64,000 nt of DNA from NCBI RefSeq assembly GCF_006714895.1, contig NZ_VFME01000001.1, positions 1,116,001 through 1,180,000 of the forward strand, given 5' to 3'. The stretch is from Gramella sp. Hel_I_59. GTDB lineage: Bacteria; Bacteroidota; Bacteroidia; Flavobacteriales; Flavobacteriaceae. The stretch's first letter is position 1. Each line of letters opens with the position of its first letter. Made by a program: the position numbers and the translations under genes. The notes beneath the pieces were generated by a model that was not told where the DNA came from, did not search any database, and saw only the letters and a list, made by a program, of their open reading frames with translations. Shown here in pieces: positions 1 to 64,000 of this stretch.

Positions 1-1064
1 GTGCGTACGTAGAAAAGTTTAGCCTGGCGCAATTTAGTGTCCCGCCACTTTCAGCTCCATTAGTAAGAAAAACTTTTAAGAAATATAACGGAGCATATCC
101 GGAAGAACTTTATGATACTTTTGCAACCCAGTCGGTTAATGCCGCCAGTATCGGTCAGGTACACAAGGCGACAAAAGATGGGAAAAAACTTGCTGTGAAA
201 ATCCAATATCCGGGGGTTGCAGATAGTATCAGTTCAGATCTTGCGATGGTAAAACCAATTGCTTTAAAAATGTTCAATCTTTCAGCAAAGGATTCTGAAA
301 AGTATTTTAAGGAAGTTGAAGGAAAACTTCTTGAGGAAACTGATTATATTCTGGAAGTGAAGCAAAGTAAGCATATTTCCAAGGCGGCTGCTCACATTCC
401 TAATATTAAATTCCCAAAATACTATGAAGATCTTTCCAGCGAGAGAATAATTACTATGGACTGGATGAATGGAATGCATCTTAGTGAATTTTCTAAACAG
501 AATACTTCACAGGAGCTTGCAGATAAAGTAGGTCAGGCTCTTTGGGATTTTTATATGTTCCAGATTCACGGACTACAGATGGTACATGCAGATCCACATC
601 CGGGAAATTTCATGGTGGATTCTGAGAATAATCTGATCGCCATTGATTTTGGTTGTATTAAACAAATTCCAGATGATTTTTATACTCCTTATTTCTCATT
701 GACAGATCGCAATAATCTTGATAATTCAGATTATTTCCACGGAAGATTATTGGAGCTGGAAATTCTTCAGGAAAAAGATACAGATAAGGAGAAGAAGTTT
801 TTCTCTGAAATGTTTTACGAGATGTTTGCAATGTTTTCAACTCCGTATCAATCTGAAGTATTCGATTTTACAGATAAAGAATTCTGGGACAATCTTTCCC
901 AGCTAAGTGAAAAATATTCTAAGGATCCGGAACTACGTCGTATGAATGGAAATCGAGGAAGTAGGCATTTCCTTTATATGAGTAGAACATTCTTCGGTTT
1001 ATATAATTTGTTACATGATCTCAAAGCTAAAGTTGAGGTTAATAAGTTTAGAGGACTCCTCTAA
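1..1064 (+). CDS. UbiB/ABC1 (AarF, ADCK) family atypical kinase, 5' end cut by window edge
   Basis: The reading frame is open from base 3, so the start lies outside the window. Visible kinase-like motifs in order: an Ala-rich nucleotide loop AASIGQVHKA (bases about 150-180) that replaces the usual glycine-rich loop, the lysine strand LAVKIQYPG, a catalytic-loop motif HADPHPGNF, and the metal-binding motif IDFGCIK. These are signatures of the UbiB/ADCK family, which acts in ubiquinone or isoprenoid-lipid metabolism. In a menaquinone-using flavobacterium the exact role is unknown. The family's N-terminal KxGQ motif would lie upstream of the window. A hairpin terminator follows the stop. Family assignment is firm; substrate is not known. 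Confidence 0.92.
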   Translation, partial: AYVEKFSLAQFSVPPLSAPLVRKTFKKYNGAYPEELYDTFATQSVNAASIGQVHKATKDGKKLAVKIQYPGVADSISSDLAMVKPIALKMFNLSAKDSEKYFKEVEGKLLEETDYILEVKQSKHISKAAAHIPNIKFPKYYEDLSSERIITMDWMNGMHLSEFSKQNTSQELADKVGQALWDFYMFQIHGLQMVHADPHPGNFMVDSENNLIAIDFGCIKQIPDDFYTPYFSLTDRNNLDNSDYFHGRLLELEILQEKDTDKEKKFFSEMFYEMFAMFSTPYQSEVFDFTDKEFWDNLSQLSEKYSKDPELRRMNGNRGSRHFLYMSRTFFGLYNLLHDLKAKVEVNKFRGLL

Positions 1065-1087
1065 TGGTTGATTTATTGGTTAGGTTG

Positions 1088-1130
1088 AAGAGAGCGTAGT
1101 TGTTGGTAGCAGCTGCGCTTTCTTTTTTTT
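1088..1130 (+). terminator. Rho-independent terminator of the UbiB-family gene
   Basis: AAGAGAGCG (1088-1096) pairs with CGCTTTCTT (1116-1124), with one G-U wobble. The hairpin leads into a run of eight T. It lies 24 bases after the stop codon. Confidence 0.55.
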
Positions 1131-1135
1131 GGTAC

Positions 1136-1170
1136 AAAAAAAGCCCCCGGTTTACCCCGAGGGCTTTTTA
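1136..1170. terminator. Bidirectional terminator between convergent genes
   Basis: The hairpin at 1142-1165 has arms AGCCCCCGG and CCGAGGGCT with one mismatch. It is flanked by an A-run on the left and a T-run on the right, so it can serve both the UbiB-family gene (+) and the S9 peptidase (-). Confidence 0.75.
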
Positions 1171-1189
1171 TTAGGATGAGAAAAATGTA

Positions 1190-3646
1190 TTAATTCCCAG
1201 CTTCCTGCTGTTCAGTATTAGATTCTATTTCTCTATTCTTCACATATTTTTCCAGCCATTGATCCTGTTCCCATAATACGTGCAGTACAGATTCCTTTGC
1301 GCTATAACCATGACTTTCCTTAGGTAACATCACCAATCTTGCAGTTGCTCCTAATCCTTTAAGTGCATTAAAATAACGCTCACTTTGCATTGGATAAGTT
1401 CCTGAGTTATTATCTGCTTCCCCATGGATCATCAATAACGGAGTATCCATTTTTTCTGCATGCATAAAAGGAGACATGGTATTATAAATTTCCGGAGCTT
1501 CCCAGTAATTTCTTTCTTCACTTTGAAACCCAAAAGGGGTAAGGGTACGATTGTAAGCACCACTTCGAGCGATTCCTGCAGCAAAAAGATCTGAATGAGA
1601 AAGCAGGTTAGCAGTCATAAAAGCGCCATAACTGTGTCCGCCAACGGCTACTCGATCACGATCTACAAATCCTCTTTCATCCACAGCATCTATAGCCGCT
1701 TTCGCATTTGCTACCAATTGCTTTCTGAATGTGTCGTTAGGTTCTTCATCACCTTCTCCTACTATTGGGAACGATGCATCATCGAGCACTACATAACCTC
1801 TGTTCACCCAATATACTGGCGATCCGTAATAAGGATATGTAAAATCGTTAGCATTGGAAGTGTTCTGGGAAGCTGAATTTTTATCCTTGAATTCTCTTGG
1901 ATATGCCCACATGAACATAGGAAGTTTTTCAGGGTTAGACATATCATAACCAGCTGGGAGATAAAGAGTGGCATTTAGTTCCAGACCGTCATCTCTCTTA
2001 TAAGTTATCACTTCCTTATGAACTTCTTCCAGGGATTTGAAAGGATTCTTGAAATTGGTGATCTGGGTTAGTTTATTCTTAGAACCTATATCTCTAATAA
2101 AGTAATTCGGGTACTCGGTAGAAGATTCAATACGAACTAGGATCTCACCTTTATCAATGTCCAGAGCTTCCACCAGGCTTTCTTTTTGATCTTTTAGTTC
2201 AGATTGGTACATACGTTCAGTTTCACCAGAACTGAGATCGATTTTATCCACAAAAGGAAATTGTCCATCCTCTGTAAAACCTGAACCCATTAGAAAAGCT
2301 TTATCTTTATCAAGTTCAAGAACAGAACGTCCCCATTTGTTTTTGGACATCACAAATCTACCTGGATCGCTGTATACATCCTGATAATTTCTGTCAAAAA
2401 TGATTTCCGGCTTCTGGGAGGAATTGGATGGATCAAAAACATAGGTTTTCGTATTTCTGGTATTCCACCAGTAATCGTTCGCTAAGGCAGTATCATCATC
2501 GCCCCAGGTAATTCCGCTTGCACGATTCTTAAGTTTAATAAGGGATTTCCCTTCACCTTTAAATGGCGCATCAAGCTGAAAATATTCATCTCTGTATTCA
2601 ACTTCTTTTTCAGGATCTCCACCATCAAGAGCCACAACATAGGTTAAGGTCGCAGGACGATCACTTCTCCAACTCCAATCTCGTTTGCCTTCTCTTTCGG
2701 CCATAAAACCTTTTGGCAGATCCTCTATGAGCGGTACTTCATTAATCATATTTACTAGTTGCCCATTCTTGTCATATATACTCGTTTCTGAAGGGAATCT
2801 GTAATATGGAACCAGGTATGAAAATGGCTTTTTTAAATGTGTAACCATTACATATTCTCCGTCTGGCGAGAATGATATATCAGAATACATTTTGGGAGCC
2901 ATCCATGACGAAACTGTACCATCCAGATTTACTTTCATGATCTCAGATCTGGCTAATTGTTCGAAATTATATTCATCATCAGGATTCTTCAGTAGATCCT
3001 GATAGGTTCTGTTCTGGGCTTCTTTTCCATCGCTAACCGAAATTGTAGGACCCGAGGGAACCGAAGTTTCGGTATCGATTAACGCTTTTCTATCTTTAGG
3101 AAGGGTAGTGACCAGAATAGCAGAATTATCTCTAAACCAGTTCACAGTGCTGCGCATATTCGCATTAAGATTGGCCTCGGTAAGTTTTCTTGCAGCAGCA
3201 TTTTCAATATCAAGTACCCACAATTCTACTCCAGTATCTGTAGTATGAGTAAATGCCATCATACTTTCATCTGGTGACCAGGAAAAATTGGTAAGACGAG
3301 GGTTTTCCGGAAGTCCGTTGACCTGTACCGGTTCTTTTGCTTTTACAGATTTAACTTTGAAGTTATTGTAATAACGTGCTCTGCTATTAATATTGGTCAC
3401 GGGGTTAATTCTCAAACCACCCAGGCGTAATTCTTCTTCGCTTAGTTCGGCTATGCTTTTAAATTGATCACGGTACAGGAAGATCATCATTTCTGCATCA
3501 CTATCTATTAGAGTGGAAGGTGCCAGGGGAACATCGATAAGTTCAAGGATTTCCTGCGGTGGTTTCTGGTAGTCCAGGTTTTCCTGAGCTGCCATTCCAT
3601 TAAGGAACAGAAAAGATCCCGCCAGACATAACAAAAGTCGGTTCAT
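1190..3646 (-). CDS. Secreted S9 family peptidase (prolyl oligopeptidase type, glutamyl endopeptidase-like)
   Basis: About 818 residues. A beta-propeller-like N-terminal half is followed by a C-terminal alpha/beta hydrolase domain. The nucleophile is in GGHSYGAF (Ser672 from the chosen start); the other likely triad members are Asp in HGEADNN and His in KESHGYS. The GGHSYGAFMTANLL stretch resembles the S9D glutamyl endopeptidases known from plastids and cyanobacteria. I chose the start at 3646 because MNRLLLCLAGSFLF...AAQ is a clean signal peptide; an in-frame ATG at 3682 adds 12 polar residues before it. It is predicted to be exported to the periplasm for peptide degradation. Divergent from the fabH-like gene. 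Confidence 0.9.
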   Translation of the reverse strand: MNRLLLCLAGSFLFLNGMAAQENLDYQKPPQEILELIDVPLAPSTLIDSDAEMMIFLYRDQFKSIAELSEEELRLGGLRINPVTNINSRARYYNNFKVKSVKAKEPVQVNGLPENPRLTNFSWSPDESMMAFTHTTDTGVELWVLDIENAAARKLTEANLNANMRSTVNWFRDNSAILVTTLPKDRKALIDTETSVPSGPTISVSDGKEAQNRTYQDLLKNPDDEYNFEQLARSEIMKVNLDGTVSSWMAPKMYSDISFSPDGEYVMVTHLKKPFSYLVPYYRFPSETSIYDKNGQLVNMINEVPLIEDLPKGFMAEREGKRDWSWRSDRPATLTYVVALDGGDPEKEVEYRDEYFQLDAPFKGEGKSLIKLKNRASGITWGDDDTALANDYWWNTRNTKTYVFDPSNSSQKPEIIFDRNYQDVYSDPGRFVMSKNKWGRSVLELDKDKAFLMGSGFTEDGQFPFVDKIDLSSGETERMYQSELKDQKESLVEALDIDKGEILVRIESSTEYPNYFIRDIGSKNKLTQITNFKNPFKSLEEVHKEVITYKRDDGLELNATLYLPAGYDMSNPEKLPMFMWAYPREFKDKNSASQNTSNANDFTYPYYGSPVYWVNRGYVVLDDASFPIVGEGDEEPNDTFRKQLVANAKAAIDAVDERGFVDRDRVAVGGHSYGAFMTANLLSHSDLFAAGIARSGAYNRTLTPFGFQSEERNYWEAPEIYNTMSPFMHAEKMDTPLLMIHGEADNNSGTYPMQSERYFNALKGLGATARLVMLPKESHGYSAKESVLHVLWEQDQWLEKYVKNREIESNTEQQEAGN

Positions 3647-3781
3647 AATGTGAATTTTAGATTTAAATTTAAATGATTGCAAGCTTAATAGTAGTGTTAA
3701 TGTTTCTTATATTGCGCGTCGGAATTTTCGCAAATTCATTAAATTTAATAAGAATTATTTTTAATATCATAATTTTTACCC

Positions 3782-4792
3782 ATGTATCAGACAAAAATTG
3801 CAGGATTAGGAAAATATGTACCGGAAAATGTTGTCACGAACGATGATCTTTCGAAACTGATGGATACGAACGATGAGTGGATCACCGAGCGTACCGGAAT
3901 TAAAGAAAGAAGACACATCAAGAAAGGAGATGGCAACACTACTGCAAGCATGGGAGTGAAAGCTGCCAAAATTGCCATCGAAAGAGCTGGAATCTCAAAA
4001 GACGATATAGATCTAATTGTATTCGCAACACTAAGTCCAGATTACTATTTTCCTGGGTGTGGTGTTCAGGTTCAGGAAATGCTGGAGATAGATACCTGCC
4101 CTGCCCTGGATGTTCGTAACCAGTGTAGCGGATTTATTTACGCAGTTTCAGTAGCAGATCAATTCATCAAGACGGGAATGTATAAGAACGTACTGGTAAT
4201 TGGTAGTGAGAATCATAGTGGAGGTCTTGATTTTACCACCAGAGGGCGATCGGTTTCAGTTATTTTTGGTGATGGAGCAGGAGCAGCCGTACTTACAAGA
4301 AGTGATCACAACGGGCAGGGAATACTTTCCACCCATTTACATTCTGAAGGGAAACACGCACTTGAATTGTCATTGAAAGGACCAAGTACGAACCACTGGG
4401 TACCAGAGATCATTGCAGAGAATCCGCAGGGAGATGATATTCCTTACTATCCTTATATGAATGGGCAGTTCGTTTTCAAAAATGCGATCCAGAGATTTTC
4501 AGAAGTGATCAATGAAGGGCTTAAGGAAAACGGACTTTCAGTTTCAGATATTGATATGCTTATTCCACACCAGGCGAATTTGAGGATTTCTCAATTCGTT
4601 CAGCAAAAGTTTAAGCTTGCTGATGACAAGGTTTATAATAATATTCAGAAATATGGAAATACCACTGCGGCTTCTATTCCTATTGCTCTTACTGAAGCTT
4701 GGGAACAGGGTAAAGTAAAAGAAGGAGATACCGTGGTGCTGGCTGCTTTTGGAAGTGGCTTCACCTGGGGAAGTGCTATTATGAAATGGTAG
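3782..4792 (+). CDS. 3-oxoacyl-[acyl-carrier-protein] synthase III (FabH-type ketoacyl synthase)
   Basis: 336 residues, full length for the KAS III family, which condenses acyl-CoA with malonyl-ACP to start fatty acid synthesis. The catalytic triad is visible: Cys115 in NQCSGF, His263 in IPHQAN and Asn293 in YGNTTAAS. Flavobacteria often carry several FabH paralogues. This copy stands alone, away from other fab genes, so it may be a paralogue with a different primer preference (branched or other acyl starter). I therefore leave the symbol empty. A strong terminator follows 18 bases after the stop. Confidence 0.9.
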   Translation: MYQTKIAGLGKYVPENVVTNDDLSKLMDTNDEWITERTGIKERRHIKKGDGNTTASMGVKAAKIAIERAGISKDDIDLIVFATLSPDYYFPGCGVQVQEMLEIDTCPALDVRNQCSGFIYAVSVADQFIKTGMYKNVLVIGSENHSGGLDFTTRGRSVSVIFGDGAGAAVLTRSDHNGQGILSTHLHSEGKHALELSLKGPSTNHWVPEIIAENPQGDDIPYYPYMNGQFVFKNAIQRFSEVINEGLKENGLSVSDIDMLIPHQANLRISQFVQQKFKLADDKVYNNIQKYGNTTAASIPIALTEAWEQGKVKEGDTVVLAAFGSGFTWGSAIMKW

Positions 4793-4810
4793 TCAAAAAA
4801 TTGAAGTAAA

Positions 4811-4839
4811 AAGACCGGCATTTGCCGGTCTTTTTTTTT
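4811..4839. terminator. Terminator between fabH-like gene and small minus-strand genes
   Basis: Perfect hairpin AAGACCGGCA / TGCCGGTCTT (4811-4832) followed by a T-run. It is preceded by A bases, so it may also end transcription of the minus-strand gene whose stop codon lies at 4838. Confidence 0.85.
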
Positions 4840-5047
4840 AAACACCTTTATAGTATTTATATAGGTCGTAAATTCCGAAGAGAATAAATCCCGCGGCGAT
4901 CGCAGTTCCAAAATTATCGGTTTCTATCGCAGTTAGTTTTTGATAAAGTCTAAAGCTTCCGTAGCAAATAAAGACGATCCCAAGGATAAGATTCCATTTG
5001 TTACGTTGAGGTTTTTCTTCAAGTTCATTATTCATTATCGAAGTCAT
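4838..5047 (-). CDS. Small two-helix membrane protein, unknown function
   Basis: 69 residues with two hydrophobic segments (NLILGIVFICYGSFRLY and TAIAAGFILFGIYDLY), ending in a short basic and aromatic tail. No known domain is recognisable. It overlaps the 3' end of the upstream 80-residue gene by 20 bases from this ATG, or by 8 bases if the in-frame ATG at 5035 (MNNELEE) is used; translational coupling is likely. The second start is about equally plausible. Confidence 0.65.
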   Translation of the reverse strand: MTSIMNNELEEKPQRNKWNLILGIVFICYGSFRLYQKLTAIETDNFGTAIAAGFILFGIYDLYKYYKGV

Positions 5048-5270
5048 TTGGGAATGTAGACTTAGCGATCTTCAAAGCTTCGTCGAAATCTTTTTCAAAA
5101 ACGAATAATAATACCATCCCGTGCGTGGAACCAAAACCAGCAAGCCTGGCCGACTCTACATCGTTTCTCATTCTCGAGTGGATATTGCTTTCGCCAAAAA
5201 GTTCCTGCAGGTATTGCACATTTGTTTCCGGTCCGGTATAGACTCTTTTATATTCTTCTGAAGTACTCAT
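5028..5270 (-). CDS. DUF2007-like small cytosolic protein
   Basis: 80 residues, no signal peptide. The order (YTGPETNVQYLQELF ... SARLAGF ... VLLFVFEKDFDEALKI) resembles the DUF2007 'putative signal transducing protein' family: a beta-alpha-beta-beta-alpha fold about 70 residues long, found widely in Bacteroidota. Function is unknown. It is the first gene of a two-gene unit with the overlapping small membrane protein downstream. Family call from memory of pattern, moderate certainty. Confidence 0.7.
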   Translation of the reverse strand: MSTSEEYKRVYTGPETNVQYLQELFGESNIHSRMRNDVESARLAGFGSTHGMVLLFVFEKDFDEALKIAKSTFPNDFDNE

Positions 5271-5336
5271 ATTTTACAAGATAAGATTACAAAATACGAA
5301 TATACCGAAGTATTTGGCTACTTCATCAAAATTTAA

Positions 5337-6065
5337 TTAAGCGTTGAAATATTTGCTGTCCCAAATTTCTGTACTAAAATTTTTACCCATTTTGAAGCCA
5401 TAGAAAATAGAGATCCCGGCAAACCATTTAAAGATAAAAAAGAATATCATGAAAAACTGAGTTGTGGATTGCTGCGGACTAAATAATCCATCGGGAACTA
5501 AAAGAGCACTAAGAAAGCTGGTGATAAGTAATAGCGCAAGAAAATTCTCAAGAGTTTTAAATGGCCACATGAGTAGTCTTCTTAAAGGATGGAGATCATT
5601 TCCCCATTTATGGATGAGGTAATAATAATCATTCCCCATTGGAGCGAATAATAATGGATCATCAGCATTCTTCAGTTTAAATAACTTGGAAGGAGCTATG
5701 ATCTTAAAACCTTTTAAAATAGTGTCATGTTCATTCTCCAGACTTTTGATTCTGGTGATCGCTTCGTAAGGAATTTCAGATTTAAACAATCCGGAATCCA
5801 GGAATCTAAGTCTGTAGATCACACATAACTTATAAATATCATCTTTGTGATAAATTCGGTTTGATTCCAACAGATCGAAATTAAGATCATTCGATTCCTC
5901 TTGTATTTCCTGGAGATTTTTATGAATAGTTTCTTCACGGAAGTTGTCCTGCATAAGGATCTCGCGAACCTCATCCATGATCAGCTGCTCATCGATACGT
6001 TTATTACGTGTTTTATTTAATTGATGCTGTAGATTCGTGCGGGATATTTTCAACTTCATGTTCAT
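5337..6065 (-). CDS. Membrane protein of unknown function with long cytosolic N-terminus
   Basis: 242 residues. The first ~165 are soluble, rich in charged and helical sequence, with no recognised motif. Two hydrophobic segments follow (about 167-187 and 203-225). The C-terminus (FYGFKMGKNFSTEIWDSKYFNA) looks cytosolic or interfacial. The next in-frame ATG is two codons in (6059). It is monocistronic: a gap precedes the DUF2007-like gene downstream, and FAS1 is divergent. I do not recognise the family. Confidence 0.75.
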   Translation of the reverse strand: MNMKLKISRTNLQHQLNKTRNKRIDEQLIMDEVREILMQDNFREETIHKNLQEIQEESNDLNFDLLESNRIYHKDDIYKLCVIYRLRFLDSGLFKSEIPYEAITRIKSLENEHDTILKGFKIIAPSKLFKLKNADDPLLFAPMGNDYYYLIHKWGNDLHPLRRLLMWPFKTLENFLALLLITSFLSALLVPDGLFSPQQSTTQFFMIFFFIFKWFAGISIFYGFKMGKNFSTEIWDSKYFNA

Positions 6066-6251
6066 AGTCTTTAAGCTGTACTAAATTAATTATTAAGCTC
6101 AAGACTAACAACGACTTACTATATTTTTTCTGCTAATAATCAAAACTTTAGGAGATGTTCTATCTTGTTAAAAGAATCCCAATTGCCTTCAATTTAAAAA
6201 CCGTTGAAGCAACCTACGCGTAACTTAGATACATAAACTAAACAATTAATT

Positions 6252-6812
6252 ATGAAAAAGTTACAATTACTAAGCTTACTAAGTTTTCTATTCATCGCGA
6301 CTAGCGGTATTGCTCAAAATTCAAAGAACACTAAAATGGTTGGAGGAGCTGAAATGTACCCAACTAAGAATATCGTAGAAAATGCGGTTAATAGTAAAGA
6401 TCATACAACTCTGGTTGCTGCGGTAAAGGCTGCTGAACTGGTAGAGGTATTGAGCAGTGATGGACCATTTACAGTATTTGCTCCTACAAACAAGGCTTTT
6501 GAAGCACTTCCTGAAGGAACAGTGGAGACTTTGCTAAAAGAAGAAAACAAAAGTAAATTACAGTCAGTTTTGACATACCATGTTCTTGCAGGAGACTTTA
6601 AAGCTGCAGACATCGTAAATGCTATCAAAAAAGGAAATGGAAAAGCAACTTTCAAAACCGTAAGCGGTGCAGATATCACTGCTATGATGGATGGAAAGAA
6701 TGTAAAGGTTAAAGATGCTGCTGGAAATGTAGCTACTGTAACCATAGCAGATGTAAATCAATCAAACGGAGTGATCCATGTAATTGACACAGTTCTTCTA
6801 CCAACCAAATAA
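6252..6812 (+). CDS. Secreted fasciclin (FAS1) domain protein
   Basis: 186 residues. A signal peptide (MKKLQLLSLLSFLFIATSGIAQ) is followed by one FAS1 domain with the two conserved boxes: FTVFAPTNKAF and the C-terminal NGVIHVIDTVLLP. FAS1 domains mediate cell adhesion or surface interactions; bacterial single-domain forms are exported and poorly understood. Length fits a single-domain protein. It has its own strong terminator, so it is probably transcribed alone. Confidence 0.93.
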   Translation: MKKLQLLSLLSFLFIATSGIAQNSKNTKMVGGAEMYPTKNIVENAVNSKDHTTLVAAVKAAELVEVLSSDGPFTVFAPTNKAFEALPEGTVETLLKEENKSKLQSVLTYHVLAGDFKAADIVNAIKKGNGKATFKTVSGADITAMMDGKNVKVKDAAGNVATVTIADVNQSNGVIHVIDTVLLPTK

Positions 6813-6834
6813 TTCAGATTTTCTGAAAATTGTG

Positions 6835-6861
6835 AAAAAGCGGCTGATAGCCGCTTTTTTC
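6835..6861 (+). terminator. Terminator of FAS1 gene
   Basis: Hairpin AAAAAGCGGCT / AGCCGCTTTTT with loop GAT, followed by a T-run, 22 bases after the FAS1 stop. Confidence 0.85.
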
Positions 6862-6943
6862 AGTTAAATAAAAGTCAAACCGGGTCTGTAATTTTACTAT
6901 TCTGTTCTTTCCGGTTACATTCAGAATTACTAAAAAAAAAGCT

Positions 6944-7522
6944 ATGAAAAATTTGAAAACATTTCTCGTTATAAGCATTGTGGCACTCGCTATGGCTTCT
7001 TGCGGAAGTAGTGCTCCAACCGCAAAAGACGATCTAAAACAATTAAAATCTTACGACACTTATGCATTCCTGGCGAATAAGGATACGATCCTGAATCGTA
7101 AACTGGATAATAAGGCGATCAATTCAACGATTGTTGCGACCATCAACGCGAACATGAAAGAAGAAGGCTTTAGTCTTGATAAGCTACAACCTGATGTTCT
7201 CGTATATGTTCACCCAATGTTCGATGAAAAGGTGGCGGTAAACGCAAATCCTGTTTACACGAATTACCCATATTACAAGCCGGGCTTCTTTATTGGTTCT
7301 TATTATGAAGATTACCTGTACGAAAACTATTTTACGGTACAGAGAATTAGCGGATCGAGAGTGAAGCAGGTGCCTTATCGTGAGCGCTCGATTGTGATTG
7401 ATCTAATTGATCGAAGAACGAACGAGATCTTGTGGAGAGGAACTTCCGAAGAGACTATTGAAACTAAGAGAATGGATCGTGAGATTCGTGAATATGTGGA
7501 TGAGATCTTTAAGGATCTGTAA
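6944..7522 (+). CDS. DUF4136 family lipoprotein
   Basis: 192 residues. A type II signal peptide ends in the lipobox MASC, followed by GSS. The body (YDTYAFL..., a 'DVLVYVHP' strand, RSIVIDLIDRRTNEILWRGTSEE, a C-terminal helix ending EIFKDL) fits DUF4136, a family of small envelope lipoproteins of unknown function. The 'lidr.t.eilWrG.a.' strand is the most typical motif. It is monocistronic with its own terminator. Confidence 0.82.
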   Translation: MKNLKTFLVISIVALAMASCGSSAPTAKDDLKQLKSYDTYAFLANKDTILNRKLDNKAINSTIVATINANMKEEGFSLDKLQPDVLVYVHPMFDEKVAVNANPVYTNYPYYKPGFFIGSYYEDYLYENYFTVQRISGSRVKQVPYRERSIVIDLIDRRTNEILWRGTSEETIETKRMDREIREYVDEIFKDL

Positions 7523-7541
7523 TTTCACGATGATTTAAAGC

Positions 7542-7573
7542 AAAAAAAACCGTACTCGATGTACGGTTTTTTT
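7542..7573. terminator. Bidirectional terminator between DUF4136 gene and pheT
   Basis: Perfect hairpin AAAAAAACCGTAC / GTACGGTTTTTTT with loop TCGAT. Its symmetric A and T flanks let it work for both convergent genes. Confidence 0.88.
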
Positions 7574-7596
7574 GTTTTAATACTACATAGCGAATA

Positions 7597-10029
7597 TTAG
7601 CGTAATTCTGCTTTTAATTCCTTTTCAAATCTATACTGAAGCTTACTCATCATCTTATCTACTTGCTTATCTGTAAGCGTTTTGTTCTCGTCCTGGAATA
7701 CAAAGCTTACTGCGTAACTTTTCTTGCCTTCCGGAAGGTTCTCACCTTCGTAAACATCAAAAAGGCTAACGTCTTTCAATAATTTCTTTTCCGTTTGTTT
7801 TGCGATTTGATCGATCTCATCGTAAGTCACAGAATTATCAAGAAGCAAAGCAAAATCTCTTCGCATGCTAGGATACTTCGGAATAGCACTAAACTTATTC
7901 TGATGTTGTTTAGCAGCTTCTATGATTTCATCCCAGTTAAAATCTGCGTAAACCACTTCCTGATCTATATCGAATTTCTTCAGAATTGATCTTTTAACCA
8001 CACCGAAGTCTACCAGTTTAGATTTTTTCGTACTCATCTGAAGGCTTTCAGAAAATACAGAGCTTTTACCTGTCTTGGTTTTAAGTGTATTCAAAATTCC
8101 TAATTTCTGAAAAATAGATTCGATCACTCCTTTCAGGTAAAAGAAGTTTCCAGCCGGGAAATTTGGTGCATTCCATGTCTCAGCAGTTCTGTTACCAGAC
8201 ATGAACAAGGAAAGATGTTTCTTTTCTTCCCTGCCACTAACAAAAGAATGATAGGTCTTTCCAAATTCGAAAATGCGAAGATTAACTCGTTTTCGGTTTA
8301 GATTGTAACTAATAGCCTCCAGCCCTGAAAAAAGCATTGTTTGTCTCAAAACTGAAAGATCCTGACTTAGAGGATTTAACATTTTTACCTGGTACTCATC
8401 TTTAGCATCATCGCTAAAGTCATTATAAGCTGGCGTTGTTAGCGAATTAGCCATGGTTTCATAGAATCCCTGTCCTATAAGCTGCTGAGCGATAAGATTC
8501 TGAATCTTATAATCCTCATATTTAGAGGTGTTAGCTACAGATAAGCTTAATTTATCGCCAAACTTGATATTATTGTAACCATAGACTCTAAGGATCTCCT
8601 CGATCACATCTGACTCTCTCTGCACATCCACACGATAAGAAGGGATCGTAAGCCCCATCCCGGTTTCTGTAACATTATTCACTCTGATCTCAAGAGAAGC
8701 AAGAATAGATTTTATAGTTTCTTCCTCAAGGTTCTCACCAATAAGTTTGTTAACCTTCTCAAAGGTTAGAAAAACCTGGAAGTCTTCGATCTTTTTAAAA
8801 TAGAGATCATCAATATCGCTGGTGATCTCACCACCAGAAATTTCCTTGATTAGCAGAGCAGCTCTTTTTAAAGCATATTCTACAGAATTGATGTCGATTC
8901 CTCTTTCAAACCTAAAAGAAGCATCGGTATTGATCGCGTGTCTTTTTGCAGTTTTTCGAACGCTTACAGGGTTGAAGTAAGCACTTTCAAGAAATATTTG
9001 TGTAGTACCTTCGGTTACGCCGCTTCCAAGTCCGCCAAATACTCCGGCGATACAAAGAGGTTTTTCAGCATCACAGATCATGAGGTCTTCAGCATGTAAT
9101 TCGCGCTCGACTTCATCTAATGTTGTGAATTTAGTTCCTGCCTCAACGGTCTTAACGTTGATCTCGTTACCAGCGATCTTACCGGCATCGAACGCGTGTA
9201 GTGGCTGTCCAAGTTCATGCATTACATAATTGGTAGCATCTACAATATTGTTCTTTGGGGCAAGTCCAATTGCTTTCAATCTATTCTGAAGCCATTTCGG
9301 GGATTCACCAACCTTTACATCAGATATCGTTACTCCGCAATATCTAGGAGCAAGATTAGAATCATCTACTTTTATCTGGATCTTTAAACTTCTGTTATCA
9401 ACATGAAAACTACTAACTGAAGGGGTGATGAGTTCAAGAAATTTCCCCTGTTGCTGGTAGCCTGCTTTTAAGTCCCGGGCGACACCCCAGTGACTCATTG
9501 CATCTGCACGGTTAGGTGTAAGGCCAATTTCAAAAACTTCGTCGTTTTCTACTTCAAAAAGCTCAGCAACCGGAGTTCCGGGAACCAGCTCATTATCCAT
9601 CACCATAATACCTTCATGACTCTGGCCTAAACCAAGTTCTTTTTCAGAACAGATCATTCCATAGCTTTCTTCACCACGAATTTTTCCTTTTTTGATCTCC
9701 CAGCTTTCACCTTTTTCATCATATAGTACAGTACCAATAGTTGCCACCGGCACTTTCTGTCCTGCTGCGATATTTGGAGCACCACAAACGATCTGTACTT
9801 CTTCACCGTTTCCAAGATTCATCCTGGTGAGGTTCAACCTGTCTGCATTTGGATGAGCTTCACAGCTTAAAACATGACCAACTACTACGCCGGCCATACC
9901 TCCTTTTACACTTTGAAAAGTATCAATACCTTCTACTTCCAGACCAAGATCTGTAAGAAGTTCTCCGGTAGTCTCTGCATTTTCAGGTAGTTTAATAAAC
10001 TGTTTTAGCCAGTTGTATGAAATCTTCAT
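7597..10029 (-). CDS. pheT: Phenylalanine--tRNA ligase beta subunit
   Basis: 810 residues, full length for bacterial PheT. An N-terminal core (MKISYNWLKQFI) leads into an EMAP-II-like tRNA-binding domain (about 40-150, with AHPNADRLNL), then B3/B4 editing and B5 domains, a synthetase-like core, and a C-terminal FDX-ACB anticodon-binding domain (SAIPKYPSMRRDFALLLD ... DVYEGENLPEGKKSYA). It pairs with PheS to charge tRNA-Phe. pheS is not in the window, as is common in Bacteroidota where the two genes are split. A good -7 box lies just upstream. Confidence 0.97.
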   Translation of the reverse strand: MKISYNWLKQFIKLPENAETTGELLTDLGLEVEGIDTFQSVKGGMAGVVVGHVLSCEAHPNADRLNLTRMNLGNGEEVQIVCGAPNIAAGQKVPVATIGTVLYDEKGESWEIKKGKIRGEESYGMICSEKELGLGQSHEGIMVMDNELVPGTPVAELFEVENDEVFEIGLTPNRADAMSHWGVARDLKAGYQQQGKFLELITPSVSSFHVDNRSLKIQIKVDDSNLAPRYCGVTISDVKVGESPKWLQNRLKAIGLAPKNNIVDATNYVMHELGQPLHAFDAGKIAGNEINVKTVEAGTKFTTLDEVERELHAEDLMICDAEKPLCIAGVFGGLGSGVTEGTTQIFLESAYFNPVSVRKTAKRHAINTDASFRFERGIDINSVEYALKRAALLIKEISGGEITSDIDDLYFKKIEDFQVFLTFEKVNKLIGENLEEETIKSILASLEIRVNNVTETGMGLTIPSYRVDVQRESDVIEEILRVYGYNNIKFGDKLSLSVANTSKYEDYKIQNLIAQQLIGQGFYETMANSLTTPAYNDFSDDAKDEYQVKMLNPLSQDLSVLRQTMLFSGLEAISYNLNRKRVNLRIFEFGKTYHSFVSGREEKKHLSLFMSGNRTAETWNAPNFPAGNFFYLKGVIESIFQKLGILNTLKTKTGKSSVFSESLQMSTKKSKLVDFGVVKRSILKKFDIDQEVVYADFNWDEIIEAAKQHQNKFSAIPKYPSMRRDFALLLDNSVTYDEIDQIAKQTEKKLLKDVSLFDVYEGENLPEGKKSYAVSFVFQDENKTLTDKQVDKMMSKLQYRFEKELKAELR

Positions 10030-10050
10030 GGATTAGTCTTTTTCAGCCAG

Positions 10051-10081
10051 CAAAGATAGTATTACAGATGGTTTTGTCATA
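10051..10081 (-). promoter_or_regulatory. Putative Bacteroidota-type promoter of pheT
   Basis: On the minus strand the -7 box TATCTTTG (an exact match to TAnnTTTG) lies at 10058-10051, 22 bases upstream of the pheT ATG. The -33 region 19 bases further is weak (TATG instead of TTTG). Confidence 0.5.
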
Positions 10082-10104
10082 ATCTAGAATCCTATTTTGT
10101 AGAC

Positions 10105-10138
10105 CTTAAAAAACAAAGGAGACCATTAGTGTCTCCTT
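10105..10138 (-). terminator. Terminator of the TPR protein gene
   Basis: Hairpin arms AAGGAGAC (10116-10123) and GTCTCCTT (10131-10138). On the minus strand it is followed by a T-rich run (GTTTTTTAAGG). It lies downstream of the stop at 10162. Confidence 0.65.
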
Positions 10139-10161
10139 CGCTGTTTTATAGTTTAAAATCT

Positions 10162-11067
10162 TTAATTTTTCCGGGTAAGATTCATTGTTCTGGACTTGTT
10201 CCAGCCACTTTCGTTTTCTTCATAAACTGCCCATTTAACCGAGCCGTCTTCTTTTGTAATGTTGTGCTTGAATCTAAGCTGTTGATTGCTTTCATCCAGA
10301 TAACTCTCCACGATCTCGTATTGATCTGGTCCCATTTCCTTTACTTTCATCTTTGAATTTGAAATTCCTTCAGGCGCATTTCTTCGCATAAAGACCACAT
10401 CAAATTCATCTTCCAGCGGATTGTATACCATGACTCTTTTACAGCATGGCTTACTATCGCCTGTATCATGATCTACAACCAGCATGGAACCGGCCTCATC
10501 AAAAGAAATACGGTTCGAACTATTGGTCGTGTTCATAACTTCACCATTCTGATAAACCTGGGTTTCATTATTCCAGTTTCCAATTAGAAAATTAAGTTGT
10601 TTATCCCTGTTTTCGATAATAGCGATCTTAGCCAGACCTGCTTCCATGATCAAATCATCCTGTTCATGATCATGCTTTTCAGCAATGGCAAGAGACTTTT
10701 CAATGTATTTAACGGCTTCATCTTTCTTATCCATTTCCAGCAAAACATCAGAAAAGGAATCATAAGGATTGGCTTCCTGCGGATATTCATCGATCTGAGC
10801 CTGGAACAACATTTTTGCGGCTTCCAGATCATTTTCTTCCTGCATCAATCTGTATGCTAGAATATTCAAAGGTTCAGCCATGCCTTCGTAAGCGGTATTT
10901 GGATTATTCTTCTGGTAGTTCTCCAAAACAGCTTTCGCACCCTGGTTCTTATAGACCTGGTAAAGTTCATCTACACTTGACTGCGCCTGATCCTGCGCAT
11001 TCATACTAAGAATTAGAAAGAATAATAATGTTCCAATTCCCCATTTAAGTTTAAAATTTCTGCCCAT
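10162..11067 (-). CDS. Secreted TPR protein with lipocalin-like C-terminal domain
   Basis: 301 residues. The signal peptide ends at about residue 25 (LILSMNAQ). Residues about 30-150 contain two or three tetratricopeptide-like helix pairs (NTAYEGMAEPLNILAYRLM, ANPYDSFSDVLLEM, DEAVKYIEKSLAIAE). The rest begins FLIGNWNNETQVY and alternates beta-strands, as in DUF1579-type or lipocalin-like domains that measure 'GxW' barrels. Likely a periplasmic or outer-surface protein. No enzyme motif is visible and the function is unknown. Confidence 0.75.
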   Translation of the reverse strand: MGRNFKLKWGIGTLLFFLILSMNAQDQAQSSVDELYQVYKNQGAKAVLENYQKNNPNTAYEGMAEPLNILAYRLMQEENDLEAAKMLFQAQIDEYPQEANPYDSFSDVLLEMDKKDEAVKYIEKSLAIAEKHDHEQDDLIMEAGLAKIAIIENRDKQLNFLIGNWNNETQVYQNGEVMNTTNSSNRISFDEAGSMLVVDHDTGDSKPCCKRVMVYNPLEDEFDVVFMRRNAPEGISNSKMKVKEMGPDQYEIVESYLDESNQQLRFKHNITKEDGSVKWAVYEENESGWNKSRTMNLTRKN

Positions 11068-11211
11068 GATATATTGAATTTTGTGGTTAAACCGAAGCTA
11101 TAAAGGGGCATTCTAAAGTACAGAATAGGTTGAGGCTATTTCCCGGGGGTAAGTCTTCTAAAGATAAATAAAAATTTAATCAATTGATTGTCAGTAGCTA
11201 ATAAGATTCGG

Positions 11212-13311
11212 TTAGCTAATGTAATTCCAGATCGTTTTGTTCTTGACCAGCCGTGAATAGGCGTTTTTCACAGTGCTATTTTTTTCGTTCTCCAGGTTTG
11301 GATCTTCTTTGAGCAACCTGTTCGCATAAAACCTGGCTGATTGCAGAATTGCATTATCTTTCACGATATCTGCGATCTTTAAATTAAGTACCCCGCTTTG
11401 CTGAGTTCCCATAAGATCACCAGGACCTCTTAGCTTCAGGTCAACTTCAGCGATCTCAAAACCATCGTTGGTAGAAGTCATCGTTTCCAATCTCGTTTTA
11501 CTATCGTTGGAAAGTTTATGACCCGTCATAAGAATGCAAAAACTCTGTTCAGCACCACGTCCAACACGTCCTCTTAACTGGTGCAATTGCGAAAGACCAA
11601 ATCTCTCCGCACTTTCTATGATCATTACACTGGCGTTAGGAACATTTACGCCGACTTCGATCACAGTAGTAGCGACCATAATATCTGTTTCACCTTTTAC
11701 AAATCGATCCATTTCAAAATCCTTGTCGGCAGGTTTCATCTGGCCGTGAACAATAGAGATCTGGTTATCTGGAAATTCTCTGGCGATACTTTCGTAGCCA
11801 TCCATAAGATCTTTATAATCCATTTTTTCAGATTCCTGTATAAGCGGATATACGATATAAACCTGGCGGCCTTTCTGAATCTCATCCCGAATAAAAGCAA
11901 AAACCTTTAAGCGATTACTATCATAGCGATGAACGGTTTTAATAGGTTTACGTCCTGGAGGTAATTCATCAATGACCGAAATATCCAGATCTCCATACAA
12001 ACTCATAGCCAGAGTACGCGGAATTGGAGTTGCAGTCATCACCAGAACATGAGGTGGAATATGGTTCTTCTTCCATAGCTTCGCTCTTTGGGCCACTCCA
12101 AAACGATGTTGCTCATCGATCACAGCAAGACCAAGATTCTTAAATTTCACTTTGTCTTCCAGAAGAGCATGGGTACCAATAAGAATATGTATCTCGCCAG
12201 ATTCCAGTTGTTCATGGATCTCCCGGCGCTCTCTGGTTTTGGTTGATCCGGTAAGCAATCGAATATTCAATTTTAGTTCTACACAAAGTTCTACCAAACT
12301 ATGATAATGCTGAATGGATAGAATTTCTGTAGGAGCCATCAAACATGCCTGAAAATTATTATCGAGCGCAAGGAGCATGGACATCAGGGCAACAATGGTT
12401 TTACCGGAGCCTACATCTCCCTGTAATAGCCTGTTCATCTGGGCGCCGCTTCCCATATCTCCTCGAATTTCCTTGACTACACGTTTTTGAGAATTGGTAA
12501 GTTCGAACGGTAAATGATTGCTGTAAAAGTCGTTGAAAATATGACCTACTTTGTCAAAATTGAAACCCTTGATCTTTTGTTTATGCATTAGGTTTCTGCG
12601 CAGTAATTGCAGTTGCACATAAAATAGCTCCTCGAATTTGAGTCTGAACTGCGCTTTTGCCAATAGCTCCTGGTTCTTCGGAAAATGAATATTGAATAGC
12701 GATTCTGCCTTTCCTAAAAGCTTTAGTTCTTCCAGTAATTCCGGATTCAGACTTTCAGAAAATTTCATCCCGGTTTGTTGCAGCACTTCCTGCATCAATT
12801 TCATGATCATTCTATTAGTAACTCCTTTCTTCTGAAGTAATTCAGTAGAAGGATATACCGGTTGCATGGCTACCCTTAAATTCCTCTTATAATCTGATAC
12901 CAGTTCAAGCTCCGGATGTGGCATACTGAACATCCCACTGTAAAAATGCGTTTTTCCGAAGATGACATAAGGCGTATTCAATTTGATGTTTTCCCTTATC
13001 CATTTATGCCCTCTAAACCAGACCAGCTCCATTCTTCCGGTGTCATCAACAAAGTCGGCTACCAGGCGTTTACCTTTCTTCTGTTCAACCATTTTTAGAT
13101 GGACAATCTTACCAACAATTTGCACTTCCGAAGAATTTTGCTGCAATTGTGCGACCTTATAGAAACCTGTTTTATCTATATATCGATTAGGAAAAAAATT
13201 GATGAGGTCTCGATAGGTGCTGATGTTGAGTTCCTTCTTAAAAAGATCGGCCCGGTTGGGACCAACTCCTTTAAGATACTCAATAGGTGTTTGCAGCAGG
13301 TTCTGGATCAT
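11212..13311 (-). CDS. recG: ATP-dependent DNA helicase RecG
   Basis: 699 residues, typical RecG length. Order: an N-terminal wedge domain with an OB fold (MIQNLLQTPIEYLKGVGPNRADLF), the Walker A motif GDVGSGKT (Lys304), a DEQH box (VIDEQHRFGV), and the C-terminal helicase lobe with QLRGRVGRG and the RecG TRG-like end. It unwinds branched DNA such as stalled forks and Holliday junctions during repair. Transcribed alone; divergent from the M1 peptidase gene. Confidence 0.97.
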   Translation of the reverse strand: MIQNLLQTPIEYLKGVGPNRADLFKKELNISTYRDLINFFPNRYIDKTGFYKVAQLQQNSSEVQIVGKIVHLKMVEQKKGKRLVADFVDDTGRMELVWFRGHKWIRENIKLNTPYVIFGKTHFYSGMFSMPHPELELVSDYKRNLRVAMQPVYPSTELLQKKGVTNRMIMKLMQEVLQQTGMKFSESLNPELLEELKLLGKAESLFNIHFPKNQELLAKAQFRLKFEELFYVQLQLLRRNLMHKQKIKGFNFDKVGHIFNDFYSNHLPFELTNSQKRVVKEIRGDMGSGAQMNRLLQGDVGSGKTIVALMSMLLALDNNFQACLMAPTEILSIQHYHSLVELCVELKLNIRLLTGSTKTRERREIHEQLESGEIHILIGTHALLEDKVKFKNLGLAVIDEQHRFGVAQRAKLWKKNHIPPHVLVMTATPIPRTLAMSLYGDLDISVIDELPPGRKPIKTVHRYDSNRLKVFAFIRDEIQKGRQVYIVYPLIQESEKMDYKDLMDGYESIAREFPDNQISIVHGQMKPADKDFEMDRFVKGETDIMVATTVIEVGVNVPNASVMIIESAERFGLSQLHQLRGRVGRGAEQSFCILMTGHKLSNDSKTRLETMTSTNDGFEIAEVDLKLRGPGDLMGTQQSGVLNLKIADIVKDNAILQSARFYANRLLKEDPNLENEKNSTVKNAYSRLVKNKTIWNYIS

Positions 13312-13436
13312 AAAAACGAAGATATTAAATAGGTTTGATTTACATGGGCGGCGGTGTAGAAACTCGTTTTAATCTTCAGGAATATCTCATAACAGCTTCA
13401 ATTTTTTGTAATTTGCATGAGATATTTTTATTCTGA

Positions 13437-15551
13437 ATGCGATATTTAACTGCACTTTTTCTAATTCTGAACATGTCTTTTTTACATGCTCAGAAGATTC
13501 GTGAACACCAGGTAGAACGATTTGATTTTCAGAAAGTGGATGCTCACCTTAAAATTGATCCGACTCGACAAAAGATCGAGGGAACAGTTTTTTATACGAT
13601 AGAGGTACTTTATCCTGATGATAGCCTGTTTATAAACGGGAAGGATATGCAATTCGAAAATGTACAGCTAGATGGTAAAAGCATCGATTTTTCAATAGAT
13701 ACTGAAGGAATTTATATTCATCATGACTTCAAGGTGGATAATAGTATTTCCTTATCACTTAACTATGAGGTAACTCCAAAAAAAGCTGTCTACTTCATCA
13801 ATTGGGGTGATGCTGATATAGCCGAAGAAGAAAGGCAGGTATGGACGCAGGGCCAGGGGAAATACACTTCTAGCTGGTTGCCAAGTATTGATGATATGAA
13901 TGAGAAAGCAGAATTTGATCTTAGTTTTGAATTTCCCGTTGCTTACGAACTCATCGCTAATGGCGAAAATATCAGCAATGAAATTATAAACGATTCCGTT
14001 AGACTGTGGAAATTTGATATGCAAGAACCTATGAGTTCTTATCTGGTTGGATTCGCAGCAGGAAAATATCTTTCCAAAACCAACACTTCAACTTCAGGAA
14101 TTAAGATTCAGAATTATTATCTACCGCAGGATTCTTTGCTTCTGGAGCCAACTTACAGGCATTCTGCGGGAATCATGGATTTCTTTGAACAGGAAATTGG
14201 TATAGAGTATCCATGGCGTAATTATAAGCAGATTCCCGTAAGAGATTTTCTGTATGCTGGTATGGAGAATACTGGAACTACTATTTTTTCTGAATCTCTT
14301 ATGGTAGACTCAATTGGTTACCATGATCAAAATTATGTAAATGTAAATGCGCATGAGCTGGCACATCAATGGTTTGGAAATTTGGTTACCGAGAAAAGTG
14401 GAAAACATCACTGGTTGCACGAAGGTTTTGCCACTTACTATGCATTATTAGCTGAGAAAGAGATCTTCGGGGAAGACTATTTTTACTGGAAATTATACCA
14501 GTCGGCTGAGGTTTTAAAGGAATTAAGCGATTCAGGAAAAGGACAGAAATTATTGTCTTCAACCGGAAGTTCCAGTACTTATTATCAAAAAGGAGCCTGG
14601 GCTTTACATATTCTAAGGGAAAAAGTTGGTGAGGAAGCTTTTAGAAAAGGAATAAAAAGTTATCTCGAAACTTATGCTTTTAAGAATGTGGAAACCGATA
14701 ATTTTCTTGCTGAAATGGAAGTTGCTTCGGGAATGGACCTTACTCAGTATAAAATGGATTGGCTAGAACAGTCAGCTTTTAAAGCCAACCAATCGCTGAA
14801 TGCTTTAAGAGAATCAGAATTTATCAAATCTTACCTTGAGCTTGCTGCACTGCGGGAAACTCCGCTAGAATCGAAACATCAATATCTGGACAAAATCCTG
14901 GACTTCCCTGTAAATGATTATTTAGGGCAGGAAGTAGTCTATCAGCTGGCTGGCGAAAATTCAGATTTAAGCAGGAGTTTATATAAAAAGGCATTTGAAT
15001 CCAACAATCTATATGTAAGACAGGGGATCGCTACCAGTATGCAAACAATTCCCCAGCAATTCCAATCCAGTTTTGAAAGTTTATTAAATGATGAATCCTA
15101 TCTCACCATCGAAAAGGCATTGTTCAAAATATGGGAAAGATTTCCGCAAAAAAAAGTAGATTATCTGAAGAAAACCAGGAATATCGACGGATTCTACAAT
15201 AAGAACGTGCGTATGCTCTGGCTAACCTTAAGCCTGGTAACTGCCGAATTCGAGCCGGAAAAAACTTCTGAATATTTTGAGGAATTATCAAATTACACAA
15301 ATCCATCAAATCCTTTTGAAATCAGGGAAAATGCTTTTGGATATTTATACCAGCTAGGAGCTTTTGATGAAGCTAGTTTGGAGAGCCTGTTGATGGCAAC
15401 AGATCATCATGCTTACAGGTTCCGGGATTTTGCAAGAAAGTTGCTTGATGAATTGATCGCAAATGAGGAATATCGGGAGAAATTGATAAATGTTTCTGCA
15501 GACTTAGAGGAGAAGCATAGCAGGTATTTGAACTCTAAAATTTCAAGTTAG
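13437..15551 (+). CDS. Secreted M1 family aminopeptidase
   Basis: 704 residues. Signal peptide MRYLTALFLILNMSFLHAQ. The zinc site HELAH (306-310) with the distal Glu329 (HEGFATY) is intact. The exopeptidase motif is present as GMEN (275-278; GAMEN in the family). A C-terminal helical region follows, as in M1 enzymes. It removes N-terminal amino acids from periplasmic peptides. Its stop is one base from the start of the first patatin gene, so the three genes probably form one transcript. It differs from the second M1 gene at 37246-38892, which is shorter and uses HESGH. Confidence 0.93.
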   Translation: MRYLTALFLILNMSFLHAQKIREHQVERFDFQKVDAHLKIDPTRQKIEGTVFYTIEVLYPDDSLFINGKDMQFENVQLDGKSIDFSIDTEGIYIHHDFKVDNSISLSLNYEVTPKKAVYFINWGDADIAEEERQVWTQGQGKYTSSWLPSIDDMNEKAEFDLSFEFPVAYELIANGENISNEIINDSVRLWKFDMQEPMSSYLVGFAAGKYLSKTNTSTSGIKIQNYYLPQDSLLLEPTYRHSAGIMDFFEQEIGIEYPWRNYKQIPVRDFLYAGMENTGTTIFSESLMVDSIGYHDQNYVNVNAHELAHQWFGNLVTEKSGKHHWLHEGFATYYALLAEKEIFGEDYFYWKLYQSAEVLKELSDSGKGQKLLSSTGSSSTYYQKGAWALHILREKVGEEAFRKGIKSYLETYAFKNVETDNFLAEMEVASGMDLTQYKMDWLEQSAFKANQSLNALRESEFIKSYLELAALRETPLESKHQYLDKILDFPVNDYLGQEVVYQLAGENSDLSRSLYKKAFESNNLYVRQGIATSMQTIPQQFQSSFESLLNDESYLTIEKALFKIWERFPQKKVDYLKKTRNIDGFYNKNVRMLWLTLSLVTAEFEPEKTSEYFEELSNYTNPSNPFEIRENAFGYLYQLGAFDEASLESLLMATDHHAYRFRDFARKLLDELIANEEYREKLINVSADLEEKHSRYLNSKISS

Positions 15552-15552
15552 G

Positions 15553-16455
15553 ATGAGAGCACTCGTAATTTCAGGAGGAGGAAGCAAGGGAGCTTTTGCC
15601 GGCGGAGTTGCGCAGTATCTTACTGAAGATCTTGGTCGCGATTATGATCTTTTTATAGGAACCTCTACAGGAAGTTTACTTCTTTCTCATATGGCACTGC
15701 ATAAGGCAGAGAAAGTTAAAAAAGCTTTTACGAGCGTTAATCAATCAAGTATTTTTAGTAGCAGACCATTCCTCATTAAAAAGAAGCACGGGCAGGAAAC
15801 GATCAGCATCAACCATTTTAATGTTATTCTGAATTTTTTAAAAGGAAGTAAAACCTTCGGAGATAGTTTAAATCTCAAAACCCTGCTTCAGAAGACATTT
15901 ACAAAAGAAGAATTTAAGCAACTGAAGGATAGCAATAAGGAAGTCGTGGTTACAGTTTCTAATCTATCCCTGAACGAGGTAGAGTATAAGAGTATCAAGG
16001 ACTACGATTACGATGCATTCATAGATTGGATCTGGATTTCCTGCAATTACACGCCATTCATGAGCCTGGTCACCAAAAACGGATGTGAATATGCTGATGG
16101 TGGTTTGGGAAGTATGGTGCCTATTGAGGAAGCGATTAAGCGGGGTGCCACGGAGGTTGATGCGATCATCCTACAAACTGAAGTAACTTATTTCAACAGG
16201 ATGCCTTCAAAGAATGTATTTTCGCTCATTACCAATCTTTTTGCATTTATGCTAGACAGGATCGAAACTCAGAATATCAGGATTGGAAAATTTTCAGCAG
16301 CAAATAAGGATTGTATTATCAATTTTTACTATACTCCAAGCGTTCTAACAACGAATTCTCTTATTTTTGATAAGGAGAAAATGCGGGAATGGTGGGAGAG
16401 TGGCTATGAGTTTGCCAAATACAGAAACGAAGAAATTAACGAAATTCAACCTTAA
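15553..16455 (+). CDS. Patatin-like phospholipase, copy 1 of tandem pair
   Basis: 300 residues, no signal peptide. The oxyanion motif GGGSKGAFAGG (8-18), the nucleophile elbow GTSTG (Ser38) and the catalytic Asp in DGGLG are all present, so the Ser-Asp dyad of patatin lipases looks complete. The nucleophile sits unusually close to the N-terminus with no preceding domain. Likely a cytosolic or membrane-peripheral acyl hydrolase of unknown substrate. It lies 1 base after the M1 peptidase stop and overlaps the second copy by one base (TAATG). Confidence 0.9.
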   Translation: MRALVISGGGSKGAFAGGVAQYLTEDLGRDYDLFIGTSTGSLLLSHMALHKAEKVKKAFTSVNQSSIFSSRPFLIKKKHGQETISINHFNVILNFLKGSKTFGDSLNLKTLLQKTFTKEEFKQLKDSNKEVVVTVSNLSLNEVEYKSIKDYDYDAFIDWIWISCNYTPFMSLVTKNGCEYADGGLGSMVPIEEAIKRGATEVDAIILQTEVTYFNRMPSKNVFSLITNLFAFMLDRIETQNIRIGKFSAANKDCIINFYYTPSVLTTNSLIFDKEKMREWWESGYEFAKYRNEEINEIQP

Positions 16456-17378
16456 TGCGTGCACTGGTAATATCTGGAGGAGGAAGTAAAGGCGCCTTTG
16501 CCGGCGGCGTGGCCCAACATCTAATTCAGGAACAAAAAAGAAGGTATGATCTTTTTCTAGGAACCAGTACCGGCAGTTTGCTTATTCCTCACCTCGCTGC
16601 AGGAAACATCCAGAAAGTTTACGATATCTATACCAATGTCACGCAAAGAACGATCTTTAGCGTCAATCCTTTCGTAGTCAAGAAAAAAGATGGACGGGAA
16701 TATGTGACGATCAATTATCTGAATACCGTCTGGCAATTTATAAGACAGCGCCGAACCTTTGGGGAAAGCAAAGCATTACGTAGAAGCATCAGAAAGAACT
16801 TCTCTCAGCAGGATTTCAACGAGCTTAAATCCAATATTAAAGATGTAGTCGTAACTGTGTCTAATCTATCCAAGAACAGGGTTGAATATAAATCTATTCA
16901 CGATTTCGAGTACGACGATTTTTGCGACTGGATCTGGATAAGTTGTAATTATATACCTTTTATGAGTCTCGCGACCAAAGATGGCTTTGAATATGCCGAT
17001 GGTGGTCTGGGATGTGTGGTTCCAATCCGGGAGGCTATTAAGCGCGGAGCAACAGAAGTGGATGCGATCATTCTGGAAGCTGAAAACATGGAATACAATA
17101 AAGTTCTAGGTAAGAATCCTTTTTCATTAATGGTCAACCTCTTCGGTTTCTTGTTGGACCAGGTCGAGTATCATGATATCGTGGAGGGAAAACTTGCCGC
17201 GATGAATAAAAAGGTAAAGCTGAATATCTACTATACCCCAACCAAGCTAACAGAAAATTCTCTTGTTTTCAACAAAAAAGATATGACCGACTGGTGGCAG
17301 CAGGGTTTTGAGTATGCCGAAAAGAAAGAGATGGAACGTAAAGCTGCGAAATCTTCGTGGTTTAAGCTAGGTTTCTAA
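16455..17378 (+). CDS. Patatin-like phospholipase, copy 2 of tandem pair
   Basis: 307 residues. It starts with the same MRALVISGGGSKGAFAGGVAQ as copy 1 and keeps GTSTG (Ser38) and DGGLG. The two copies align over their whole length with conserved blocks (YKSI, DWIWISCNY, EAIKRGATEVDAIIL), so they arose by tandem duplication. They then diverged in the middle segment and in the C-terminus, where copy 2 has an extra basic tail (EMERKAAKSSWFKLGF). Its last 17 bases overlap the convergent gene at 17362-17883. No terminator is visible between them. Confidence 0.9.
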   Translation: MRALVISGGGSKGAFAGGVAQHLIQEQKRRYDLFLGTSTGSLLIPHLAAGNIQKVYDIYTNVTQRTIFSVNPFVVKKKDGREYVTINYLNTVWQFIRQRRTFGESKALRRSIRKNFSQQDFNELKSNIKDVVVTVSNLSKNRVEYKSIHDFEYDDFCDWIWISCNYIPFMSLATKDGFEYADGGLGCVVPIREAIKRGATEVDAIILEAENMEYNKVLGKNPFSLMVNLFGFLLDQVEYHDIVEGKLAAMNKKVKLNIYYTPTKLTENSLVFNKKDMTDWWQQGFEYAEKKEMERKAAKSSWFKLGF

Positions 17379-17883
17379 CTTCTTGTTTGATAAATCCTAA
17401 AGCAGCTTCTGTAGGTGCTTGTTTTTCCATCATTGCCTCAAGAATAATCTTTCTAAGATCGTCAGGATTCGATACGCTTTCTTTATCTGAAGCATTTCTG
17501 ATCATACTTATCATCGCATTTTTCGATGTTCTTATGTAGTCCCAGCATTCGTTGCTAACATAGATTTGCTGCGCTAGATTATGCTCGAATTCCTGTTCGA
17601 TATTAGCTATTAACAAACTTGTATAAGCTGAAACATCTTCAGCTACAGGCTCAACCCGAAATAGTAATTTACCTGGAGATATTCTTTCCAGAAATAAGGT
17701 AAGTCTTTCGTAAGCCTGTAATCTAATAGGTAACGAAGTTTTCTGTTTTTCTCTAAGCAGTAAAAATCTTCTACGATTTTCCTCATTACTGGAATAGGTG
17801 TGAAAAAAATAAAAACTTACCAAACCCACGATCGCTGCCGGGAGAATTCCATAGATCAATTGAAAAACATCAAATTCGTTCAT
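17362..17883 (-). CDS. Small membrane-anchored protein, unknown (DUF7935-like?)
   Basis: 173 residues. One N-terminal membrane helix (about 10-28: LIYGILPAAIVGLVSFYFF) is followed by a cytosolic helical region with RRRFLLLREKQKTSLPIRLQAYERL and a long acidic and helical tail. Similar proteins are common in Flavobacteriaceae; I believe they carry the name DUF7935 but cannot confirm it. It starts 5 bases after the FMN glutamate-synthase-like gene stops, so it is the last gene of that operon. Convergent 17-base overlap with patatin copy 2. Confidence 0.72.
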   Translation of the reverse strand: MNEFDVFQLIYGILPAAIVGLVSFYFFHTYSSNEENRRRFLLLREKQKTSLPIRLQAYERLTLFLERISPGKLLFRVEPVAEDVSAYTSLLIANIEQEFEHNLAQQIYVSNECWDYIRTSKNAMISMIRNASDKESVSNPDDLRKIILEAMMEKQAPTEAALGFIKQEVRNLA

Positions 17884-17888
17884 AAGTA

Positions 17889-19484
17889 TTAATGTATAGC
17901 GTCTTCAGTTATTTGTAGTGATTTTAGATCAAGGTCACCACCTAAGTGTGGACATGTCACTAATTCTGTTACAGACTGGAAATTTACTTTATCCTTAGTG
18001 TATCCAAAAGTAGATTCTAATGTATTTGAAAGATTCTTATCACTTAAGTTGATCTCGATATCGTTGGTGGTAAATTGTGCGGGATGTTCATGACCACAGG
18101 CATGCGTAATTTGAAGCAGCTCTTTTCTGAATTTTACAAAGTAGAAATTAGTACGCATCGATTTATCTGCAATATCAATACCTCTTTGCAACCATTTATT
18201 CTGAGTTGCAATTCCAGTAGGGCAGGTATTGGTATGACAGCTTTGAGCCTGTATACAACCAATACTCATCATCGCTTCCCGGCCAACATTGATACAATCT
18301 GCACCTAAAGCAAAAGCCATCGCAGCTTTTGCAGGGAATCCGAGTTTACCAGCCGCTACAAAAACGACCCTATTGGTAAGTTCATATTCCTGAAAGATCT
18401 TGTAAACATCACTAAAACCATAGATCCATGGTACTGAAACATGATCTGCGAAACTTGGTGGCGCAGCACCAGTACCGCCTTCACCGCCATCTATGGTAAT
18501 AAAATCGGGTCCGTGATCTTTAGATTTCATGATTCCGGCAAGTGTATGCCAGTCATCAAGATTTCCAATCGCAGCTTTGATTCCTACCGGAAGTCCTGTA
18601 GCCGCTGCAATTTCCTCGAGAAACGTAATCATATCCTCAAGGTTGCCAAATGCTGAATGGTAAGCCGGTGAAAGAACATCCTTTCCCATTGGAACTCCAC
18701 GAATTTCTGAAATCTCCTGTGAGATCTTTTTTGCTGGAAGAACACCTCCTTTTCCAGGTTTCGCTCCCTGGGATAATTTAAGTTCGATCGCTCTTACTTG
18801 TGGATTTTCCTGTACTAATTTGACTAGTTTGGACATGTCGAAATTTCCCTGTTCATCTCTGGTTCCAAAATATCCGGTCCCTATCTGGAAAACAACATCT
18901 GCCCCTTTTTTGTGATAAGGAGACAATCCACCTTCACCAGTATTGTGATACGCTCCGGAGAGTTTACAACCTTCATTCAGAGACTCTATAGCCTTTGCTG
19001 AAAGTGAACCATAACTCATCGCCGATACATTAATTATTGAAGCCGGTCTAAATGGTCGTTTCCGATTATTGTAAATTCCCATTGCCTTTGCGCAGGGGAT
19101 CAATCCGGAGTTCTTCTCGTTTGGATGTCCTGCAGGTAATTTATAAGGAAGAATGGAATTTTTGACAAAAATATAGTGCGAAGAATACATGTCCTGGTCT
19201 GTACCGAAGCCCTCATAATTATTTTCATTTTTTGCTGAAGCATATATCCAGCTTCTTTCACGCCTGTTGAAAGGTAATTCTTCCCTGTTGTTGGCTACAA
19301 GATATTGTCTAATTTCAGGTCCAATGCTTTCCAGGAAGTAGCGTAGATGCCCAACCACCGGGAAATTGTGCTTAATAGTATGCTTCCGATTAAAGAGAAC
19401 ATCGTTAATAGCGATGATTACTAATATGAGTAGTATCCATCCCCACCATGGGATTGAGGTTAAGAAACTTAAAATTTGATCCAT
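17889..19484 (-). CDS. Membrane-anchored FMN-binding glutamate synthase-like protein
   Basis: 531 residues. An N-terminal membrane helix (PWWGWILLILVIIAINDVLF) precedes a TIM-barrel domain like the FMN/3Fe-4S domain of glutamate synthase (GltB). Supporting motifs: EGGLSPYHKKGADVVFQIG, KLSQGAKPGKGG, DGGEGGTGAAPPSF, and a cysteine cluster CIQAQSCHTNTCPTG that would bind a 3Fe-4S cluster. The glutaminase and C-terminal GXGXG domains of full GltB are absent, so it is not a complete glutamate synthase. Stand-alone proteins like this are known, but their reaction is undetermined. Its ATG overlaps the M20 stop by one base. Confidence 0.88.
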   Translation of the reverse strand: MDQILSFLTSIPWWGWILLILVIIAINDVLFNRKHTIKHNFPVVGHLRYFLESIGPEIRQYLVANNREELPFNRRERSWIYASAKNENNYEGFGTDQDMYSSHYIFVKNSILPYKLPAGHPNEKNSGLIPCAKAMGIYNNRKRPFRPASIINVSAMSYGSLSAKAIESLNEGCKLSGAYHNTGEGGLSPYHKKGADVVFQIGTGYFGTRDEQGNFDMSKLVKLVQENPQVRAIELKLSQGAKPGKGGVLPAKKISQEISEIRGVPMGKDVLSPAYHSAFGNLEDMITFLEEIAAATGLPVGIKAAIGNLDDWHTLAGIMKSKDHGPDFITIDGGEGGTGAAPPSFADHVSVPWIYGFSDVYKIFQEYELTNRVVFVAAGKLGFPAKAAMAFALGADCINVGREAMMSIGCIQAQSCHTNTCPTGIATQNKWLQRGIDIADKSMRTNFYFVKFRKELLQITHACGHEHPAQFTTNDIEINLSDKNLSNTLESTFGYTKDKVNFQSVTELVTCPHLGGDLDLKSLQITEDAIH

Positions 19485-20758
19485 TAGGAATTACTTAAAA
19501 AATCAAGAGTTAATTGTGTCATTGTCTTTACACCAAGTAAAAGTCCGCTTTCATCAATATGAAAGTCGGGAGTATGATGTCTTGTAGGTTCAGCATCTTC
19601 AGGCATTCCACCTAAAAAGAAATAAAATCCTGGGACTTTTTCCTGAAAATATGAAAAATCTTCTCCACCAGTGGTTGCCTTCATTAAATTTACGTTCTCT
19701 TTTCCTGCAACATTTTCAAGAGTGGGAAGCATCTGTTGGGTCAGGGCAACATCATTAAAAGTGATCGCGGTATTATTCTGAATATCGATCGTGGCAGAAC
19801 CACCATATGCCTTGGCAATTGCAGGTACGAGTTCGCGCATTCTGGATAAGATCAATTTCTTGTTTTCCGGATCTAATGTTCTAACGGTACCAATTAGTTC
19901 TGCAGTTTCCGGAATAATATTAAATCGCACTCCGCTGGTGATTTTTCCAACCGTTATCACAGAAGCCGACTCAGTTAAATCTGCATTTCTACTGATGATC
20001 GTTTGCAGGCCATCAATGATCTTGGCAGAAATAAGTATTGGATCCACACCACTCCATGGGGCTGAACCATGAGCTTGTTTACCCTGAACATTGATCACAA
20101 ATCTTTCCACTGCTGCCATGGTGCCTTCAGGTTTATACTTGATAGTTCCCACTGGAGTAGCAGCGTTAATATGCAATCCAAAAATGGCATCAATTTTAGG
20201 ATTTTCAAGAACACCTTCTTTGATCATTAGTGCAGCTCCACCTTCCTCACCTGGCGGTGGTCCCTCTTCAGCAGGTTGGAAAATAAATTTTACAGTGCCA
20301 TTGATTTTATCTTTATGCTTTGAAAGAATTTCAGCAACACCCATAAGAATTGCGGTGTGAGTATCATGTCCGCAAGCATGCATAACGCCAGTTTGAGAAC
20401 CTAAGAATTCTGTGGTTTTGATTGACTTAAATTCCAGATCATTTTTTTCTGTTACCGGGAGCGCATCGATATCTGCTCTAAGAGCCAGAGTTTTACCAGG
20501 TATGTCACCTTTCAAGATTCCCACAACTCCGGTTTTTGCAATTCCAGTAGTGGTTTTTATACCTAGTGACTCCAAGTGTGCTGCTATCTTTTTAGCGGTT
20601 TCGAATTCACGATTGGATAATTCAGGATTTTCGTGAAGATCTCTTCGCCACTCGATCACCTGATCTTCTATATTCTGAAAATCAGCTTCAGGAATATTCT
20701 GCTGCGCCTGAAGACCAAGTGTTGCCAGAAGAATGCTTATAGTAATTATATATTTCAT
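19484..20758 (-). CDS. Secreted M20 family metallo-amidohydrolase
   Basis: 424 residues. A signal peptide (MKYIITISILLATLGLQAQ) is followed by the M20D amidohydrolase fold. Metal ligands lie in HACGHDTHTA and the EEGPPPGEEGG motif; a C-terminal ligand lies in RHHTPDFHID. Relatives hydrolyse N-acyl or N-carbamoyl amino acids and peptides (hippurate hydrolase, IAA-amino-acid hydrolase). Here it is exported. It sits 10 bases downstream of the DsrE-like gene and overlaps the next gene by one base, so these form an operon. Confidence 0.92.
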   Translation of the reverse strand: MKYIITISILLATLGLQAQQNIPEADFQNIEDQVIEWRRDLHENPELSNREFETAKKIAAHLESLGIKTTTGIAKTGVVGILKGDIPGKTLALRADIDALPVTEKNDLEFKSIKTTEFLGSQTGVMHACGHDTHTAILMGVAEILSKHKDKINGTVKFIFQPAEEGPPPGEEGGAALMIKEGVLENPKIDAIFGLHINAATPVGTIKYKPEGTMAAVERFVINVQGKQAHGSAPWSGVDPILISAKIIDGLQTIISRNADLTESASVITVGKITSGVRFNIIPETAELIGTVRTLDPENKKLILSRMRELVPAIAKAYGGSATIDIQNNTAITFNDVALTQQMLPTLENVAGKENVNLMKATTGGEDFSYFQEKVPGFYFFLGGMPEDAEPTRHHTPDFHIDESGLLLGVKTMTQLTLDFLSNS

Positions 20759-20768
20759 ATTAGAAAGT

Positions 20769-21305
20769 TTAGAATTTGATCAATTGAAAATCATCTGCCT
20801 GAAGCTGTACAAGTGCCGTCATTGCTGAAAGAGCATACTTAATATCTTTATGGACATTTTCCGGATCTACATTATGATGTGCTGCGCTCTGCCCGCATAC
20901 GATAAGTTCGACACCGGCTTTTGCCAGTGCTGTAAATAGCGGAGTATTGGGATTTTCTTCAGTTTCAGGATAAGCCTCGGAATACGAAGTATCATCGAGA
21001 ACATCTTTGGTGGCTGAACCATGAAAGACCAGAGCTAGATGCATATTTTCAGGATCTACTCCAGCTTTTTCATGCATATTCAAAAATCGAGCAGCTGTTT
21101 CTACCAGTTTATTGACTTCAGCAGGATCAAAATTCCTATCGATATCAAATACCACTTTGTATACCAGATTGGTATCTACTTCAATTTCGGCATGAGGAAC
21201 AGCAATGGTTTTGCCATATTCAGAAATAACATTTCCAGCTTCGAATTGCTGGGCAAAAGATAGATTTACCCAAAAAATGGTAAATAGCAAGATCAATTTC
21301 TTCAT
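20769..21305 (-). CDS. Secreted DsrE-like protein
   Basis: 178 residues from the ATG at 21305, chosen because MKKLILLFTIFWVNLSFAQ is a signal peptide; an ATG five codons upstream (21320) is in frame but less likely. The remainder has the DsrE/DsrF-like alpha/beta fold, with a single Cys in VELIVCGQSAAHHN that sits where the active Cys of DsrE lies. Periplasmic DsrE-like proteins may take part in sulfur or redox transfer; here the role is unknown. First gene of a four-gene minus operon. Confidence 0.82.
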   Translation of the reverse strand: MKKLILLFTIFWVNLSFAQQFEAGNVISEYGKTIAVPHAEIEVDTNLVYKVVFDIDRNFDPAEVNKLVETAARFLNMHEKAGVDPENMHLALVFHGSATKDVLDDTSYSEAYPETEENPNTPLFTALAKAGVELIVCGQSAAHHNVDPENVHKDIKYALSAMTALVQLQADDFQLIKF

Positions 21306-21449
21306 GGAAGTGGGATGCAATAATGTTGAATTTTTAAAGATATTAAAATATCGTGCAATGCTTCAGAAGACTTCCTTAATGTTTAAAAATCGGTTCGATA
21401 CGGGTTTAGTTTTTTGAGCATTTTAGTTACCTTTCAGCATTAATAAAAT

Positions 21450-21461
21450 GGAGAAGATTTG
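21450..21461 (+). promoter_or_regulatory. Shine-Dalgarno and TTG start of the UvrD/PcrA gene
   Basis: GGAGAAG ends 2 bases before the TTG at 21459. Strong Shine-Dalgarno sequences are rare in Bacteroidota, so it probably compensates for the weak start codon. It decides the start because no in-frame ATG exists upstream. Confidence 0.55.
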
Positions 21462-23780
21462 GAAGCTTACTTAGCTGAATTAAATGATGCACAAAGGGCC
21501 CCGGTGCTGCAGAAAGACGGACCAATGATCGTTATTGCCGGTGCGGGATCTGGTAAAACAAGGGTGTTAACCTACAGGATCGCTTACCTGATGAATCAGG
21601 GAGTGGATGCGTTCAATATTCTTTCGTTAACCTTTACCAATAAGGCTGCAAGAGAGATGAAACAGCGTATTTCCAAGATCGTTGGAAGTAGCGAAGCGAA
21701 GAATCTCTGGATGGGAACTTTCCACTCGGTTTTCGCTAAAATGCTGAGGTTCGAAGCCGATAAACTTGGATACCCATCAAATTTCACCATTTACGATACT
21801 CAGGATTCTCATTCGGTGATTAGAGCGATCATAAAAGATATGCGTCTGGACAAGGATGTGTACAAATACAAGCAGGTTTATAACCGAATTTCTTCTTATA
21901 AGAACAGTTTGATCACGGTAAAGGCCTATTTCCAGAATCAGGAATTGCAGGAAGCCGATGCCATGTCTAAAAAGCCAAGATTGGGTGAGATCTACCAGCA
22001 ATATGTAGATCGCTGTTTCAAGGCGGGCGCGATGGACTTTGATGATCTGCTTCTAAAAACGAATGAATTACTGAACAGGTTTCCAGATGTACTGCATAAA
22101 TACCAGAGTAGATTTAAATATATCCTGGTGGATGAGTACCAGGATACCAATCATTCTCAGTATTTAATCGTAAGAGCACTTTCAGATAAATTTCAGAATA
22201 TATGTGTGGTAGGTGATGATGCGCAGAGTATCTATGCATTTCGTGGTGCTAATATTAATAATATTCTGAATTTCCAGAAGGATTACGACAATGTTCAAAT
22301 GTACAGGCTGGAGCAGAATTATAGGTCTACCCGTAACATTGTACATGCTGCCAACTCGATCATTGATAAGAATAAAACCAAGCTGGATAAGATCGTATGG
22401 ACTGCGAATGATGACGGGCCAAAGATCGTTGTGAACAGATTACTTACAGATGGGGAAGAGGGGCGTTATGTTGCCAGTTCTATCTTTGAGAACAAAATGC
22501 AACAACAGCTTAATAATGGTGATTTCGCAATCCTTTACAGAACCAATGCACAGAGTAGGGCGATGGAAGACGCACTGCGGAAGAGAGATATTCCATATAG
22601 AATTTATGGCGGACTATCATTTTACCAGCGAAAAGAGATCAAAGATGTTCTCTCTTATCTCAGACTTATACTGAATAATAAGGATGAAGAAGCTCTTAAA
22701 AGAGTGATCAATTATCCAGCACGAGGAATTGGCCAGACCACAATGGACAGGCTTTCTGTAACCGCCAATCAGCATAACAGGTCAATTTTTGAAGTTATTC
22801 AGAATCTGGATAAACTTGATCTTAAGATCAATCGTGGAACGCAGACTAAACTGGAGAATTTTGTAAATATGATCCAGAGTTTTGCTATTTCTAACGAAAC
22901 TATGGATTCCTTCCAGATCGCTGAAATGGTTACTAAGAAGACGGGGCTAGTTCAGGAACTTAAAAAAGATGGTACACCTGAAGGAATTGCCAGAATTGAA
23001 AATATTGAGGAATTGCTTAATGGTATCAGGGATTTTGTGGAAGGCCAGCGGGAGATCGCAGACGCCACTGGATCTCTATCAGAATTTCTTGAAGATGTGG
23101 CACTTGCTACAGATCTGGATAATGATACCGGTGATGATGATCGTGTTGCTTTAATGACCATTCACCTGGCCAAAGGTCTTGAATTTCCATACGTATATAT
23201 CGTAGGAATGGAGGAAGATCTTTTTCCATCGGGGATGAGTATGAATACCAGAAGTGAACTTGAAGAAGAACGCCGATTGTTCTATGTAGCTATAACCAGG
23301 GCAGAGAAGCAGGCCTATCTAACCTATACACTTTCCAGGTATCGCTGGGGTAAACTTGTAGATGCCGAGCCTAGTAGATTTATTGAAGAGATTGACGAGC
23401 AATACCTGGAAACTCTGGTGCCACAGGATGATTATAAGTACAAGCCATTAATAGACACAGATATCTTTGGGGACGATGTGGATAAGAGTAAATTAAGACA
23501 ATCCAAACCCAGAACAGGAACTCCACCTCCAGCACATAAACCTTCAGAAGAACAGTTGCGTAAACTTAGGAAACTAAGACCAGCTGCGAAAGAACCGGAG
23601 AAAGCGATGAATACCTTGAATCTTTCCGCAGGGGATGAAGTGGAACATATGCGCTTTGGAAAAGGTAAAGTTCTTAAACTTGAAGGTTTTGGTCAGGATC
23701 GAAAAGCTGAAATCGAATTTGAACAGGGCGGTATCAAAAATTTACTCTTACGTTTTGCTAAGCTGAAAATTCTTTCCTAA
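21459..23780 (+). CDS. UvrD/PcrA-type DNA helicase (superfamily 1A), TTG start
   Basis: 773 residues. Walker A GAGSGKT (28-34), DEYQDTN (Walker B/motif II), QNYRSTRNI, the motif VI TRAEKQAYL, and a C-terminal Tudor-like end (GDEVEHMRFGKGKVLKLEG) identify a PcrA/UvrD helicase acting in repair and in clearing proteins from DNA. The start must be TTG: the only nearby ATG (21448) is out of frame and meets TAG after eight codons, and an in-frame TAA lies at 21444. GGAGAAG at 21450-21456, just before the TTG, is a good Shine-Dalgarno sequence. The N-terminus then matches the family. Confidence 0.95.
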   Translation: MEAYLAELNDAQRAPVLQKDGPMIVIAGAGSGKTRVLTYRIAYLMNQGVDAFNILSLTFTNKAAREMKQRISKIVGSSEAKNLWMGTFHSVFAKMLRFEADKLGYPSNFTIYDTQDSHSVIRAIIKDMRLDKDVYKYKQVYNRISSYKNSLITVKAYFQNQELQEADAMSKKPRLGEIYQQYVDRCFKAGAMDFDDLLLKTNELLNRFPDVLHKYQSRFKYILVDEYQDTNHSQYLIVRALSDKFQNICVVGDDAQSIYAFRGANINNILNFQKDYDNVQMYRLEQNYRSTRNIVHAANSIIDKNKTKLDKIVWTANDDGPKIVVNRLLTDGEEGRYVASSIFENKMQQQLNNGDFAILYRTNAQSRAMEDALRKRDIPYRIYGGLSFYQRKEIKDVLSYLRLILNNKDEEALKRVINYPARGIGQTTMDRLSVTANQHNRSIFEVIQNLDKLDLKINRGTQTKLENFVNMIQSFAISNETMDSFQIAEMVTKKTGLVQELKKDGTPEGIARIENIEELLNGIRDFVEGQREIADATGSLSEFLEDVALATDLDNDTGDDDRVALMTIHLAKGLEFPYVYIVGMEEDLFPSGMSMNTRSELEEERRLFYVAITRAEKQAYLTYTLSRYRWGKLVDAEPSRFIEEIDEQYLETLVPQDDYKYKPLIDTDIFGDDVDKSKLRQSKPRTGTPPPAHKPSEEQLRKLRKLRPAAKEPEKAMNTLNLSAGDEVEHMRFGKGKVLKLEGFGQDRKAEIEFEQGGIKNLLLRFAKLKILS

Positions 23781-23883
23781 AAATTTCTAGGATTACTGTA
23801 GAAAATACATATATTAGCTCAGAGTCGTTTAAATCCCTACATTTTTACAACTCCAAAAACCAAATAAAAAACAACGTTTTTAT

Positions 23884-23911
23884 AGAGACCTGCTTTTAGG
23901 TCTCTTTTTTT
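23884..23911 (+). terminator. Terminator of UvrD/PcrA gene
   Basis: Hairpin AGAGACCT / AGGTCTCT with loop GCTTTT and a T-run, about 105 bases after the helicase stop. The 234-base gap 23781-24014 holds nothing else I can identify. Confidence 0.8.
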
Positions 23912-24014
23912 ATGCCTCTTCGGGAATACGTTAATCTTCTTTTAAAACACTGTTAGCGATTTATTTAAATTTCTTCGGAAGATTGATCTATCAACTATCT
24001 TGAGAAAAAAAGTT

Positions 24015-24227
24015 ATGATCAAAGAAGGAAGTAAAGTAAAATGGGAATGGGGAAATGGAACTGCAGAAGGAAAAGTGCAAAGTACATTTACCAAGAAAGT
24101 AACCCGAACAATCGATGGAAATGAAGTGACCCGCGACGGAGAAGAAGGCAACAAAGCATTGTATATCGAACAGGAAGATGGTAGCAATGTCCTTAAACTT
24201 GAAAGCGAAGTTAAAAAGGCGGACTAA
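24015..24227 (+). CDS. DUF2945 (HVA1/TUDOR-like) small protein
   Basis: 70 residues from the ATG at 24015. The body (IKEGSKVKWEWGNGTAEGKV, RDGEEGNKALYIEQEDG, VLKLESEV) fits the DUF2945 family of short SH3/Tudor-like proteins, usually 65-75 residues, of unknown biochemical role. A longer in-frame reading exists from TTG at 24000 but adds only five basic residues. It lies 55 bases before the YciO-like gene, possibly co-transcribed. Confidence 0.8.
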   Translation: MIKEGSKVKWEWGNGTAEGKVQSTFTKKVTRTIDGNEVTRDGEEGNKALYIEQEDGSNVLKLESEVKKAD

Positions 24228-24282
24228 GACCTTAGATTTACGTGGAATATCTTAATTTTAAGAAGATCAAAAACATACTAAT

Positions 24283-24903
24283 ATGGCTGAACTTCTTAGA
24301 ATTTACGATGAAAATCCCGCACCAAAACATATAAATAAGGTAGTAGAGGTCCTCAAAAAAGGAGGTCTTATTATCTATCCAACCGATACTATATATGGGT
24401 TGGGATGTGATATTACCAATAATAGTGCATTAGAAAAGATTGCCAGGATCAAGAAAGTAAAGCTGGAAAAAGCTAATTTTTCCTTTGTTTGCGAAGATCT
24501 TAGCAATCTTTCTGATTATGTGAAGCAAATCGACACAACTACCTTTAAGATACTTAAACGATGTCTACCGGGACCGTACACCTTTATACTCCCTGGAGGA
24601 AACAATCTTCCAAGTGTTTTCAAAAAGAAAAAAACCGTAGGAATCAGGGTTCCAGATAATTCCATTTGCCAGGCGATTGTCAAAGCTCTTGGAAACCCAA
24701 TAATTTCAACCTCAATTCGGGATGAAGATGAGGTGTTGGAATATAGTACAGATCCAGAATTGATTCGGGAGAAATGGGACAACCTGGTGGATTTGGTTAT
24801 CGATGGTGGTTACGGCGATAATGTTGCTTCAACCGTAATTGACCTTACAACGCCAGAACCGGAAGTAATCCGGGAAGGGAAAGGTTCCCTTGAAATCATG
24901 TAA
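24283..24903 (+). CDS. YciO-type Sua5/YrdC domain protein
   Basis: 206 residues with a single YrdC domain: IIYPTDTIYGLGCD, KRCLPGPYTFIL and KTVGIRVPD are the family motifs. Sua5/TsaC makes threonylcarbamoyl-AMP for t6A in tRNA. Here the usual STSAN motif reads STSIRDED, as in the YciO branch, whose function is less clear. A second member, at 61139-61708, has the intact STSAN, so that one is the probable TsaC and this one the paralogue. A DUF2945 gene precedes it. Confidence 0.88.
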   Translation: MAELLRIYDENPAPKHINKVVEVLKKGGLIIYPTDTIYGLGCDITNNSALEKIARIKKVKLEKANFSFVCEDLSNLSDYVKQIDTTTFKILKRCLPGPYTFILPGGNNLPSVFKKKKTVGIRVPDNSICQAIVKALGNPIISTSIRDEDEVLEYSTDPELIREKWDNLVDLVIDGGYGDNVASTVIDLTTPEPEVIREGKGSLEIM

Positions 24904-25005
24904 AATTTTAGGATTTCCCAAACTTTCTAGTTAATTCGCTATTAAAGCTTGTTCAGGGTTTTTCAAACTCGGTATGAGATAGTAACTTAAAAGAAAAATT
25001 AAATT

Positions 25006-25842
25006 ATGAGTACATTAGAAACTACAACTGAAGTTAAGGGGCAACCTATTAATTTATATTATGAAGACTATGGTGAAGGTAAACCGGTAATTTTAATTCA
25101 CGGTTGGCCATTAAGTCATAGAATGTGGGAATACCAAATAGAATCTATCGTTGAGGCAGGATTTAGATGTATTGCCTACGATCGTAGAGGTTTTGGAGCA
25201 AGTGATAAGCCTTGGACTGGATATGATTATGATTCGCTGGCGAAGGATTTAAATGATCTAATTACTAAATTAGACCTTACAGATGCTACGATTGTCGGTT
25301 TTTCAATGGGTGGAGGGGAAGTAGCCCGCTATATCGCAAACTACGGAACTTCTAAATTGAGTAAAGCAGCATTAATTTCGGCGGTGCCACCATTTATGCT
25401 GAAGACTGATGATAATCCTGATGGTTTGGATGCAGAGACATTTGAAGGTTTCAAAAAGAATCTTAGAAAAGATCGTCCCGGATTTTTATCAGAATTTGGA
25501 GACCAATTCCTGAATTTCGAAGACAATTCAGATCGAATTAGTGAAGATATGGCGCACTATTACTGGTCTATAGGATGTCAGGCATCACCGAATGCAACTT
25601 TGGAATGTGTAGACTCTTTCGGAAAAACAGATTTTAGAGAAGATCTGAAGAAATTTGATATTCCTACGCTAGTTGTTCATGGTACCGCAGATCAAGTAGT
25701 ACCTATTGAAATGTCTGGAAAAAAGAGTGCTGAAATGATAGCAAATAGTGAATACCACGAGGTGATGGATGCTCCTCACGGTCTTGTTCTGACTCACACT
25801 GCAGAGTTTAACAGATTACTCGTAGATTTTCTTAAGAAGTAA
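25006..25842 (+). CDS. Alpha/beta hydrolase (haloperoxidase-like)
   Basis: 278 residues, no signal peptide. A classic small alpha/beta hydrolase: HGWPLSHRMW oxyanion region, nucleophile elbow GFSMGG, Asp in VVHGTADQVVP, His in DAPHGLVL. The closest named group is the cofactor-free 'non-heme chloroperoxidase' type, which are esterases or perhydrolases; the real substrate cannot be read from sequence. Monocistronic with a terminator shared with the next convergent gene. Confidence 0.88.
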   Translation: MSTLETTTEVKGQPINLYYEDYGEGKPVILIHGWPLSHRMWEYQIESIVEAGFRCIAYDRRGFGASDKPWTGYDYDSLAKDLNDLITKLDLTDATIVGFSMGGGEVARYIANYGTSKLSKAALISAVPPFMLKTDDNPDGLDAETFEGFKKNLRKDRPGFLSEFGDQFLNFEDNSDRISEDMAHYYWSIGCQASPNATLECVDSFGKTDFREDLKKFDIPTLVVHGTADQVVPIEMSGKKSAEMIANSEYHEVMDAPHGLVLTHTAEFNRLLVDFLKK

Positions 25843-25864
25843 TCTGTAATTAACTTAATGAATG

Positions 25865-25889
25865 AAGCCCTCTAGCGAGGGCTTTTTTT
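25865..25889. terminator. Terminator between hydrolase and M48-like lipoprotein genes
   Basis: Hairpin AGCCCTC / GAGGGCT with loop TAGC (25866-25883) followed by six T. It lies between the convergent stop codons at 25842 and 25891. Confidence 0.82.
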
Positions 25890-25890
25890 A

Positions 25891-26943
25891 TTACATAGAT
25901 TCTAAAAACGCCTTATGTATTTCTGAAGGCTTTCCTGGTTTTCCTTTCTTTTTCTCAGAGAACGCCAGTTCGAAACCGCTTTGGGCTGCTTTTAATCTTT
26001 GAGCAGGTGTTCCATGATGACCTGGGCTTTCAGTAAAACAATCTCCAGAATTATAGCTCATGTCGAAAAATGATTCGAGTCGCTTCCAATTATAAGTTGC
26101 ACCTCTTTTATGTCCTAGAAAATAAGCTGCTGCAAAATCGGCCTCTAATTCTCGCAAAAGCTCAGGATTTTCTGTGTAGTCGTTCTCCCATTGTTGGTCA
26201 TATTCGAATTGAGCCTGGTGCCACCATTCGTGAGCGAGGAGTCCGCTAAAGGCTATTTCTCCGGGAATCCCTGATTCTTCCAGTACTTCCAAAATACCAT
26301 CGCTTATGACCAGAAGACCATTTGATCTGGTAAATGCATCGAGGGCGAAGAAGTTATTTTTGGGGATCTGGCTACTATTCTGATAAGCCTCAATAATTTG
26401 TAAAGCTTTAATTCTGGCATCTGTAGCATTGCGAACACTGCGATCGAAGCTTTCGATCATATCTGCTAATTGCTGTGGATCTTCCAGGGTTTCGGTATGC
26501 TGCCCATTTAAATAGATCTGTTGGTCAAGCTGCCAGAATTTCTGAAGCTCTCGTATGCGTTTATCTGCTAGACGATCGTATTGCCCGTCCCTGCCATAAT
26601 AATTCGGACCTATATAATGTGTAACGTATTTGCTATGAAGGTCTCTTAAATAGAAGACCATCTCAACATCAAAATATGGATCTTGAATTAAACTCTCGAA
26701 ATTCTTCTGAAGTAGATTTTGAAACGTAGTAATTTCGCAGGATTGGTTTTTAGCCGGAGGATATTCAATCTCGGTAAGCATTTTATAAAAATTGAGATCA
26801 ATTTCTCTAATTTCAAACTCAGCTGAAGTATAAATGTTATCTGTTGATTCTGTCTTAGTTTCAATAGTTTCCGAGGAGCAGGATACCTGGAACAGGGAGA
26901 GACCTAGAAAAAGTATTCCGCTACTAATTTTGAGTGCTTTCAT
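25891..26943 (-). CDS. M48-like lipoprotein metallopeptidase
   Basis: 350 residues. An N-terminal lipoprotein-type signal ends FQVSC followed by SSE. The zinc motif HEWWH (238-242) and a downstream ELEAD (265-269) are the HExxH + ExxxD arrangement of gluzincins such as M48. The segment FFALDAFTRSNGLLVISDGIL (199-218) resembles the M48 'NAFALPGG..vvt.Gll' strand. Likely a periplasmic or outer-membrane-anchored protease. Divergent from the usual M48 sequences, and I would not name a substrate. Monocistronic. Confidence 0.78.
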   Translation of the reverse strand: MKALKISSGILFLGLSLFQVSCSSETIETKTESTDNIYTSAEFEIREIDLNFYKMLTEIEYPPAKNQSCEITTFQNLLQKNFESLIQDPYFDVEMVFYLRDLHSKYVTHYIGPNYYGRDGQYDRLADKRIRELQKFWQLDQQIYLNGQHTETLEDPQQLADMIESFDRSVRNATDARIKALQIIEAYQNSSQIPKNNFFALDAFTRSNGLLVISDGILEVLEESGIPGEIAFSGLLAHEWWHQAQFEYDQQWENDYTENPELLRELEADFAAAYFLGHKRGATYNWKRLESFFDMSYNSGDCFTESPGHHGTPAQRLKAAQSGFELAFSEKKKGKPGKPSEIHKAFLESM

Positions 26944-27017
26944 AATTAGTGATTTAGAGAGTAGGGAATACTACTAAAATAATCTAAAACATTGAATATC
27001 AGATGTTAAATCTGATA

Positions 27018-27049
27018 AATAAAAAAAGCCTCTGCAATGCAGAGGCTTT
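27018..27049 (-). terminator. Terminator of OmpA-like lipoprotein gene
   Basis: Long hairpin AAAGCCTCTGCA / TGCAGAGGCTTT (27025-27049) with a single central A. On the minus strand it is followed by seven T. It lies downstream of the stop at 27074. Confidence 0.85.
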
Positions 27050-27073
27050 GATATATAGAAAAAAGGTTTCTTA

Positions 27074-27919
27074 TTAGTTAGACTGAGAACTAGCTTTCTC
27101 CATTCCATCTTCGATCATACTGTAGAATTGATCAAGTTTAGGAAGAACAACAATTCTTGTTCTACGGTTCTTAGCACGACCTTCAGCAGTTTCGTTGCTT
27201 GCAAGTGGTACATAGTAAGATCTACCTGCAGCAGTCATACGCGCTGGCTCAACACCAAACTCATCCTGAAGAACACGTACTACAGAAGTTGCACGTTTCA
27301 CACTTAGATCCCAGTTATCTTCGAACATAGAAGTGCTAATAGCTTTGTCATCTGTATGACCTTCTACCATAAATTCGATATTTGGCTTGTTGTTTACAAC
27401 AGTAGCTACTTTACCAAGAACTTCTTTCGCACGAGATGTTACGTTGTAACGACCACTATCGAAAAGTAATTTGTCTGAAATAGATACGTATACAACACCT
27501 TTTTCAACATTGATCTCGATATCCTCATCGTTAAGGTTACCAAGAGCTCCTTTAAGACTGGTTACTAGAGCAAGAGTTACAGAATCTTTCTTGTTCATTG
27601 CATCTTGCATAGAACGAATTGCAAGGTCCTTTTCTTTGATACTTTCCAAAGAACGTTCCATGTTCTCAGCTTCTTTCTTAGAAAGAGTTGCTAAGTTCCC
27701 AACGTTGTTCAATAACGCAGCATTTGTATTATTTAAGTTTGCAACCTGGCTATTTAGACGCTCTTTTTCATCAAGACAAGAGTTCAATTTTACTGTAGCA
27801 GTATTTAATTGATCCTGAGTTTCACGTTGTTTTGTTTCGAGTTCATTGTATTTTTTCTGTGAAACACATGAAGATAGCAAAAGGGCCGCAGTAGCCGACA
27901 TTAGCATGATTTTTTTCAT
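27074..27919 (-). CDS. OmpA family lipoprotein
   Basis: 281 residues. Lipobox LLSSC followed by VSQ. A coiled-coil region rich in Gln, Glu and Asn (about 25-110) is followed by an OmpA/MotB peptidoglycan-binding domain with LLFDSGRYNV, VEGHTDD, NWDLSVKRATSVVRVL and AEGRAKNRRTRI. It should link the outer membrane to peptidoglycan. Expected to be highly expressed; a good promoter and terminator flank it. Confidence 0.95.
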   Translation of the reverse strand: MKKIMLMSATAALLLSSCVSQKKYNELETKQRETQDQLNTATVKLNSCLDEKERLNSQVANLNNTNAALLNNVGNLATLSKKEAENMERSLESIKEKDLAIRSMQDAMNKKDSVTLALVTSLKGALGNLNDEDIEINVEKGVVYVSISDKLLFDSGRYNVTSRAKEVLGKVATVVNNKPNIEFMVEGHTDDKAISTSMFEDNWDLSVKRATSVVRVLQDEFGVEPARMTAAGRSYYVPLASNETAEGRAKNRRTRIVVLPKLDQFYSMIEDGMEKASSQSN

Positions 27920-27953
27920 AACTAGTTTCTTAAATTTTAAATTGTTTAGAGGC

Positions 27954-27984
27954 CAAAAATATCAAAAAAATAGCAAGGTGGAAA
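27954..27984 (-). promoter_or_regulatory. Putative promoter of OmpA-like lipoprotein gene
   Basis: Minus-strand -7 box TATTTTTG (27961-27954) matches TAnnTTTG exactly. TTTC lies 19 bases upstream at the -33 position. The predicted leader to the ATG at 27919 is roughly 30 bases. Confidence 0.55.
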
Positions 27985-28009
27985 GCTATTTTAACATTTC
28001 CTTTCTATA

Positions 28010-29008
28010 TTATTTTTCCAGTTCACCATAGCGTGCCTTTTTAAGGATAAAATGTTGATACACAATAGAACGCAATTCATAATATCGCTCAATTTTAAAT
28101 TGATCAGGACGCTTTTTCCTAATCTTGTTTAATGATGAATAGAAGCTGCCATGAGCTTTTAAAATTGCCGTAAAATGATCCACTTTTCCTTCGCTTAAAA
28201 ACTTCAGAGCAGCAACTCCGTCAAGGATCATTCTTCCAAATAATATTGGGAGTAAATCTGTCGATCTAAGGTTTTTCAGCAGTAAAAAAAGACCATTTCT
28301 AAAATTATAATAGGTTTTTTTGGGATCCATACTTGATAAGGTCGCTCCACCTACGTGGTAAACGACAGAATCTGCTGTATATTTTATTCGATATCCCATA
28401 TTCTGAATTCTCCAGCAAAGATCTATTTCTTCTTGGTGAGCGAAGAAGTCTTCGTCGAGTCCGCCAGCTTCCTGGTAAACTGAATTTCTAATGGCAAAGC
28501 AGGCACCTGAAGCCCAGAAGATTTCATGGTTATCATCATACTGTCCTTTATCTTCCTCCATTTTCTGAAAGATCCTTCCCCGGCAGAAAGGATATCCAAA
28601 TTGATCAAGATATCCACCGGCTGCACCGGCATATTCAAAATGATCCTTTTTCTTGTAATCCAGTATTTTTGGCTGAATTGCCGCCACATCTGGTTCATTT
28701 TGAAAGATTTCAAGTATAGGAACTAGCCAGTTGCTGGTCACCTTCACATCACTATTCAGTAAAATGATAATTTCTTCGGAAACGGACTTTAAAGCCTCGT
28801 TATATCCGCCAGCATAACCATTATTCGACTTATTCTGAATAATATGCACCTCTGGGAAGCTGCTCTTTAATATCGCTACAGATTCATCTGTAGAATTATT
28901 ATCGGCTACGTAGATCTGCGCCTCTTCAGAATTTTTAATAACCGAAGGCAGGAATTTTTTCAACAGATCTTTCCCGTTCCAGTTGAGGATAACTACAGCT
29001 ATATTCAT
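28010..29008 (-). CDS. Family 2 glycosyltransferase
   Basis: 332 residues. GT-A fold: VVILNWNGKDLL start, VADNNSTDES nucleotide-binding region, LLNSDVK (DxD-like), and a C-terminal acceptor region with EEIDLCWRIQNMGY. It resembles rhamnosyl- or N-acetylglucosaminyl-type transferases of cell-surface polysaccharide synthesis. No transmembrane helix near the end, so likely membrane-peripheral. It overlaps the upstream nuclease-domain gene by 4 bases (ATGA), indicating translational coupling, but no other polysaccharide genes adjoin it. Confidence 0.92.
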   Translation of the reverse strand: MNIAVVILNWNGKDLLKKFLPSVIKNSEEAQIYVADNNSTDESVAILKSSFPEVHIIQNKSNNGYAGGYNEALKSVSEEIIILLNSDVKVTSNWLVPILEIFQNEPDVAAIQPKILDYKKKDHFEYAGAAGGYLDQFGYPFCRGRIFQKMEEDKGQYDDNHEIFWASGACFAIRNSVYQEAGGLDEDFFAHQEEIDLCWRIQNMGYRIKYTADSVVYHVGGATLSSMDPKKTYYNFRNGLFLLLKNLRSTDLLPILFGRMILDGVAALKFLSEGKVDHFTAILKAHGSFYSSLNKIRKKRPDQFKIERYYELRSIVYQHFILKKARYGELEK

Positions 29009-29454
29009 GCTCGTTGATATTCCGGTAATTCGGTTAGAAAAATATAAGTTTCCTTTTCATAATCCATCTGGCAAAAGTAATGTTCGATTCCATTAGTTAC
29101 CATCAAATAATTTGCCTTTAAGCTCAGGTTATACCTGGCGATCTGGTCGAACGTGTCCTGGGTGATTTTAATTTTTGGTGCTTTACATTCCACGATAATA
29201 TGGATATTCCCTTTTGGCTCGAACACAACCACATCATACCTTTTGGTGAGACCGGCGATCTTTAATTGCTTTTCAACATTGATAAGACTTACCGGATAAT
29301 TTTTCTCTTTTTCCAGAAACTTCACAGTATGCTGACGTACCCATTCTTCAGGTGTAAGGATGATAAACTTTTTCCGTAGATCGTCAAAAACAGCTACTTT
29401 ATTTTGATTATTTTTGAACCGAAATGAGTAGGATGGGAAATTCAGCTTCTGCAT
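29005..29454 (-). CDS. Stand-alone HsdR N-terminal-like (PD-(D/E)xK) protein
   Basis: 149 residues. It matches the N-terminal domain of type I restriction HsdR subunits: Glu62 in the VEKQL helix, Asp74 in YDVVVF, Glu89-Cys-Lys91 in VECKAP and Gln104 in DQIARY, i.e. a complete PD-(D/E)xK nuclease core. There is no helicase domain and no HsdM/HsdS nearby, so it is not a restriction system. It sits divergently beside holA, an arrangement I recall as common in flavobacteria, suggesting a conserved DNA-related role. Function unknown. Confidence 0.82.
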   Translation of the reverse strand: MQKLNFPSYSFRFKNNQNKVAVFDDLRKKFIILTPEEWVRQHTVKFLEKEKNYPVSLINVEKQLKIAGLTKRYDVVVFEPKGNIHIIVECKAPKIKITQDTFDQIARYNLSLKANYLMVTNGIEHYFCQMDYEKETYIFLTELPEYQRA

Positions 29455-29480
29455 TTTTCAAAAGTAATGAAGATTATTCA

Positions 29481-29495
29481 GTGATAAAATATCAC
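29481..29495. promoter_or_regulatory. Palindrome between divergent nuclease-domain gene and holA
   Basis: GTGATA AAA TATCAC is a perfect inverted repeat with a 3-base spacer, and ATTCAGT occurs on both sides (29476-29482 and 29496-29502). It could be an operator in this 83-base divergent region, but no factor is known. Confidence 0.3.
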
Positions 29496-29537
29496 ATTCA
29501 GTTTTCCATCAATTCATAAATCGCCGTAAACTCCTCT

Positions 29538-30542
29538 ATGGACGAAGCCAGAAAAATTGTAAACGAGATCAAACAAGGTGATATCAAACCTATCTATTTC
29601 CTGATGGGTGAGGAAACCTTCTATATCGACGGAATTTCGAATTATATCGCAGACAATCTTCTTTCCGAAGAGGAAAAGGGGTTTAATCAAATGACCCTCT
29701 ACGGAAGAGATACGAATATCGAGGAGATCGTGAGTAACGCCAAGCGGTATCCAATGATGGCTGAAAGGCAGGTGATTATTGTAAAAGAAGCTCAGGATCT
29801 TTCCAGAACGATCGAGAAACTTGCAGATTACGCTGAAAATCCTCAGCCAACCACAGTACTGGTGATGTGCTATAAATATAAGAAGATCGATAAGCGCCGG
29901 AAGCTGCATAAAACCATTGCGAAAACTGGTCTTATTTTCGAAAGTAAACGACTTTATGAGAACCAGGTGGGAGATTGGATCATGAAGACGATGAAAAGTC
30001 GGGGATACTCCATTTCTCCAAAAGCTTCTCAAATGCTTGTTGAATTCCTGGGAACAGATCTCGGAAAGATCGATAACGAACTTCAAAAGCTTCAGCTTAT
30101 TTGCAAGAAGGAAACGCTTATTAGTCCGGAGATTATTGAAGAAAATATCGGGATTAGCAAAGATTTCAACAATTTCGAATTGCGTAAGGCGATTGGAGAA
30201 AGAGATAATTTAAAGGCGCATAGAATAATCAATTATTTTGCTCAGAACCCTAAAGACAATCCACTGGTAGTGACCATTAGTCTGCTATTTTCATATTTTT
30301 CCCAGATCCTGCAATACCATGGTCTCAATGACAAATCCAAAGGAGCGGTTTCCAAACAACTAAAGATTAGTCCTTATTTTGTGGGTGATTATATCACCGC
30401 CGCGAGAAATTTTCCAATGAAAAAAGTAAGTAAGGTGATTAGCGATCTGCACGAAACTGATGTGAAAAGTAAAGGTGTAGGCGCTGCAAATGTTTCTCAG
30501 GGAGATCTTCTTAAAGAACTTCTTGTAAAAATTATGAACTAA
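29538..30542 (+). CDS. holA: DNA polymerase III delta subunit
   Basis: 334 residues, usual length for HolA. N-terminal AAA+-like fold beginning with IYFLMGEETFYID, the delta-typical central YKKIDKRRKLHKTI, and a C-terminal collar domain. It opens the beta clamp in the clamp-loader complex. Its TAA is directly followed by the menA ATG. A 190-residue antisense reading frame over its 5' half is a shadow. Confidence 0.95.
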   Translation: MDEARKIVNEIKQGDIKPIYFLMGEETFYIDGISNYIADNLLSEEEKGFNQMTLYGRDTNIEEIVSNAKRYPMMAERQVIIVKEAQDLSRTIEKLADYAENPQPTTVLVMCYKYKKIDKRRKLHKTIAKTGLIFESKRLYENQVGDWIMKTMKSRGYSISPKASQMLVEFLGTDLGKIDNELQKLQLICKKETLISPEIIEENIGISKDFNNFELRKAIGERDNLKAHRIINYFAQNPKDNPLVVTISLLFSYFSQILQYHGLNDKSKGAVSKQLKISPYFVGDYITAARNFPMKKVSKVISDLHETDVKSKGVGAANVSQGDLLKELLVKIMN

Positions 30543-31445
30543 ATGAGCAAATTTTCAACCTGGGTTGGTGCGGCAAGGCTGAGAACACTTCCATTATCCA
30601 TTTCAGGGATAATTGTAGGAAGTAGTATCGCTGCGCAACAGGGGCAGTTCAACCTCGCAATTTTTAGTCTCGCTCTGGGAACTACTCTTGGTTTACAGAT
30701 CCTTTCTAACTTTGCTAATGATTATGGTGACGGAGTAAAAGGAACCGACAATGAGGACCGGATTGGGCCCATGCGTGCCTTACAAAGCGGGATCATCACT
30801 CAGAAGGAAATGCTTCGAGCCATGGTTATTACCGCGGTTGCAACTTTTATTCTGGCTGTATTACTGATCTATGCTTCTTTCGAAGACGAAAACTGGATCC
30901 CTGCACTGGTGTTTTTGATGCTGGGAATAGGTGCTATCGTCGCTGCGATCAAATACACGGTAGGAAATTCTGCTTATGGATATCGAGGTAGAGGAGATAT
31001 TTTTGTTTTTATATTTTTTGGACTGGTTGCCGTCTATGGTAGCTACTTTTTATATACACATAATCACAACTTTGTAAGCTTCTTTCCGGCAGTAGCGATT
31101 GGTTTTTTGAGTGTCGCGGTTCTCAATCTTAATAATCTTCGGGATAGAATTTCAGATGCGAAAGCTGGTAAAAATACGCTGGTGGTGAAGTTGGGGGAAC
31201 GCAAAGCCAAGAATTACCATTACCTGCTAATTATTGGAGCTTTGTTCTTTATGTTGATCTATTCAGCAATGGTTTCCAGGGAACTGGATGATTATATGTA
31301 TTTGCTAGGTTTTATGCCACTTATCTTCCATTTGATGCGCGTGGATAAGAATGAGAATCCTAAAGATCTGGATCCCGAGCTAAAGATAGTGGCGCTTTCA
31401 ACATTTGGTATCTCTATACTATTTGGTATAGGACTTGTTCTGTAA
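30543..31445 (+). CDS. menA: 1,4-dihydroxy-2-naphthoate polyprenyltransferase
   Basis: 300 residues, about eight or nine membrane helices. The UbiA-family motifs are present: NDYGD (59-63, within NFANDYGDGVKGTD) and the second NNLRDRISDAKAGKN. It joins the polyprenyl chain to DHNA in menaquinone synthesis. It abuts holA with no gap and lies in the run that also carries menC- and menE-like genes. This supports the MenA call over other UbiA members. Confidence 0.94.
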   Translation: MSKFSTWVGAARLRTLPLSISGIIVGSSIAAQQGQFNLAIFSLALGTTLGLQILSNFANDYGDGVKGTDNEDRIGPMRALQSGIITQKEMLRAMVITAVATFILAVLLIYASFEDENWIPALVFLMLGIGAIVAAIKYTVGNSAYGYRGRGDIFVFIFFGLVAVYGSYFLYTHNHNFVSFFPAVAIGFLSVAVLNLNNLRDRISDAKAGKNTLVVKLGERKAKNYHYLLIIGALFFMLIYSAMVSRELDDYMYLLGFMPLIFHLMRVDKNENPKDLDPELKIVALSTFGISILFGIGLVL

Positions 31446-31532
31446 GGTTTAAGTTTAACAAAACTATATAGTCAGCTAATTATAGGAATTTAGCCGAATC
31501 CTTATTTTTATAAAAACCGAAAAACTCATTTT

Positions 31533-32213
31533 ATGAAAGTTACATTTTACGGACAGAATTCGCTTGCTCTCGAGATTGGAAATAAACATATTATCGTAGA
31601 TCCTTTTATTACCGGAAACGATCTCTCCAAGGATAAAGTAGATATTAAAGAATTAAAGGCTGATTACATTTTGCTAACCCATGCGCACGAAGATCATGTG
31701 CTGGATGCTGAAGCGATCGCTAAAAATACGGGCGCCAAGATTGTGAGTAACTACGAGATCGCTAATCATTATGGAGATAAAGGCTTTGAGGTACATCCCA
31801 TGAACCATGGTGGTAGCTGGGATTTTGACTTCGGAAGAGTTAAATATGTGAATGCTTTGCATACCAGTTCATTTCCCGATGGCAAGTATGGAGGACAACC
31901 CGGCGGTTTTGTGATCGAAACTGATAGCGGGAATATTTATATCGCCGGTGACACAGCTTTGACGCTCGACATGAAATTGATACCCATGAGAACTAAAATT
32001 GATCTTGCTGTTCTTCCAATTGGCGACAACTTTACCATGGGTGTGGAAGATGCGATCATCGCCAGTGATTTCATCGAATGTAATCGTATCCTTGGATGTC
32101 ATTATGATACCTTCGGCTTTATTGAAATCGACCATGATGATGCTAAAAAGAAATTTGCCGCCAAGGGTAAAGATCTTTTACTGCTCGATATTGGTGAATC
32201 TGTTGAAGTATAG
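31533..32213 (+). CDS. UPF0173-type metallo-beta-lactamase-fold hydrolase
   Basis: 226 residues. The Zn motif is HAHEDH (50-55; HxHxDH), with Asp in IAGDTALT and later His in GCHYDTFG as further ligands. The family is annotated as metal-dependent hydrolase UPF0173, function undefined. It lies between menA and the menC-like gene, 2 bases before the latter. The gap after menA (87 bases) makes a separate promoter possible. See findings for a thioesterase hypothesis. Confidence 0.93.
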   Translation: MKVTFYGQNSLALEIGNKHIIVDPFITGNDLSKDKVDIKELKADYILLTHAHEDHVLDAEAIAKNTGAKIVSNYEIANHYGDKGFEVHPMNHGGSWDFDFGRVKYVNALHTSSFPDGKYGGQPGGFVIETDSGNIYIAGDTALTLDMKLIPMRTKIDLAVLPIGDNFTMGVEDAIIASDFIECNRILGCHYDTFGFIEIDHDDAKKKFAAKGKDLLLLDIGESVEV

Positions 32214-32215
32214 TT

Positions 32216-33250
32216 ATGAAAGCTTCTTACAAACGATACCTTTTAGAATTCAAACGCCCCAGTGGAACTTCCCGGGGCGTTCTTACTGAAAAAGAAACGT
32301 GGTTCCTGAAGATCGAGGATAATGAACGTTACGGTATAGGCGAATGTGGAATTCTAAGATCATTAAGTTATGATGATCGTCCAGATTACGAGGATAAACT
32401 TCATTGGGTTTGTGAAAATATCAACCTGGGAAAGGAAATGCTATGGGAAGAATTACGCGAATTCCCCAGTATCCAGTTCGGAGTTGAAATGGCGTTTCGC
32501 AGCCTCGATTCAAGCACTCTTTTCGAATTATTTCCTTCGGAATTTACTCAGGGAAAGGATCACATTCCAATTAACGGACTCATATGGATGGGTGACAAGG
32601 AATTTATGAAAAAACAAATTTCAGAAAAGATCGACCAGGGTTTTCGTTGTATTAAACTGAAAATTGGGGCGATAGATTTCGAAACTGAAATTGAATTGCT
32701 GAAATCTATTCGGGAAAATTTTTCCGCAGAATCCATGGAGTTAAGGGTAGATGCAAACGGAGCTTTTCATCCAACAGAAGCCTTGCAGAAATTAGAGCGG
32801 CTTTCAAAATTCGACCTTCATAGCATTGAACAGCCAATCAAGCAAGGCCAAATACCGGAAATGACTCAGTTATGCTCAAAGACGCCAATTCCAATTGCAC
32901 TCGACGAAGAATTGATAGGAGTCACAGATGTAACAGAAAAGGCTAAACTGATACAAACTATACAACCACAATATGCCATTTACAAACCAAGTTTGATCGG
33001 TGGAATGAAAGGCACACAGGAATGGATCGATATCTGTGAAGCCAACCAGGTGAAATGGTGGATCACCAGCGCACTGGAAAGCAATGTAGGACTCAATGCA
33101 ATCGCGCAGTGGACTTACACGCTGAATACAGATCTTCCGCAAGGTTTGGGAACTGGTGGTTTGTATACAAATAACTTTACCAGTCCATTGCTGGTGCAGA
33201 ATGGTAAAATTCAATATGATCCTCAGGTAAACTGGGATTTTAAATTTTAA
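32216..33250 (+). CDS. menC: o-succinylbenzoate synthase (MenC-type enolase superfamily)
   Basis: 344 residues. The enolase-superfamily acid/base set is complete: KLK (Lys147, Lys149), Asp179 in RVDANGA, Glu205 in SIEQPI, Asp230 in ALDEEL, and Lys257 in YKPSLIGG. This K-x-K, D, E, D, K order is that of OSBS/MenC and of dipeptide epimerases. The location with menA and menE favours MenC, which dehydrates SHCHC to OSB. It begins 2 bases after the UPF0173 stop. Confidence 0.9.
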   Translation: MKASYKRYLLEFKRPSGTSRGVLTEKETWFLKIEDNERYGIGECGILRSLSYDDRPDYEDKLHWVCENINLGKEMLWEELREFPSIQFGVEMAFRSLDSSTLFELFPSEFTQGKDHIPINGLIWMGDKEFMKKQISEKIDQGFRCIKLKIGAIDFETEIELLKSIRENFSAESMELRVDANGAFHPTEALQKLERLSKFDLHSIEQPIKQGQIPEMTQLCSKTPIPIALDEELIGVTDVTEKAKLIQTIQPQYAIYKPSLIGGMKGTQEWIDICEANQVKWWITSALESNVGLNAIAQWTYTLNTDLPQGLGTGGLYTNNFTSPLLVQNGKIQYDPQVNWDFKF

Positions 33251-33257
33251 GTAAACT

Positions 33258-34172
33258 ATGTTTATAGCGCAAGCGTTCAAATACGAACATTCTTTCTGGA
33301 GATATCTCGTGATTCCGATTCTGTTTTTTGGGTTAATGTCCCTTAATTATGTAGCGGTTGAAATGCTGGATCTGGATGTGAATGAAATGATGCGGCAACA
33401 AATTGAAAGTAAAGGTTCCAACAGGGTGCTTTTCGAGAATCTGTTATCATTCCTTGTGTTTCTTGCCGGGCTCTTGCTTTGGGTTAAATATGTTCATAAA
33501 CAGCCAATTAAAACCCTGACCACCAGTCGCGAAAAAGTGGACTGGAGTAGATTCTGGTTTGCCTTTGCTCTGGTTGCTGTTTTCAACATCGGGATTACTG
33601 TTCTGGATTATTATTCGAATCCGCAGGATTATGTCTTTAATTTTCAATGGGAACCATTTTTATATCTTCTTTTGATTTCAGTTTTTCTGATTCCTATTCA
33701 AACGAGTTTTGAGGAATATTTCTTCAGAGGCTATTTGATGCAGGGCATAGGTGTGCTTGCTAAAAACAGGTGGATCCCTTTGGTGCTTACTTCTGTGGTT
33801 TTTGGTGGATTGCATTATTTTAATCCTGAAGTAACCAAACTGGGTAACATAATTATGATCTATTATATTGGAACTGGTTTTATGCTTGGGATCATGACTT
33901 TGATGGATGAGGGAATGGAGCTTGCTTTAGGATTTCATGCTGCGAATAATTTAATTACAGCCTTACTTGTTACTGCCGACTGGACTGCATTCCAGACGAA
34001 TTCTATCTTAAAGGATGTCTCAGAACCATCTGCAGGCTGGGATGTGTTGATTCCTGTTTTAATCATATACCCGATCTTCCTTTTCATCTTTGCCAGGAAA
34101 TATAAATGGAATAACTGGTCTGAAAAGCTCTTCGGAAGAGTGAAAAGACCTGAAATTGTAACAATTACTTAG
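33258..34172 (+). CDS. CPBP family intramembrane metalloprotease
   Basis: 304 residues with about seven to eight membrane helices. CPBP (Abi/CAAX protease-like) motifs: Glu152-Glu153 and Arg157 in FEEYFFRG, His186 in GGLHYF, and the GFHAANN motif (His227). This is the intact metal site of the family. Members cleave membrane peptides or process CAAX-type proteins; the bacterial role is unclear. It starts 7 bases after menC in the men run, though no known menaquinone role exists. Confidence 0.93.
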   Translation: MFIAQAFKYEHSFWRYLVIPILFFGLMSLNYVAVEMLDLDVNEMMRQQIESKGSNRVLFENLLSFLVFLAGLLLWVKYVHKQPIKTLTTSREKVDWSRFWFAFALVAVFNIGITVLDYYSNPQDYVFNFQWEPFLYLLLISVFLIPIQTSFEEYFFRGYLMQGIGVLAKNRWIPLVLTSVVFGGLHYFNPEVTKLGNIIMIYYIGTGFMLGIMTLMDEGMELALGFHAANNLITALLVTADWTAFQTNSILKDVSEPSAGWDVLIPVLIIYPIFLFIFARKYKWNNWSEKLFGRVKRPEIVTIT

Positions 34173-34241
34173 GATATTCAGGAATTTAATTGCAAATTCT
34201 TAACTTTAAGTAATCGCTGAATGTCCAACTTAGCTTGAAGT

Positions 34242-35336
34242 ATGAATAACAATTACAAGATTCCTGAAACTCACCCTGACTTTAGGTTGAATAAACGGCA
34301 CTTCACAAATGCCGAATTGAAGCATATCGCTTATAGTTATATCAAGGAAGGTGAGCCGTTTGAACAGCAAATTGGTAATTTCCTGCTTGACTGGTTAAAA
34401 CCGACAGATTATATAGAAGTACATACTTCGGGGTCTACGGGAAAACCCAAAAAGATCAGGCTTATCAAGGAGCACATGATCAACTCTGCACTGGCGACTT
34501 CAAAATTCTTTAAACTTCCTAATCATACCAAAGCATTATTATGTCTTCCTGTAGATTATATAGCTGGGAAAATGATGCTGGTAAGAGCAATGTTTTTAGG
34601 TTGGGACCTGGACTCGGTTCCACCATCTTCAAATCCTTTCGATCAGCTATTCAAGGTCTATGATTTTTCAGCCATGACTCCATTTCAGCTGGATAACTCG
34701 ATAGGAAGGCTTCATCTGGTGAAAAAACTTATTATTGGTGGAGGAGCAGTTTCACCGAGATTACGAAAAATGCTGGTAGATATAGATACCCGGATTTACG
34801 AAACCTACGGAATGACGGAAACCTGTAGTCATATAGCCGCAAAACGTTTGAATCCTACGAAGAAGAAAGTATCAAATGCCTTCAAATTATTACCGAATGT
34901 AAGTATCACTAAAGATGACCGCGATTGTCTTGTGATCAAAGCTCCAAAAGTACTGGACGAGGAAATTGTGACTAACGATGTTGTAGAGATCGTTACTTAT
35001 AAAAAGTTTATCTGGAAAGGGAGATATGATAATGTGATCAATTCCGGAGGAATAAAGATCTTTCCTGAAGAAATAGAACGTAAGATCAATAAGAAACTGG
35101 ATCATAGATTTTTTATCACTTCAATGCCAGACGATGCTCTGGGCGAAAAAGTTGTCATGTTCGTGGAAGATGATTTTTCCGAAGAAAGACTCACGGAGCT
35201 TAGGGAAATGGTCGAGAATATGAAATCGCTTGGGAAATATGAGAAACCAAGAAAGATCTATTTGATCGCTAAATTCGAAGAAACTCCGAACGGTAAGATT
35301 CACCGTGAAAATACAGCTAAAAGTAAAGTGGCTTAA
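34242..35336 (+). CDS. menE: o-succinylbenzoate--CoA ligase (MenE-type, short AMP-binding protein)
   Basis: 364 residues. The AMP-binding signature TSGSTGKPK (62-70), ETYGMTET, and a C-terminal domain with WKGRYDNVINSGG and NGKIHRENT are visible. At 364 residues it is shorter than typical MenE (about 450-490), lacking much of the N-terminal subdomain. Such short forms are, from recall, usual in Bacteroidota. It activates OSB to OSB-CoA. Assignment rests on motif plus men neighbours. Confidence 0.85.
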   Translation: MNNNYKIPETHPDFRLNKRHFTNAELKHIAYSYIKEGEPFEQQIGNFLLDWLKPTDYIEVHTSGSTGKPKKIRLIKEHMINSALATSKFFKLPNHTKALLCLPVDYIAGKMMLVRAMFLGWDLDSVPPSSNPFDQLFKVYDFSAMTPFQLDNSIGRLHLVKKLIIGGGAVSPRLRKMLVDIDTRIYETYGMTETCSHIAAKRLNPTKKKVSNAFKLLPNVSITKDDRDCLVIKAPKVLDEEIVTNDVVEIVTYKKFIWKGRYDNVINSGGIKIFPEEIERKINKKLDHRFFITSMPDDALGEKVVMFVEDDFSEERLTELREMVENMKSLGKYEKPRKIYLIAKFEETPNGKIHRENTAKSKVA

Positions 35337-35339
35337 ATT

Positions 35340-35870
35340 ATGATTAGAACTGCTCTTATCATTTTAATTCTGTTCAATGTGAATGAAAAACTAATATTCG
35401 ATTTTAATTCTGATACCAAAATCAGTGACTGGGTGGTAGTGGAAGATCGCGTCATGGGTGGTAGATCCAATGCTGAGATTCATCTTACCGATGAAGGCCA
35501 TGCTAAATTTAGTGGTAAAGTTTCGCTTGAAAACAATGGAGGTTTTGCTTCAGTACGACATCGATTAAATGTTGAAGGAGTAAAGAATTTCAGTAAAGCA
35601 GTAATCAGGCTTAAAGGCGATGGTAAGAATTATCAATTCCGACTCAAGAATAAATCAAATGATCGTCACTCCTATATACAGGAATTCTCTACCAATGGTG
35701 AATGGCAGGAAATTGAGCTTGACTTAGCAAAAATGTACCCTGGGTTTCGAGGCAGAAAATTAGATATTCCCAACTGGGACCATGATATCATACAGGAAAT
35801 CACCTTTCTTATTGGTAATAAGAAAAATGAAGAATTCAGTTTATTAATAGATTATATTCGACTGAAATAA
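35340..35870 (+). CDS. CIA30 (complex I intermediate-associated protein 30) domain protein
   Basis: 176 residues. A short hydrophobic N-terminus (MIRTALIILILFNV) is followed by a beta-jellyroll CIA30-like domain with WVVVEDRVMGGRSNAEI and FASVRHRL, and a C-terminal EITFLIGNKKNEEFSLLIDYI. CIA30 domains bind carbohydrate-like or assembly partners; bacterial role unknown. The N-terminal segment is poor as a signal peptide but may anchor it. It starts 3 bases after menE. Confidence 0.87.
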   Translation: MIRTALIILILFNVNEKLIFDFNSDTKISDWVVVEDRVMGGRSNAEIHLTDEGHAKFSGKVSLENNGGFASVRHRLNVEGVKNFSKAVIRLKGDGKNYQFRLKNKSNDRHSYIQEFSTNGEWQEIELDLAKMYPGFRGRKLDIPNWDHDIIQEITFLIGNKKNEEFSLLIDYIRLK

Positions 35871-35894
35871 ATCCATTCCCATCATCCTACACTT

Positions 35895-37214
35895 ATGCGT
35901 TATTTACTAGGTTTTATACTTTGTATGCTCACTTTTAGTGCTCATACCCAAATACTTTCAGAAAAAGATCGCGCCTCTGTTCGCGATGAGATACTTGCGG
36001 AGCGATTTGATAAGCTTCTGCCAGTCTTGATGGATCGAGCTGAAGTTGATATGTGGGTGATCATTTCAAGAGAATATAATGAGGACCCTGTGATGAAAAC
36101 TATGCTTCCTTCCACCTGGCTAAATGCGAGAAGACGAACCATGCTGGTGTTTTCCAGAAAGGGAGATTCTATAGAAAAACTTGCGGTCGCCCGTTATAAT
36201 ATTGGCGATGCCATCAAGTCTGCCTGGGACAAGGAGAAGCAGCCCGATCAATGGAAAGCACTCGCAGATATAATTAGCTCACGAAATCCAGAAAAAATCG
36301 GGATCAATATTTCTGATAATTATGGTCTTGCAGACGGATTGGTCAAAACCGATTATGAGGAACTTCTAAAAAGTTTGCCGCAAGAATATCATTCGAGGTT
36401 GATTTCTGCGGAAGATCTTGCCGTAGGATGGATAGAAACCCGGACTCTTAAAGAGATGCTATTATTTAGTTCACTCGTTGAGCTAACACACGAGCTCATT
36501 GAAGAAGCTTTTAGTACTCAGGTGATAGAACCGGGCGTAACGACTACAGATGACGTGGTCTGGTGGTTACGACAAAAAGTGACCGATCTGGGACTGGAAA
36601 CCTGGTTTCATCCAACCGTGGATATTCAGAGGAGCAACGAGCAACTTGTGGATCATATCACTGCATTCAGTGATGAAAACCGAAGCGATATTATTCTGAA
36701 AGGAGATCTGCTTCATTGTGACTTCGGAATTTCATATTTGGGTTTGAATACAGATTGCCAGCAGATGGCTTATGTTCTTCAGGATACCGAAACTGAAGCT
36801 CCACAATTCTTACAGAAAGCCCTGACAAAAGGAAACAGGTTGCAGGATATTCTAACTGAAAATTTTAAAACTGGCATAACAGGAAATGAAATTCTGGCTG
36901 CGAGTCTGGAAAAGGCAAAAGCTGAAGGTTTAAAACCCTCGATCTATACACATCCACTGGGGCTTTACGGGCATTCTGCAGGACCAACCATTGGAATGTG
37001 GGATCAACAAGGTGGAGTTCCTGGGACTGGGGACTACCCACTTTATGAGGACACGGCCTATGCAATTGAATTAAATACTGAAGTGAACATTCCAGAATGG
37101 GATAAGGATATAAGAATCATGCTGGAAGAAGCAGGGTTCTGGGGAAAAGAAGGCTTTCGATACGTGAATAAGAGACAGACGTCTTTAATTTTGATAGATC
37201 CCTCTGCGGAATAA
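35895..37214 (+). CDS. Secreted M24 family metallopeptidase (Xaa-Pro peptidase-like)
   Basis: 439 residues. A signal peptide (MRYLLGFILCMLTFSAHTQ) is followed by a creatinase-like N-domain and a pita-bread peptidase domain. Candidate metal ligands: two Asp in CDFGISYLGLNTDC, His in HPLGLYGHSAG, and Glu in AIELNTEV with another near EEAGF. It should remove residues next to proline or act as a creatinase-type hydrolase in the periplasm. It begins 24 bases after CIA30 and ends at a strong terminator, the last gene of the plus-strand run. Confidence 0.92.
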   Translation: MRYLLGFILCMLTFSAHTQILSEKDRASVRDEILAERFDKLLPVLMDRAEVDMWVIISREYNEDPVMKTMLPSTWLNARRRTMLVFSRKGDSIEKLAVARYNIGDAIKSAWDKEKQPDQWKALADIISSRNPEKIGINISDNYGLADGLVKTDYEELLKSLPQEYHSRLISAEDLAVGWIETRTLKEMLLFSSLVELTHELIEEAFSTQVIEPGVTTTDDVVWWLRQKVTDLGLETWFHPTVDIQRSNEQLVDHITAFSDENRSDIILKGDLLHCDFGISYLGLNTDCQQMAYVLQDTETEAPQFLQKALTKGNRLQDILTENFKTGITGNEILAASLEKAKAEGLKPSIYTHPLGLYGHSAGPTIGMWDQQGGVPGTGDYPLYEDTAYAIELNTEVNIPEWDKDIRIMLEEAGFWGKEGFRYVNKRQTSLILIDPSAE

Positions 37215-37245
37215 AAAAAAGCAGCTTTTCAGCTGCTTTTTTTTA
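37214..37245. terminator. Bidirectional terminator at convergent junction
   Basis: Hairpin AGCAGCT / AGCTGCT with loop TTTC (37221-37238), flanked by seven A and seven T. It serves the M24 gene (+) and the M1 gene (-), whose stop codons border it. Confidence 0.9.
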
Positions 37246-38892
37246 TTATTTAATTTTCTCTACCCGAACATAGAATTCTAACTCATTCAGTGTGACCTCA
37301 TCCAGTTCTTCACCGGTTTCCATACGTTGCCATTCTGAAGTTGCATCGAGTCTTATCTCCTCTTCATCTAAAAAAATATCTACAGGCATGCTAAAATTAA
37401 TAACATCTGCTTTCCATCGATACTGGAAGTGATCATCTCCCTGTTTTAGTTGTAATACCGGTAATGCTGAATGTCGCAAATATTGATCGAAAACCGGCTT
37501 TAAATCCACATTGGTAGCTTTATCGAAAAAAGTCTCCGTATCTTCCGTAGTAATGGTTTTATGTCTGTAAGTGCTGGTATAGTCTCTCAGAGTGTTCCAC
37601 CATAGTTCGTCATCATCATAAATACTTCTGATCATATTCAGAAGATTTGCTCCTTTAAAATACATGTCTCCGGAACCTTCAGAATTAACACAATAATCTC
37701 CAATAATTGTGCTGTTATTACTAATGCCTCGTCTTGTCCCTTTTAGATATTCCTGAGCTTTTTCCTTACCCCAACGGCATTCTACGTAAATAGATTCAGT
37801 ATAACTGGTAAAACCTTCCTGTACCCACATATCTGCAATATCCTTAGCGGTGATGCTATTCCCATACCATTCGTGACCAGATTCGTGGATAATAATGTAA
37901 TCCCAAAGTAGTCCGATTCCGGTTCCGGAAAGATCATTTCCAAGGTAACCTTTCATATACTCGTTCCCATAAGCCACAGCCGACTGGTGTTCCATTCCTA
38001 AATAAGGAGTTTCTACGAGTTTAAATCCATCTTCTTCAAATGGATAAGGACCCATTTTTTCATAAAAGCAAGCCATCATATCCTGAACCTCTTCGAATTG
38101 TTTCTTTGCTTTTTCGAGGTTGTAGGGCAAGACATAATAATCCAGATCAAGATCTTTAAATTTATCTGAGAAATGAGTATAATTCCCAATATTGATCATG
38201 ATGTTGTAGTTGTTAATGGGACTTTTAACTGCCCATTTCCACTTCGTGTATCCATCTTTCAACTCTTCTTTCCCTAAAAACCTTCCGTTGGAGACATTCA
38301 TGAGTCCGTTTGGAACCGCAATATCTATTTGAGCAGCGTCCGGTTCATCGCTTTGATGGTCTTTATTAGGATACCAGAGACTTGCGCCGGTTCCTTGCAC
38401 TGCAACTCCAACCCAAGGGTTTCCATCTTCATCTGTATCCCAGACGAAACCTCCATCCCAGGGTGCGTTCTTAGCTACAATAGGATTTCCGTAGTAATAG
38501 AATTCAATAGAGTCTGAAGTTCCCTCTTTCAATGCTTCTTCAAAATTTACGAAAACTGCATTGTACTTACGGGTGTATTCCAGATTTGTGTTTTTATGTA
38601 CAATAGAATCGATCTCCATATTCTCAAATAAATCCAGTTGCATCAATGGAAGAGAGCCAAGAACTTTAAATTGTATGGTATTACTACCGGCAATTGATCG
38701 TGCGTCCGGGTTCACTTTAAGATCCAGGTGATATTTTGTAACATCGTAATTAGATCTTTCAGGTCGTAACGAACCTCTTAAAGTATCAGCTTCAGTATAA
38801 GCAGTATGATTTGAACCAACTACCTGAGCCTCCAGGTTCATTGATAAGAGCAATGAGATCAGCAAGCTGACAAATAATAATTTATTCTGCAT
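37246..38892 (-). CDS. Secreted M1 family metallopeptidase (HESGH type)
   Basis: 548 residues from ATG 38892 (MQNKLLFVSLLISLLLSMNLEAQ is a signal peptide); the ATG 21 bases upstream is in frame but adds only a few residues. HESGH (336-340) with Glu359 (MWVQEGF) is the zinc site; GMEHQSA at the substrate site replaces the usual GAMEN. At about 550 residues it lacks the C-terminal domain of long M1 enzymes. Its ATG overlaps the end of the upstream secreted protein by 11 bases, so they are coupled. Confidence 0.92.
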   Translation of the reverse strand: MQNKLLFVSLLISLLLSMNLEAQVVGSNHTAYTEADTLRGSLRPERSNYDVTKYHLDLKVNPDARSIAGSNTIQFKVLGSLPLMQLDLFENMEIDSIVHKNTNLEYTRKYNAVFVNFEEALKEGTSDSIEFYYYGNPIVAKNAPWDGGFVWDTDEDGNPWVGVAVQGTGASLWYPNKDHQSDEPDAAQIDIAVPNGLMNVSNGRFLGKEELKDGYTKWKWAVKSPINNYNIMINIGNYTHFSDKFKDLDLDYYVLPYNLEKAKKQFEEVQDMMACFYEKMGPYPFEEDGFKLVETPYLGMEHQSAVAYGNEYMKGYLGNDLSGTGIGLLWDYIIIHESGHEWYGNSITAKDIADMWVQEGFTSYTESIYVECRWGKEKAQEYLKGTRRGISNNSTIIGDYCVNSEGSGDMYFKGANLLNMIRSIYDDDELWWNTLRDYTSTYRHKTITTEDTETFFDKATNVDLKPVFDQYLRHSALPVLQLKQGDDHFQYRWKADVINFSMPVDIFLDEEEIRLDATSEWQRMETGEELDEVTLNELEFYVRVEKIK

Positions 38893-39754
38893 GGATAACA
38901 AATAATTGAGCATTAGGATCCTCTTCCAGTTTCTCCTGCATGCTATTGGTTAATTCGGTAAAACTTTTCAAAGACTGACCTTTACAAACTCCATACGAGT
39001 AATGATACTTCAACAGTTCCAGATCTTCTTCAGATAATCTTCTATAGGAGTTACAAGCAGATAGTATACTTTCACAATTAAGATCCTTACTTGTACCAAA
39101 ATATCCCAAAGACTTGAAAAAATGGTATTTCAGCAGATTTTCTTTCAGAAGATTATTGGTAACCACCGCGGTATTCACTTTTAATGAAGCTTTATAGATC
39201 TGACTTTTGCCATTCCAGCTTACATAGTAACCACTTTTATTACCAATTCGAGGTTCATGCTCTGTCTTGTGATCTTCGTTCAAATAATAGACAATATAAT
39301 TACTCTTCTCCCGAATAAAATTCCGACTAATTTTGAGAGAGTCAACCTCGCTGGATAGTTTTTCCGCAAAATTCATAAGAAATCTTGCATCATCTTCAGG
39401 GACACTTTCATCAAAGTAAATGCGAAGCTCATCTTTCCAGTAACGCATAAACCTTGAAGAATCGACCTTGTTTTCCGTATCGTAAACTACCGCTTTGTAG
39501 GTGTCAAGAAAAGCCGAATCTTTAGGTTCGTAGCGGACCTTTTTCTTGTCGCGAAAAGGATCATAATCCATAGGAACCTGGACCATGGAATCGCCATTTA
39601 TATAACGGACATCTACAGTATCAGGAATAGATTTGAATTGTGCTAAATAAGCCGTTTTTGGAATGTATTTTCTGGAACGCCTCAGACCAATCGTATCCTG
39701 AGCATATCCCTGGCAGGCCATCATCATGACCAAAAGTAGTATCAGTTTCTTCAT
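38882..39754 (-). CDS. Secreted protein of unknown function (DUF2927-like?)
   Basis: 290 residues. Signal peptide MKKLILLLVMMMACQGYAQ. The body is basic and Tyr-rich at the start. The C-terminal half (DDARFLMNFAEKLSSEVDSL ... FFKSLGYFGTSKD ... CNSYRRLSEEDLELLKYHY) has the layout of DUF2927-type metzincin-like domains, but the metal motif HExxH is replaced by KYHFFKSLG. It is therefore likely non-catalytic or only distantly related. It lies between an acyl-CoA carboxylase gene (5-base gap) and an M1 peptidase. Confidence 0.68.
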   Translation of the reverse strand: MKKLILLLVMMMACQGYAQDTIGLRRSRKYIPKTAYLAQFKSIPDTVDVRYINGDSMVQVPMDYDPFRDKKKVRYEPKDSAFLDTYKAVVYDTENKVDSSRFMRYWKDELRIYFDESVPEDDARFLMNFAEKLSSEVDSLKISRNFIREKSNYIVYYLNEDHKTEHEPRIGNKSGYYVSWNGKSQIYKASLKVNTAVVTNNLLKENLLKYHFFKSLGYFGTSKDLNCESILSACNSYRRLSEEDLELLKYHYSYGVCKGQSLKSFTELTNSMQEKLEEDPNAQLFVIHAE

Positions 39755-39759
39755 ATATA

Positions 39760-41388
39760 TCAGGTTTGGATAACACCCATATTGAAATCTTTCTCAATCG
39801 GGGCGTGGTCTGCAGCTTCTATTCCCATCGAGATCCATTTTCTGGTATCTTTTGGTTCTATCACTGCATCTGTCCAAAGTCTTGCTGCTGCGTAATATGC
39901 TGAGGTTTGTTCGTCATACTTCGCTTTCAGCTTCTCGAATACTTCCTTTTCCTTAGCTTCATCTACCTTTTCACCTTTTTTCGCCATGGAAGCGGTTTCA
40001 ATTTGTGCCAGTACTTTTGCAGCCTGAGTTCCTCCCATCACCGCAAGTTCTGCACTTGGCCAGGCCGCGATCAATCTTGGGTCATAAGCTTTTCCACACA
40101 TCGCGTAATTTCCAGCGCCATAGGAGTTCCCCAGAATGATAGTGAATTTAGGTACTACCGAATTACTAACAGCGCTTACCATTTTAGCGCCATCTTTGAT
40201 GATCCCGCCATGTTCACTTTTACTTCCAACCATAAAACCAGTCACATCCTGTAGAAAGACCAGCGGAATTTTCTTTTGATTACAATTTGCGATAAAGCGT
40301 GTCGCCTTGTCTGCTGAATCTGAATAGATCACTCCGCCAAACTGCATTTCGCCTTTTTTTGTCTTTACGATCTTACGCTGATTCGCCACGATACCAACAG
40401 CCCATCCATCAATACGCGCATAACCGGTAATGATCGTCTGGCCGTAGCCTTCTTTATATTCTTCAAATTCAGAATTATCAACCAATCTCTCAATGATCTT
40501 ACGCATATCGTATTGATCACTCCTTTTCTTCGGAAGAATTCCGTAGATCTCATCTGGATCTTCTTTAGGTTTTACAGACTTTTTGTGGCTAAACCCGGCT
40601 CTGTCAAAATCCCCGATCTTATCCATGATATTCTGAATCTTGGTAAGAGCATCTTTGTCATCTTTAGCTTTGTAATCTGTTACTCCGCTAATTTCTGAAT
40701 GAGTTGTAGCTCCGCCAAGAGTTTCATTATCGATACTTTCTCCAATGGCAGCTTTTACAAGATAACTTCCGGCAAGAAAGATACTACCTGTTTTTTCTAC
40801 GATAATCGCCTCGTCACTCATAATTGGAAGATAAGCTCCGCCAGCTACACAGCTACCCATTACGGCGGCGATCTGGGTAATTCCCATACTGCTCATTACC
40901 GCATTGTTTCTGAAAATCCTTCCGAAGTGTTCTTTATCAGGGAATATTTCATCCTGCATTGGAAGAAAAACTCCTGCACTATCCACTAGGTAGATAATTG
41001 GAAGTCGGTTTTCAATAGCGATCTCCTGTGCTCTAAGATTCTTTTTTCCGGTTATAGGAAACCATGCACCGGCTTTTACAGTAGCATCATTTGCCACCAC
41101 GATACATTGCTTTCCTGAAACATGACCTATCTTCACAACGACACCACCACTTGGGCAGCCACCGTGTTCTTCATACATTCCTTCACCGGCAAAAGCACCG
41201 ATCTCTATTGCTTTTTCAGCATCATCAAGTAAGAAATTGATGCGCTCTCTCGCAGTCATTTTCCCTTTCGCATGATGCTTTTCTATTCTTTTCTCTCCAC
41301 CACCTAATTTTACCTTGGCAAGTTTCTGTCTTAGTGTGGAAACCAGTAACTTGTTATGATCTTCATTCTTGTTGAAGTTGATATCCAT
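39760..41388 (-). CDS. Acyl-CoA carboxylase, carboxyltransferase (beta) subunit, methylcrotonoyl-CoA type
   Basis: 542 residues. Typical carboxyltransferase: KMTARERINFLLDD at the start, GGVVVKIGHVSGKQC, YLVDSAGVFLPMQ, an oxyanion region GSCVAGGAYLP, and the second half with FLQDVTGFMVG and GNSYGAGNYAMCG. The sequence best resembles 3-methylcrotonoyl-CoA carboxylase beta (leucine breakdown) among propionyl/acetyl/geranyl types. The biotin-carrying partner is not in the window. The two following genes are secreted proteins, an odd operon for this enzyme. Confidence 0.9.
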   Translation of the reverse strand: MDINFNKNEDHNKLLVSTLRQKLAKVKLGGGEKRIEKHHAKGKMTARERINFLLDDAEKAIEIGAFAGEGMYEEHGGCPSGGVVVKIGHVSGKQCIVVANDATVKAGAWFPITGKKNLRAQEIAIENRLPIIYLVDSAGVFLPMQDEIFPDKEHFGRIFRNNAVMSSMGITQIAAVMGSCVAGGAYLPIMSDEAIIVEKTGSIFLAGSYLVKAAIGESIDNETLGGATTHSEISGVTDYKAKDDKDALTKIQNIMDKIGDFDRAGFSHKKSVKPKEDPDEIYGILPKKRSDQYDMRKIIERLVDNSEFEEYKEGYGQTIITGYARIDGWAVGIVANQRKIVKTKKGEMQFGGVIYSDSADKATRFIANCNQKKIPLVFLQDVTGFMVGSKSEHGGIIKDGAKMVSAVSNSVVPKFTIILGNSYGAGNYAMCGKAYDPRLIAAWPSAELAVMGGTQAAKVLAQIETASMAKKGEKVDEAKEKEVFEKLKAKYDEQTSAYYAAARLWTDAVIEPKDTRKWISMGIEAADHAPIEKDFNMGVIQT

Positions 41389-41427
41389 TATTTTGAATTT
41401 ATTACAGGAATTTGATTATTTTAATGT

Positions 41428-41446
41428 GATTAATTCGAAATTAATC
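41428..41446. promoter_or_regulatory. Inverted repeat upstream of carboxyltransferase gene
   Basis: GATTAATT CGA AATTAATC, an 8-base inverted repeat with a 3-base spacer, lies 40 bases upstream of the ATG at 41388. It could be an operator. AT-rich background makes this tentative. Confidence 0.3.
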
Positions 41447-41568
41447 TATTTTCTGAATAATTTTTAAGAATTCTCACTCAGAAATGGCTTTTGCTAAAAT
41501 ACAAAAAGACAGCAATTCTTCAGATTAATTGCGCTAATTATAATTACAAGGACACTAAAATCGCATCT

Positions 41569-41748
41569 ATGGCAATGAACAAAAACACCATCTTCGCATG
41601 GGCCTCTTTTCTCACCTTTTTAGTTGGTGCAGCATTAGTATTATTAGGAGTATTAAAATACAAGGAATATGCCATCGGATTTTCGGTTACCGGGATAGGG
41701 TTCTTCTTTATTTCATGGGTGTTCAATGCATTAAAAGGCCGTATATAG
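41569..41748 (+). CDS. Small flavobacterial membrane protein (CAL67264-type)
   Basis: 59 residues from ATG 41569 (MAMNKNTIFAWASFL); another ATG at 41575 begins MNKN. Two membrane helices, then a WVFNALKGRI end. I recall a NCBI family of such proteins in Flavobacteriaceae named after a Gramella forsetii locus (CAL67264). No function known. Its stop lies 1 base before the DinB-like gene, so they are co-transcribed. Confidence 0.75.
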   Translation: MAMNKNTIFAWASFLTFLVGAALVLLGVLKYKEYAIGFSVTGIGFFFISWVFNALKGRI

Positions 41749-41749
41749 T

Positions 41750-42226
41750 ATGAATGTAGATGTTATAAAGAAACAAATCGCGATACATCTGGATGGTGGA
41801 AAAGCATTTATGCCTATTCAGAACTTGATCACAGAAATCCCCTATGATAAATTAGGAATACGACCTCACAATCTGCCTTACTCGATTTACGAATTGTTCT
41901 ATCATATTATATTTGCACAAAAAGATATTCTGGATTATTCTAATAGTAAGGCTTATTCAGCAGCTAACTGGCCTAAGGATTACTGGCCTGAAAAGCAAAA
42001 GCCGAATAATGAAGAGGAATGGGAAGATCTGAAAGCTCAGTTCTTTCGGGATAAAGAGAGCTTAAAAACCTTTTTTACTTCCGAAGAAAATGCGCTGGAC
42101 GATGTGGTCCTGAATTCAACTGAACATACAATTATAAGACAGGTATTGCTGGTAATTGAACATAATGCTTACCATACTGGACAATTACTTCTGTTATGCA
42201 GATTATTGGAAATCCATGATAATTGA
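41750..42226 (+). CDS. DinB superfamily protein
   Basis: 158 residues, four-helix-bundle DinB/YfiT type. Potential metal ligands: His in LFYHIIFAQ, His in STEHTII and in the C-terminal EHNAYHTGQ motif, which is the family hallmark. DinB-like proteins are metal-dependent transferases (thiol or other), often of unknown substrate. It adjoins the small membrane protein and ends 62 bases before ettA. Confidence 0.9.
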   Translation: MNVDVIKKQIAIHLDGGKAFMPIQNLITEIPYDKLGIRPHNLPYSIYELFYHIIFAQKDILDYSNSKAYSAANWPKDYWPEKQKPNNEEEWEDLKAQFFRDKESLKTFFTSEENALDDVVLNSTEHTIIRQVLLVIEHNAYHTGQLLLLCRLLEIHDN

Positions 42227-42252
42227 TTTCTCTGAAAATTTCAGGATATTTG
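42223..42252 (+). promoter_or_regulatory. Putative Bacteroidota-type promoter of ettA
   Basis: TTG at 42223-42225, a 19-base gap, then GATATTTG at 42245-42252 (one mismatch to TAnnTTTG), then C. The leader to the ATG at 42289 would be about 30 bases. The -33 box overlaps the DinB stop. Confidence 0.5.
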
Positions 42253-42288
42253 CACTCGCAATCAATTGAAAATTAATTACACAAAAAT

Positions 42289-43980
42289 ATGTCAGACGAT
42301 AAAAAAGTGATCTTTTCGATGTCTGGTGTGACCAAAACCTTTCCGAAGGCAAACACACCGGTATTGAAAAATATCTATTTAAGTTTCTTTTATGGCGCTA
42401 AGATCGGGATCCTTGGTCTTAACGGTTCGGGTAAATCTACCCTGATGAATATTATTGCCGGGAAGGATACAAACTTCCAGGGTGATGTGGTGTTCTCTCC
42501 TAATTATACAGTTGGAATGCTGGAACAGGAACCAGACCTTGATGATGAGAAAACGGTTCTGGAAGTGGTAAAAGAAGGAGCTGCGGAAACTGTAGCGATC
42601 CTTGATGAGTACAACAAGATCAATGATATGTTCGGGTTGCCGGAAGTTTATGAGGATGCAGACAAAATGCAGAAACTTATGGACAAGCAGGCGGAACTTC
42701 AGGATAAGATCGATGCGAGCAATGCCTGGGAACTTGATACCAAACTGGAAATCGCAATGGATGCTTTGAGAACTCCAGAGCCGGATAAAAAGATCGGAGT
42801 ACTTTCAGGAGGAGAAAGAAGAAGAGTTGCTTTATGTAGATTGTTACTTCAGGAACCAGATGTACTTTTGCTTGATGAGCCTACCAACCACCTTGATGCA
42901 GAATCTGTACACTGGCTGGAGCATCACCTGCAACAATATAAAGGAACGGTGATCGCGGTAACTCACGATAGATATTTTCTTGATAATGTAGCTGGATGGA
43001 TCCTGGAACTTGATAGGGGAGAAGGTATTCCATGGAAAGGAAACTACTCTTCCTGGTTAGATCAAAAATCTAAACGTCTTGCTCAGGAGCAAAAACAAGC
43101 GAGTAAAAGGCAGAAAACACTTGAACGAGAGCTTGAATGGTCAAGAATGAGTCCGAAAGGAAGACAGTCCAAGCAGAAGGCGAGATTAAAGAATTACGAT
43201 AAACTTCTTAGTCAGGATCAAAAGCAAATGGATGAAAAACTGGAGATCTACATTCCAAACGGACCTCGATTGGGAACAAATGTGATTGAGGCTGAAGGTG
43301 TAAGTAAGGCTTTTGGAGATAAACTTCTTTATGAAGATCTGAACTTCCAGTTGCCACAAGCAGGAATTGTTGGGATTATTGGGCCAAACGGTGCAGGTAA
43401 AACCACGATCTTCAAAATGATTATGGGAGAGGAAGCTCCAGATAAAGGATCTTTCAAGGTAGGTGAAACTGCCCAGATCGCTTATGTGGATCAAAGCCAT
43501 TCCAATATAGATCCTGAAAAGACCATCTGGCAGAACTTTAGTGATGAACAGGAGTTGATCATGATGGGAGGTCGTCAGGTTAATTCAAGAGCTTATTTGA
43601 GTAGGTTTAACTTTAGCGGTAGCGAACAGAATAAGAAAGTAAATATGCTTTCTGGTGGAGAAAGAAACAGGCTACACCTGGCTATGACTCTAAAAGAAGA
43701 AGGAAACGTTCTGCTTCTGGATGAGCCTACAAACGACCTTGATGTAAACACGCTTCGTGCTTTGGAAGAAGGTCTGGATAACTTCGCTGGATGTGCTGTA
43801 GTGATCTCTCACGACCGTTGGTTCCTGGATAGGATATGTACGCATATTCTAGCATTCGAAGGAGATTCACAGGTTTATTTCTTTGAAGGTAGCTTCTCAG
43901 ATTATGAAGAAAATAAGAAAAAGCGCCTGGGCGGTGATCTTATGCCTAAACGTATCAAATACAAAAAACTGGTTCGCTAA
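42289..43980 (+). CDS. ettA: Energy-dependent translational throttle protein EttA (ABC-F)
   Basis: 563 residues, close to E. coli EttA (about 555). Two ABC domains, no membrane helices: Walker A GLNGSGKST and GPNGAGKTT, signatures LSGGERRRVALCRLL and LSGGERNRLHLAM, both with LLDEPTN(H/D)LD. The linker between is basic and helical as in ABC-F ribosome-binding proteins. EttA gates translation elongation in response to energy state. Independently promoted, with a long terminator. Confidence 0.96.
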   Translation: MSDDKKVIFSMSGVTKTFPKANTPVLKNIYLSFFYGAKIGILGLNGSGKSTLMNIIAGKDTNFQGDVVFSPNYTVGMLEQEPDLDDEKTVLEVVKEGAAETVAILDEYNKINDMFGLPEVYEDADKMQKLMDKQAELQDKIDASNAWELDTKLEIAMDALRTPEPDKKIGVLSGGERRRVALCRLLLQEPDVLLLDEPTNHLDAESVHWLEHHLQQYKGTVIAVTHDRYFLDNVAGWILELDRGEGIPWKGNYSSWLDQKSKRLAQEQKQASKRQKTLERELEWSRMSPKGRQSKQKARLKNYDKLLSQDQKQMDEKLEIYIPNGPRLGTNVIEAEGVSKAFGDKLLYEDLNFQLPQAGIVGIIGPNGAGKTTIFKMIMGEEAPDKGSFKVGETAQIAYVDQSHSNIDPEKTIWQNFSDEQELIMMGGRQVNSRAYLSRFNFSGSEQNKKVNMLSGGERNRLHLAMTLKEEGNVLLLDEPTNDLDVNTLRALEEGLDNFAGCAVVISHDRWFLDRICTHILAFEGDSQVYFFEGSFSDYEENKKKRLGGDLMPKRIKYKKLVR

Positions 43981-43999
43981 GAATTAGTTTTTTCACAAT

Positions 44000-44037
44000 A
44001 AAAAGAGGAATTGAAACTTGTTTCAACTCCTCTTTTT
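44000..44037. terminator. Long terminator between ettA and DUF1456 gene
   Basis: Eighteen-position stem AAAAAGAGGA-A-TTGAAAC / GTTTCAA-C-TCCTCTTTTT with one mismatch and loop TT. A/T flanks make it bidirectional. Confidence 0.85.
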
Positions 44038-44059
44038 AATTTTTATCTAAAGTTTAAAG

Positions 44060-44296
44060 TCACTTCTTCTTCGGCATTGGTCCGCGTAAGTGAATGATCA
44101 AGCCATCTAGAAAGTTCCGAAGGAATTGATCTCCACATTCTACGTATTTATCATGATCTTCTCTTCTAAAGATCGCTCCAAGTTCACTTTTACTCACTTT
44201 AAAATCAACGAGTTCGCAGATTTTAACGATATCTTCATTAGTTAGTTTATGAGCAACTCTTAGTTTCTTAAAAATATCATTGTTTGTTAGCGCCAT
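44060..44296 (-). CDS. DUF1456 family protein, single-repeat short form
   Basis: 78 residues. MALTNNDIFKKLRVAHKLTN and LGAIFRREDHDKY match DUF1456 (YehS of E. coli, about 150 residues with two copies of the repeat). Only one full repeat is present here, ending HLRGPMPKKK, so this is a shortened member. Function unknown. It begins 2 bases after the DUF2254 gene stops and is co-transcribed with it. Confidence 0.85.
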   Translation of the reverse strand: MALTNNDIFKKLRVAHKLTNEDIVKICELVDFKVSKSELGAIFRREDHDKYVECGDQFLRNFLDGLIIHLRGPMPKKK

Positions 44297-44298
44297 GC

Positions 44299-45591
44299 TT
44301 ATGTTGTTTGTAAATTAAAACGTTTAACCAAATTAGTAATGGTGTTGATATCCACATCATTATCAATAGAACTTCTGGCGTCTACAAGTAGATTCTGTGC
44401 TTCCTTTCGCAAACATTCAGAATATTCATTATTATTTTTTACCTGCTTTTCAAGATAATAGAACATCAGAAGTAATTTCTGTACCAAAGTTATATCATGT
44501 TTGCAATATGTACGAATTGAGGCCATGATATTATACAAAAGATCTTCAAAATCAATCGTATTTAATTTCATGTAAGCTTCTTCATCTCTAAAAATATAGC
44601 TAGTATCTCTTTTTTGCATTCGTAAGGCTAGGAGTTCTGTAAGATAATCGATACCATTGATCGCAGTACCTGGATCATTAATTCCGGGAGACATCGCTTT
44701 TACAATGATCTCGGTCATTTGTTTGAAAGCAAGGGTGTAATTATCGGCCACCAGTTCTTCTCTCGAAAAATTGAAGTTGGATAATATCATTTTTACGATC
44801 TTCTCGTCAACCTTTTTGCTAACTCTAATAAGGGGAATACCGCTAAGAACAAATATTCCTTTCACGGGTAAAATATGGATCTTTACATCATGTTCCACGC
44901 ATATATCCACGAGATTGGTGAATGAAATATTCTGAAGATACCCGCTCTGTTCACTATGATAATTGGTCCAGTTCTCTGTCTCCGGAAATTCAATTTCCTT
45001 AAATTTTTGTTTGTCTACAAGTTCCTGTAGCCTGTCTTTTGCCACTTTATAGATATTCTGAAGGATATTGCTAATCTGAATACTTTGCGAAATGTTATGA
45101 ATAAAATAGATGAAAGAATAAAAGCATATCACAGTTTGAAGAATTCCTAGCAACACAGCTACTCCGGGTAACTGGTACTCATCTCCGGTAGGTTGAATGG
45201 CAAATAGTACGAATATGCAGTATAGAATGGTGAATAAGAAGATTCCGAGGATGATCTGATGCCGTTTATCGCTAATCAATCCCGGTAGCAATCTGGGTGT
45301 AAAATTGCTGGAGGCGTTGCTGAGTAGTAACATTACCATGGAGAAGCTGAAAACCATCATCGAAATAAGTCCGGAAATCAGAGAACTCAAGATGGTCATG
45401 GCAGTATCACCATTTTCAATTACAAGTTGAGGGACATTCTCTATAAGGTATTTTGATATTCCGCGATTTTCCAGATACAACATGAAAAATGCGAAATTGA
45501 AACCAAAGAATGCCAACAATGTAGGGTAGAACGCAATCTTACTTTCCAGAACATTGAAAAATGAAAGACTACGGTTATAAAGTTGTTTCAT
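44299..45591 (-). CDS. DUF2254 family membrane protein
   Basis: 430 residues from ATG 45591 (MKQLYNRSLSFF); an ATG 30 bases upstream is in frame. Four membrane helices in the first ~180 residues are followed by a soluble ligand-binding-like C-terminal region. The DUF2254 pattern is clear in SSLISGLISMMVFSFSMVMLLL and NFTPRLLPGLISD. Function unknown. Followed directly by the DUF1456 gene. Confidence 0.9.
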   Translation of the reverse strand: MKQLYNRSLSFFNVLESKIAFYPTLLAFFGFNFAFFMLYLENRGISKYLIENVPQLVIENGDTAMTILSSLISGLISMMVFSFSMVMLLLSNASSNFTPRLLPGLISDKRHQIILGIFLFTILYCIFVLFAIQPTGDEYQLPGVAVLLGILQTVICFYSFIYFIHNISQSIQISNILQNIYKVAKDRLQELVDKQKFKEIEFPETENWTNYHSEQSGYLQNISFTNLVDICVEHDVKIHILPVKGIFVLSGIPLIRVSKKVDEKIVKMILSNFNFSREELVADNYTLAFKQMTEIIVKAMSPGINDPGTAINGIDYLTELLALRMQKRDTSYIFRDEEAYMKLNTIDFEDLLYNIMASIRTYCKHDITLVQKLLLMFYYLEKQVKNNNEYSECLRKEAQNLLVDARSSIDNDVDINTITNLVKRFNLQTT

Positions 45592-45785
45592 ATGATTGAA
45601 GTTGAGCTTAAAATTACGCAAACATGAATTAGTAGTCAGATTTTTGGTAGAAATTAGATATAATAGACATTATGACATGTTTTATATGAATAAAAACGAC
45701 AAAAAGACATGTATTTGCTGTTGGTATTGGAATTGCTATTCCTTCTGTGAAATCTAAAATGATTAATAGTCTAAAATATAAAATT

Positions 45786-46229
45786 ATGAGTCTTATTAAG
45801 CGTAATGAAACAGGTTGGTTACCATCAGTAATTGATGATATGTTCAAAAATGACTGGCTCGGAGGTACTACGAATGTAAACAGTATTGGAACCAGTATTC
45901 CGGCGGTAAATATCAGGGAAACAGAAGACAATTTTTCTGTTGAAGTTGCTGCTCCGGGAAAAGTAAAAGAAGATTTTAATATTGAACTCGATAATGATGT
46001 TCTAACTATTTCTTCGGAAGCTAAAAAAGAGGTTGAGAAAACTGAAGAGCAGGGGAGATTTACCAGAAGAGAATTTAGCTACAGTAATTTTAGAAGAGCT
46101 TTTAGCCTTCCAGATTCTGTAGATAGCAGTAAAATATCGGCAACCTATAAGAATGGTGTTCTGGAAATAGCCCTTCCAAAAAAGGAAGAAGCAAAAGTAC
46201 AGGCCAAAAGGTTGATCGATATTTCGTAA
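45786..46229 (+). CDS. Small heat shock protein (Hsp20/alpha-crystallin)
   Basis: 147 residues from ATG 45786; an upstream in-frame ATG at 45747 gives an unlikely 13-residue extension. The alpha-crystallin domain has the strands NIRETEDNFSVEVAAPG and RRAFSLPDSVDSSKI and the consensus ATYKNGVLEIALPK. Holds unfolded proteins during stress. Expression should be heat-inducible, but I see no clear heat-shock operator. Ends at a strong terminator. Confidence 0.95.
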   Translation: MSLIKRNETGWLPSVIDDMFKNDWLGGTTNVNSIGTSIPAVNIRETEDNFSVEVAAPGKVKEDFNIELDNDVLTISSEAKKEVEKTEEQGRFTRREFSYSNFRRAFSLPDSVDSSKISATYKNGVLEIALPKKEEAKVQAKRLIDIS

Positions 46230-46257
46230 CCAAAGGTAGTTTGATTAGTTAAGGTTG

Positions 46258-46285
46258 AAGAGCGCTCTACGGAGCGCTTTTTTTA
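46258..46285. terminator. Terminator between hsp20 and the YGI-repeat gene
   Basis: AGCGCTC TACG GAGCGCT (46261-46278) followed by seven T. It separates the convergent hsp20 and the gene ending at 46283, whose stop codon overlaps the T-run. Confidence 0.85.
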
Positions 46286-47503
46286 TTGACTTAAAAGTAT
46301 CCACCTGTTCCCGGCACTCTGAATTGTAAAGATCTGTCCAGACTTGATGCTAAGAATTTTTGCATTAGTTCTGGGATCGAACAGATCATCTCCACCTACA
46401 AATTGGAAAAACTTCTCAGAATTTCCAGGCCAGTTTATAAGACGTAATATTCGTCCTTTATTCGAAGCAGACGCAGGCATGATCAAACCAGTAACCTGGT
46501 TATTGATTCTCAGGGTTCCAATTTCATCTCCTATGGCATAGTCGGCTACGGCACTGGTTGTAGAACTGTAATTTTCAAAGCCAGCATTGGTCCAGCTTAC
46601 CTGTCCGTTTGCGTTGAGAGACATTACCTGACCTTCAGTGCCACGATTTAAAGGGAGTACATATTCCGTTTCCGGGCTGGTTCCTATTCCTATTCGTCCG
46701 TTAAAGTAGCCGGCGTAAACATTGCTATTTGCATCTCCGGTAGCAATACTGTAAATCCCGAAAATATTTCCAACTCCCTGAATGGATCCAATTTCAGAAT
46801 AGATTCCGTAGTTATTACTTCTCGCACCAAAAGTTCTACCTACACGATTGTATATTCCGTAGATATCATTCGTGCCGGTATTTTGATAGGTTTCGTTGAA
46901 TATCCCGTAATGAATCCCAAGACCAACACCACCAACATTATTTTTGATTCCGTATTTATTACCATTGGTTGCGCTTCGATTGTCACTAAGAATTCCGTAA
47001 GTGGTAAGATTATCTGTGGCTGAATTCGCGTTATCTACCTCAAGACCTTTTTTGAGTCCGGTATCTTTCCCCGGAGCGATGGCAACCTGTAATCTTGAAG
47101 ATATTTGGTCTGTACCAATACCCATGCTGGCTTCACGAAAAATGGGATCTGTAATATTATTGGGAGAAACCGTCGTTCCGGTTTTGTAGAAGTTTGCTGT
47201 ATTAGCTTCTGCAGCAATCGCTTTCCATTTCTTTTCCGTAGCATTCCAGAAATAAAATCCATCGGGAAAACCGCTAACGCTCTTACTTAAAAATACCAGC
47301 ATTCCATGTTGATCTTCCGAAGGTGTAACAACTGGAAATTTCATTATTCTTGGTATGAGAATACCGTCAATACTTGCTGGATCTGCAGTGCTAGTGGCTA
47401 CAATATCCAACTGTGCTTTAGGTTCTGAGGTTCCAATTCCTACCTGTGCCTCGAGTTGAGACATCATCATACCCATTAAAAACAGGCATATAATTTTTTT
47501 CAT
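46283..47503 (-). CDS. Secreted surface protein with YGI repeats
   Basis: 406 residues from ATG 47503 (MKKIICLFLMGMMMSQLEAQ is the signal peptide). The N-terminal QVGIGTSEPKAQLDI motif is common in flavobacterial surface or tail-fibre-like proteins. Residues about 170-290 hold at least six repeats of the type YGI/YGIYN/FGIYS spaced 14-18 residues, rich in Gly, Asn and Thr, as in a beta-solenoid. A C-terminal beta-rich domain follows. No T9SS C-terminal domain is seen. Likely exported adhesin or filament-like protein, function unknown. Confidence 0.78.
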   Translation of the reverse strand: MKKIICLFLMGMMMSQLEAQVGIGTSEPKAQLDIVATSTADPASIDGILIPRIMKFPVVTPSEDQHGMLVFLSKSVSGFPDGFYFWNATEKKWKAIAAEANTANFYKTGTTVSPNNITDPIFREASMGIGTDQISSRLQVAIAPGKDTGLKKGLEVDNANSATDNLTTYGILSDNRSATNGNKYGIKNNVGGVGLGIHYGIFNETYQNTGTNDIYGIYNRVGRTFGARSNNYGIYSEIGSIQGVGNIFGIYSIATGDANSNVYAGYFNGRIGIGTSPETEYVLPLNRGTEGQVMSLNANGQVSWTNAGFENYSSTTSAVADYAIGDEIGTLRINNQVTGLIMPASASNKGRILRLINWPGNSEKFFQFVGGDDLFDPRTNAKILSIKSGQIFTIQSAGNRWILLSQ

Positions 47504-47557
47504 GAACAAACATTTTAGTTTGCCATAGAAGTCGATCTAGGGAGGAATTGGGTGGTC

Positions 47558-47586
47558 CAAATATAGACGAATTATCGACATTGCAA
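47558..47586 (-). promoter_or_regulatory. Strong putative promoter of YGI-repeat gene
   Basis: Minus strand: TTG (47586-47584), 18-base gap, TATATTTG (47565-47558), an exact -33/-7 Bacteroidota pattern. The leader would be about 48 bases to ATG 47503. It lies just after the stop of uvrB, showing that the surface protein has its own promoter. Confidence 0.65.
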
Positions 47587-47595
47587 CTATTTATT

Positions 47596-49599
47596 TTAGT
47601 CGCTATCGTTAATTTTCCCCTGGAGTATTTTGATCTCATCTCTTAGCTTAGCAGCCTGCATAAAATCGAGTTCTTTAGCGGCTGTTTCCATAGCTTTTCG
47701 CTTCTCACGAACTTTCTTTTCCATCTGTGGTTTGGTTAGATATTCGGCCTCAGCTTCCGCAGCTTTTAAGTCGGTGCGCTCCTCGTCACCATAAATATCC
47801 AGTTTTTGTTTTACCAGAGCGCTGTCAAACTTCTTATTAAGCTTGGTAGGTGTAATGTTGTGTTTCGTATTATAATCCATCTGTTTCTGGCGACGATATT
47901 CAGTTTGGTCAATTGTCTTCTGCATACTATCGGTGATCTTATCTGCATACAGAATAGCTCGTCCATCCACATGACGCGCAGCTCTACCAATGGTCTGAGT
48001 CAGTGAACGGTTGCTTCTTAGAAAACCTTCTTTATCAGCATCAATGATCGCAACCAGAGAAACTTCTGGCAAATCCAGTCCTTCACGCAGCAGGTTCACA
48101 CCTATAAGAACATCAAAGATTCCGCGTCGAAGATCCTGCATGATCTCTACACGTTCTAGCGTATCAACATCGGAATGTATATAACGACAGCGCACATCGA
48201 TACGCGTAAGGTATTTCGCGAGCTCTTCCGCCATTCTTTTAGTAAGCGTAGTAACCAGCGTTCTTTCATCTCTTTCTACCCGAACATGAATCTCTTCAAT
48301 TAAATCATCGATTTGGTTCAAACTTGGGCGGACTTCCACAATTGGATCCAGCAAACCAGTTGGTCTAATAACCTGTTCTACATAAACTCCTTCGCTTTTC
48401 TGAAGTTCATAATCGGCTGGAGTTGCGCTTACATAGATGACCTGGTTTTGCAGGGCTTCAAATTCCTCAAATTTCAATGGTCGGTTGTCCATCGCAGCTG
48501 GGAGTCGGAATCCGTAATCTACCAAGGTCTCTTTTCTAGAGCGGTCACCGCCATACATGGCATGAACCTGCGGAATGGTCACGTGACTTTCGTCGACAAT
48601 CATCAAATAATCATCTGGGAAATAATCCAGCAAACAGAAAGGTCTGGTCCCGGGAAGACGGCCATCCAGGTAACGAGAGTAATTCTCAATACCCGAGCAG
48701 TATCCCAATTCCCGTATCATTTCAAGATCGAAATTCGTTCTTTCATCCAGTCTTTTTGCCTCGAGAGTTTTACCAATATCAGAGAAGTAATCAACCTGCT
48801 TTACCAGGTCATCCTGAATTTGATGGATCGCACCTTTTAAAACATCAGGTGAAGTCACGAACATATTCGCGGGATAAATATTTAATCTCTGGTATTTCTC
48901 GATAACATCATTAGTTCCGGGATCAAAGGCTTCGATCTCCTCAATTTCATCTCCAAAAAAATGAATTCTGAAAGCATTGTCGGCATAACTCGGAAACACA
49001 TCTACCGTATCACCTTTTATTCTGAAATTTCCATGGGAAAATTCAGCTTCTGTTCTGGAATACAGCGACTGCACCAGGCTATGCAAAAATTTGGTTCTGC
49101 TAATTTCCATATCACGTTCAATGGAAACCACGTTCTTTTTGAATTCCACAGGATTACCAATCCCGTAAAGACACGAAACTGAAGCAACCACGATCACATC
49201 ACGTCTTCCGCTTAGGAGAGAAGAAGTGGTGCTTAAACGCAACTTTTCGATCTCCTCGTTGATAGAAAGATCTTTTTCTATATAGGTTCCGGAAGTTGGG
49301 ATAAATGCTTCCGGCTGGTAATAATCATAATAACTTACGAAATACTCCACAGCATTCTCCGGGAAGAACTGCTTGAATTCTGAATATAACTGGGCGGCAA
49401 GAGTTTTGTTATGTGCCAGCACCAGCGTTGGCTTTTGAACATCCTCAATAACATTAGCGACCGTAAAGGTTTTACCAGAACCGGTTACTCCCAGCAACGT
49501 TTGGAACTGTTCGTCTTTGTTGATCCCGCTAACAAGTTGTTTGATGGCATTGGGCTGATCTCCCGTAGGTTTATAATCAGATTTTATATCGAATTTCAT
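47596..49599 (-). CDS. uvrB: Excinuclease ABC subunit B
   Basis: 667 residues, full length. GVTGSGKT Walker A (37-44), the beta-hairpin YYDYYQPEAFIP, DESHVT (motif II), QTIGRAARHVDG, and a C-terminal UVR domain (KELDFMQAAKLRDEI) that contacts UvrC. Damage verification in nucleotide excision repair. It has a good promoter and no neighbouring uvr genes. Confidence 0.97.
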   Translation of the reverse strand: MKFDIKSDYKPTGDQPNAIKQLVSGINKDEQFQTLLGVTGSGKTFTVANVIEDVQKPTLVLAHNKTLAAQLYSEFKQFFPENAVEYFVSYYDYYQPEAFIPTSGTYIEKDLSINEEIEKLRLSTTSSLLSGRRDVIVVASVSCLYGIGNPVEFKKNVVSIERDMEISRTKFLHSLVQSLYSRTEAEFSHGNFRIKGDTVDVFPSYADNAFRIHFFGDEIEEIEAFDPGTNDVIEKYQRLNIYPANMFVTSPDVLKGAIHQIQDDLVKQVDYFSDIGKTLEAKRLDERTNFDLEMIRELGYCSGIENYSRYLDGRLPGTRPFCLLDYFPDDYLMIVDESHVTIPQVHAMYGGDRSRKETLVDYGFRLPAAMDNRPLKFEEFEALQNQVIYVSATPADYELQKSEGVYVEQVIRPTGLLDPIVEVRPSLNQIDDLIEEIHVRVERDERTLVTTLTKRMAEELAKYLTRIDVRCRYIHSDVDTLERVEIMQDLRRGIFDVLIGVNLLREGLDLPEVSLVAIIDADKEGFLRSNRSLTQTIGRAARHVDGRAILYADKITDSMQKTIDQTEYRRQKQMDYNTKHNITPTKLNKKFDSALVKQKLDIYGDEERTDLKAAEAEAEYLTKPQMEKKVREKRKAMETAAKELDFMQAAKLRDEIKILQGKINDSD

Positions 49600-49627
49600 G
49601 TGGCAGTCTTCCTTTTTCCTAGCCCGA

Positions 49628-49658
49628 CGAAATTAAACAATTACAGAGCTTTATTCAA
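49628..49658 (-). promoter_or_regulatory. Putative promoter of uvrB
   Basis: Minus strand: TTG (49658-49656), 20-base gap, TAATTTCG (49635-49628), one mismatch to TAnnTTTG. The ATG is at 49599. It lies in the 70-base gap after the T9SS gene. Confidence 0.5.
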
Positions 49659-49669
49659 GTTTTTGGCAT

Positions 49670-51274
49670 TTACCTAACAAGTGAAAAATGACCCTTAAAT
49701 TCCTGACCAGTTTGTAGTAAGACTCGAAACCAGTAGTCATCTGCCGGCATAGGCTGACCATCAAATGTACCGTCCCAACCTTTGTCTGCCGCAGTTAGTT
49801 TTGATATTAATTTTCCGTAGCGGTCAAATATGCTAATCTTATTGGAGGCAGCTGTTTCGCTGCTAATGCCTTCTAACTGCCAGAAATCATTGATGCCATC
49901 CTGATTGGGAGTAAAAAAGTTATCATACCCAATAATGGCAATTTGTGTTTTGATAATCGCACACTGCTTTAGATCACGGATGTAAAGATCCTGAAAACCG
50001 GAGTTTACATTCTCGAAAATTGTACTTGTTTGAAATGGACCATTTTCGTTGCCTATGGAATATTCATATGATTCTGCATTTGGGAAGTTAATTTCTACAG
50101 TATTACTATTTGAATTGATAACAGGCTGAACGAGTGAAAAGCTTTCCACATTGGGAGGTTCATTTAGAATAAGTTCGATTCTCGTGATATTGAAGCAATC
50201 AGGATTTCCTGCTTCGGAAGTTCTTGCAAACAGGCTTTCTGCTCCTGCTGAAGTATACAAACTTGAAATAGCGTTGGAATTTTCCCGGGCGGCATTTTCC
50301 GAAGTGAAAAAGGCGATATCGTGAGCTCCATTGATACCGTTCAGAATTTCGTTATTTAGATCACTTAATTCGTAGTCAGCGAGATTATTCTTGTCCAGAT
50401 CGCATTGCTCAAATTCTAAATCTTGGGCAACCAGAGGTCCATCATTGATAGTAAGGGTGAAATCTGTGATTTTTGAACAACCGGTAAGATCATTTTCAAT
50501 TCTGGCAAAAATTGATCTACTTGGGACATTACTGGTGTAACTATCGCTCAAAGCATTAATACCATCAGTAGCATCGGCAATGGTCTCATGGTAAGTTAGA
50601 GTAGTGCTATTCTGGATATTGATTACAGGTGTATTCTGGCTAAGATCGAAAATCGCGCTGCCGTTCGCATTACAGGTTTCCAGGTCCATGCCTTCATTGT
50701 ATTGAGGGCCATCTGGAAAAGGAAAGCCGCCGGTAGTAGCTGTTCCTGTCCACTCCAGTTCAAACGGACTGTTTCCCACAGGTCTGTCTATCACGATAAA
50801 ATAGGTTTCGCCGGGCTGTACATCGAGATTTGCAACAAAGCTATCACCATCTGGCCCAGGTCCTTCACTTGTTTCTGTTGACCTAGCGTTTAAACCGGTG
50901 AAATTGGATCCTAAACCGGCGGCATTAGGATTCGTGGTAGAACAGCGAATTGCGTTTCCAAGGTTGTTACAGCTGGTATTCGGACCAAAAATAAAGAAAT
51001 CGTAATCTACATTGATATCGCTGCTGGTAGGTTTTAAATTGAAGCCTAATGATCCCGCTTTGGTGATTTCGATCTCCAGCCAGAGGGAGTTAGTCTCCTG
51101 GCTTGCACAATTGTTGGTACCATTGAGTTCCTGGGTGCCTATGCCATCTGCATTGCTGGAAATCCTGCCATCGCCACAAATTTTAATCGCTCCACTACAA
51201 TCGCTTACAGGATTCTGAGCCCAGGAAAGTGTAGGGAACGTAAGAAAGAGAATTAAAATTCTTAATAATTTCAT
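49670..51274 (-). CDS. T9SS type B sorting-domain secreted protein (534 aa)
   Basis: 534 residues. Signal peptide MKLLRILILFLTFPTLSWAQ. An N-terminal Cys-rich start (DCSGAIKICGDG) leads a large beta-sandwich region of unknown fold. The last ~85 residues are a type B CTD (FFTPNQDGINDFW ... IFDRYGKLI ... KGWDGTFDGQPMPADDYWF ... KGHFSLVR), the type IX secretion signal of Bacteroidota gliding and surface proteins. It would be secreted to the cell surface. It starts 1 base before the next T9SS gene stops and is co-transcribed with it. Confidence 0.9.
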   Translation of the reverse strand: MKLLRILILFLTFPTLSWAQNPVSDCSGAIKICGDGRISSNADGIGTQELNGTNNCASQETNSLWLEIEITKAGSLGFNLKPTSSDINVDYDFFIFGPNTSCNNLGNAIRCSTTNPNAAGLGSNFTGLNARSTETSEGPGPDGDSFVANLDVQPGETYFIVIDRPVGNSPFELEWTGTATTGGFPFPDGPQYNEGMDLETCNANGSAIFDLSQNTPVINIQNSTTLTYHETIADATDGINALSDSYTSNVPSRSIFARIENDLTGCSKITDFTLTINDGPLVAQDLEFEQCDLDKNNLADYELSDLNNEILNGINGAHDIAFFTSENAARENSNAISSLYTSAGAESLFARTSEAGNPDCFNITRIELILNEPPNVESFSLVQPVINSNSNTVEINFPNAESYEYSIGNENGPFQTSTIFENVNSGFQDLYIRDLKQCAIIKTQIAIIGYDNFFTPNQDGINDFWQLEGISSETAASNKISIFDRYGKLISKLTAADKGWDGTFDGQPMPADDYWFRVLLQTGQEFKGHFSLVR

Positions 51275-51275
51275 G

Positions 51276-54032
51276 TTATTCTCTTATAAGGGAGAAATGT
51301 CCTTTAAAAACCTTACCATTTTCGAGACTTACTTCAAACCAGTAATCATCTGCCGGCATCGGCCTGCCGTTAAAGTTGCCATCCCAACCTTTAGTTTCTC
51401 TGGGAAGCATGGCTACGATCTTTCCATACCGATCAAAAATTATAATTTTCTGAAATTTAAATCCGGGTTCAGAAATATCGTAGGGCCTCCAAAGATCATT
51501 CGAACCATCATTGTTTGGAGTGAAAAACGGCGGATGACCATATAAAGAAACCTGCATTTCGCCAGTCGAACATCCCATGCTGTTCTTAACATAAACAGTA
51601 TGTTGCCCTCCGGGAACTCCTCGAAATTCCGGATTAGATTGATAGGGTCCATTGATATTATCAAGGGCATAAACCGTATTTTCATCGGTTGAATAGGTAA
51701 AAATTAAGAGATCATTTTCGCTGCCGTTATTGGAAATCTCTATTTCAGAAATTTCAGGAGCTTCAAATTTTTCGACATTGAATTCGATTGATCTTCCGCA
51801 GCCAGATTCCTTTAATGTAAGGCTTAACGAATAGCTGCCAGAATCGTTAACGGCGATAGTTCTACCAGTTTCGCCGGTACTCCATGTGTAATCGAATTCT
51901 TCAGGATTAGGAAGATCAAGGTCATTACCTAGAATTACCGGGAAATCTGCTGCACATCCATTCAGGCTCATCAAGGATTGAACTGCCGGGAAACCGGTCA
52001 TTTCCAAATCTATACTTCCAAATCCATAGCAAATATTATCTGCATCTGCCCGAATATATAAGGTTTTTGGGCTTGTAACATAATTATCAGGCAACGCATT
52101 AGTGCCAAGAATCGCATCATCTTCAGAAGTATGAAAGCTCAGCTGAACATCAGAATTTGAGCCAAGATCGTTTCTTGCATTTTCAGCAATAGTACCCAGA
52201 TTATATTCAGCCGTACCATCTCCCAGATCACAGCCTGTAGCTGTTTCCAGTGATAGATCTACACTTTCAGTAGTTTGAAGTCTGAAGCTTTCTATATCAT
52301 AACAATCACTTCCGAAGCCACTAATTTTCACAAAAACCTTCTCATTAGGAGCATTGTTCCGGTAGATGTTATCCAGGGTAAGTTCGTTGTTCACATCGGC
52401 AATGGCATCTGCCTCACTTCCGTAGAAAAAAAGCTGAATACCCGATTGACCCTGTGATAACTCTTCCTTCGCAAGCTGAAGATTAAAAGTTGCAATTCCA
52501 TCGGTTGGATCTGAATCCTGAACATCACATTGTTTCAGAATAAAATCTGATGGTACATTGGGAATTTTAAAAATGGTCACTTCTTCGCAAACCGGATCCT
52601 GAGGAATTCCATTGATGATCCCTGTAAGACTCACCGTGTAAGTTCCTGCTGCACTGTAAACATGCATAGGTGCTGAGGCAGTTGAGGTGGCACCATCTCC
52701 AAACTCCCACATAAAAGAATCATATTTCGAGGCATCTCCTGCGGTAAATTCTGTAGTCTGTCCCAGGCAGATATTCTCATATTCAAAATTATTGTTGAAA
52801 AGCGACTGTACAAATGGGGGCAGACCGAGTCTAACGACTTTGGGAGAAATATCTAAACTGTTGTGTCGGTAATTTACGTTTGCAGCGTCTTCTTCCGGTT
52901 CGTTGATCACAGACATCAAGTTCCATCTAACGAAGCCACCATCAGTAGAGTAACCAGCGCGATATATCTTACCATTAGGTGCTAACTGTAAGGCTCCAGC
53001 AACATTCCTGGAGGAATTTATCAAAGTAGCTGAAGAAGCAATATCTGTAGCTTGGAGATCAAATTGATATAATTCACCATTTTGTAACACATCTTCTGTA
53101 TTATAATTATTGGAAGTTGCGTAGAGTTTTGTGGATTCCGGAGAAAATTCCACGCCGTATGGATAGGCATTGGCCAGAAGCAATTTTTCGTTGGAAACTC
53201 TACCACTAAGATCATTGAAATCGTAGAGAAATACCTTTCCAGTTTTCTTAGCACCTCCGGAACGCGGACTCCCAATACTGGTTCCACTATAAGCCGCAGC
53301 CAGATAATTTCCATCTGGAGAGATCTTCATATAGCCAGGAGCTGTAACGTTTAGATCCTGTTCGTTGATCCTGGGAGGAAAATTATTATTGATAGTGGAA
53401 ATCACTGCGCTCGTATTTACTCCTGCGGAACTTACTCTAAATGAGTAGAATTTATTAGTAAACTGAGTGACCACCCAGTACGAAACACAATCTCCCGCGA
53501 TGACTGCGGAAATCTTTTCAGAACTTTTGAATTCTTTTTCCACGGGATCTGAAGGATCGTAGGTAACCAGATGAGTATTCTTAGTACCTGTTATAAGGCC
53601 ACCATTTCCATTGTCAAGACTCATGTCTACTTCAGAAAAATGAACACCTTCAATAGGATCGTTAGTGACCCGAAAGTAATCTGGTTTATCCACTGTAAAA
53701 ATATAATAGAACCCGGGATTTGCAGGCTTCGGAACAATGATCGCCGATTGCGTACTGGAAACATTTCCTTTAAGATCACTCCCATTCAACATCACCTGAT
53801 GATTGCGATTGTAAACTGTAGAACCATCAGTATAAAAAAGCAGATTTCCGTTTCTGTCTGAGATACTTGCAGAACCTTCGATAGTGTTTAGAACTCCATT
53901 GGTAAGCGGAACAGCCTCGCCTGAAGTAAAGGATAACCCAGCGCCAACGCCAAAATACCAGTTTGCTGCTTCCTGCTGGCCGTACATGAGTGTCGGCAGC
54001 AGGAATATGGCAAGGATCACTTTCAACTTCAT
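51276..54032 (-). CDS. T9SS type B sorting-domain secreted protein with PKD domain (918 aa)
   Basis: 918 residues. A signal peptide (MKLKVILAIFLLPTLMYGQ) is followed by a WD40-like/beta-propeller-like region (NLLFYTDGSTVYN, PDGNYLAAAYSG). A PKD domain (about 420-490: SFMWEFGDGATSTASAP) and further beta-sandwich modules come next, then a type B CTD ending KGHFSLIRE. It should be a large surface adhesin or biofilm/gliding protein. Its C-terminus is strikingly similar to the 534-residue neighbour, so both use the same export route. Confidence 0.9.
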   Translation of the reverse strand: MKLKVILAIFLLPTLMYGQQEAANWYFGVGAGLSFTSGEAVPLTNGVLNTIEGSASISDRNGNLLFYTDGSTVYNRNHQVMLNGSDLKGNVSSTQSAIIVPKPANPGFYYIFTVDKPDYFRVTNDPIEGVHFSEVDMSLDNGNGGLITGTKNTHLVTYDPSDPVEKEFKSSEKISAVIAGDCVSYWVVTQFTNKFYSFRVSSAGVNTSAVISTINNNFPPRINEQDLNVTAPGYMKISPDGNYLAAAYSGTSIGSPRSGGAKKTGKVFLYDFNDLSGRVSNEKLLLANAYPYGVEFSPESTKLYATSNNYNTEDVLQNGELYQFDLQATDIASSATLINSSRNVAGALQLAPNGKIYRAGYSTDGGFVRWNLMSVINEPEEDAANVNYRHNSLDISPKVVRLGLPPFVQSLFNNNFEYENICLGQTTEFTAGDASKYDSFMWEFGDGATSTASAPMHVYSAAGTYTVSLTGIINGIPQDPVCEEVTIFKIPNVPSDFILKQCDVQDSDPTDGIATFNLQLAKEELSQGQSGIQLFFYGSEADAIADVNNELTLDNIYRNNAPNEKVFVKISGFGSDCYDIESFRLQTTESVDLSLETATGCDLGDGTAEYNLGTIAENARNDLGSNSDVQLSFHTSEDDAILGTNALPDNYVTSPKTLYIRADADNICYGFGSIDLEMTGFPAVQSLMSLNGCAADFPVILGNDLDLPNPEEFDYTWSTGETGRTIAVNDSGSYSLSLTLKESGCGRSIEFNVEKFEAPEISEIEISNNGSENDLLIFTYSTDENTVYALDNINGPYQSNPEFRGVPGGQHTVYVKNSMGCSTGEMQVSLYGHPPFFTPNNDGSNDLWRPYDISEPGFKFQKIIIFDRYGKIVAMLPRETKGWDGNFNGRPMPADDYWFEVSLENGKVFKGHFSLIRE

Positions 54033-54057
54033 ACTAACGTAAAGCTATAAAATAAGT

Positions 54058-54894
54058 CTATAAATCACGCTTCTTAAGTAGAAATAATGAAAGGTATACA
54101 AATATGAAAACCCAGGCGATCACAATGAGTAACTGGTACCAGTGGATGCCATAATCTTTATCTAATTCTCCACCAATCTGGTTGGCTGCTGCTTGTACCG
54201 CATTCAACCTGGAGAATGGTTCTACAACAAGATTACTCATTGACTCCAGAGGGAAAAACTGCATAATATTGGTGGCAATATCGGTTCCTTTGAAGACCTT
54301 GAAATTAAGAACGCCATAAAGAATGCTTTCAAAAATGGCCCAGACTACCAGGAATCCTAGTGCAAATGCAGATCTTTTGATCAGTATTCCAAGAAACATA
54401 CAGAATGCAAAGAATCCGGTTAGCTTAACAAAATAAGCCAGCAGATATTCCAGGTCTGAAACTACTATAGAAAATTCAGTAAAATCTGAAAAGGAGTAGC
54501 CAAGGATAATAGTTACTATAAAAAGGAAGATCGTAGATATTCCAGAAAACACCAGTACAGTGAGAAATTTGGAAAGAATAAATTCCTTTTTACTCAATCC
54601 ATCAATAAGATTCTGTTTGATCGTACGGTTGCTGTATTCGTTCGACATCATGGAAACGATGACGATCGCAAGAAAGATCTTTAGCAGTGCAGCGATATAA
54701 CTATTAAAATGCCATATATAAGGAAAATTAAATATTCCCTGGTCTGCAACTCTAAACTGTATCTGGCCAATATTAAATTCAATAGAGGCGATAAGGGCAA
54801 TAAATGTGATGAGTATAAAATATGTGATGATCAGGATCCTGGCAGATCTGCTATATCGTAATTTATTGTATTCTATTTCAAGTAAACGTAACAT
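54058..54894 (-). CDS. ABC-2 type transporter permease
   Basis: 278 residues, six membrane helices with a large extracellular-like loop after the first. EYNKLRYSRSARILI start and the NEYSNRTIKQNLIDGLSKKEFI motif are typical of ABC-2 export permeases. It overlaps the ATPase gene by one base (TAATG) and forms its transport partner. Substrate unknown. It ends 25 bases before the PKD-containing T9SS gene. Confidence 0.9.
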   Translation of the reverse strand: MLRLLEIEYNKLRYSRSARILIITYFILITFIALIASIEFNIGQIQFRVADQGIFNFPYIWHFNSYIAALLKIFLAIVIVSMMSNEYSNRTIKQNLIDGLSKKEFILSKFLTVLVFSGISTIFLFIVTIILGYSFSDFTEFSIVVSDLEYLLAYFVKLTGFFAFCMFLGILIKRSAFALGFLVVWAIFESILYGVLNFKVFKGTDIATNIMQFFPLESMSNLVVEPFSRLNAVQAAANQIGGELDKDYGIHWYQLLIVIAWVFIFVYLSLFLLKKRDL

Positions 54895-55799
54895 TATGCT
54901 TCGGCGGTTTGGTTGGTTAATTGAAGGAATTGTTCTTCCAGGCTTTCTTTACGCTTTATCAAAAATGATAAGGACAAGCCCTGGTCAAATAAATAGCGGT
55001 TGATTTCTTCTGCTTCCATTGGTTCGTCGATGAAAGCAGTAAGCATTCCTTCTTTATCAGTGATTTTGCCAATTTTAGGATGCCTTTCAAGCAATTCCTG
55101 AAGTCTTATCATGTTGCCGGCTTTCAGTTCAAAGAATCCGTGGCTGCTAACGATTTCGTCAACGGGACCGCTATATAGTTTTACGCCTTTCCGAATGATA
55201 ACTACATGAGAACAAACCTTTTCCACTTCATCAAGTAAATGTGATGCCAGTAAAATGGTAGTTCCAGCAGAGGCGATCTTTCTTATGATCTCCCTAATCT
55301 GGTGAATTCCCTGTGGATCGAGTCCGTTTGTAGGTTCATCCAGAATTAAGATTTCAGGATCGTTAAGCAGAGCAGAAGCAATAGCCAGACGTTGTTTCAT
55401 TCCTAGCGAAAAAGTTTTGAACTTACTATCCTTTCTGTCGAGCAGACCCACGATCTCCAGTTTCTCCTGAACCTTTGCTTTGTTTGTGCCTTTAATCTTA
55501 CAAACCAGGGCCAGATTTTGTGCCGCGGTCATATAAGGGTAAAAGTTAGGATGCTCGATAATGGCGCCCACCTTTTTTAGAGCATTATGTGTAGAGGTGT
55601 TGCCATCGAACCAGCGAAAATCGCCTGAAGTTTTGTTCACGACATTAAGAACCATTCCAAGCGTAGTGGATTTACCGCTTCCGTTGGGTCCAAGTATACC
55701 GTAGACGTTCCCTTTTTCAATGCTGAAACTCAGGTTGTCCACGGCGGTCATTCCGCCAAATTTTTTGGTAAGATTGTTTAGTGTTAGTATTGTTTCCAA
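54894..55799 (-). CDS. ABC transporter ATP-binding protein (export)
   Basis: 301 residues. Walker A GPNGSGKST, Q-loop, signature FSLGMKQRLAIASALL, Walker B LILDEPTNGLD, and the switch His in LLASHLLDEVEK. It powers the adjacent ABC-2 permease. A C-terminal region (about 220-301) of the multidrug or bacitracin-exporter-like type follows. Likely an exporter of lipids, drugs or peptides; not specific. Confidence 0.95.
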   Translation of the reverse strand: METILTLNNLTKKFGGMTAVDNLSFSIEKGNVYGILGPNGSGKSTTLGMVLNVVNKTSGDFRWFDGNTSTHNALKKVGAIIEHPNFYPYMTAAQNLALVCKIKGTNKAKVQEKLEIVGLLDRKDSKFKTFSLGMKQRLAIASALLNDPEILILDEPTNGLDPQGIHQIREIIRKIASAGTTILLASHLLDEVEKVCSHVVIIRKGVKLYSGPVDEIVSSHGFFELKAGNMIRLQELLERHPKIGKITDKEGMLTAFIDEPMEAEEINRYLFDQGLSLSFLIKRKESLEEQFLQLTNQTAEA

Positions 55800-55867
55800 G
55801 ATTGATGAATTGTTTGATATGTGTTGACGAAGTTAGACTTTTGTTACAAGTTTTAGCATATTAAGCT

Positions 55868-55875
55868 TATTTTTG
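55868..55875 (+). promoter_or_regulatory. Putative -7 box upstream of kinase-like gene
   Basis: TATTTTTG matches TAnnTTTG exactly, 18 bases before the ATG at 55894. The -33 TTG is not at a good distance (nearest TTG is 24 bases upstream). Confidence 0.35.
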
Positions 55876-55893
55876 AGCAAAACGAGGGATTTT

Positions 55894-56958
55894 ATGGAAG
55901 AAAAACTGATGTCACAAAAGAAGCCGGCGTTCCCCGTGAACGAACGCTTTAACCGTTATCTTCAGAAATATAACCGTAATACTAAGATTCCAGTTTTTTA
56001 TGATGATCTCCTCAGATTTTCAGGTTCTATAGTGGTGTACGATCAGCATGATGAGGATACGTTCTGGGTGCGTTGTTATTATCCCGAATTTGAACGTGTA
56101 GAGATCGATAACAGTCTTAAAAAGGTATATACCATCCTACACTCCGATGGTAGTGACGATTCTCTTAATTATCTAAATGTCGATGCGATCGACTATTGCA
56201 CCTTCGGAAATTCAAAACCCTTCAGAATAAAAGTCCGGAATATTCTCAATGATAGTTTCACCTATTTCTATGTGAAAAAAGCTGATGCCTCCAGGTTATA
56301 CGGACTTGAATTTGAGCATTTACTTTCTCCACATAGGATCAATTTTCTGGTATATAAAGACACTTTGATTGAGGAGCATATTGCAGGAATTCCCGGCGAT
56401 GTGTTTATTGAAGACCATTTACCAAAATGTGATCTTCGGGCACAAACCCAGATCGCCAAGCAGTTCGTAAAGTTCAATGAACGCTGTACCGTGCGTTTAT
56501 TAGGAGATATGAGATCTTATAATTACGTGGTGATCCCAACTCATGATTTCGACCATGTGGAGTATCAGATTCGGGCGATCGATTTTGATCAGCAGTGTTT
56601 CGAGGGTAATTTAAAAGTATACCGTCCCCAGTTTTTTAAAGAGAACTTCCAGATGGTGCAACTGGTTTCAGATAAACTTGAAAACTCATCTATAGAACAA
56701 TACAGAAAAGAAGAGCGTTCCTTGCTGGCTAAGAGAATGATCAATACCCAAAGCAGGTATAAAGAGCTCATTCGCTGTATGATCAATGACCACGTTTCTA
56801 CTAAGGATAATGTGAAAATGCTTAGAAATCAACTATATGCCTTTTCTAAGGATATGAAGTTTAAAAGGGCAAGTACCATGGGACAGATCCTGCGAACCGC
56901 GCTGGATTTCGTGAGAAGAAATTATGAAAATGTAAATACTCAACGTATGCTGGATTAA
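55894..56958 (+). CDS. Uncharacterised protein with protein-kinase-like fold motifs
   Basis: 354 residues from ATG 55894 (an upstream in-frame TTG at 55873 is less likely). I do not recognise a named family. Motifs appear in the order of a kinase/aminoglycoside-kinase fold: YFYVKK (Lys128-129, beta3-like), LEFEHLL (Glu139 or 141, helix C-like), LIEEHIAGIPGD (hinge-like, 158-169), LLGDMRSYN (catalytic-loop-like Asp205 and Asn210; His is Leu or Gly), and AIDFDQQ (DFG-like Asp230, 228-234). A ~110-residue N-terminal extra domain precedes them and a helical C-terminus follows. Own terminator. Function unknown; the fold is inference. Confidence 0.7.
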   Translation: MEEKLMSQKKPAFPVNERFNRYLQKYNRNTKIPVFYDDLLRFSGSIVVYDQHDEDTFWVRCYYPEFERVEIDNSLKKVYTILHSDGSDDSLNYLNVDAIDYCTFGNSKPFRIKVRNILNDSFTYFYVKKADASRLYGLEFEHLLSPHRINFLVYKDTLIEEHIAGIPGDVFIEDHLPKCDLRAQTQIAKQFVKFNERCTVRLLGDMRSYNYVVIPTHDFDHVEYQIRAIDFDQQCFEGNLKVYRPQFFKENFQMVQLVSDKLENSSIEQYRKEERSLLAKRMINTQSRYKELIRCMINDHVSTKDNVKMLRNQLYAFSKDMKFKRASTMGQILRTALDFVRRNYENVNTQRMLD

Positions 56959-56988
56959 AAAAAAGCGGTGAAAAATTCACCGCTTTTT
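56959..56988. terminator. Terminator between kinase-like gene and nucleoid-associated gene
   Basis: AAAAGCGGTGAA AAA TTCACCGCTTTT hairpin starting right after the stop codon (56956-56958), followed by T. It also precedes the minus-strand gene end at 57002. Confidence 0.85.
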
Positions 56989-57001
56989 CTAAGTCTTTAT
57001 G

Positions 57002-58060
57002 CTATTTCTTTTCCTCTTTGTTGAAGTAAACGAGATAATAATACATCTGCTTATCTTCGTCCCAACCTTTTTCCACGAATTTTTCAGCCGACTCTGCGCT
57101 AACAAAATCCATCTTGATCTGGATGTTCGTATCTAAGGTGATCACGTTTTTGATCTTCTTACGTGCATCTGTCACCGCTTTGTTGGCGATGGGAAAACTG
57201 GTGAGATCTTCAACTTTATATTTTGGAGCTTTTTCAGTTTTATAATTCTGAAATTCAGGGATAAGATCTGGATTATCGATCACAGAATTGATGTAATTTG
57301 ACTCCTCGAAGTCATCGTTCTTAGCGAAGTAATCCATACTTCGGTTCATGAACATTACTTCCTGTTTTTTATCTTCCGCAGGCAATACCACGTCCTTCGC
57401 AAAATTCTTGGCAAAGTTGAGGTAATTCTTAGTGAAATAATTCTCATCTGCCAGCACATCTACTCCTAAAAAGTTTTCCAACCAGTATTTCGTGTCATAG
57501 CGGTTAGAATCAACAGAAAGAATTTTAAAACCTTCAGCCTGGTTGCTATTGAAGATAATCGCGCCTTTATCCAATTTCTGCAAATTTACACCCTGCTGCA
57601 CGACCATTTCCAAATTGCTCTGGCTTTGTTCAAACTGCAGGAAATCATGCTTTAATTCAGATTTAAAAATGCCAATTGCCGGAACTTTGATGTTATCCAG
57701 TTGCATTCCTTCAAAGTAAACTACATAAACTTCACCGCTTTTAATATGCGGATGAGTAGATTGCTCATATAATAAGGTCGCTATCTTCTTGGAATATTCG
57801 TGGGTGTTATATGGATCGTCAAAGATCTTATTAGAAAGATTGTACAGCTCGTTGAACTCGATATCGGTTTCATGGTGAAAACGATAATATGATTCCTCTT
57901 TTTCGCGGAAAGGCTTCAGGAAATATTCCTTGATAAGAGGTTTGATCTCATCATCAAGTTTAAAGGTAGAAGCGGAAAGAAAGATGTTTTCACCTCGATT
58001 CTTATTTCCAACCCTGTGGATAGATAGCGATTCTATCTGCGCATTAAAAAGATTGATCAT
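57002..58060 (-). CDS. Nucleoid-associated protein (NdpA/YejK-like)
   Basis: 352 residues, no signal peptide. The layout (N-terminal LSIHRVGNKNRGE, LNIKVP-like strand VPAIGIFKSE, EGFKILSVDSNRYDTKYWLENFLGV, C-terminal RKKIKNVITLDTNIQI) fits the NA37/NdpA nucleoid-associated family, which binds DNA. It is the last gene of the long minus-strand run, 51 bases after the pRiA4b ORF-3-like gene. Confidence 0.85.
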   Translation of the reverse strand: MINLFNAQIESLSIHRVGNKNRGENIFLSASTFKLDDEIKPLIKEYFLKPFREKEESYYRFHHETDIEFNELYNLSNKIFDDPYNTHEYSKKIATLLYEQSTHPHIKSGEVYVVYFEGMQLDNIKVPAIGIFKSELKHDFLQFEQSQSNLEMVVQQGVNLQKLDKGAIIFNSNQAEGFKILSVDSNRYDTKYWLENFLGVDVLADENYFTKNYLNFAKNFAKDVVLPAEDKKQEVMFMNRSMDYFAKNDDFEESNYINSVIDNPDLIPEFQNYKTEKAPKYKVEDLTSFPIANKAVTDARKKIKNVITLDTNIQIKMDFVSAESAEKFVEKGWDEDKQMYYYLVYFNKEEKK

Positions 58061-58111
58061 ATATTTCTGAAGTTATTTTAAAAGTTAGTTTTCTTTCTGA
58101 AGTAATGCTAC

Positions 58112-58630
58112 TTAATTCCAGTTCTCATCGAATTCAAAATCATCGTAACCATCGGTTCCGTAGCTATCATCAAAACCATCATCATCTGGTGAGCCATCTT
58201 CATTTTCACCTGTAAATTCCTTTTCCGGAGCATCGTCAGGAATCTGTCCATGAACATACATCAGGTTTGGATAATCTGTTCCTTCTTCAGCTTCTGCAAT
58301 TTGAGCAAGCTCCACGAAGAAAGTCCACATTTTTAGAAAATCGTACACGTAGATAAGCTTCGTTTCCTTTTCAGAAAGAATACTATCAAGCTTTGTCTCA
58401 TTCATCAATTTGATAGAAGTATCATTTCCACTCATATCGAACTGATGAATTTCTTCACCCTGGTTCCATTCCTCATCACTTATGTAAAAAGAAGCCATTT
58501 CGGTTCCGTCGAATCCAAAAGACTGAACGATAGTATTATGAAGATCTTCCAATGTGCTGTCATGCAACATTTCGATATCTCTGAAAACATCTTCCTTAGC
58601 ATCTAAAATTACACGAAATCTATATATCAT
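58112..58630 (-). CDS. pRiA4b ORF-3-like protein with acidic tail
   Basis: 172 residues. It begins MIYRFRVILDAKEDVFRDIEML, then STLEDLHNTIVQSFGFDGTEMASFYI and KLIYVYDFLKMWTF, the pattern of the plasmid pRiA4b ORF-3-like family. The C-terminal ~40 residues are almost entirely Asp, Glu, Gly and Ser. The family name comes from a plasmid and mobile-element context, but there is no mobile DNA here. Function unknown. It sits 24 bases after ctaA. Confidence 0.85.
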   Translation of the reverse strand: MIYRFRVILDAKEDVFRDIEMLHDSTLEDLHNTIVQSFGFDGTEMASFYISDEEWNQGEEIHQFDMSGNDTSIKLMNETKLDSILSEKETKLIYVYDFLKMWTFFVELAQIAEAEEGTDYPNLMYVHGQIPDDAPEKEFTGENEDGSPDDDGFDDSYGTDGYDDFEFDENWN

Positions 58631-58654
58631 ATCTCAAAAAATTGGAGGGCAAAG

Positions 58655-59680
58655 TTACGTTTTTTTAATCTTTTCAGGCGCATAAATAGTCTCCATTAAC
58701 AGGTAGAATTGAACACCAAACAGGAGGGAGGCTATCACCAGGTGAAGTGGTTGCGATAGAAAGGGGAAGTCGAAATTATACATAGCGACTCCAGTTGCAA
58801 CTTCCAGTAGAATAAAGACAATTACCCAATTCACCCTGGACTGGAATAAGTTATTCTGGCGATTTTTCCACCATAAGAATACATTCAAAAGCAGCACTAT
58901 TATAGAGAAAGATCTGTGAATATAAAAAGTAAGATTCGGGTCGGCCAGCCATAATTCTTCAGTATTATAGCCGAAATTTCGAACCTGCTCATCCACAAAT
59001 TGTCGAACCTGTGTACCCATCACCACCTGTATGAGCGTTAGGATCACGGCGGCAATTAGAAGATTTTGAAATGTACTGGTTTTAAATTTTTCTGAAGTGT
59101 GTTCCCGGCTTATATACAATAGGTATAGCAAGACCGCCACGATCACCAGGGCCATTACCATATGAATAGTGATCTTGGCCGGAGCCAGCACCGAATATAC
59201 CACGGTAGCTCCAAGCCATGCCTGGAATCCCATCATAAATACGCTCAGCCAGGATAGGATCGTAATTCTTTTACTTTTTCTGAATTTTTTAAAGGAGAGT
59301 ATTGCCATAATCAGGACAGCAATTCCTGCTAGAGCTCCTACAAGCCGATTGATATATTCTACCCAGGTATGAGTTGGGTTGAAAATGGCGTAGTCATGCT
59401 TTTCATAACTTTCCCAGTTATTGGAATTATAATTTTCTGCCGAAGTAAAATCTGAAGCAGCAACCTTTAAGGTTTCGTCTACAATGATCACCTGTCCTTC
59501 TTCATAAGCTCTGTTCGGCTGGAATTTAATTTCTGAAACTTCAGAAGGAGGAATGTAGTATCCAAAGCATTTTGGCCAGTCTGGGCAGCCCATGCCTGAG
59601 CCAGTCATTCTAACCACGGCGCCGGCAACTATTACAAGATAAACCAGGATTAACGAGATTTTGACCCAATTTCTATACAT
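58655..59680 (-). CDS. ctaA: Heme A synthase (COX15/CtaA)
   Basis: 341 residues with about eight membrane helices. The GMGCPDWPKCFG motif, together with conserved His residues in FNPTHTW, HMVMALVI, YIHRSFS and PLHLVIA, is typical of the COX15/CtaA enzymes that oxidise heme O to heme A for aa3-type oxidase. Length is usual. It lies 19 bases after the CCA gene stop and is co-directional. Confidence 0.93.
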   Translation of the reverse strand: MYRNWVKISLILVYLVIVAGAVVRMTGSGMGCPDWPKCFGYYIPPSEVSEIKFQPNRAYEEGQVIIVDETLKVAASDFTSAENYNSNNWESYEKHDYAIFNPTHTWVEYINRLVGALAGIAVLIMAILSFKKFRKSKRITILSWLSVFMMGFQAWLGATVVYSVLAPAKITIHMVMALVIVAVLLYLLYISREHTSEKFKTSTFQNLLIAAVILTLIQVVMGTQVRQFVDEQVRNFGYNTEELWLADPNLTFYIHRSFSIIVLLLNVFLWWKNRQNNLFQSRVNWVIVFILLEVATGVAMYNFDFPFLSQPLHLVIASLLFGVQFYLLMETIYAPEKIKKT

Positions 59681-59699
59681 AGCAATATTTATTTAAAGC

Positions 59700-61136
59700 C
59701 TAACTTTTTTCCGCAACGCTCAATCCAAGTTTGTTACCCATATTCAGCATAAAATCCCTGGCAGCGTCGTGCTCATTCGGAATTTCACCTTCAAGAATCG
59801 CCTCTTTAATGGCATCCTTAATTTGACCAACTTCACGGCTAGGAGTGATTCCAAAAGTGCTCATAATCTCTTCACCACTTACAGGAGGCTGGAAATTCCT
59901 AACATGATCGCGCTCTTCCACTTCTTCGATCTTTTGCCGAACCAGTTGAAAGTTATTATGATATTTTCTGAAGCGTTTAGGATTTTTGGTCGTGATATCT
60001 GCCTCACAGAGCGTCATAAGGTCTTCAATATGATCTCCGGCATCAAAGATAAGTCGGCGTACGGCAGAATCGGTCACATGATCGTCTGCTACCGCAATAG
60101 GTCTCGAACTCATCAAAACCATTTTCTGCACGAACTTCATTTTCTCATTTAACGGAAGTCGCAACCGCTTAAATAATTTGAAGACCATTTTCGCACCCAC
60201 AAATTCGTGGCCGTGAAAGGTCCATCCAATTTTCTTATGAAATTTCTTGGTTGGAGCTTTTCCAATATCGTGCAACAAAGCAGCCCAGCGCAACCAGAGA
60301 TCATCGGTATTCTTTGCAATATTGTCTACAACTTCCAGAGTATGCCAGAAATTATCTTTATGGGTCTGTCCTTCTACTTCATCAATTCCCTGTAAAGCGG
60401 TTAGCTCAGGTAAGATCTTTGCCAGAAGACCAGCTTTGAATAAAAGAGATAAACCTTTGGAAGGTTTTGCACTCAAAAGGATTTTATTAAGCTCATCCAT
60501 GATGCGCTCTTTTGAAATGATCTTGATCCTTTTATTATTTCTTTTAATTGCTGAAAGTGATTCTGCTTCGATCATAAAATTAAGCTGCGAAGCGAATCTA
60601 ATGGCGCGATACATTCGAAGTGGATCATCTGAATAGGTGATATCGGGATCTAAAGGTGTTCTAATGATCCTGTCCTGAAGATCTTTATATCCATCAAAAG
60701 GATCGAGCAGGTCTCCAAAACCATTTGCATTCAGTTTTAAAGCAAGTGCGTTGATGGTAAAATCGCGCCGATTTTGATCATCTTCCAGGGTTCCGTTTTC
60801 TACGATTGGTTTGCGACTATCCTTGCGATAACTTTCTTTCCTCGCACCCACGAATTCGATCTCCATATCATTAGCTCGAAGCATGGCCGTACCAAAATTT
60901 TGAAAAACCTGAACCTTGGGCTTGTTTGGTAATAGATCTGAAACCTTTTGTGCAAGTTCGATTCCGCTGCCAACTGCTACGATATCAATATCTTTAGGTT
61001 CACCGCGCTCAAGAATATGGTCACGTACAAATCCACCAATCACATAGGCGTCGACTCCAAGCTCATCTGCAGCCTGGGAAATAACAGAAAAAATTTTATG
61101 ATGTAAAGCTTTGCTGTAATTATGGTATTTCGGCAT
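59700..61136 (-). CDS. CCA tRNA nucleotidyltransferase with HD domain
   Basis: 478 residues. Pol-beta nucleotidyltransferase head (GGFVRD and DIDIVAVG, metal-binding Asp pair), tRNA-binding arm, and a C-terminal HD domain (AALLHDIGKAPTK). The full-length combined CCA-adding/HD form is usual in Bacteroidota. Adds or repairs the 3' CCA of tRNAs. The gene starts 2 bases after the tsaC-like stop; part of the minus-strand run. Confidence 0.94.
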   Translation of the reverse strand: MPKYHNYSKALHHKIFSVISQAADELGVDAYVIGGFVRDHILERGEPKDIDIVAVGSGIELAQKVSDLLPNKPKVQVFQNFGTAMLRANDMEIEFVGARKESYRKDSRKPIVENGTLEDDQNRRDFTINALALKLNANGFGDLLDPFDGYKDLQDRIIRTPLDPDITYSDDPLRMYRAIRFASQLNFMIEAESLSAIKRNNKRIKIISKERIMDELNKILLSAKPSKGLSLLFKAGLLAKILPELTALQGIDEVEGQTHKDNFWHTLEVVDNIAKNTDDLWLRWAALLHDIGKAPTKKFHKKIGWTFHGHEFVGAKMVFKLFKRLRLPLNEKMKFVQKMVLMSSRPIAVADDHVTDSAVRRLIFDAGDHIEDLMTLCEADITTKNPKRFRKYHNNFQLVRQKIEEVEERDHVRNFQPPVSGEEIMSTFGITPSREVGQIKDAIKEAILEGEIPNEHDAARDFMLNMGNKLGLSVAEKS

Positions 61137-61138
61137 CT

Positions 61139-61708
61139 TTATTTGCGTATCACACTCACCTGCCCATCGTTACTTAACTTGATAATTGCTGATGGTTTTA
61201 GCGATTTTTTTGAACGCTGCAAATTTACTACATAGTCTACACCTTTTAAAATTTGAGGTGTGATTTGATCAAAGGATTGTGGTGTAGGCTGGCCGCTAAC
61301 ATTCGCCGAGGTAGATACCAATGGACGTTTTAATTTTTTAATAAGGTCTGAGCAAAAGGTGTCTCTTACTACACGAATTCCAAGAGATTCATCATCGCTT
61401 ACCAGGTTTTCTGCAATATGTACAGGCTTGTCATAAATGATAGTCGTAGGTTTCTTAGCATACTTCAAAATATCGTAGGCAGTTTCCGGCACATCTTCCA
61501 CATATTGTTCCAGCATCTTGAAATTTGAAACCAGGCAAATTAGTGCTTTAGATTCTTCTCTTTTCTTAAGCTGAAATATCTTATCCACGGCATTCGCATT
61601 CGTCGCGTCACAACCTATTCCCCAAACTGTATCGGTTGGATAAAGTATGATACCTCCTTTTTTTAAGACATCTATGCAATTTCTAACTTCCTGTTCCATT
61701 TTTTCCAT
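61139..61708 (-). CDS. tsaC: Threonylcarbamoyl-AMP synthase (TsaC/Sua5-type)
   Basis: 189 residues, single YrdC domain without the C-terminal Sua5 domain. Key motifs are intact: LYPTDTVWGIGCD, KKREESKALICLV, LGIRVVRD, and STSANVSGQPTP (the SxN site missing in the YciO-like paralogue at 24283). It makes TC-AMP for t6A37 of tRNA. The start at 61708 overlaps the GT4 stop by 26 bases; an in-frame ATG at 61699 is a possible alternative. Neighbour of the CCA-adding enzyme, so tRNA-related genes group here. Confidence 0.93.
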   Translation of the reverse strand: MEKMEQEVRNCIDVLKKGGIILYPTDTVWGIGCDATNANAVDKIFQLKKREESKALICLVSNFKMLEQYVEDVPETAYDILKYAKKPTTIIYDKPVHIAENLVSDDESLGIRVVRDTFCSDLIKKLKRPLVSTSANVSGQPTPQSFDQITPQILKGVDYVVNLQRSKKSLKPSAIIKLSNDGQVSVIRK

Positions 61709-62810
61709 AAAGCACTTCTTTATATTGAGCCAAGGTATTGGCCGCCATTCTTTCGGTTGTATAACTTTCGAGAAGTCGCTGGTATGAGATTTTTGTAAAC
61801 TTCTCCTGCAACGACCTGTCCTGGGACAAAAGTACTAATTTATTGGCCAGGCTCACCCCGTCATGTGGTCTACTTAGAAAACCATTTTCTCCGTTCGTAA
61901 TAATTTCTGGAATTCCACCAACTTCCGTAGCGACCACAGGAACCTTGTAATAGAAGCTTTCGTAAATAAATTGCGGAATACCTTCACTTTGGGAGGTCAT
62001 CAAAGAAATATCGAATTGAGGAATAAATTTCGAAGCTTCCGGCACAAAACCCAGAAAGTTTATATACTTCTCCAATTTGAGTTCTCGAATATTATTTTTT
62101 AGTGTCTTAGTAATTTCAGAATAACTTCCGAATTGGACGAATCTAAAATTAGTATTGTTTTTAATATTTACGATTTCATTGATCACTGCAACCCAGGTGT
62201 GAAGATCCTTTGGTTTCACGTGATTTGCAATCATACCTACAATTACTGTCTCAGGCTCTATATTAAATTTCTCTCTTAATTTGAATGGAGGTTGCCCAGA
62301 TTTACTGTGAATATCCGTTCCATGATAAACAGTTATTAATTTTGAATGATCCTGAATACTTGGCTTGCTGATATCCTTTGTTTTTTCTGAGACACAAAGA
62401 ATTCTTTTTAAATTAGGGTGATTATATTTAAATAAGGTGCCTCTATTCTGTCTAATAGTGAAGCTTGTCTTTTTACTAAATATGAAGGGTGGAAGTTTTT
62501 TGAGATGATAAGCTAGCACCGCTATAGTTAGTGCAGTCGGGCCATGTATATGGATTAAATCTATTTTATATTTTAAACAGACTCTTATTAATTTAATGGC
62601 GGCTCTCAGATCTGCTTTGAAAGCCATAGGGGTAACATGAAGATGGATGTTTTTATCGGAAATTCTTTTATGAAATTCTCCATCAGCTATTGTTAATAAG
62701 TGTAGCTCAAAATCATCAATGTTAATAAGTTCTTTACAGAGATTTTGAATTTGGTTCGCGCCTCCACCCCATTTTTTAGTTAAAGCCAGATGTAAGATTT
62801 TCATTTGCAA
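61683..62810 (-). CDS. Family 4 glycosyltransferase
   Basis: 375 residues. GT-B fold: N-terminal Rossmann domain starting MKILHLALTKKWGGGANQ, DLIHIHG, then the donor-binding half with MTSQSEGIPQFIYESFYYKVPV (EGIPQFIYE is the GT4 E-x7-E region) and VVATEVGGIPEI. Typical of lipopolysaccharide or exopolysaccharide assembly. 3 bases separate it from the upstream pyruvyltransferase-like gene. Confidence 0.93.
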   Translation of the reverse strand: MQMKILHLALTKKWGGGANQIQNLCKELINIDDFELHLLTIADGEFHKRISDKNIHLHVTPMAFKADLRAAIKLIRVCLKYKIDLIHIHGPTALTIAVLAYHLKKLPPFIFSKKTSFTIRQNRGTLFKYNHPNLKRILCVSEKTKDISKPSIQDHSKLITVYHGTDIHSKSGQPPFKLREKFNIEPETVIVGMIANHVKPKDLHTWVAVINEIVNIKNNTNFRFVQFGSYSEITKTLKNNIRELKLEKYINFLGFVPEASKFIPQFDISLMTSQSEGIPQFIYESFYYKVPVVATEVGGIPEIITNGENGFLSRPHDGVSLANKLVLLSQDRSLQEKFTKISYQRLLESYTTERMAANTLAQYKEVLYGKNGTGS

Positions 62811-62813
62811 TCC

Positions 62814-63716
62814 TTATTGTAATTCCAGGTACTCTGAAACTTTATGGTAAAAAATTTGATTAATAGATTTACACTCTTCTAAAATACCATCGTAAGATTG
62901 TGCCTTCTTATAGTCAGTGAGCGAATCTTCAAAGGTTGTAAAATTTGGCTGATATTTAAAATCGAAGAATTTAGAAGAGTTTGGAACTACCGAAACTTTC
63001 TTTTTTAAAAGCATGCCCCAATACATACCATGATAACTGTTAGTAATTATATTCTCACAGGAACCAATTAAGCTAATTACTTCTTCAAGGCTTGCATTGT
63101 TAGGAATATTTGGAATGCTAGAAAACTTTTCAATTAGACTCGGACTCTTTAAGCTGTCAGTGTGAAATATTATTCCCAGTTCATTTTTTGAACTAAAACT
63201 TTCATTAAATATTGGATGCATACAACTAACACAAGGCACATATTCACCAGGTGCTGAAAAGTCTCTAGTTCCAGCTAGTCCAAACTTCGAAATATCAAGA
63301 TTGTATTGGTATATTTTTCTATAGTTCTTAGAGTTTTTCGAATTATGTCCTACTCCCCACATCACTACTTTCTTATCATTTGAGGCAAGTTGTTCGAATA
63401 CCTTCATTTGCTTTTCAAAGCTACCTCTGTTGAGTAAACCGCCACCGCCAATAATAAGCGAATTACGGCTTATGGAATTTACGAAATGATCTAGTTTACT
63501 CTTATCAGTTTCTCGATGGCCGAAGATATCTAACTCCGAATTTTGCAGGCTTTCAAAGTAATGATGGGGAGCACAATAAAAATCACCTACATTTTGAGGA
63601 TTTACGCGGTGCAAATTAACAACGCCCATATTAGTTTGATTTGCATTTTGAATTCGTTTCAGTGATTCTCTCCTGGATTGCTTTCTTTGAAAAGATTTAA
63701 TTAAACTATTTAACAT
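62814..63716 (-). CDS. Polysaccharide pyruvyltransferase-like protein
   Basis: 300 residues. Motifs NVGDFYCAPHHYF (N-terminal), IIGGGGLLNRG, WGVGHNSKN and ITNSYHGMYWGMLLKK match the polysaccharide pyruvyl transferase family, which adds pyruvate ketals to sugars. It lies upstream of a GT4 gene, consistent with surface polysaccharide synthesis. The first gene of the minus-strand run; its promoter region (63717-63800) has a CTTGAAT inverted repeat. The exact acceptor is unknown. Confidence 0.85.
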   Translation of the reverse strand: MLNSLIKSFQRKQSRRESLKRIQNANQTNMGVVNLHRVNPQNVGDFYCAPHHYFESLQNSELDIFGHRETDKSKLDHFVNSISRNSLIIGGGGLLNRGSFEKQMKVFEQLASNDKKVVMWGVGHNSKNSKNYRKIYQYNLDISKFGLAGTRDFSAPGEYVPCVSCMHPIFNESFSSKNELGIIFHTDSLKSPSLIEKFSSIPNIPNNASLEEVISLIGSCENIITNSYHGMYWGMLLKKKVSVVPNSSKFFDFKYQPNFTTFEDSLTDYKKAQSYDGILEECKSINQIFYHKVSEYLELQ

Positions 63717-63753
63717 TCTAAATATTTTGGTCGAAGTTAATTAATTTCTTAGC

Positions 63754-63775
63754 ATTCAAGTTCCCTCGCTTGAAT
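63754..63775. promoter_or_regulatory. Inverted repeat upstream of pyruvyltransferase-like gene
   Basis: ATTCAAG TTCCCTCG CTTGAAT, a 7-base inverted repeat with an 8-base spacer, 38 bases before the ATG at 63716. Possibly an operator or a stem in the leader. Confidence 0.3.
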
Positions 63776-63840
63776 ATCCAAAATGCTATATTTATAAGAG
63801 ACTAATTTCTACGCATCAAAATAATTTGGTTTGCTATATA

Positions 63841-63869
63841 TTGTAGAAATATGTAAAGATTTAAATTTG
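63841..63869 (+). promoter_or_regulatory. Putative Bacteroidota promoter with almost no leader
   Basis: TTG (63841-63843), 18-base gap, TAAATTTG (63862-63869), an exact -33/-7 pattern. The ATG at 63874 is only 4 bases after the -7 box, so the mRNA would be leaderless or nearly so. Confidence 0.45.
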
Positions 63870-63873
63870 CAGC

Positions 63874-64000
63874 ATGAAATTTACCGTAAATCCTGAAAGT
63901 TTAATTCCTAGAGAGCAAATTGAATTACTCATTAGGGAATTTGATGAGGAAGGAAAAACTTTATTCGACAAAGGAAGGAATACAATTAAAACTTTTGAAT
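63874..64000 (+). CDS. Start of a possible lipopolysaccharide kinase-like gene, cut at window edge
   Basis: 42 visible codons (MKFTVNPESLIPREQIELLI ... GKTLFDKGRNTIKTFE) run off the edge. The opening, a predicted 'NP' start and a 'G..l.d.GRN.iK.fe' strand pair, resembles flavobacterial InaA/Kdo-kinase-type proteins that phosphorylate lipid A core sugars. It would fit the neighbouring surface-sugar genes. Too little is visible to be sure; an unrelated conserved protein is equally possible. Confidence 0.45.
   Translation, partial: MKFTVNPESLIPREQIELLIREFDEEGKTLFDKGRNTIKTFE

What the first reader, a model, noticed from the sequence alone, without database searches (positions are those of the whole stretch)
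55894..56958. Cryptic protein-kinase-like fold in an unannotated 354-residue protein
Seen: in order, YFYVKK, LEFEHLL, LIEEHIAGIPGD, LLGDMRSYN, AIDFDQQ. Known: in kinase/APH folds these positions are the beta3 Lys, helix-C Glu, hinge, catalytic Asp with the Asn five residues later, and the DFG-like Asp. Inference: a kinase or phosphotransferase branch without the HxD His, with a ~110-residue N-terminal domain of unknown fold. It stands alone, divergent from an ABC exporter.
Basis: partly seen in the sequence, partly recalled or inferred. Interest (0 to 1): 0.75.

Follow-up and report, generated by a model that had tools for sequence, protein, structure and literature searches.

The report
Unrecognised kinase-like protein of Bacteroidota
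A single-copy gene shared by many Bacteroidota bacteria, which the family libraries searched do not recognise, encodes a protein with a predicted kinase fold and a fully conserved kinase active site, so this phylum probably has an undescribed kinase; what it phosphorylates is unknown.

The parts
55894..56958 (+). Gene of the kinase-like protein, 354 aa
   Evidence: ORF; family; single copy in own genome; model
55894..56172 (+). N-terminal extension, residues 1-93 (helices 17-25 and 36-39, strands 44-49 and 55-62, helices 65-84 and 88-93); K10 invariant
   Evidence: model; conservation
56173..56382 (+). Predicted N-lobe, residues 94-163: strands 94-102, 110-116, 121-129, helix 132-144, strands 151-154 and 157-161
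   Evidence: DSSP on the model
56275..56277 (+). Lys128, beta3 lysine, invariant
   Evidence: 369 of 369
56284..56295 (+). Asp131 to Arg134 (K-x-x-D-x-x-R with Lys128), both invariant; same spacing as K-x-G-D-D-L-R of VPS34
   Evidence: VPS34 letters
56308..56316 (+). Glu139 and Glu141 in the helix-C position
   Evidence: E139 363 of 369 (rest Asp), E141 368 of 369 (one Asp); helix 132-144
56365..56400 (+). Hinge region LIEEHIAGIPGD; Glu160, His162, Gly165 invariant
   Evidence: strand 157-161 then helix 168-178
56500..56523 (+). Catalytic loop L203-G-D205-M-[R/H]-x-x-N210
   Evidence: L203, G204, D205, N210 each 369 of 369; M206 368; position 207 R 358, H 11
56578..56595 (+). DFG-like I-D230-F-D-Q-Q, presumed metal-binding Asp230
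   Evidence: D230, F231, D232, Q233 each 369 of 369
56611..56952 (+). Helical remainder of the C-lobe and C-terminal helices, residues 240-353
   Evidence: model
54894..55799 (-). Divergent neighbour: ABC transporter ATPase (with ABC-2 permease 54058-54894); not part of the system
   Evidence: Pfam; a relative in 49 of 80 Flavobacteriaceae loci
57002..58060 (-). Convergent neighbour: NA37 nucleoid-associated protein; not part of the system
   Evidence: Pfam; 46 of 80 loci

Best explanation
It is a soluble, cytosolic ATP-dependent phosphotransferase: a separate family of the protein-kinase-like superfamily, with an architecture nearest to PI3/PI4-kinase-type enzymes. Shown here: the ORF, its conservation, a confident kinase-like model, invariant Lys128, Asp205, Asn210 and Asp230. 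Inferred: Lys128, held by Glu141 (or Glu139), orients the ATP phosphates; Asp230 and Asn210 hold Mg; Asp205 orients or deprotonates the acceptor hydroxyl; Asp131 and Arg134 act as in the K-x-x-D-x-x-R signature of PI3/4Ks. The acceptor is unknown; a protein or a soluble metabolite of core Bacteroidota physiology is likelier than an inositol lipid. The 93-residue N-terminal extension probably packs on the N-lobe.
Confidence: 0.72

Rival explanations
1. It is a kinase, but of the APH / UbiB (ABC1) side of the superfamily; the PI3/4K ranking reflects size and helices, not ancestry.
For: The catalytic loop of some members (GDMHSGN) and IDFD resemble the ABC1 protein at window 3-1064 (HADPHPGN, IDFG). 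hhalign with ABC1 aligned 189 columns with catalytic loop and DFG in register, and its core score was the highest of the set, 20.8.
Against: Those scores lie at control level (ABC1 17.3 full length against controls up to 20.2; core 20.8 against controls up to 19.6). PF01636 and PF03109 searches of the own genome find other loci, not this one. The APH profile held only 4 sequences, so that test is weak. K-x-x-D-x-x-R is not seen in the ABC1 protein of the window.
Confidence: 0.3
2. It is a kinase fold that does other chemistry (AMP transfer as SelO, glutamylation as SidJ) or is a pseudokinase scaffold.
For: Kinase folds with other chemistry exist (the assignments to SelO and SidJ are recalled; a figure legend in PMC9758233, passages seen, colours families by glutamylation and AMPylation). 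Unusual invariants (R134, E160, H162, Q233) are not canonical (canon recalled).
Against: Full K, E, D, N, D set without one exception at K128, D205, N210 or D230 in 369 member sequences; pseudokinases usually lose some (recalled).
Confidence: 0.2
3. It is an RNA ligase, as several UniRef entries name it.
For: UniRef names in the listing; K-x-x-D near Lys128 looks loosely like a ligase KxDG motif (recalled).
Against: D is at +3 and followed by Ala, not KxDG; no Pfam ligase hit; the model is kinase-like.
Confidence: 0.02

Closest known systems
PI3/PI4-kinases and PIKKs (PF00454; VPS34, PI4KIII-beta, mTOR, SMG1)
   Same: Highest VIA-align scores of the shown entries; K-x-x-D-x-x-R after beta3; G-D-x-[H/R]-x-x-N catalytic loop without HxD His; I-D-F after it (VPS34 letters; Tel1 DRH and K2465, PMC6945111 passages)
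   Different: No PF00454 match; R instead of H in 358 of 369; D-F-D instead of D-F-G; 354 aa stand-alone; sequence profiles do not align
ABC1/UbiB-type kinases (PF03109)
   Same: D-x-H-x-G-N ... IDF order in some members; hhalign in register
   Different: Score at control level; not matched by PF03109 in the own genome; H-A-D is L-G-D here
APH family (PF01636)
   Same: GDxHxxN ... IDF(D) pattern (recalled for APH); a Corramycin phosphotransferase is in the Foldseek list (8agy; APH type recalled)
   Different: No HGD His; no PF01636 match
SelO (UPF0061) kinase-like family
   Same: Precedent: a domain of unknown function assigned to the kinase-like group by remote methods of borderline significance (PMC3281104, passages)
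   Different: No detectable sequence relation by Pfam

Membership tests
Protein-kinase-like superfamily | Two-lobe fold with N-lobe sheet, helix C, hinge, helical C-lobe | tested here: met
   AF2; Foldseek (a prediction, not a solved structure)
Protein-kinase-like superfamily | beta3 Lys and helix-C Glu | tested here: met
   K128 369 of 369 in strand 121-129; E141 368 of 369 in helix 132-144
Protein-kinase-like superfamily | Catalytic Asp, Asn five residues later, DFG-type Asp | tested here: met
   D205, N210, D230 each 369 of 369
Protein-kinase-like superfamily | ATP-dependent phosphoryl transfer | not testable with these tools
   needs protein and assay
PI3/PI4-kinase (PF00454) | Match to the curated profile | tested here: not met
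   0 families for the window protein; PF00454 over its cut-off in 0 of 296 genomes and no match in the own genome
PI3/PI4-kinase (PF00454) | Nearest solved structures are PI3/4K or PIKK | tested here: inconclusive
   50 of 50 shown VIA-align entries, but Foldseek's own E-value order starts with protein kinases; VIA-align is a second look at Foldseek's 1000 best chains only
PI3/PI4-kinase (PF00454) | D-R-H-x-x-N catalytic loop and D-F-G | tested here: not met
   D-M-R-x-x-N in most, D-M-H-x-x-N in 11 of 369; D-F-D in all 369
PI3/PI4-kinase (PF00454) | Profile-profile relation | tested here: inconclusive
   score 14.0 within controls, family profile shallow (Neff 2.75)
ABC1/UbiB (PF03109) | Match to the curated profile | tested here: not met
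   own-genome match is another gene
APH (PF01636) | Match to the curated profile and HGD motif | tested here: not met
   L203-G204-D205 invariant
RNA ligase | KxDG nucleotidyltransferase motif (recalled) | tested here: not met
   K128-x-x-D131-A132; kinase-like model

The most novel reading that the evidence does not exclude
An ancient, vertically inherited bacterial branch of the PI3/PI4-kinase/PIKK lineage, kept as a single-copy core gene in Flavobacteriaceae and in other Bacteroidota families, small and free-standing, with Arg or His in the DRH position: a minimal relative of the enzymes behind eukaryotic PI3K and mTOR signalling, with a substrate that is not an inositol lipid.
Probability: 0.28. 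Interest if true: 0.82.

Novelty: new variant of a known kind. Interest (0 to 1): 0.62.

Why it matters
A widely kept gene of a major phylum, with a complete and invariant kinase-type active site, matches no model in the libraries searched and I found no tested function for it. A kinase kept in 29 of 30 sampled genomes of the same family (own genome included) points to a basic process that is not yet known. If the PI3/4K resemblance reflects ancestry, it bears on the origin of PI3K/PIKK enzymes, known mainly from eukaryotes (recalled). The hypothesis can be tested directly in genetically tractable flavobacteria.

Tried and rejected
Single-sequence AF2: pLDDT 35.5, discarded. Pfam on 23 members (15 families, best E 0.0016, a ribbon-helix-helix match in one member) and on a family consensus plus four divergent members: taken as chance. 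NCBIfam: E 0.04 to a MoeB model, far below cut-off, dropped. PADLOC: none. PHROGs: two matches, E 0.067 and 0.14. Genome context: relatives of the ABC ATPase and NA37 neighbours stand in 49 and 46 of 80 Flavobacteriaceae loci; among 19 loci from other families my ORF picking found the gene in 17 and no neighbour family in more than 4 loci, so no operon partner was seen. An apparent N-terminal fusion in L139 has no Pfam match and looks by eye like a GC-rich spurious frame. Oxygen link: COX1 in 191 of 198 class genomes against the kinase-like gene in 68 of 198, no information. Inositol-lipid link: inositol-phosphate synthase (PF07994) in 12 of 198, of which 4 carry the gene, and 64 of 68 carriers lack it; salvage of inositol is not excluded. 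hhalign to ABC1 (20 sequences), APH (only 4 of 30 loci passed my motif filter) and PI3K (120 sequences) against 15 negative families: none separated clearly. Weak PF00454 matches in 12 of 296 genomes, none over cut-off: the ORFs of four such loci that I read looked HipA-like by eye (recall, not tested). One ORF of the viral collection with GDRHNGN...HIDFG was read and not followed. An upstream TAnnTTTG (55868-55875) was seen, but the motif occurs 31 times on the + strand of the window and no upstream partner fitted. Literature: eight searches (sought essentiality data, PI3K motif papers); judged by titles and abstract starts, no listed paper is about this family, and searches listed none. I saw search listings only, except passages of PMC6945111, PMC6358306, PMC3281104 and PMC9758233. 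Many subscription papers are not held. UbiB, APH, RIO, Fam20 and HipA entries do not appear in the 50 rows; that does not exclude them.

Full report
What is there. In its own genome the only other matches at E <= 10 are two weak ones (E 0.039 and 0.18). Upstream and divergent lies an ABC-2 type exporter (54058-55799), downstream and convergent an NA37 nucleoid-associated protein gene (57002-58060). It is thus a free-standing gene.

Who has it. Whole-genome searches found it in 68 of 198 genomes drawn from the class, 39 of 148 from the order and 80 of 296 from the phylum; the draws overlap. Within the window's own family the phylum draw had 29 of 30, own genome included (the list is sorted by kinship and shows one family member without it). 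Each of the 68 class genomes has one match (two of them partial); in the phylum draw 78 of 80 have one, G271 has two copies, and G421 has two short pieces, each with a stop, which looks like a decayed gene. In 13 divergent members the identity to the window protein is 38-49%. It was not found in IMG/VR (two peptide patterns, no relative among 90 matching stretches), in PLSDB plasmids or in INPHARED phages. This looks like a vertically inherited, chromosomal gene with patchy loss; no tree was built. Named carriers include Salegentibacter, Zunongwangia, Aquimarina, Tenacibaculum, Polaribacter, Maribacter, Pontibacter and Hymenobacter.

No known family. Pfam gives no family for the window protein, only scattered weak matches for 23 members and for a consensus plus four divergent members. 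NCBIfam, PADLOC, PHROGs and PDB sequences give nothing credible. Some UniRef entries bear the name RNA ligase.

The active site. The set is weighted to Flavobacteriaceae because the searches list the best hits. Thirty-four of 354 columns are invariant. Position 207 is Arg in 358 and His in 11; by the kinship columns, seven of the eleven come from outside the window's class (all seven such loci in hand, L137-L143) and four from two other families within it. Examples read GDMHSGN or GDMHAGN, nearer the D-x-H-x-x-N form of other kinases. In VPS34 letters shown by the PDB search, the Lys is followed by Asp at +3 and Arg at +6 (K-H-G-D-D-L-R), and the loop is G-V-G-D-R-H-L-D-N; this family has K-x-x-D-x-x-R and L-L-G-D-M-R/H-x-x-N with the same spacing. 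In yeast Tel1 the corresponding residues are K2465, D2612-R-H2614, N2617 and D2631 (PMC6945111, passages). A missing HxD His is therefore not strange for this kind of kinase.

Does sequence agree with structure? No. A family profile compared by hhalign with a 120-sequence PI3K profile scored 14.0, out of register; ABC1 scored 17.3, in register over 189 columns; APH (4 sequences) 13.7; 15 neighbour families used as negative controls scored 13.0 to 20.2. With the core alone PI3K scored 14.3, ABC1 20.8 and the best control 19.6. PF00454 had no match in the own genome and none over cut-off in 296 genomes. I therefore do not file the protein under PF00454, PF03109 or PF01636. It looks built to work like a kinase; which branch it comes from is open.

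Substrate. If it phosphorylated inositol lipids, inositol-phosphate synthase might be expected alongside. PF07994 was found in 12 of 198 class genomes, 4 of them carriers; 64 of 68 carriers, the own genome among them, lack it. That speaks against, without excluding salvage. COX1 is in 191 of 198 and gives no contrast. No neighbour was shared by more than 4 of 19 loci outside the family. The protein has no strongly hydrophobic segment (highest 19-residue hydropathy 0.73) and a calculated pI of 8.3, so it is probably soluble. The acceptor remains unknown.

Verdict. The finding is a real, apparently uncharacterised, phylum-level family of kinase-like proteins, a new variant of a known kind. The PI3/4K resemblance is the most interesting open lead, supported by the VIA-align ranking and two motif spacings, unsupported by sequence profiles.

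Noticed in passing
window 3-1064 (+): The window begins inside an ABC1/UbiB-type kinase gene (HADPHPGN, IDFG), the only PF03109 match listed for the own genome.
   Followed up: partly
window 49670-54032 (-): Two adjacent large secreted-looking proteins with similar C-terminal ends (FDRYGK ... GWDG ... MPADDYWF), probably type IX secretion cargo (recalled; not tested).
   Followed up: no
G271 (L144 8139-9236 and L145 8219-9322): One genome has a second, divergent copy (L145, 40% identity to the window protein) that keeps the catalytic residues; Gly105 is Ala there.
   Followed up: partly
G421:C1:3158145-3158407: Two short pieces of the gene, each with a stop in the frame: apparently a decayed copy.
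   Followed up: no
L209 7049-7720 (-): A contig of the viral collection encodes a 223-aa protein with GDRHNGN...HIDFG, a PI4K-like catalytic pattern (recalled) in a small gene.
   Followed up: no
L115, L117, L118, L135, L137-L143: Arg207 of the catalytic loop is His in these 11 members, a switch at the position of the PI3K DRH histidine.
   Followed up: partly
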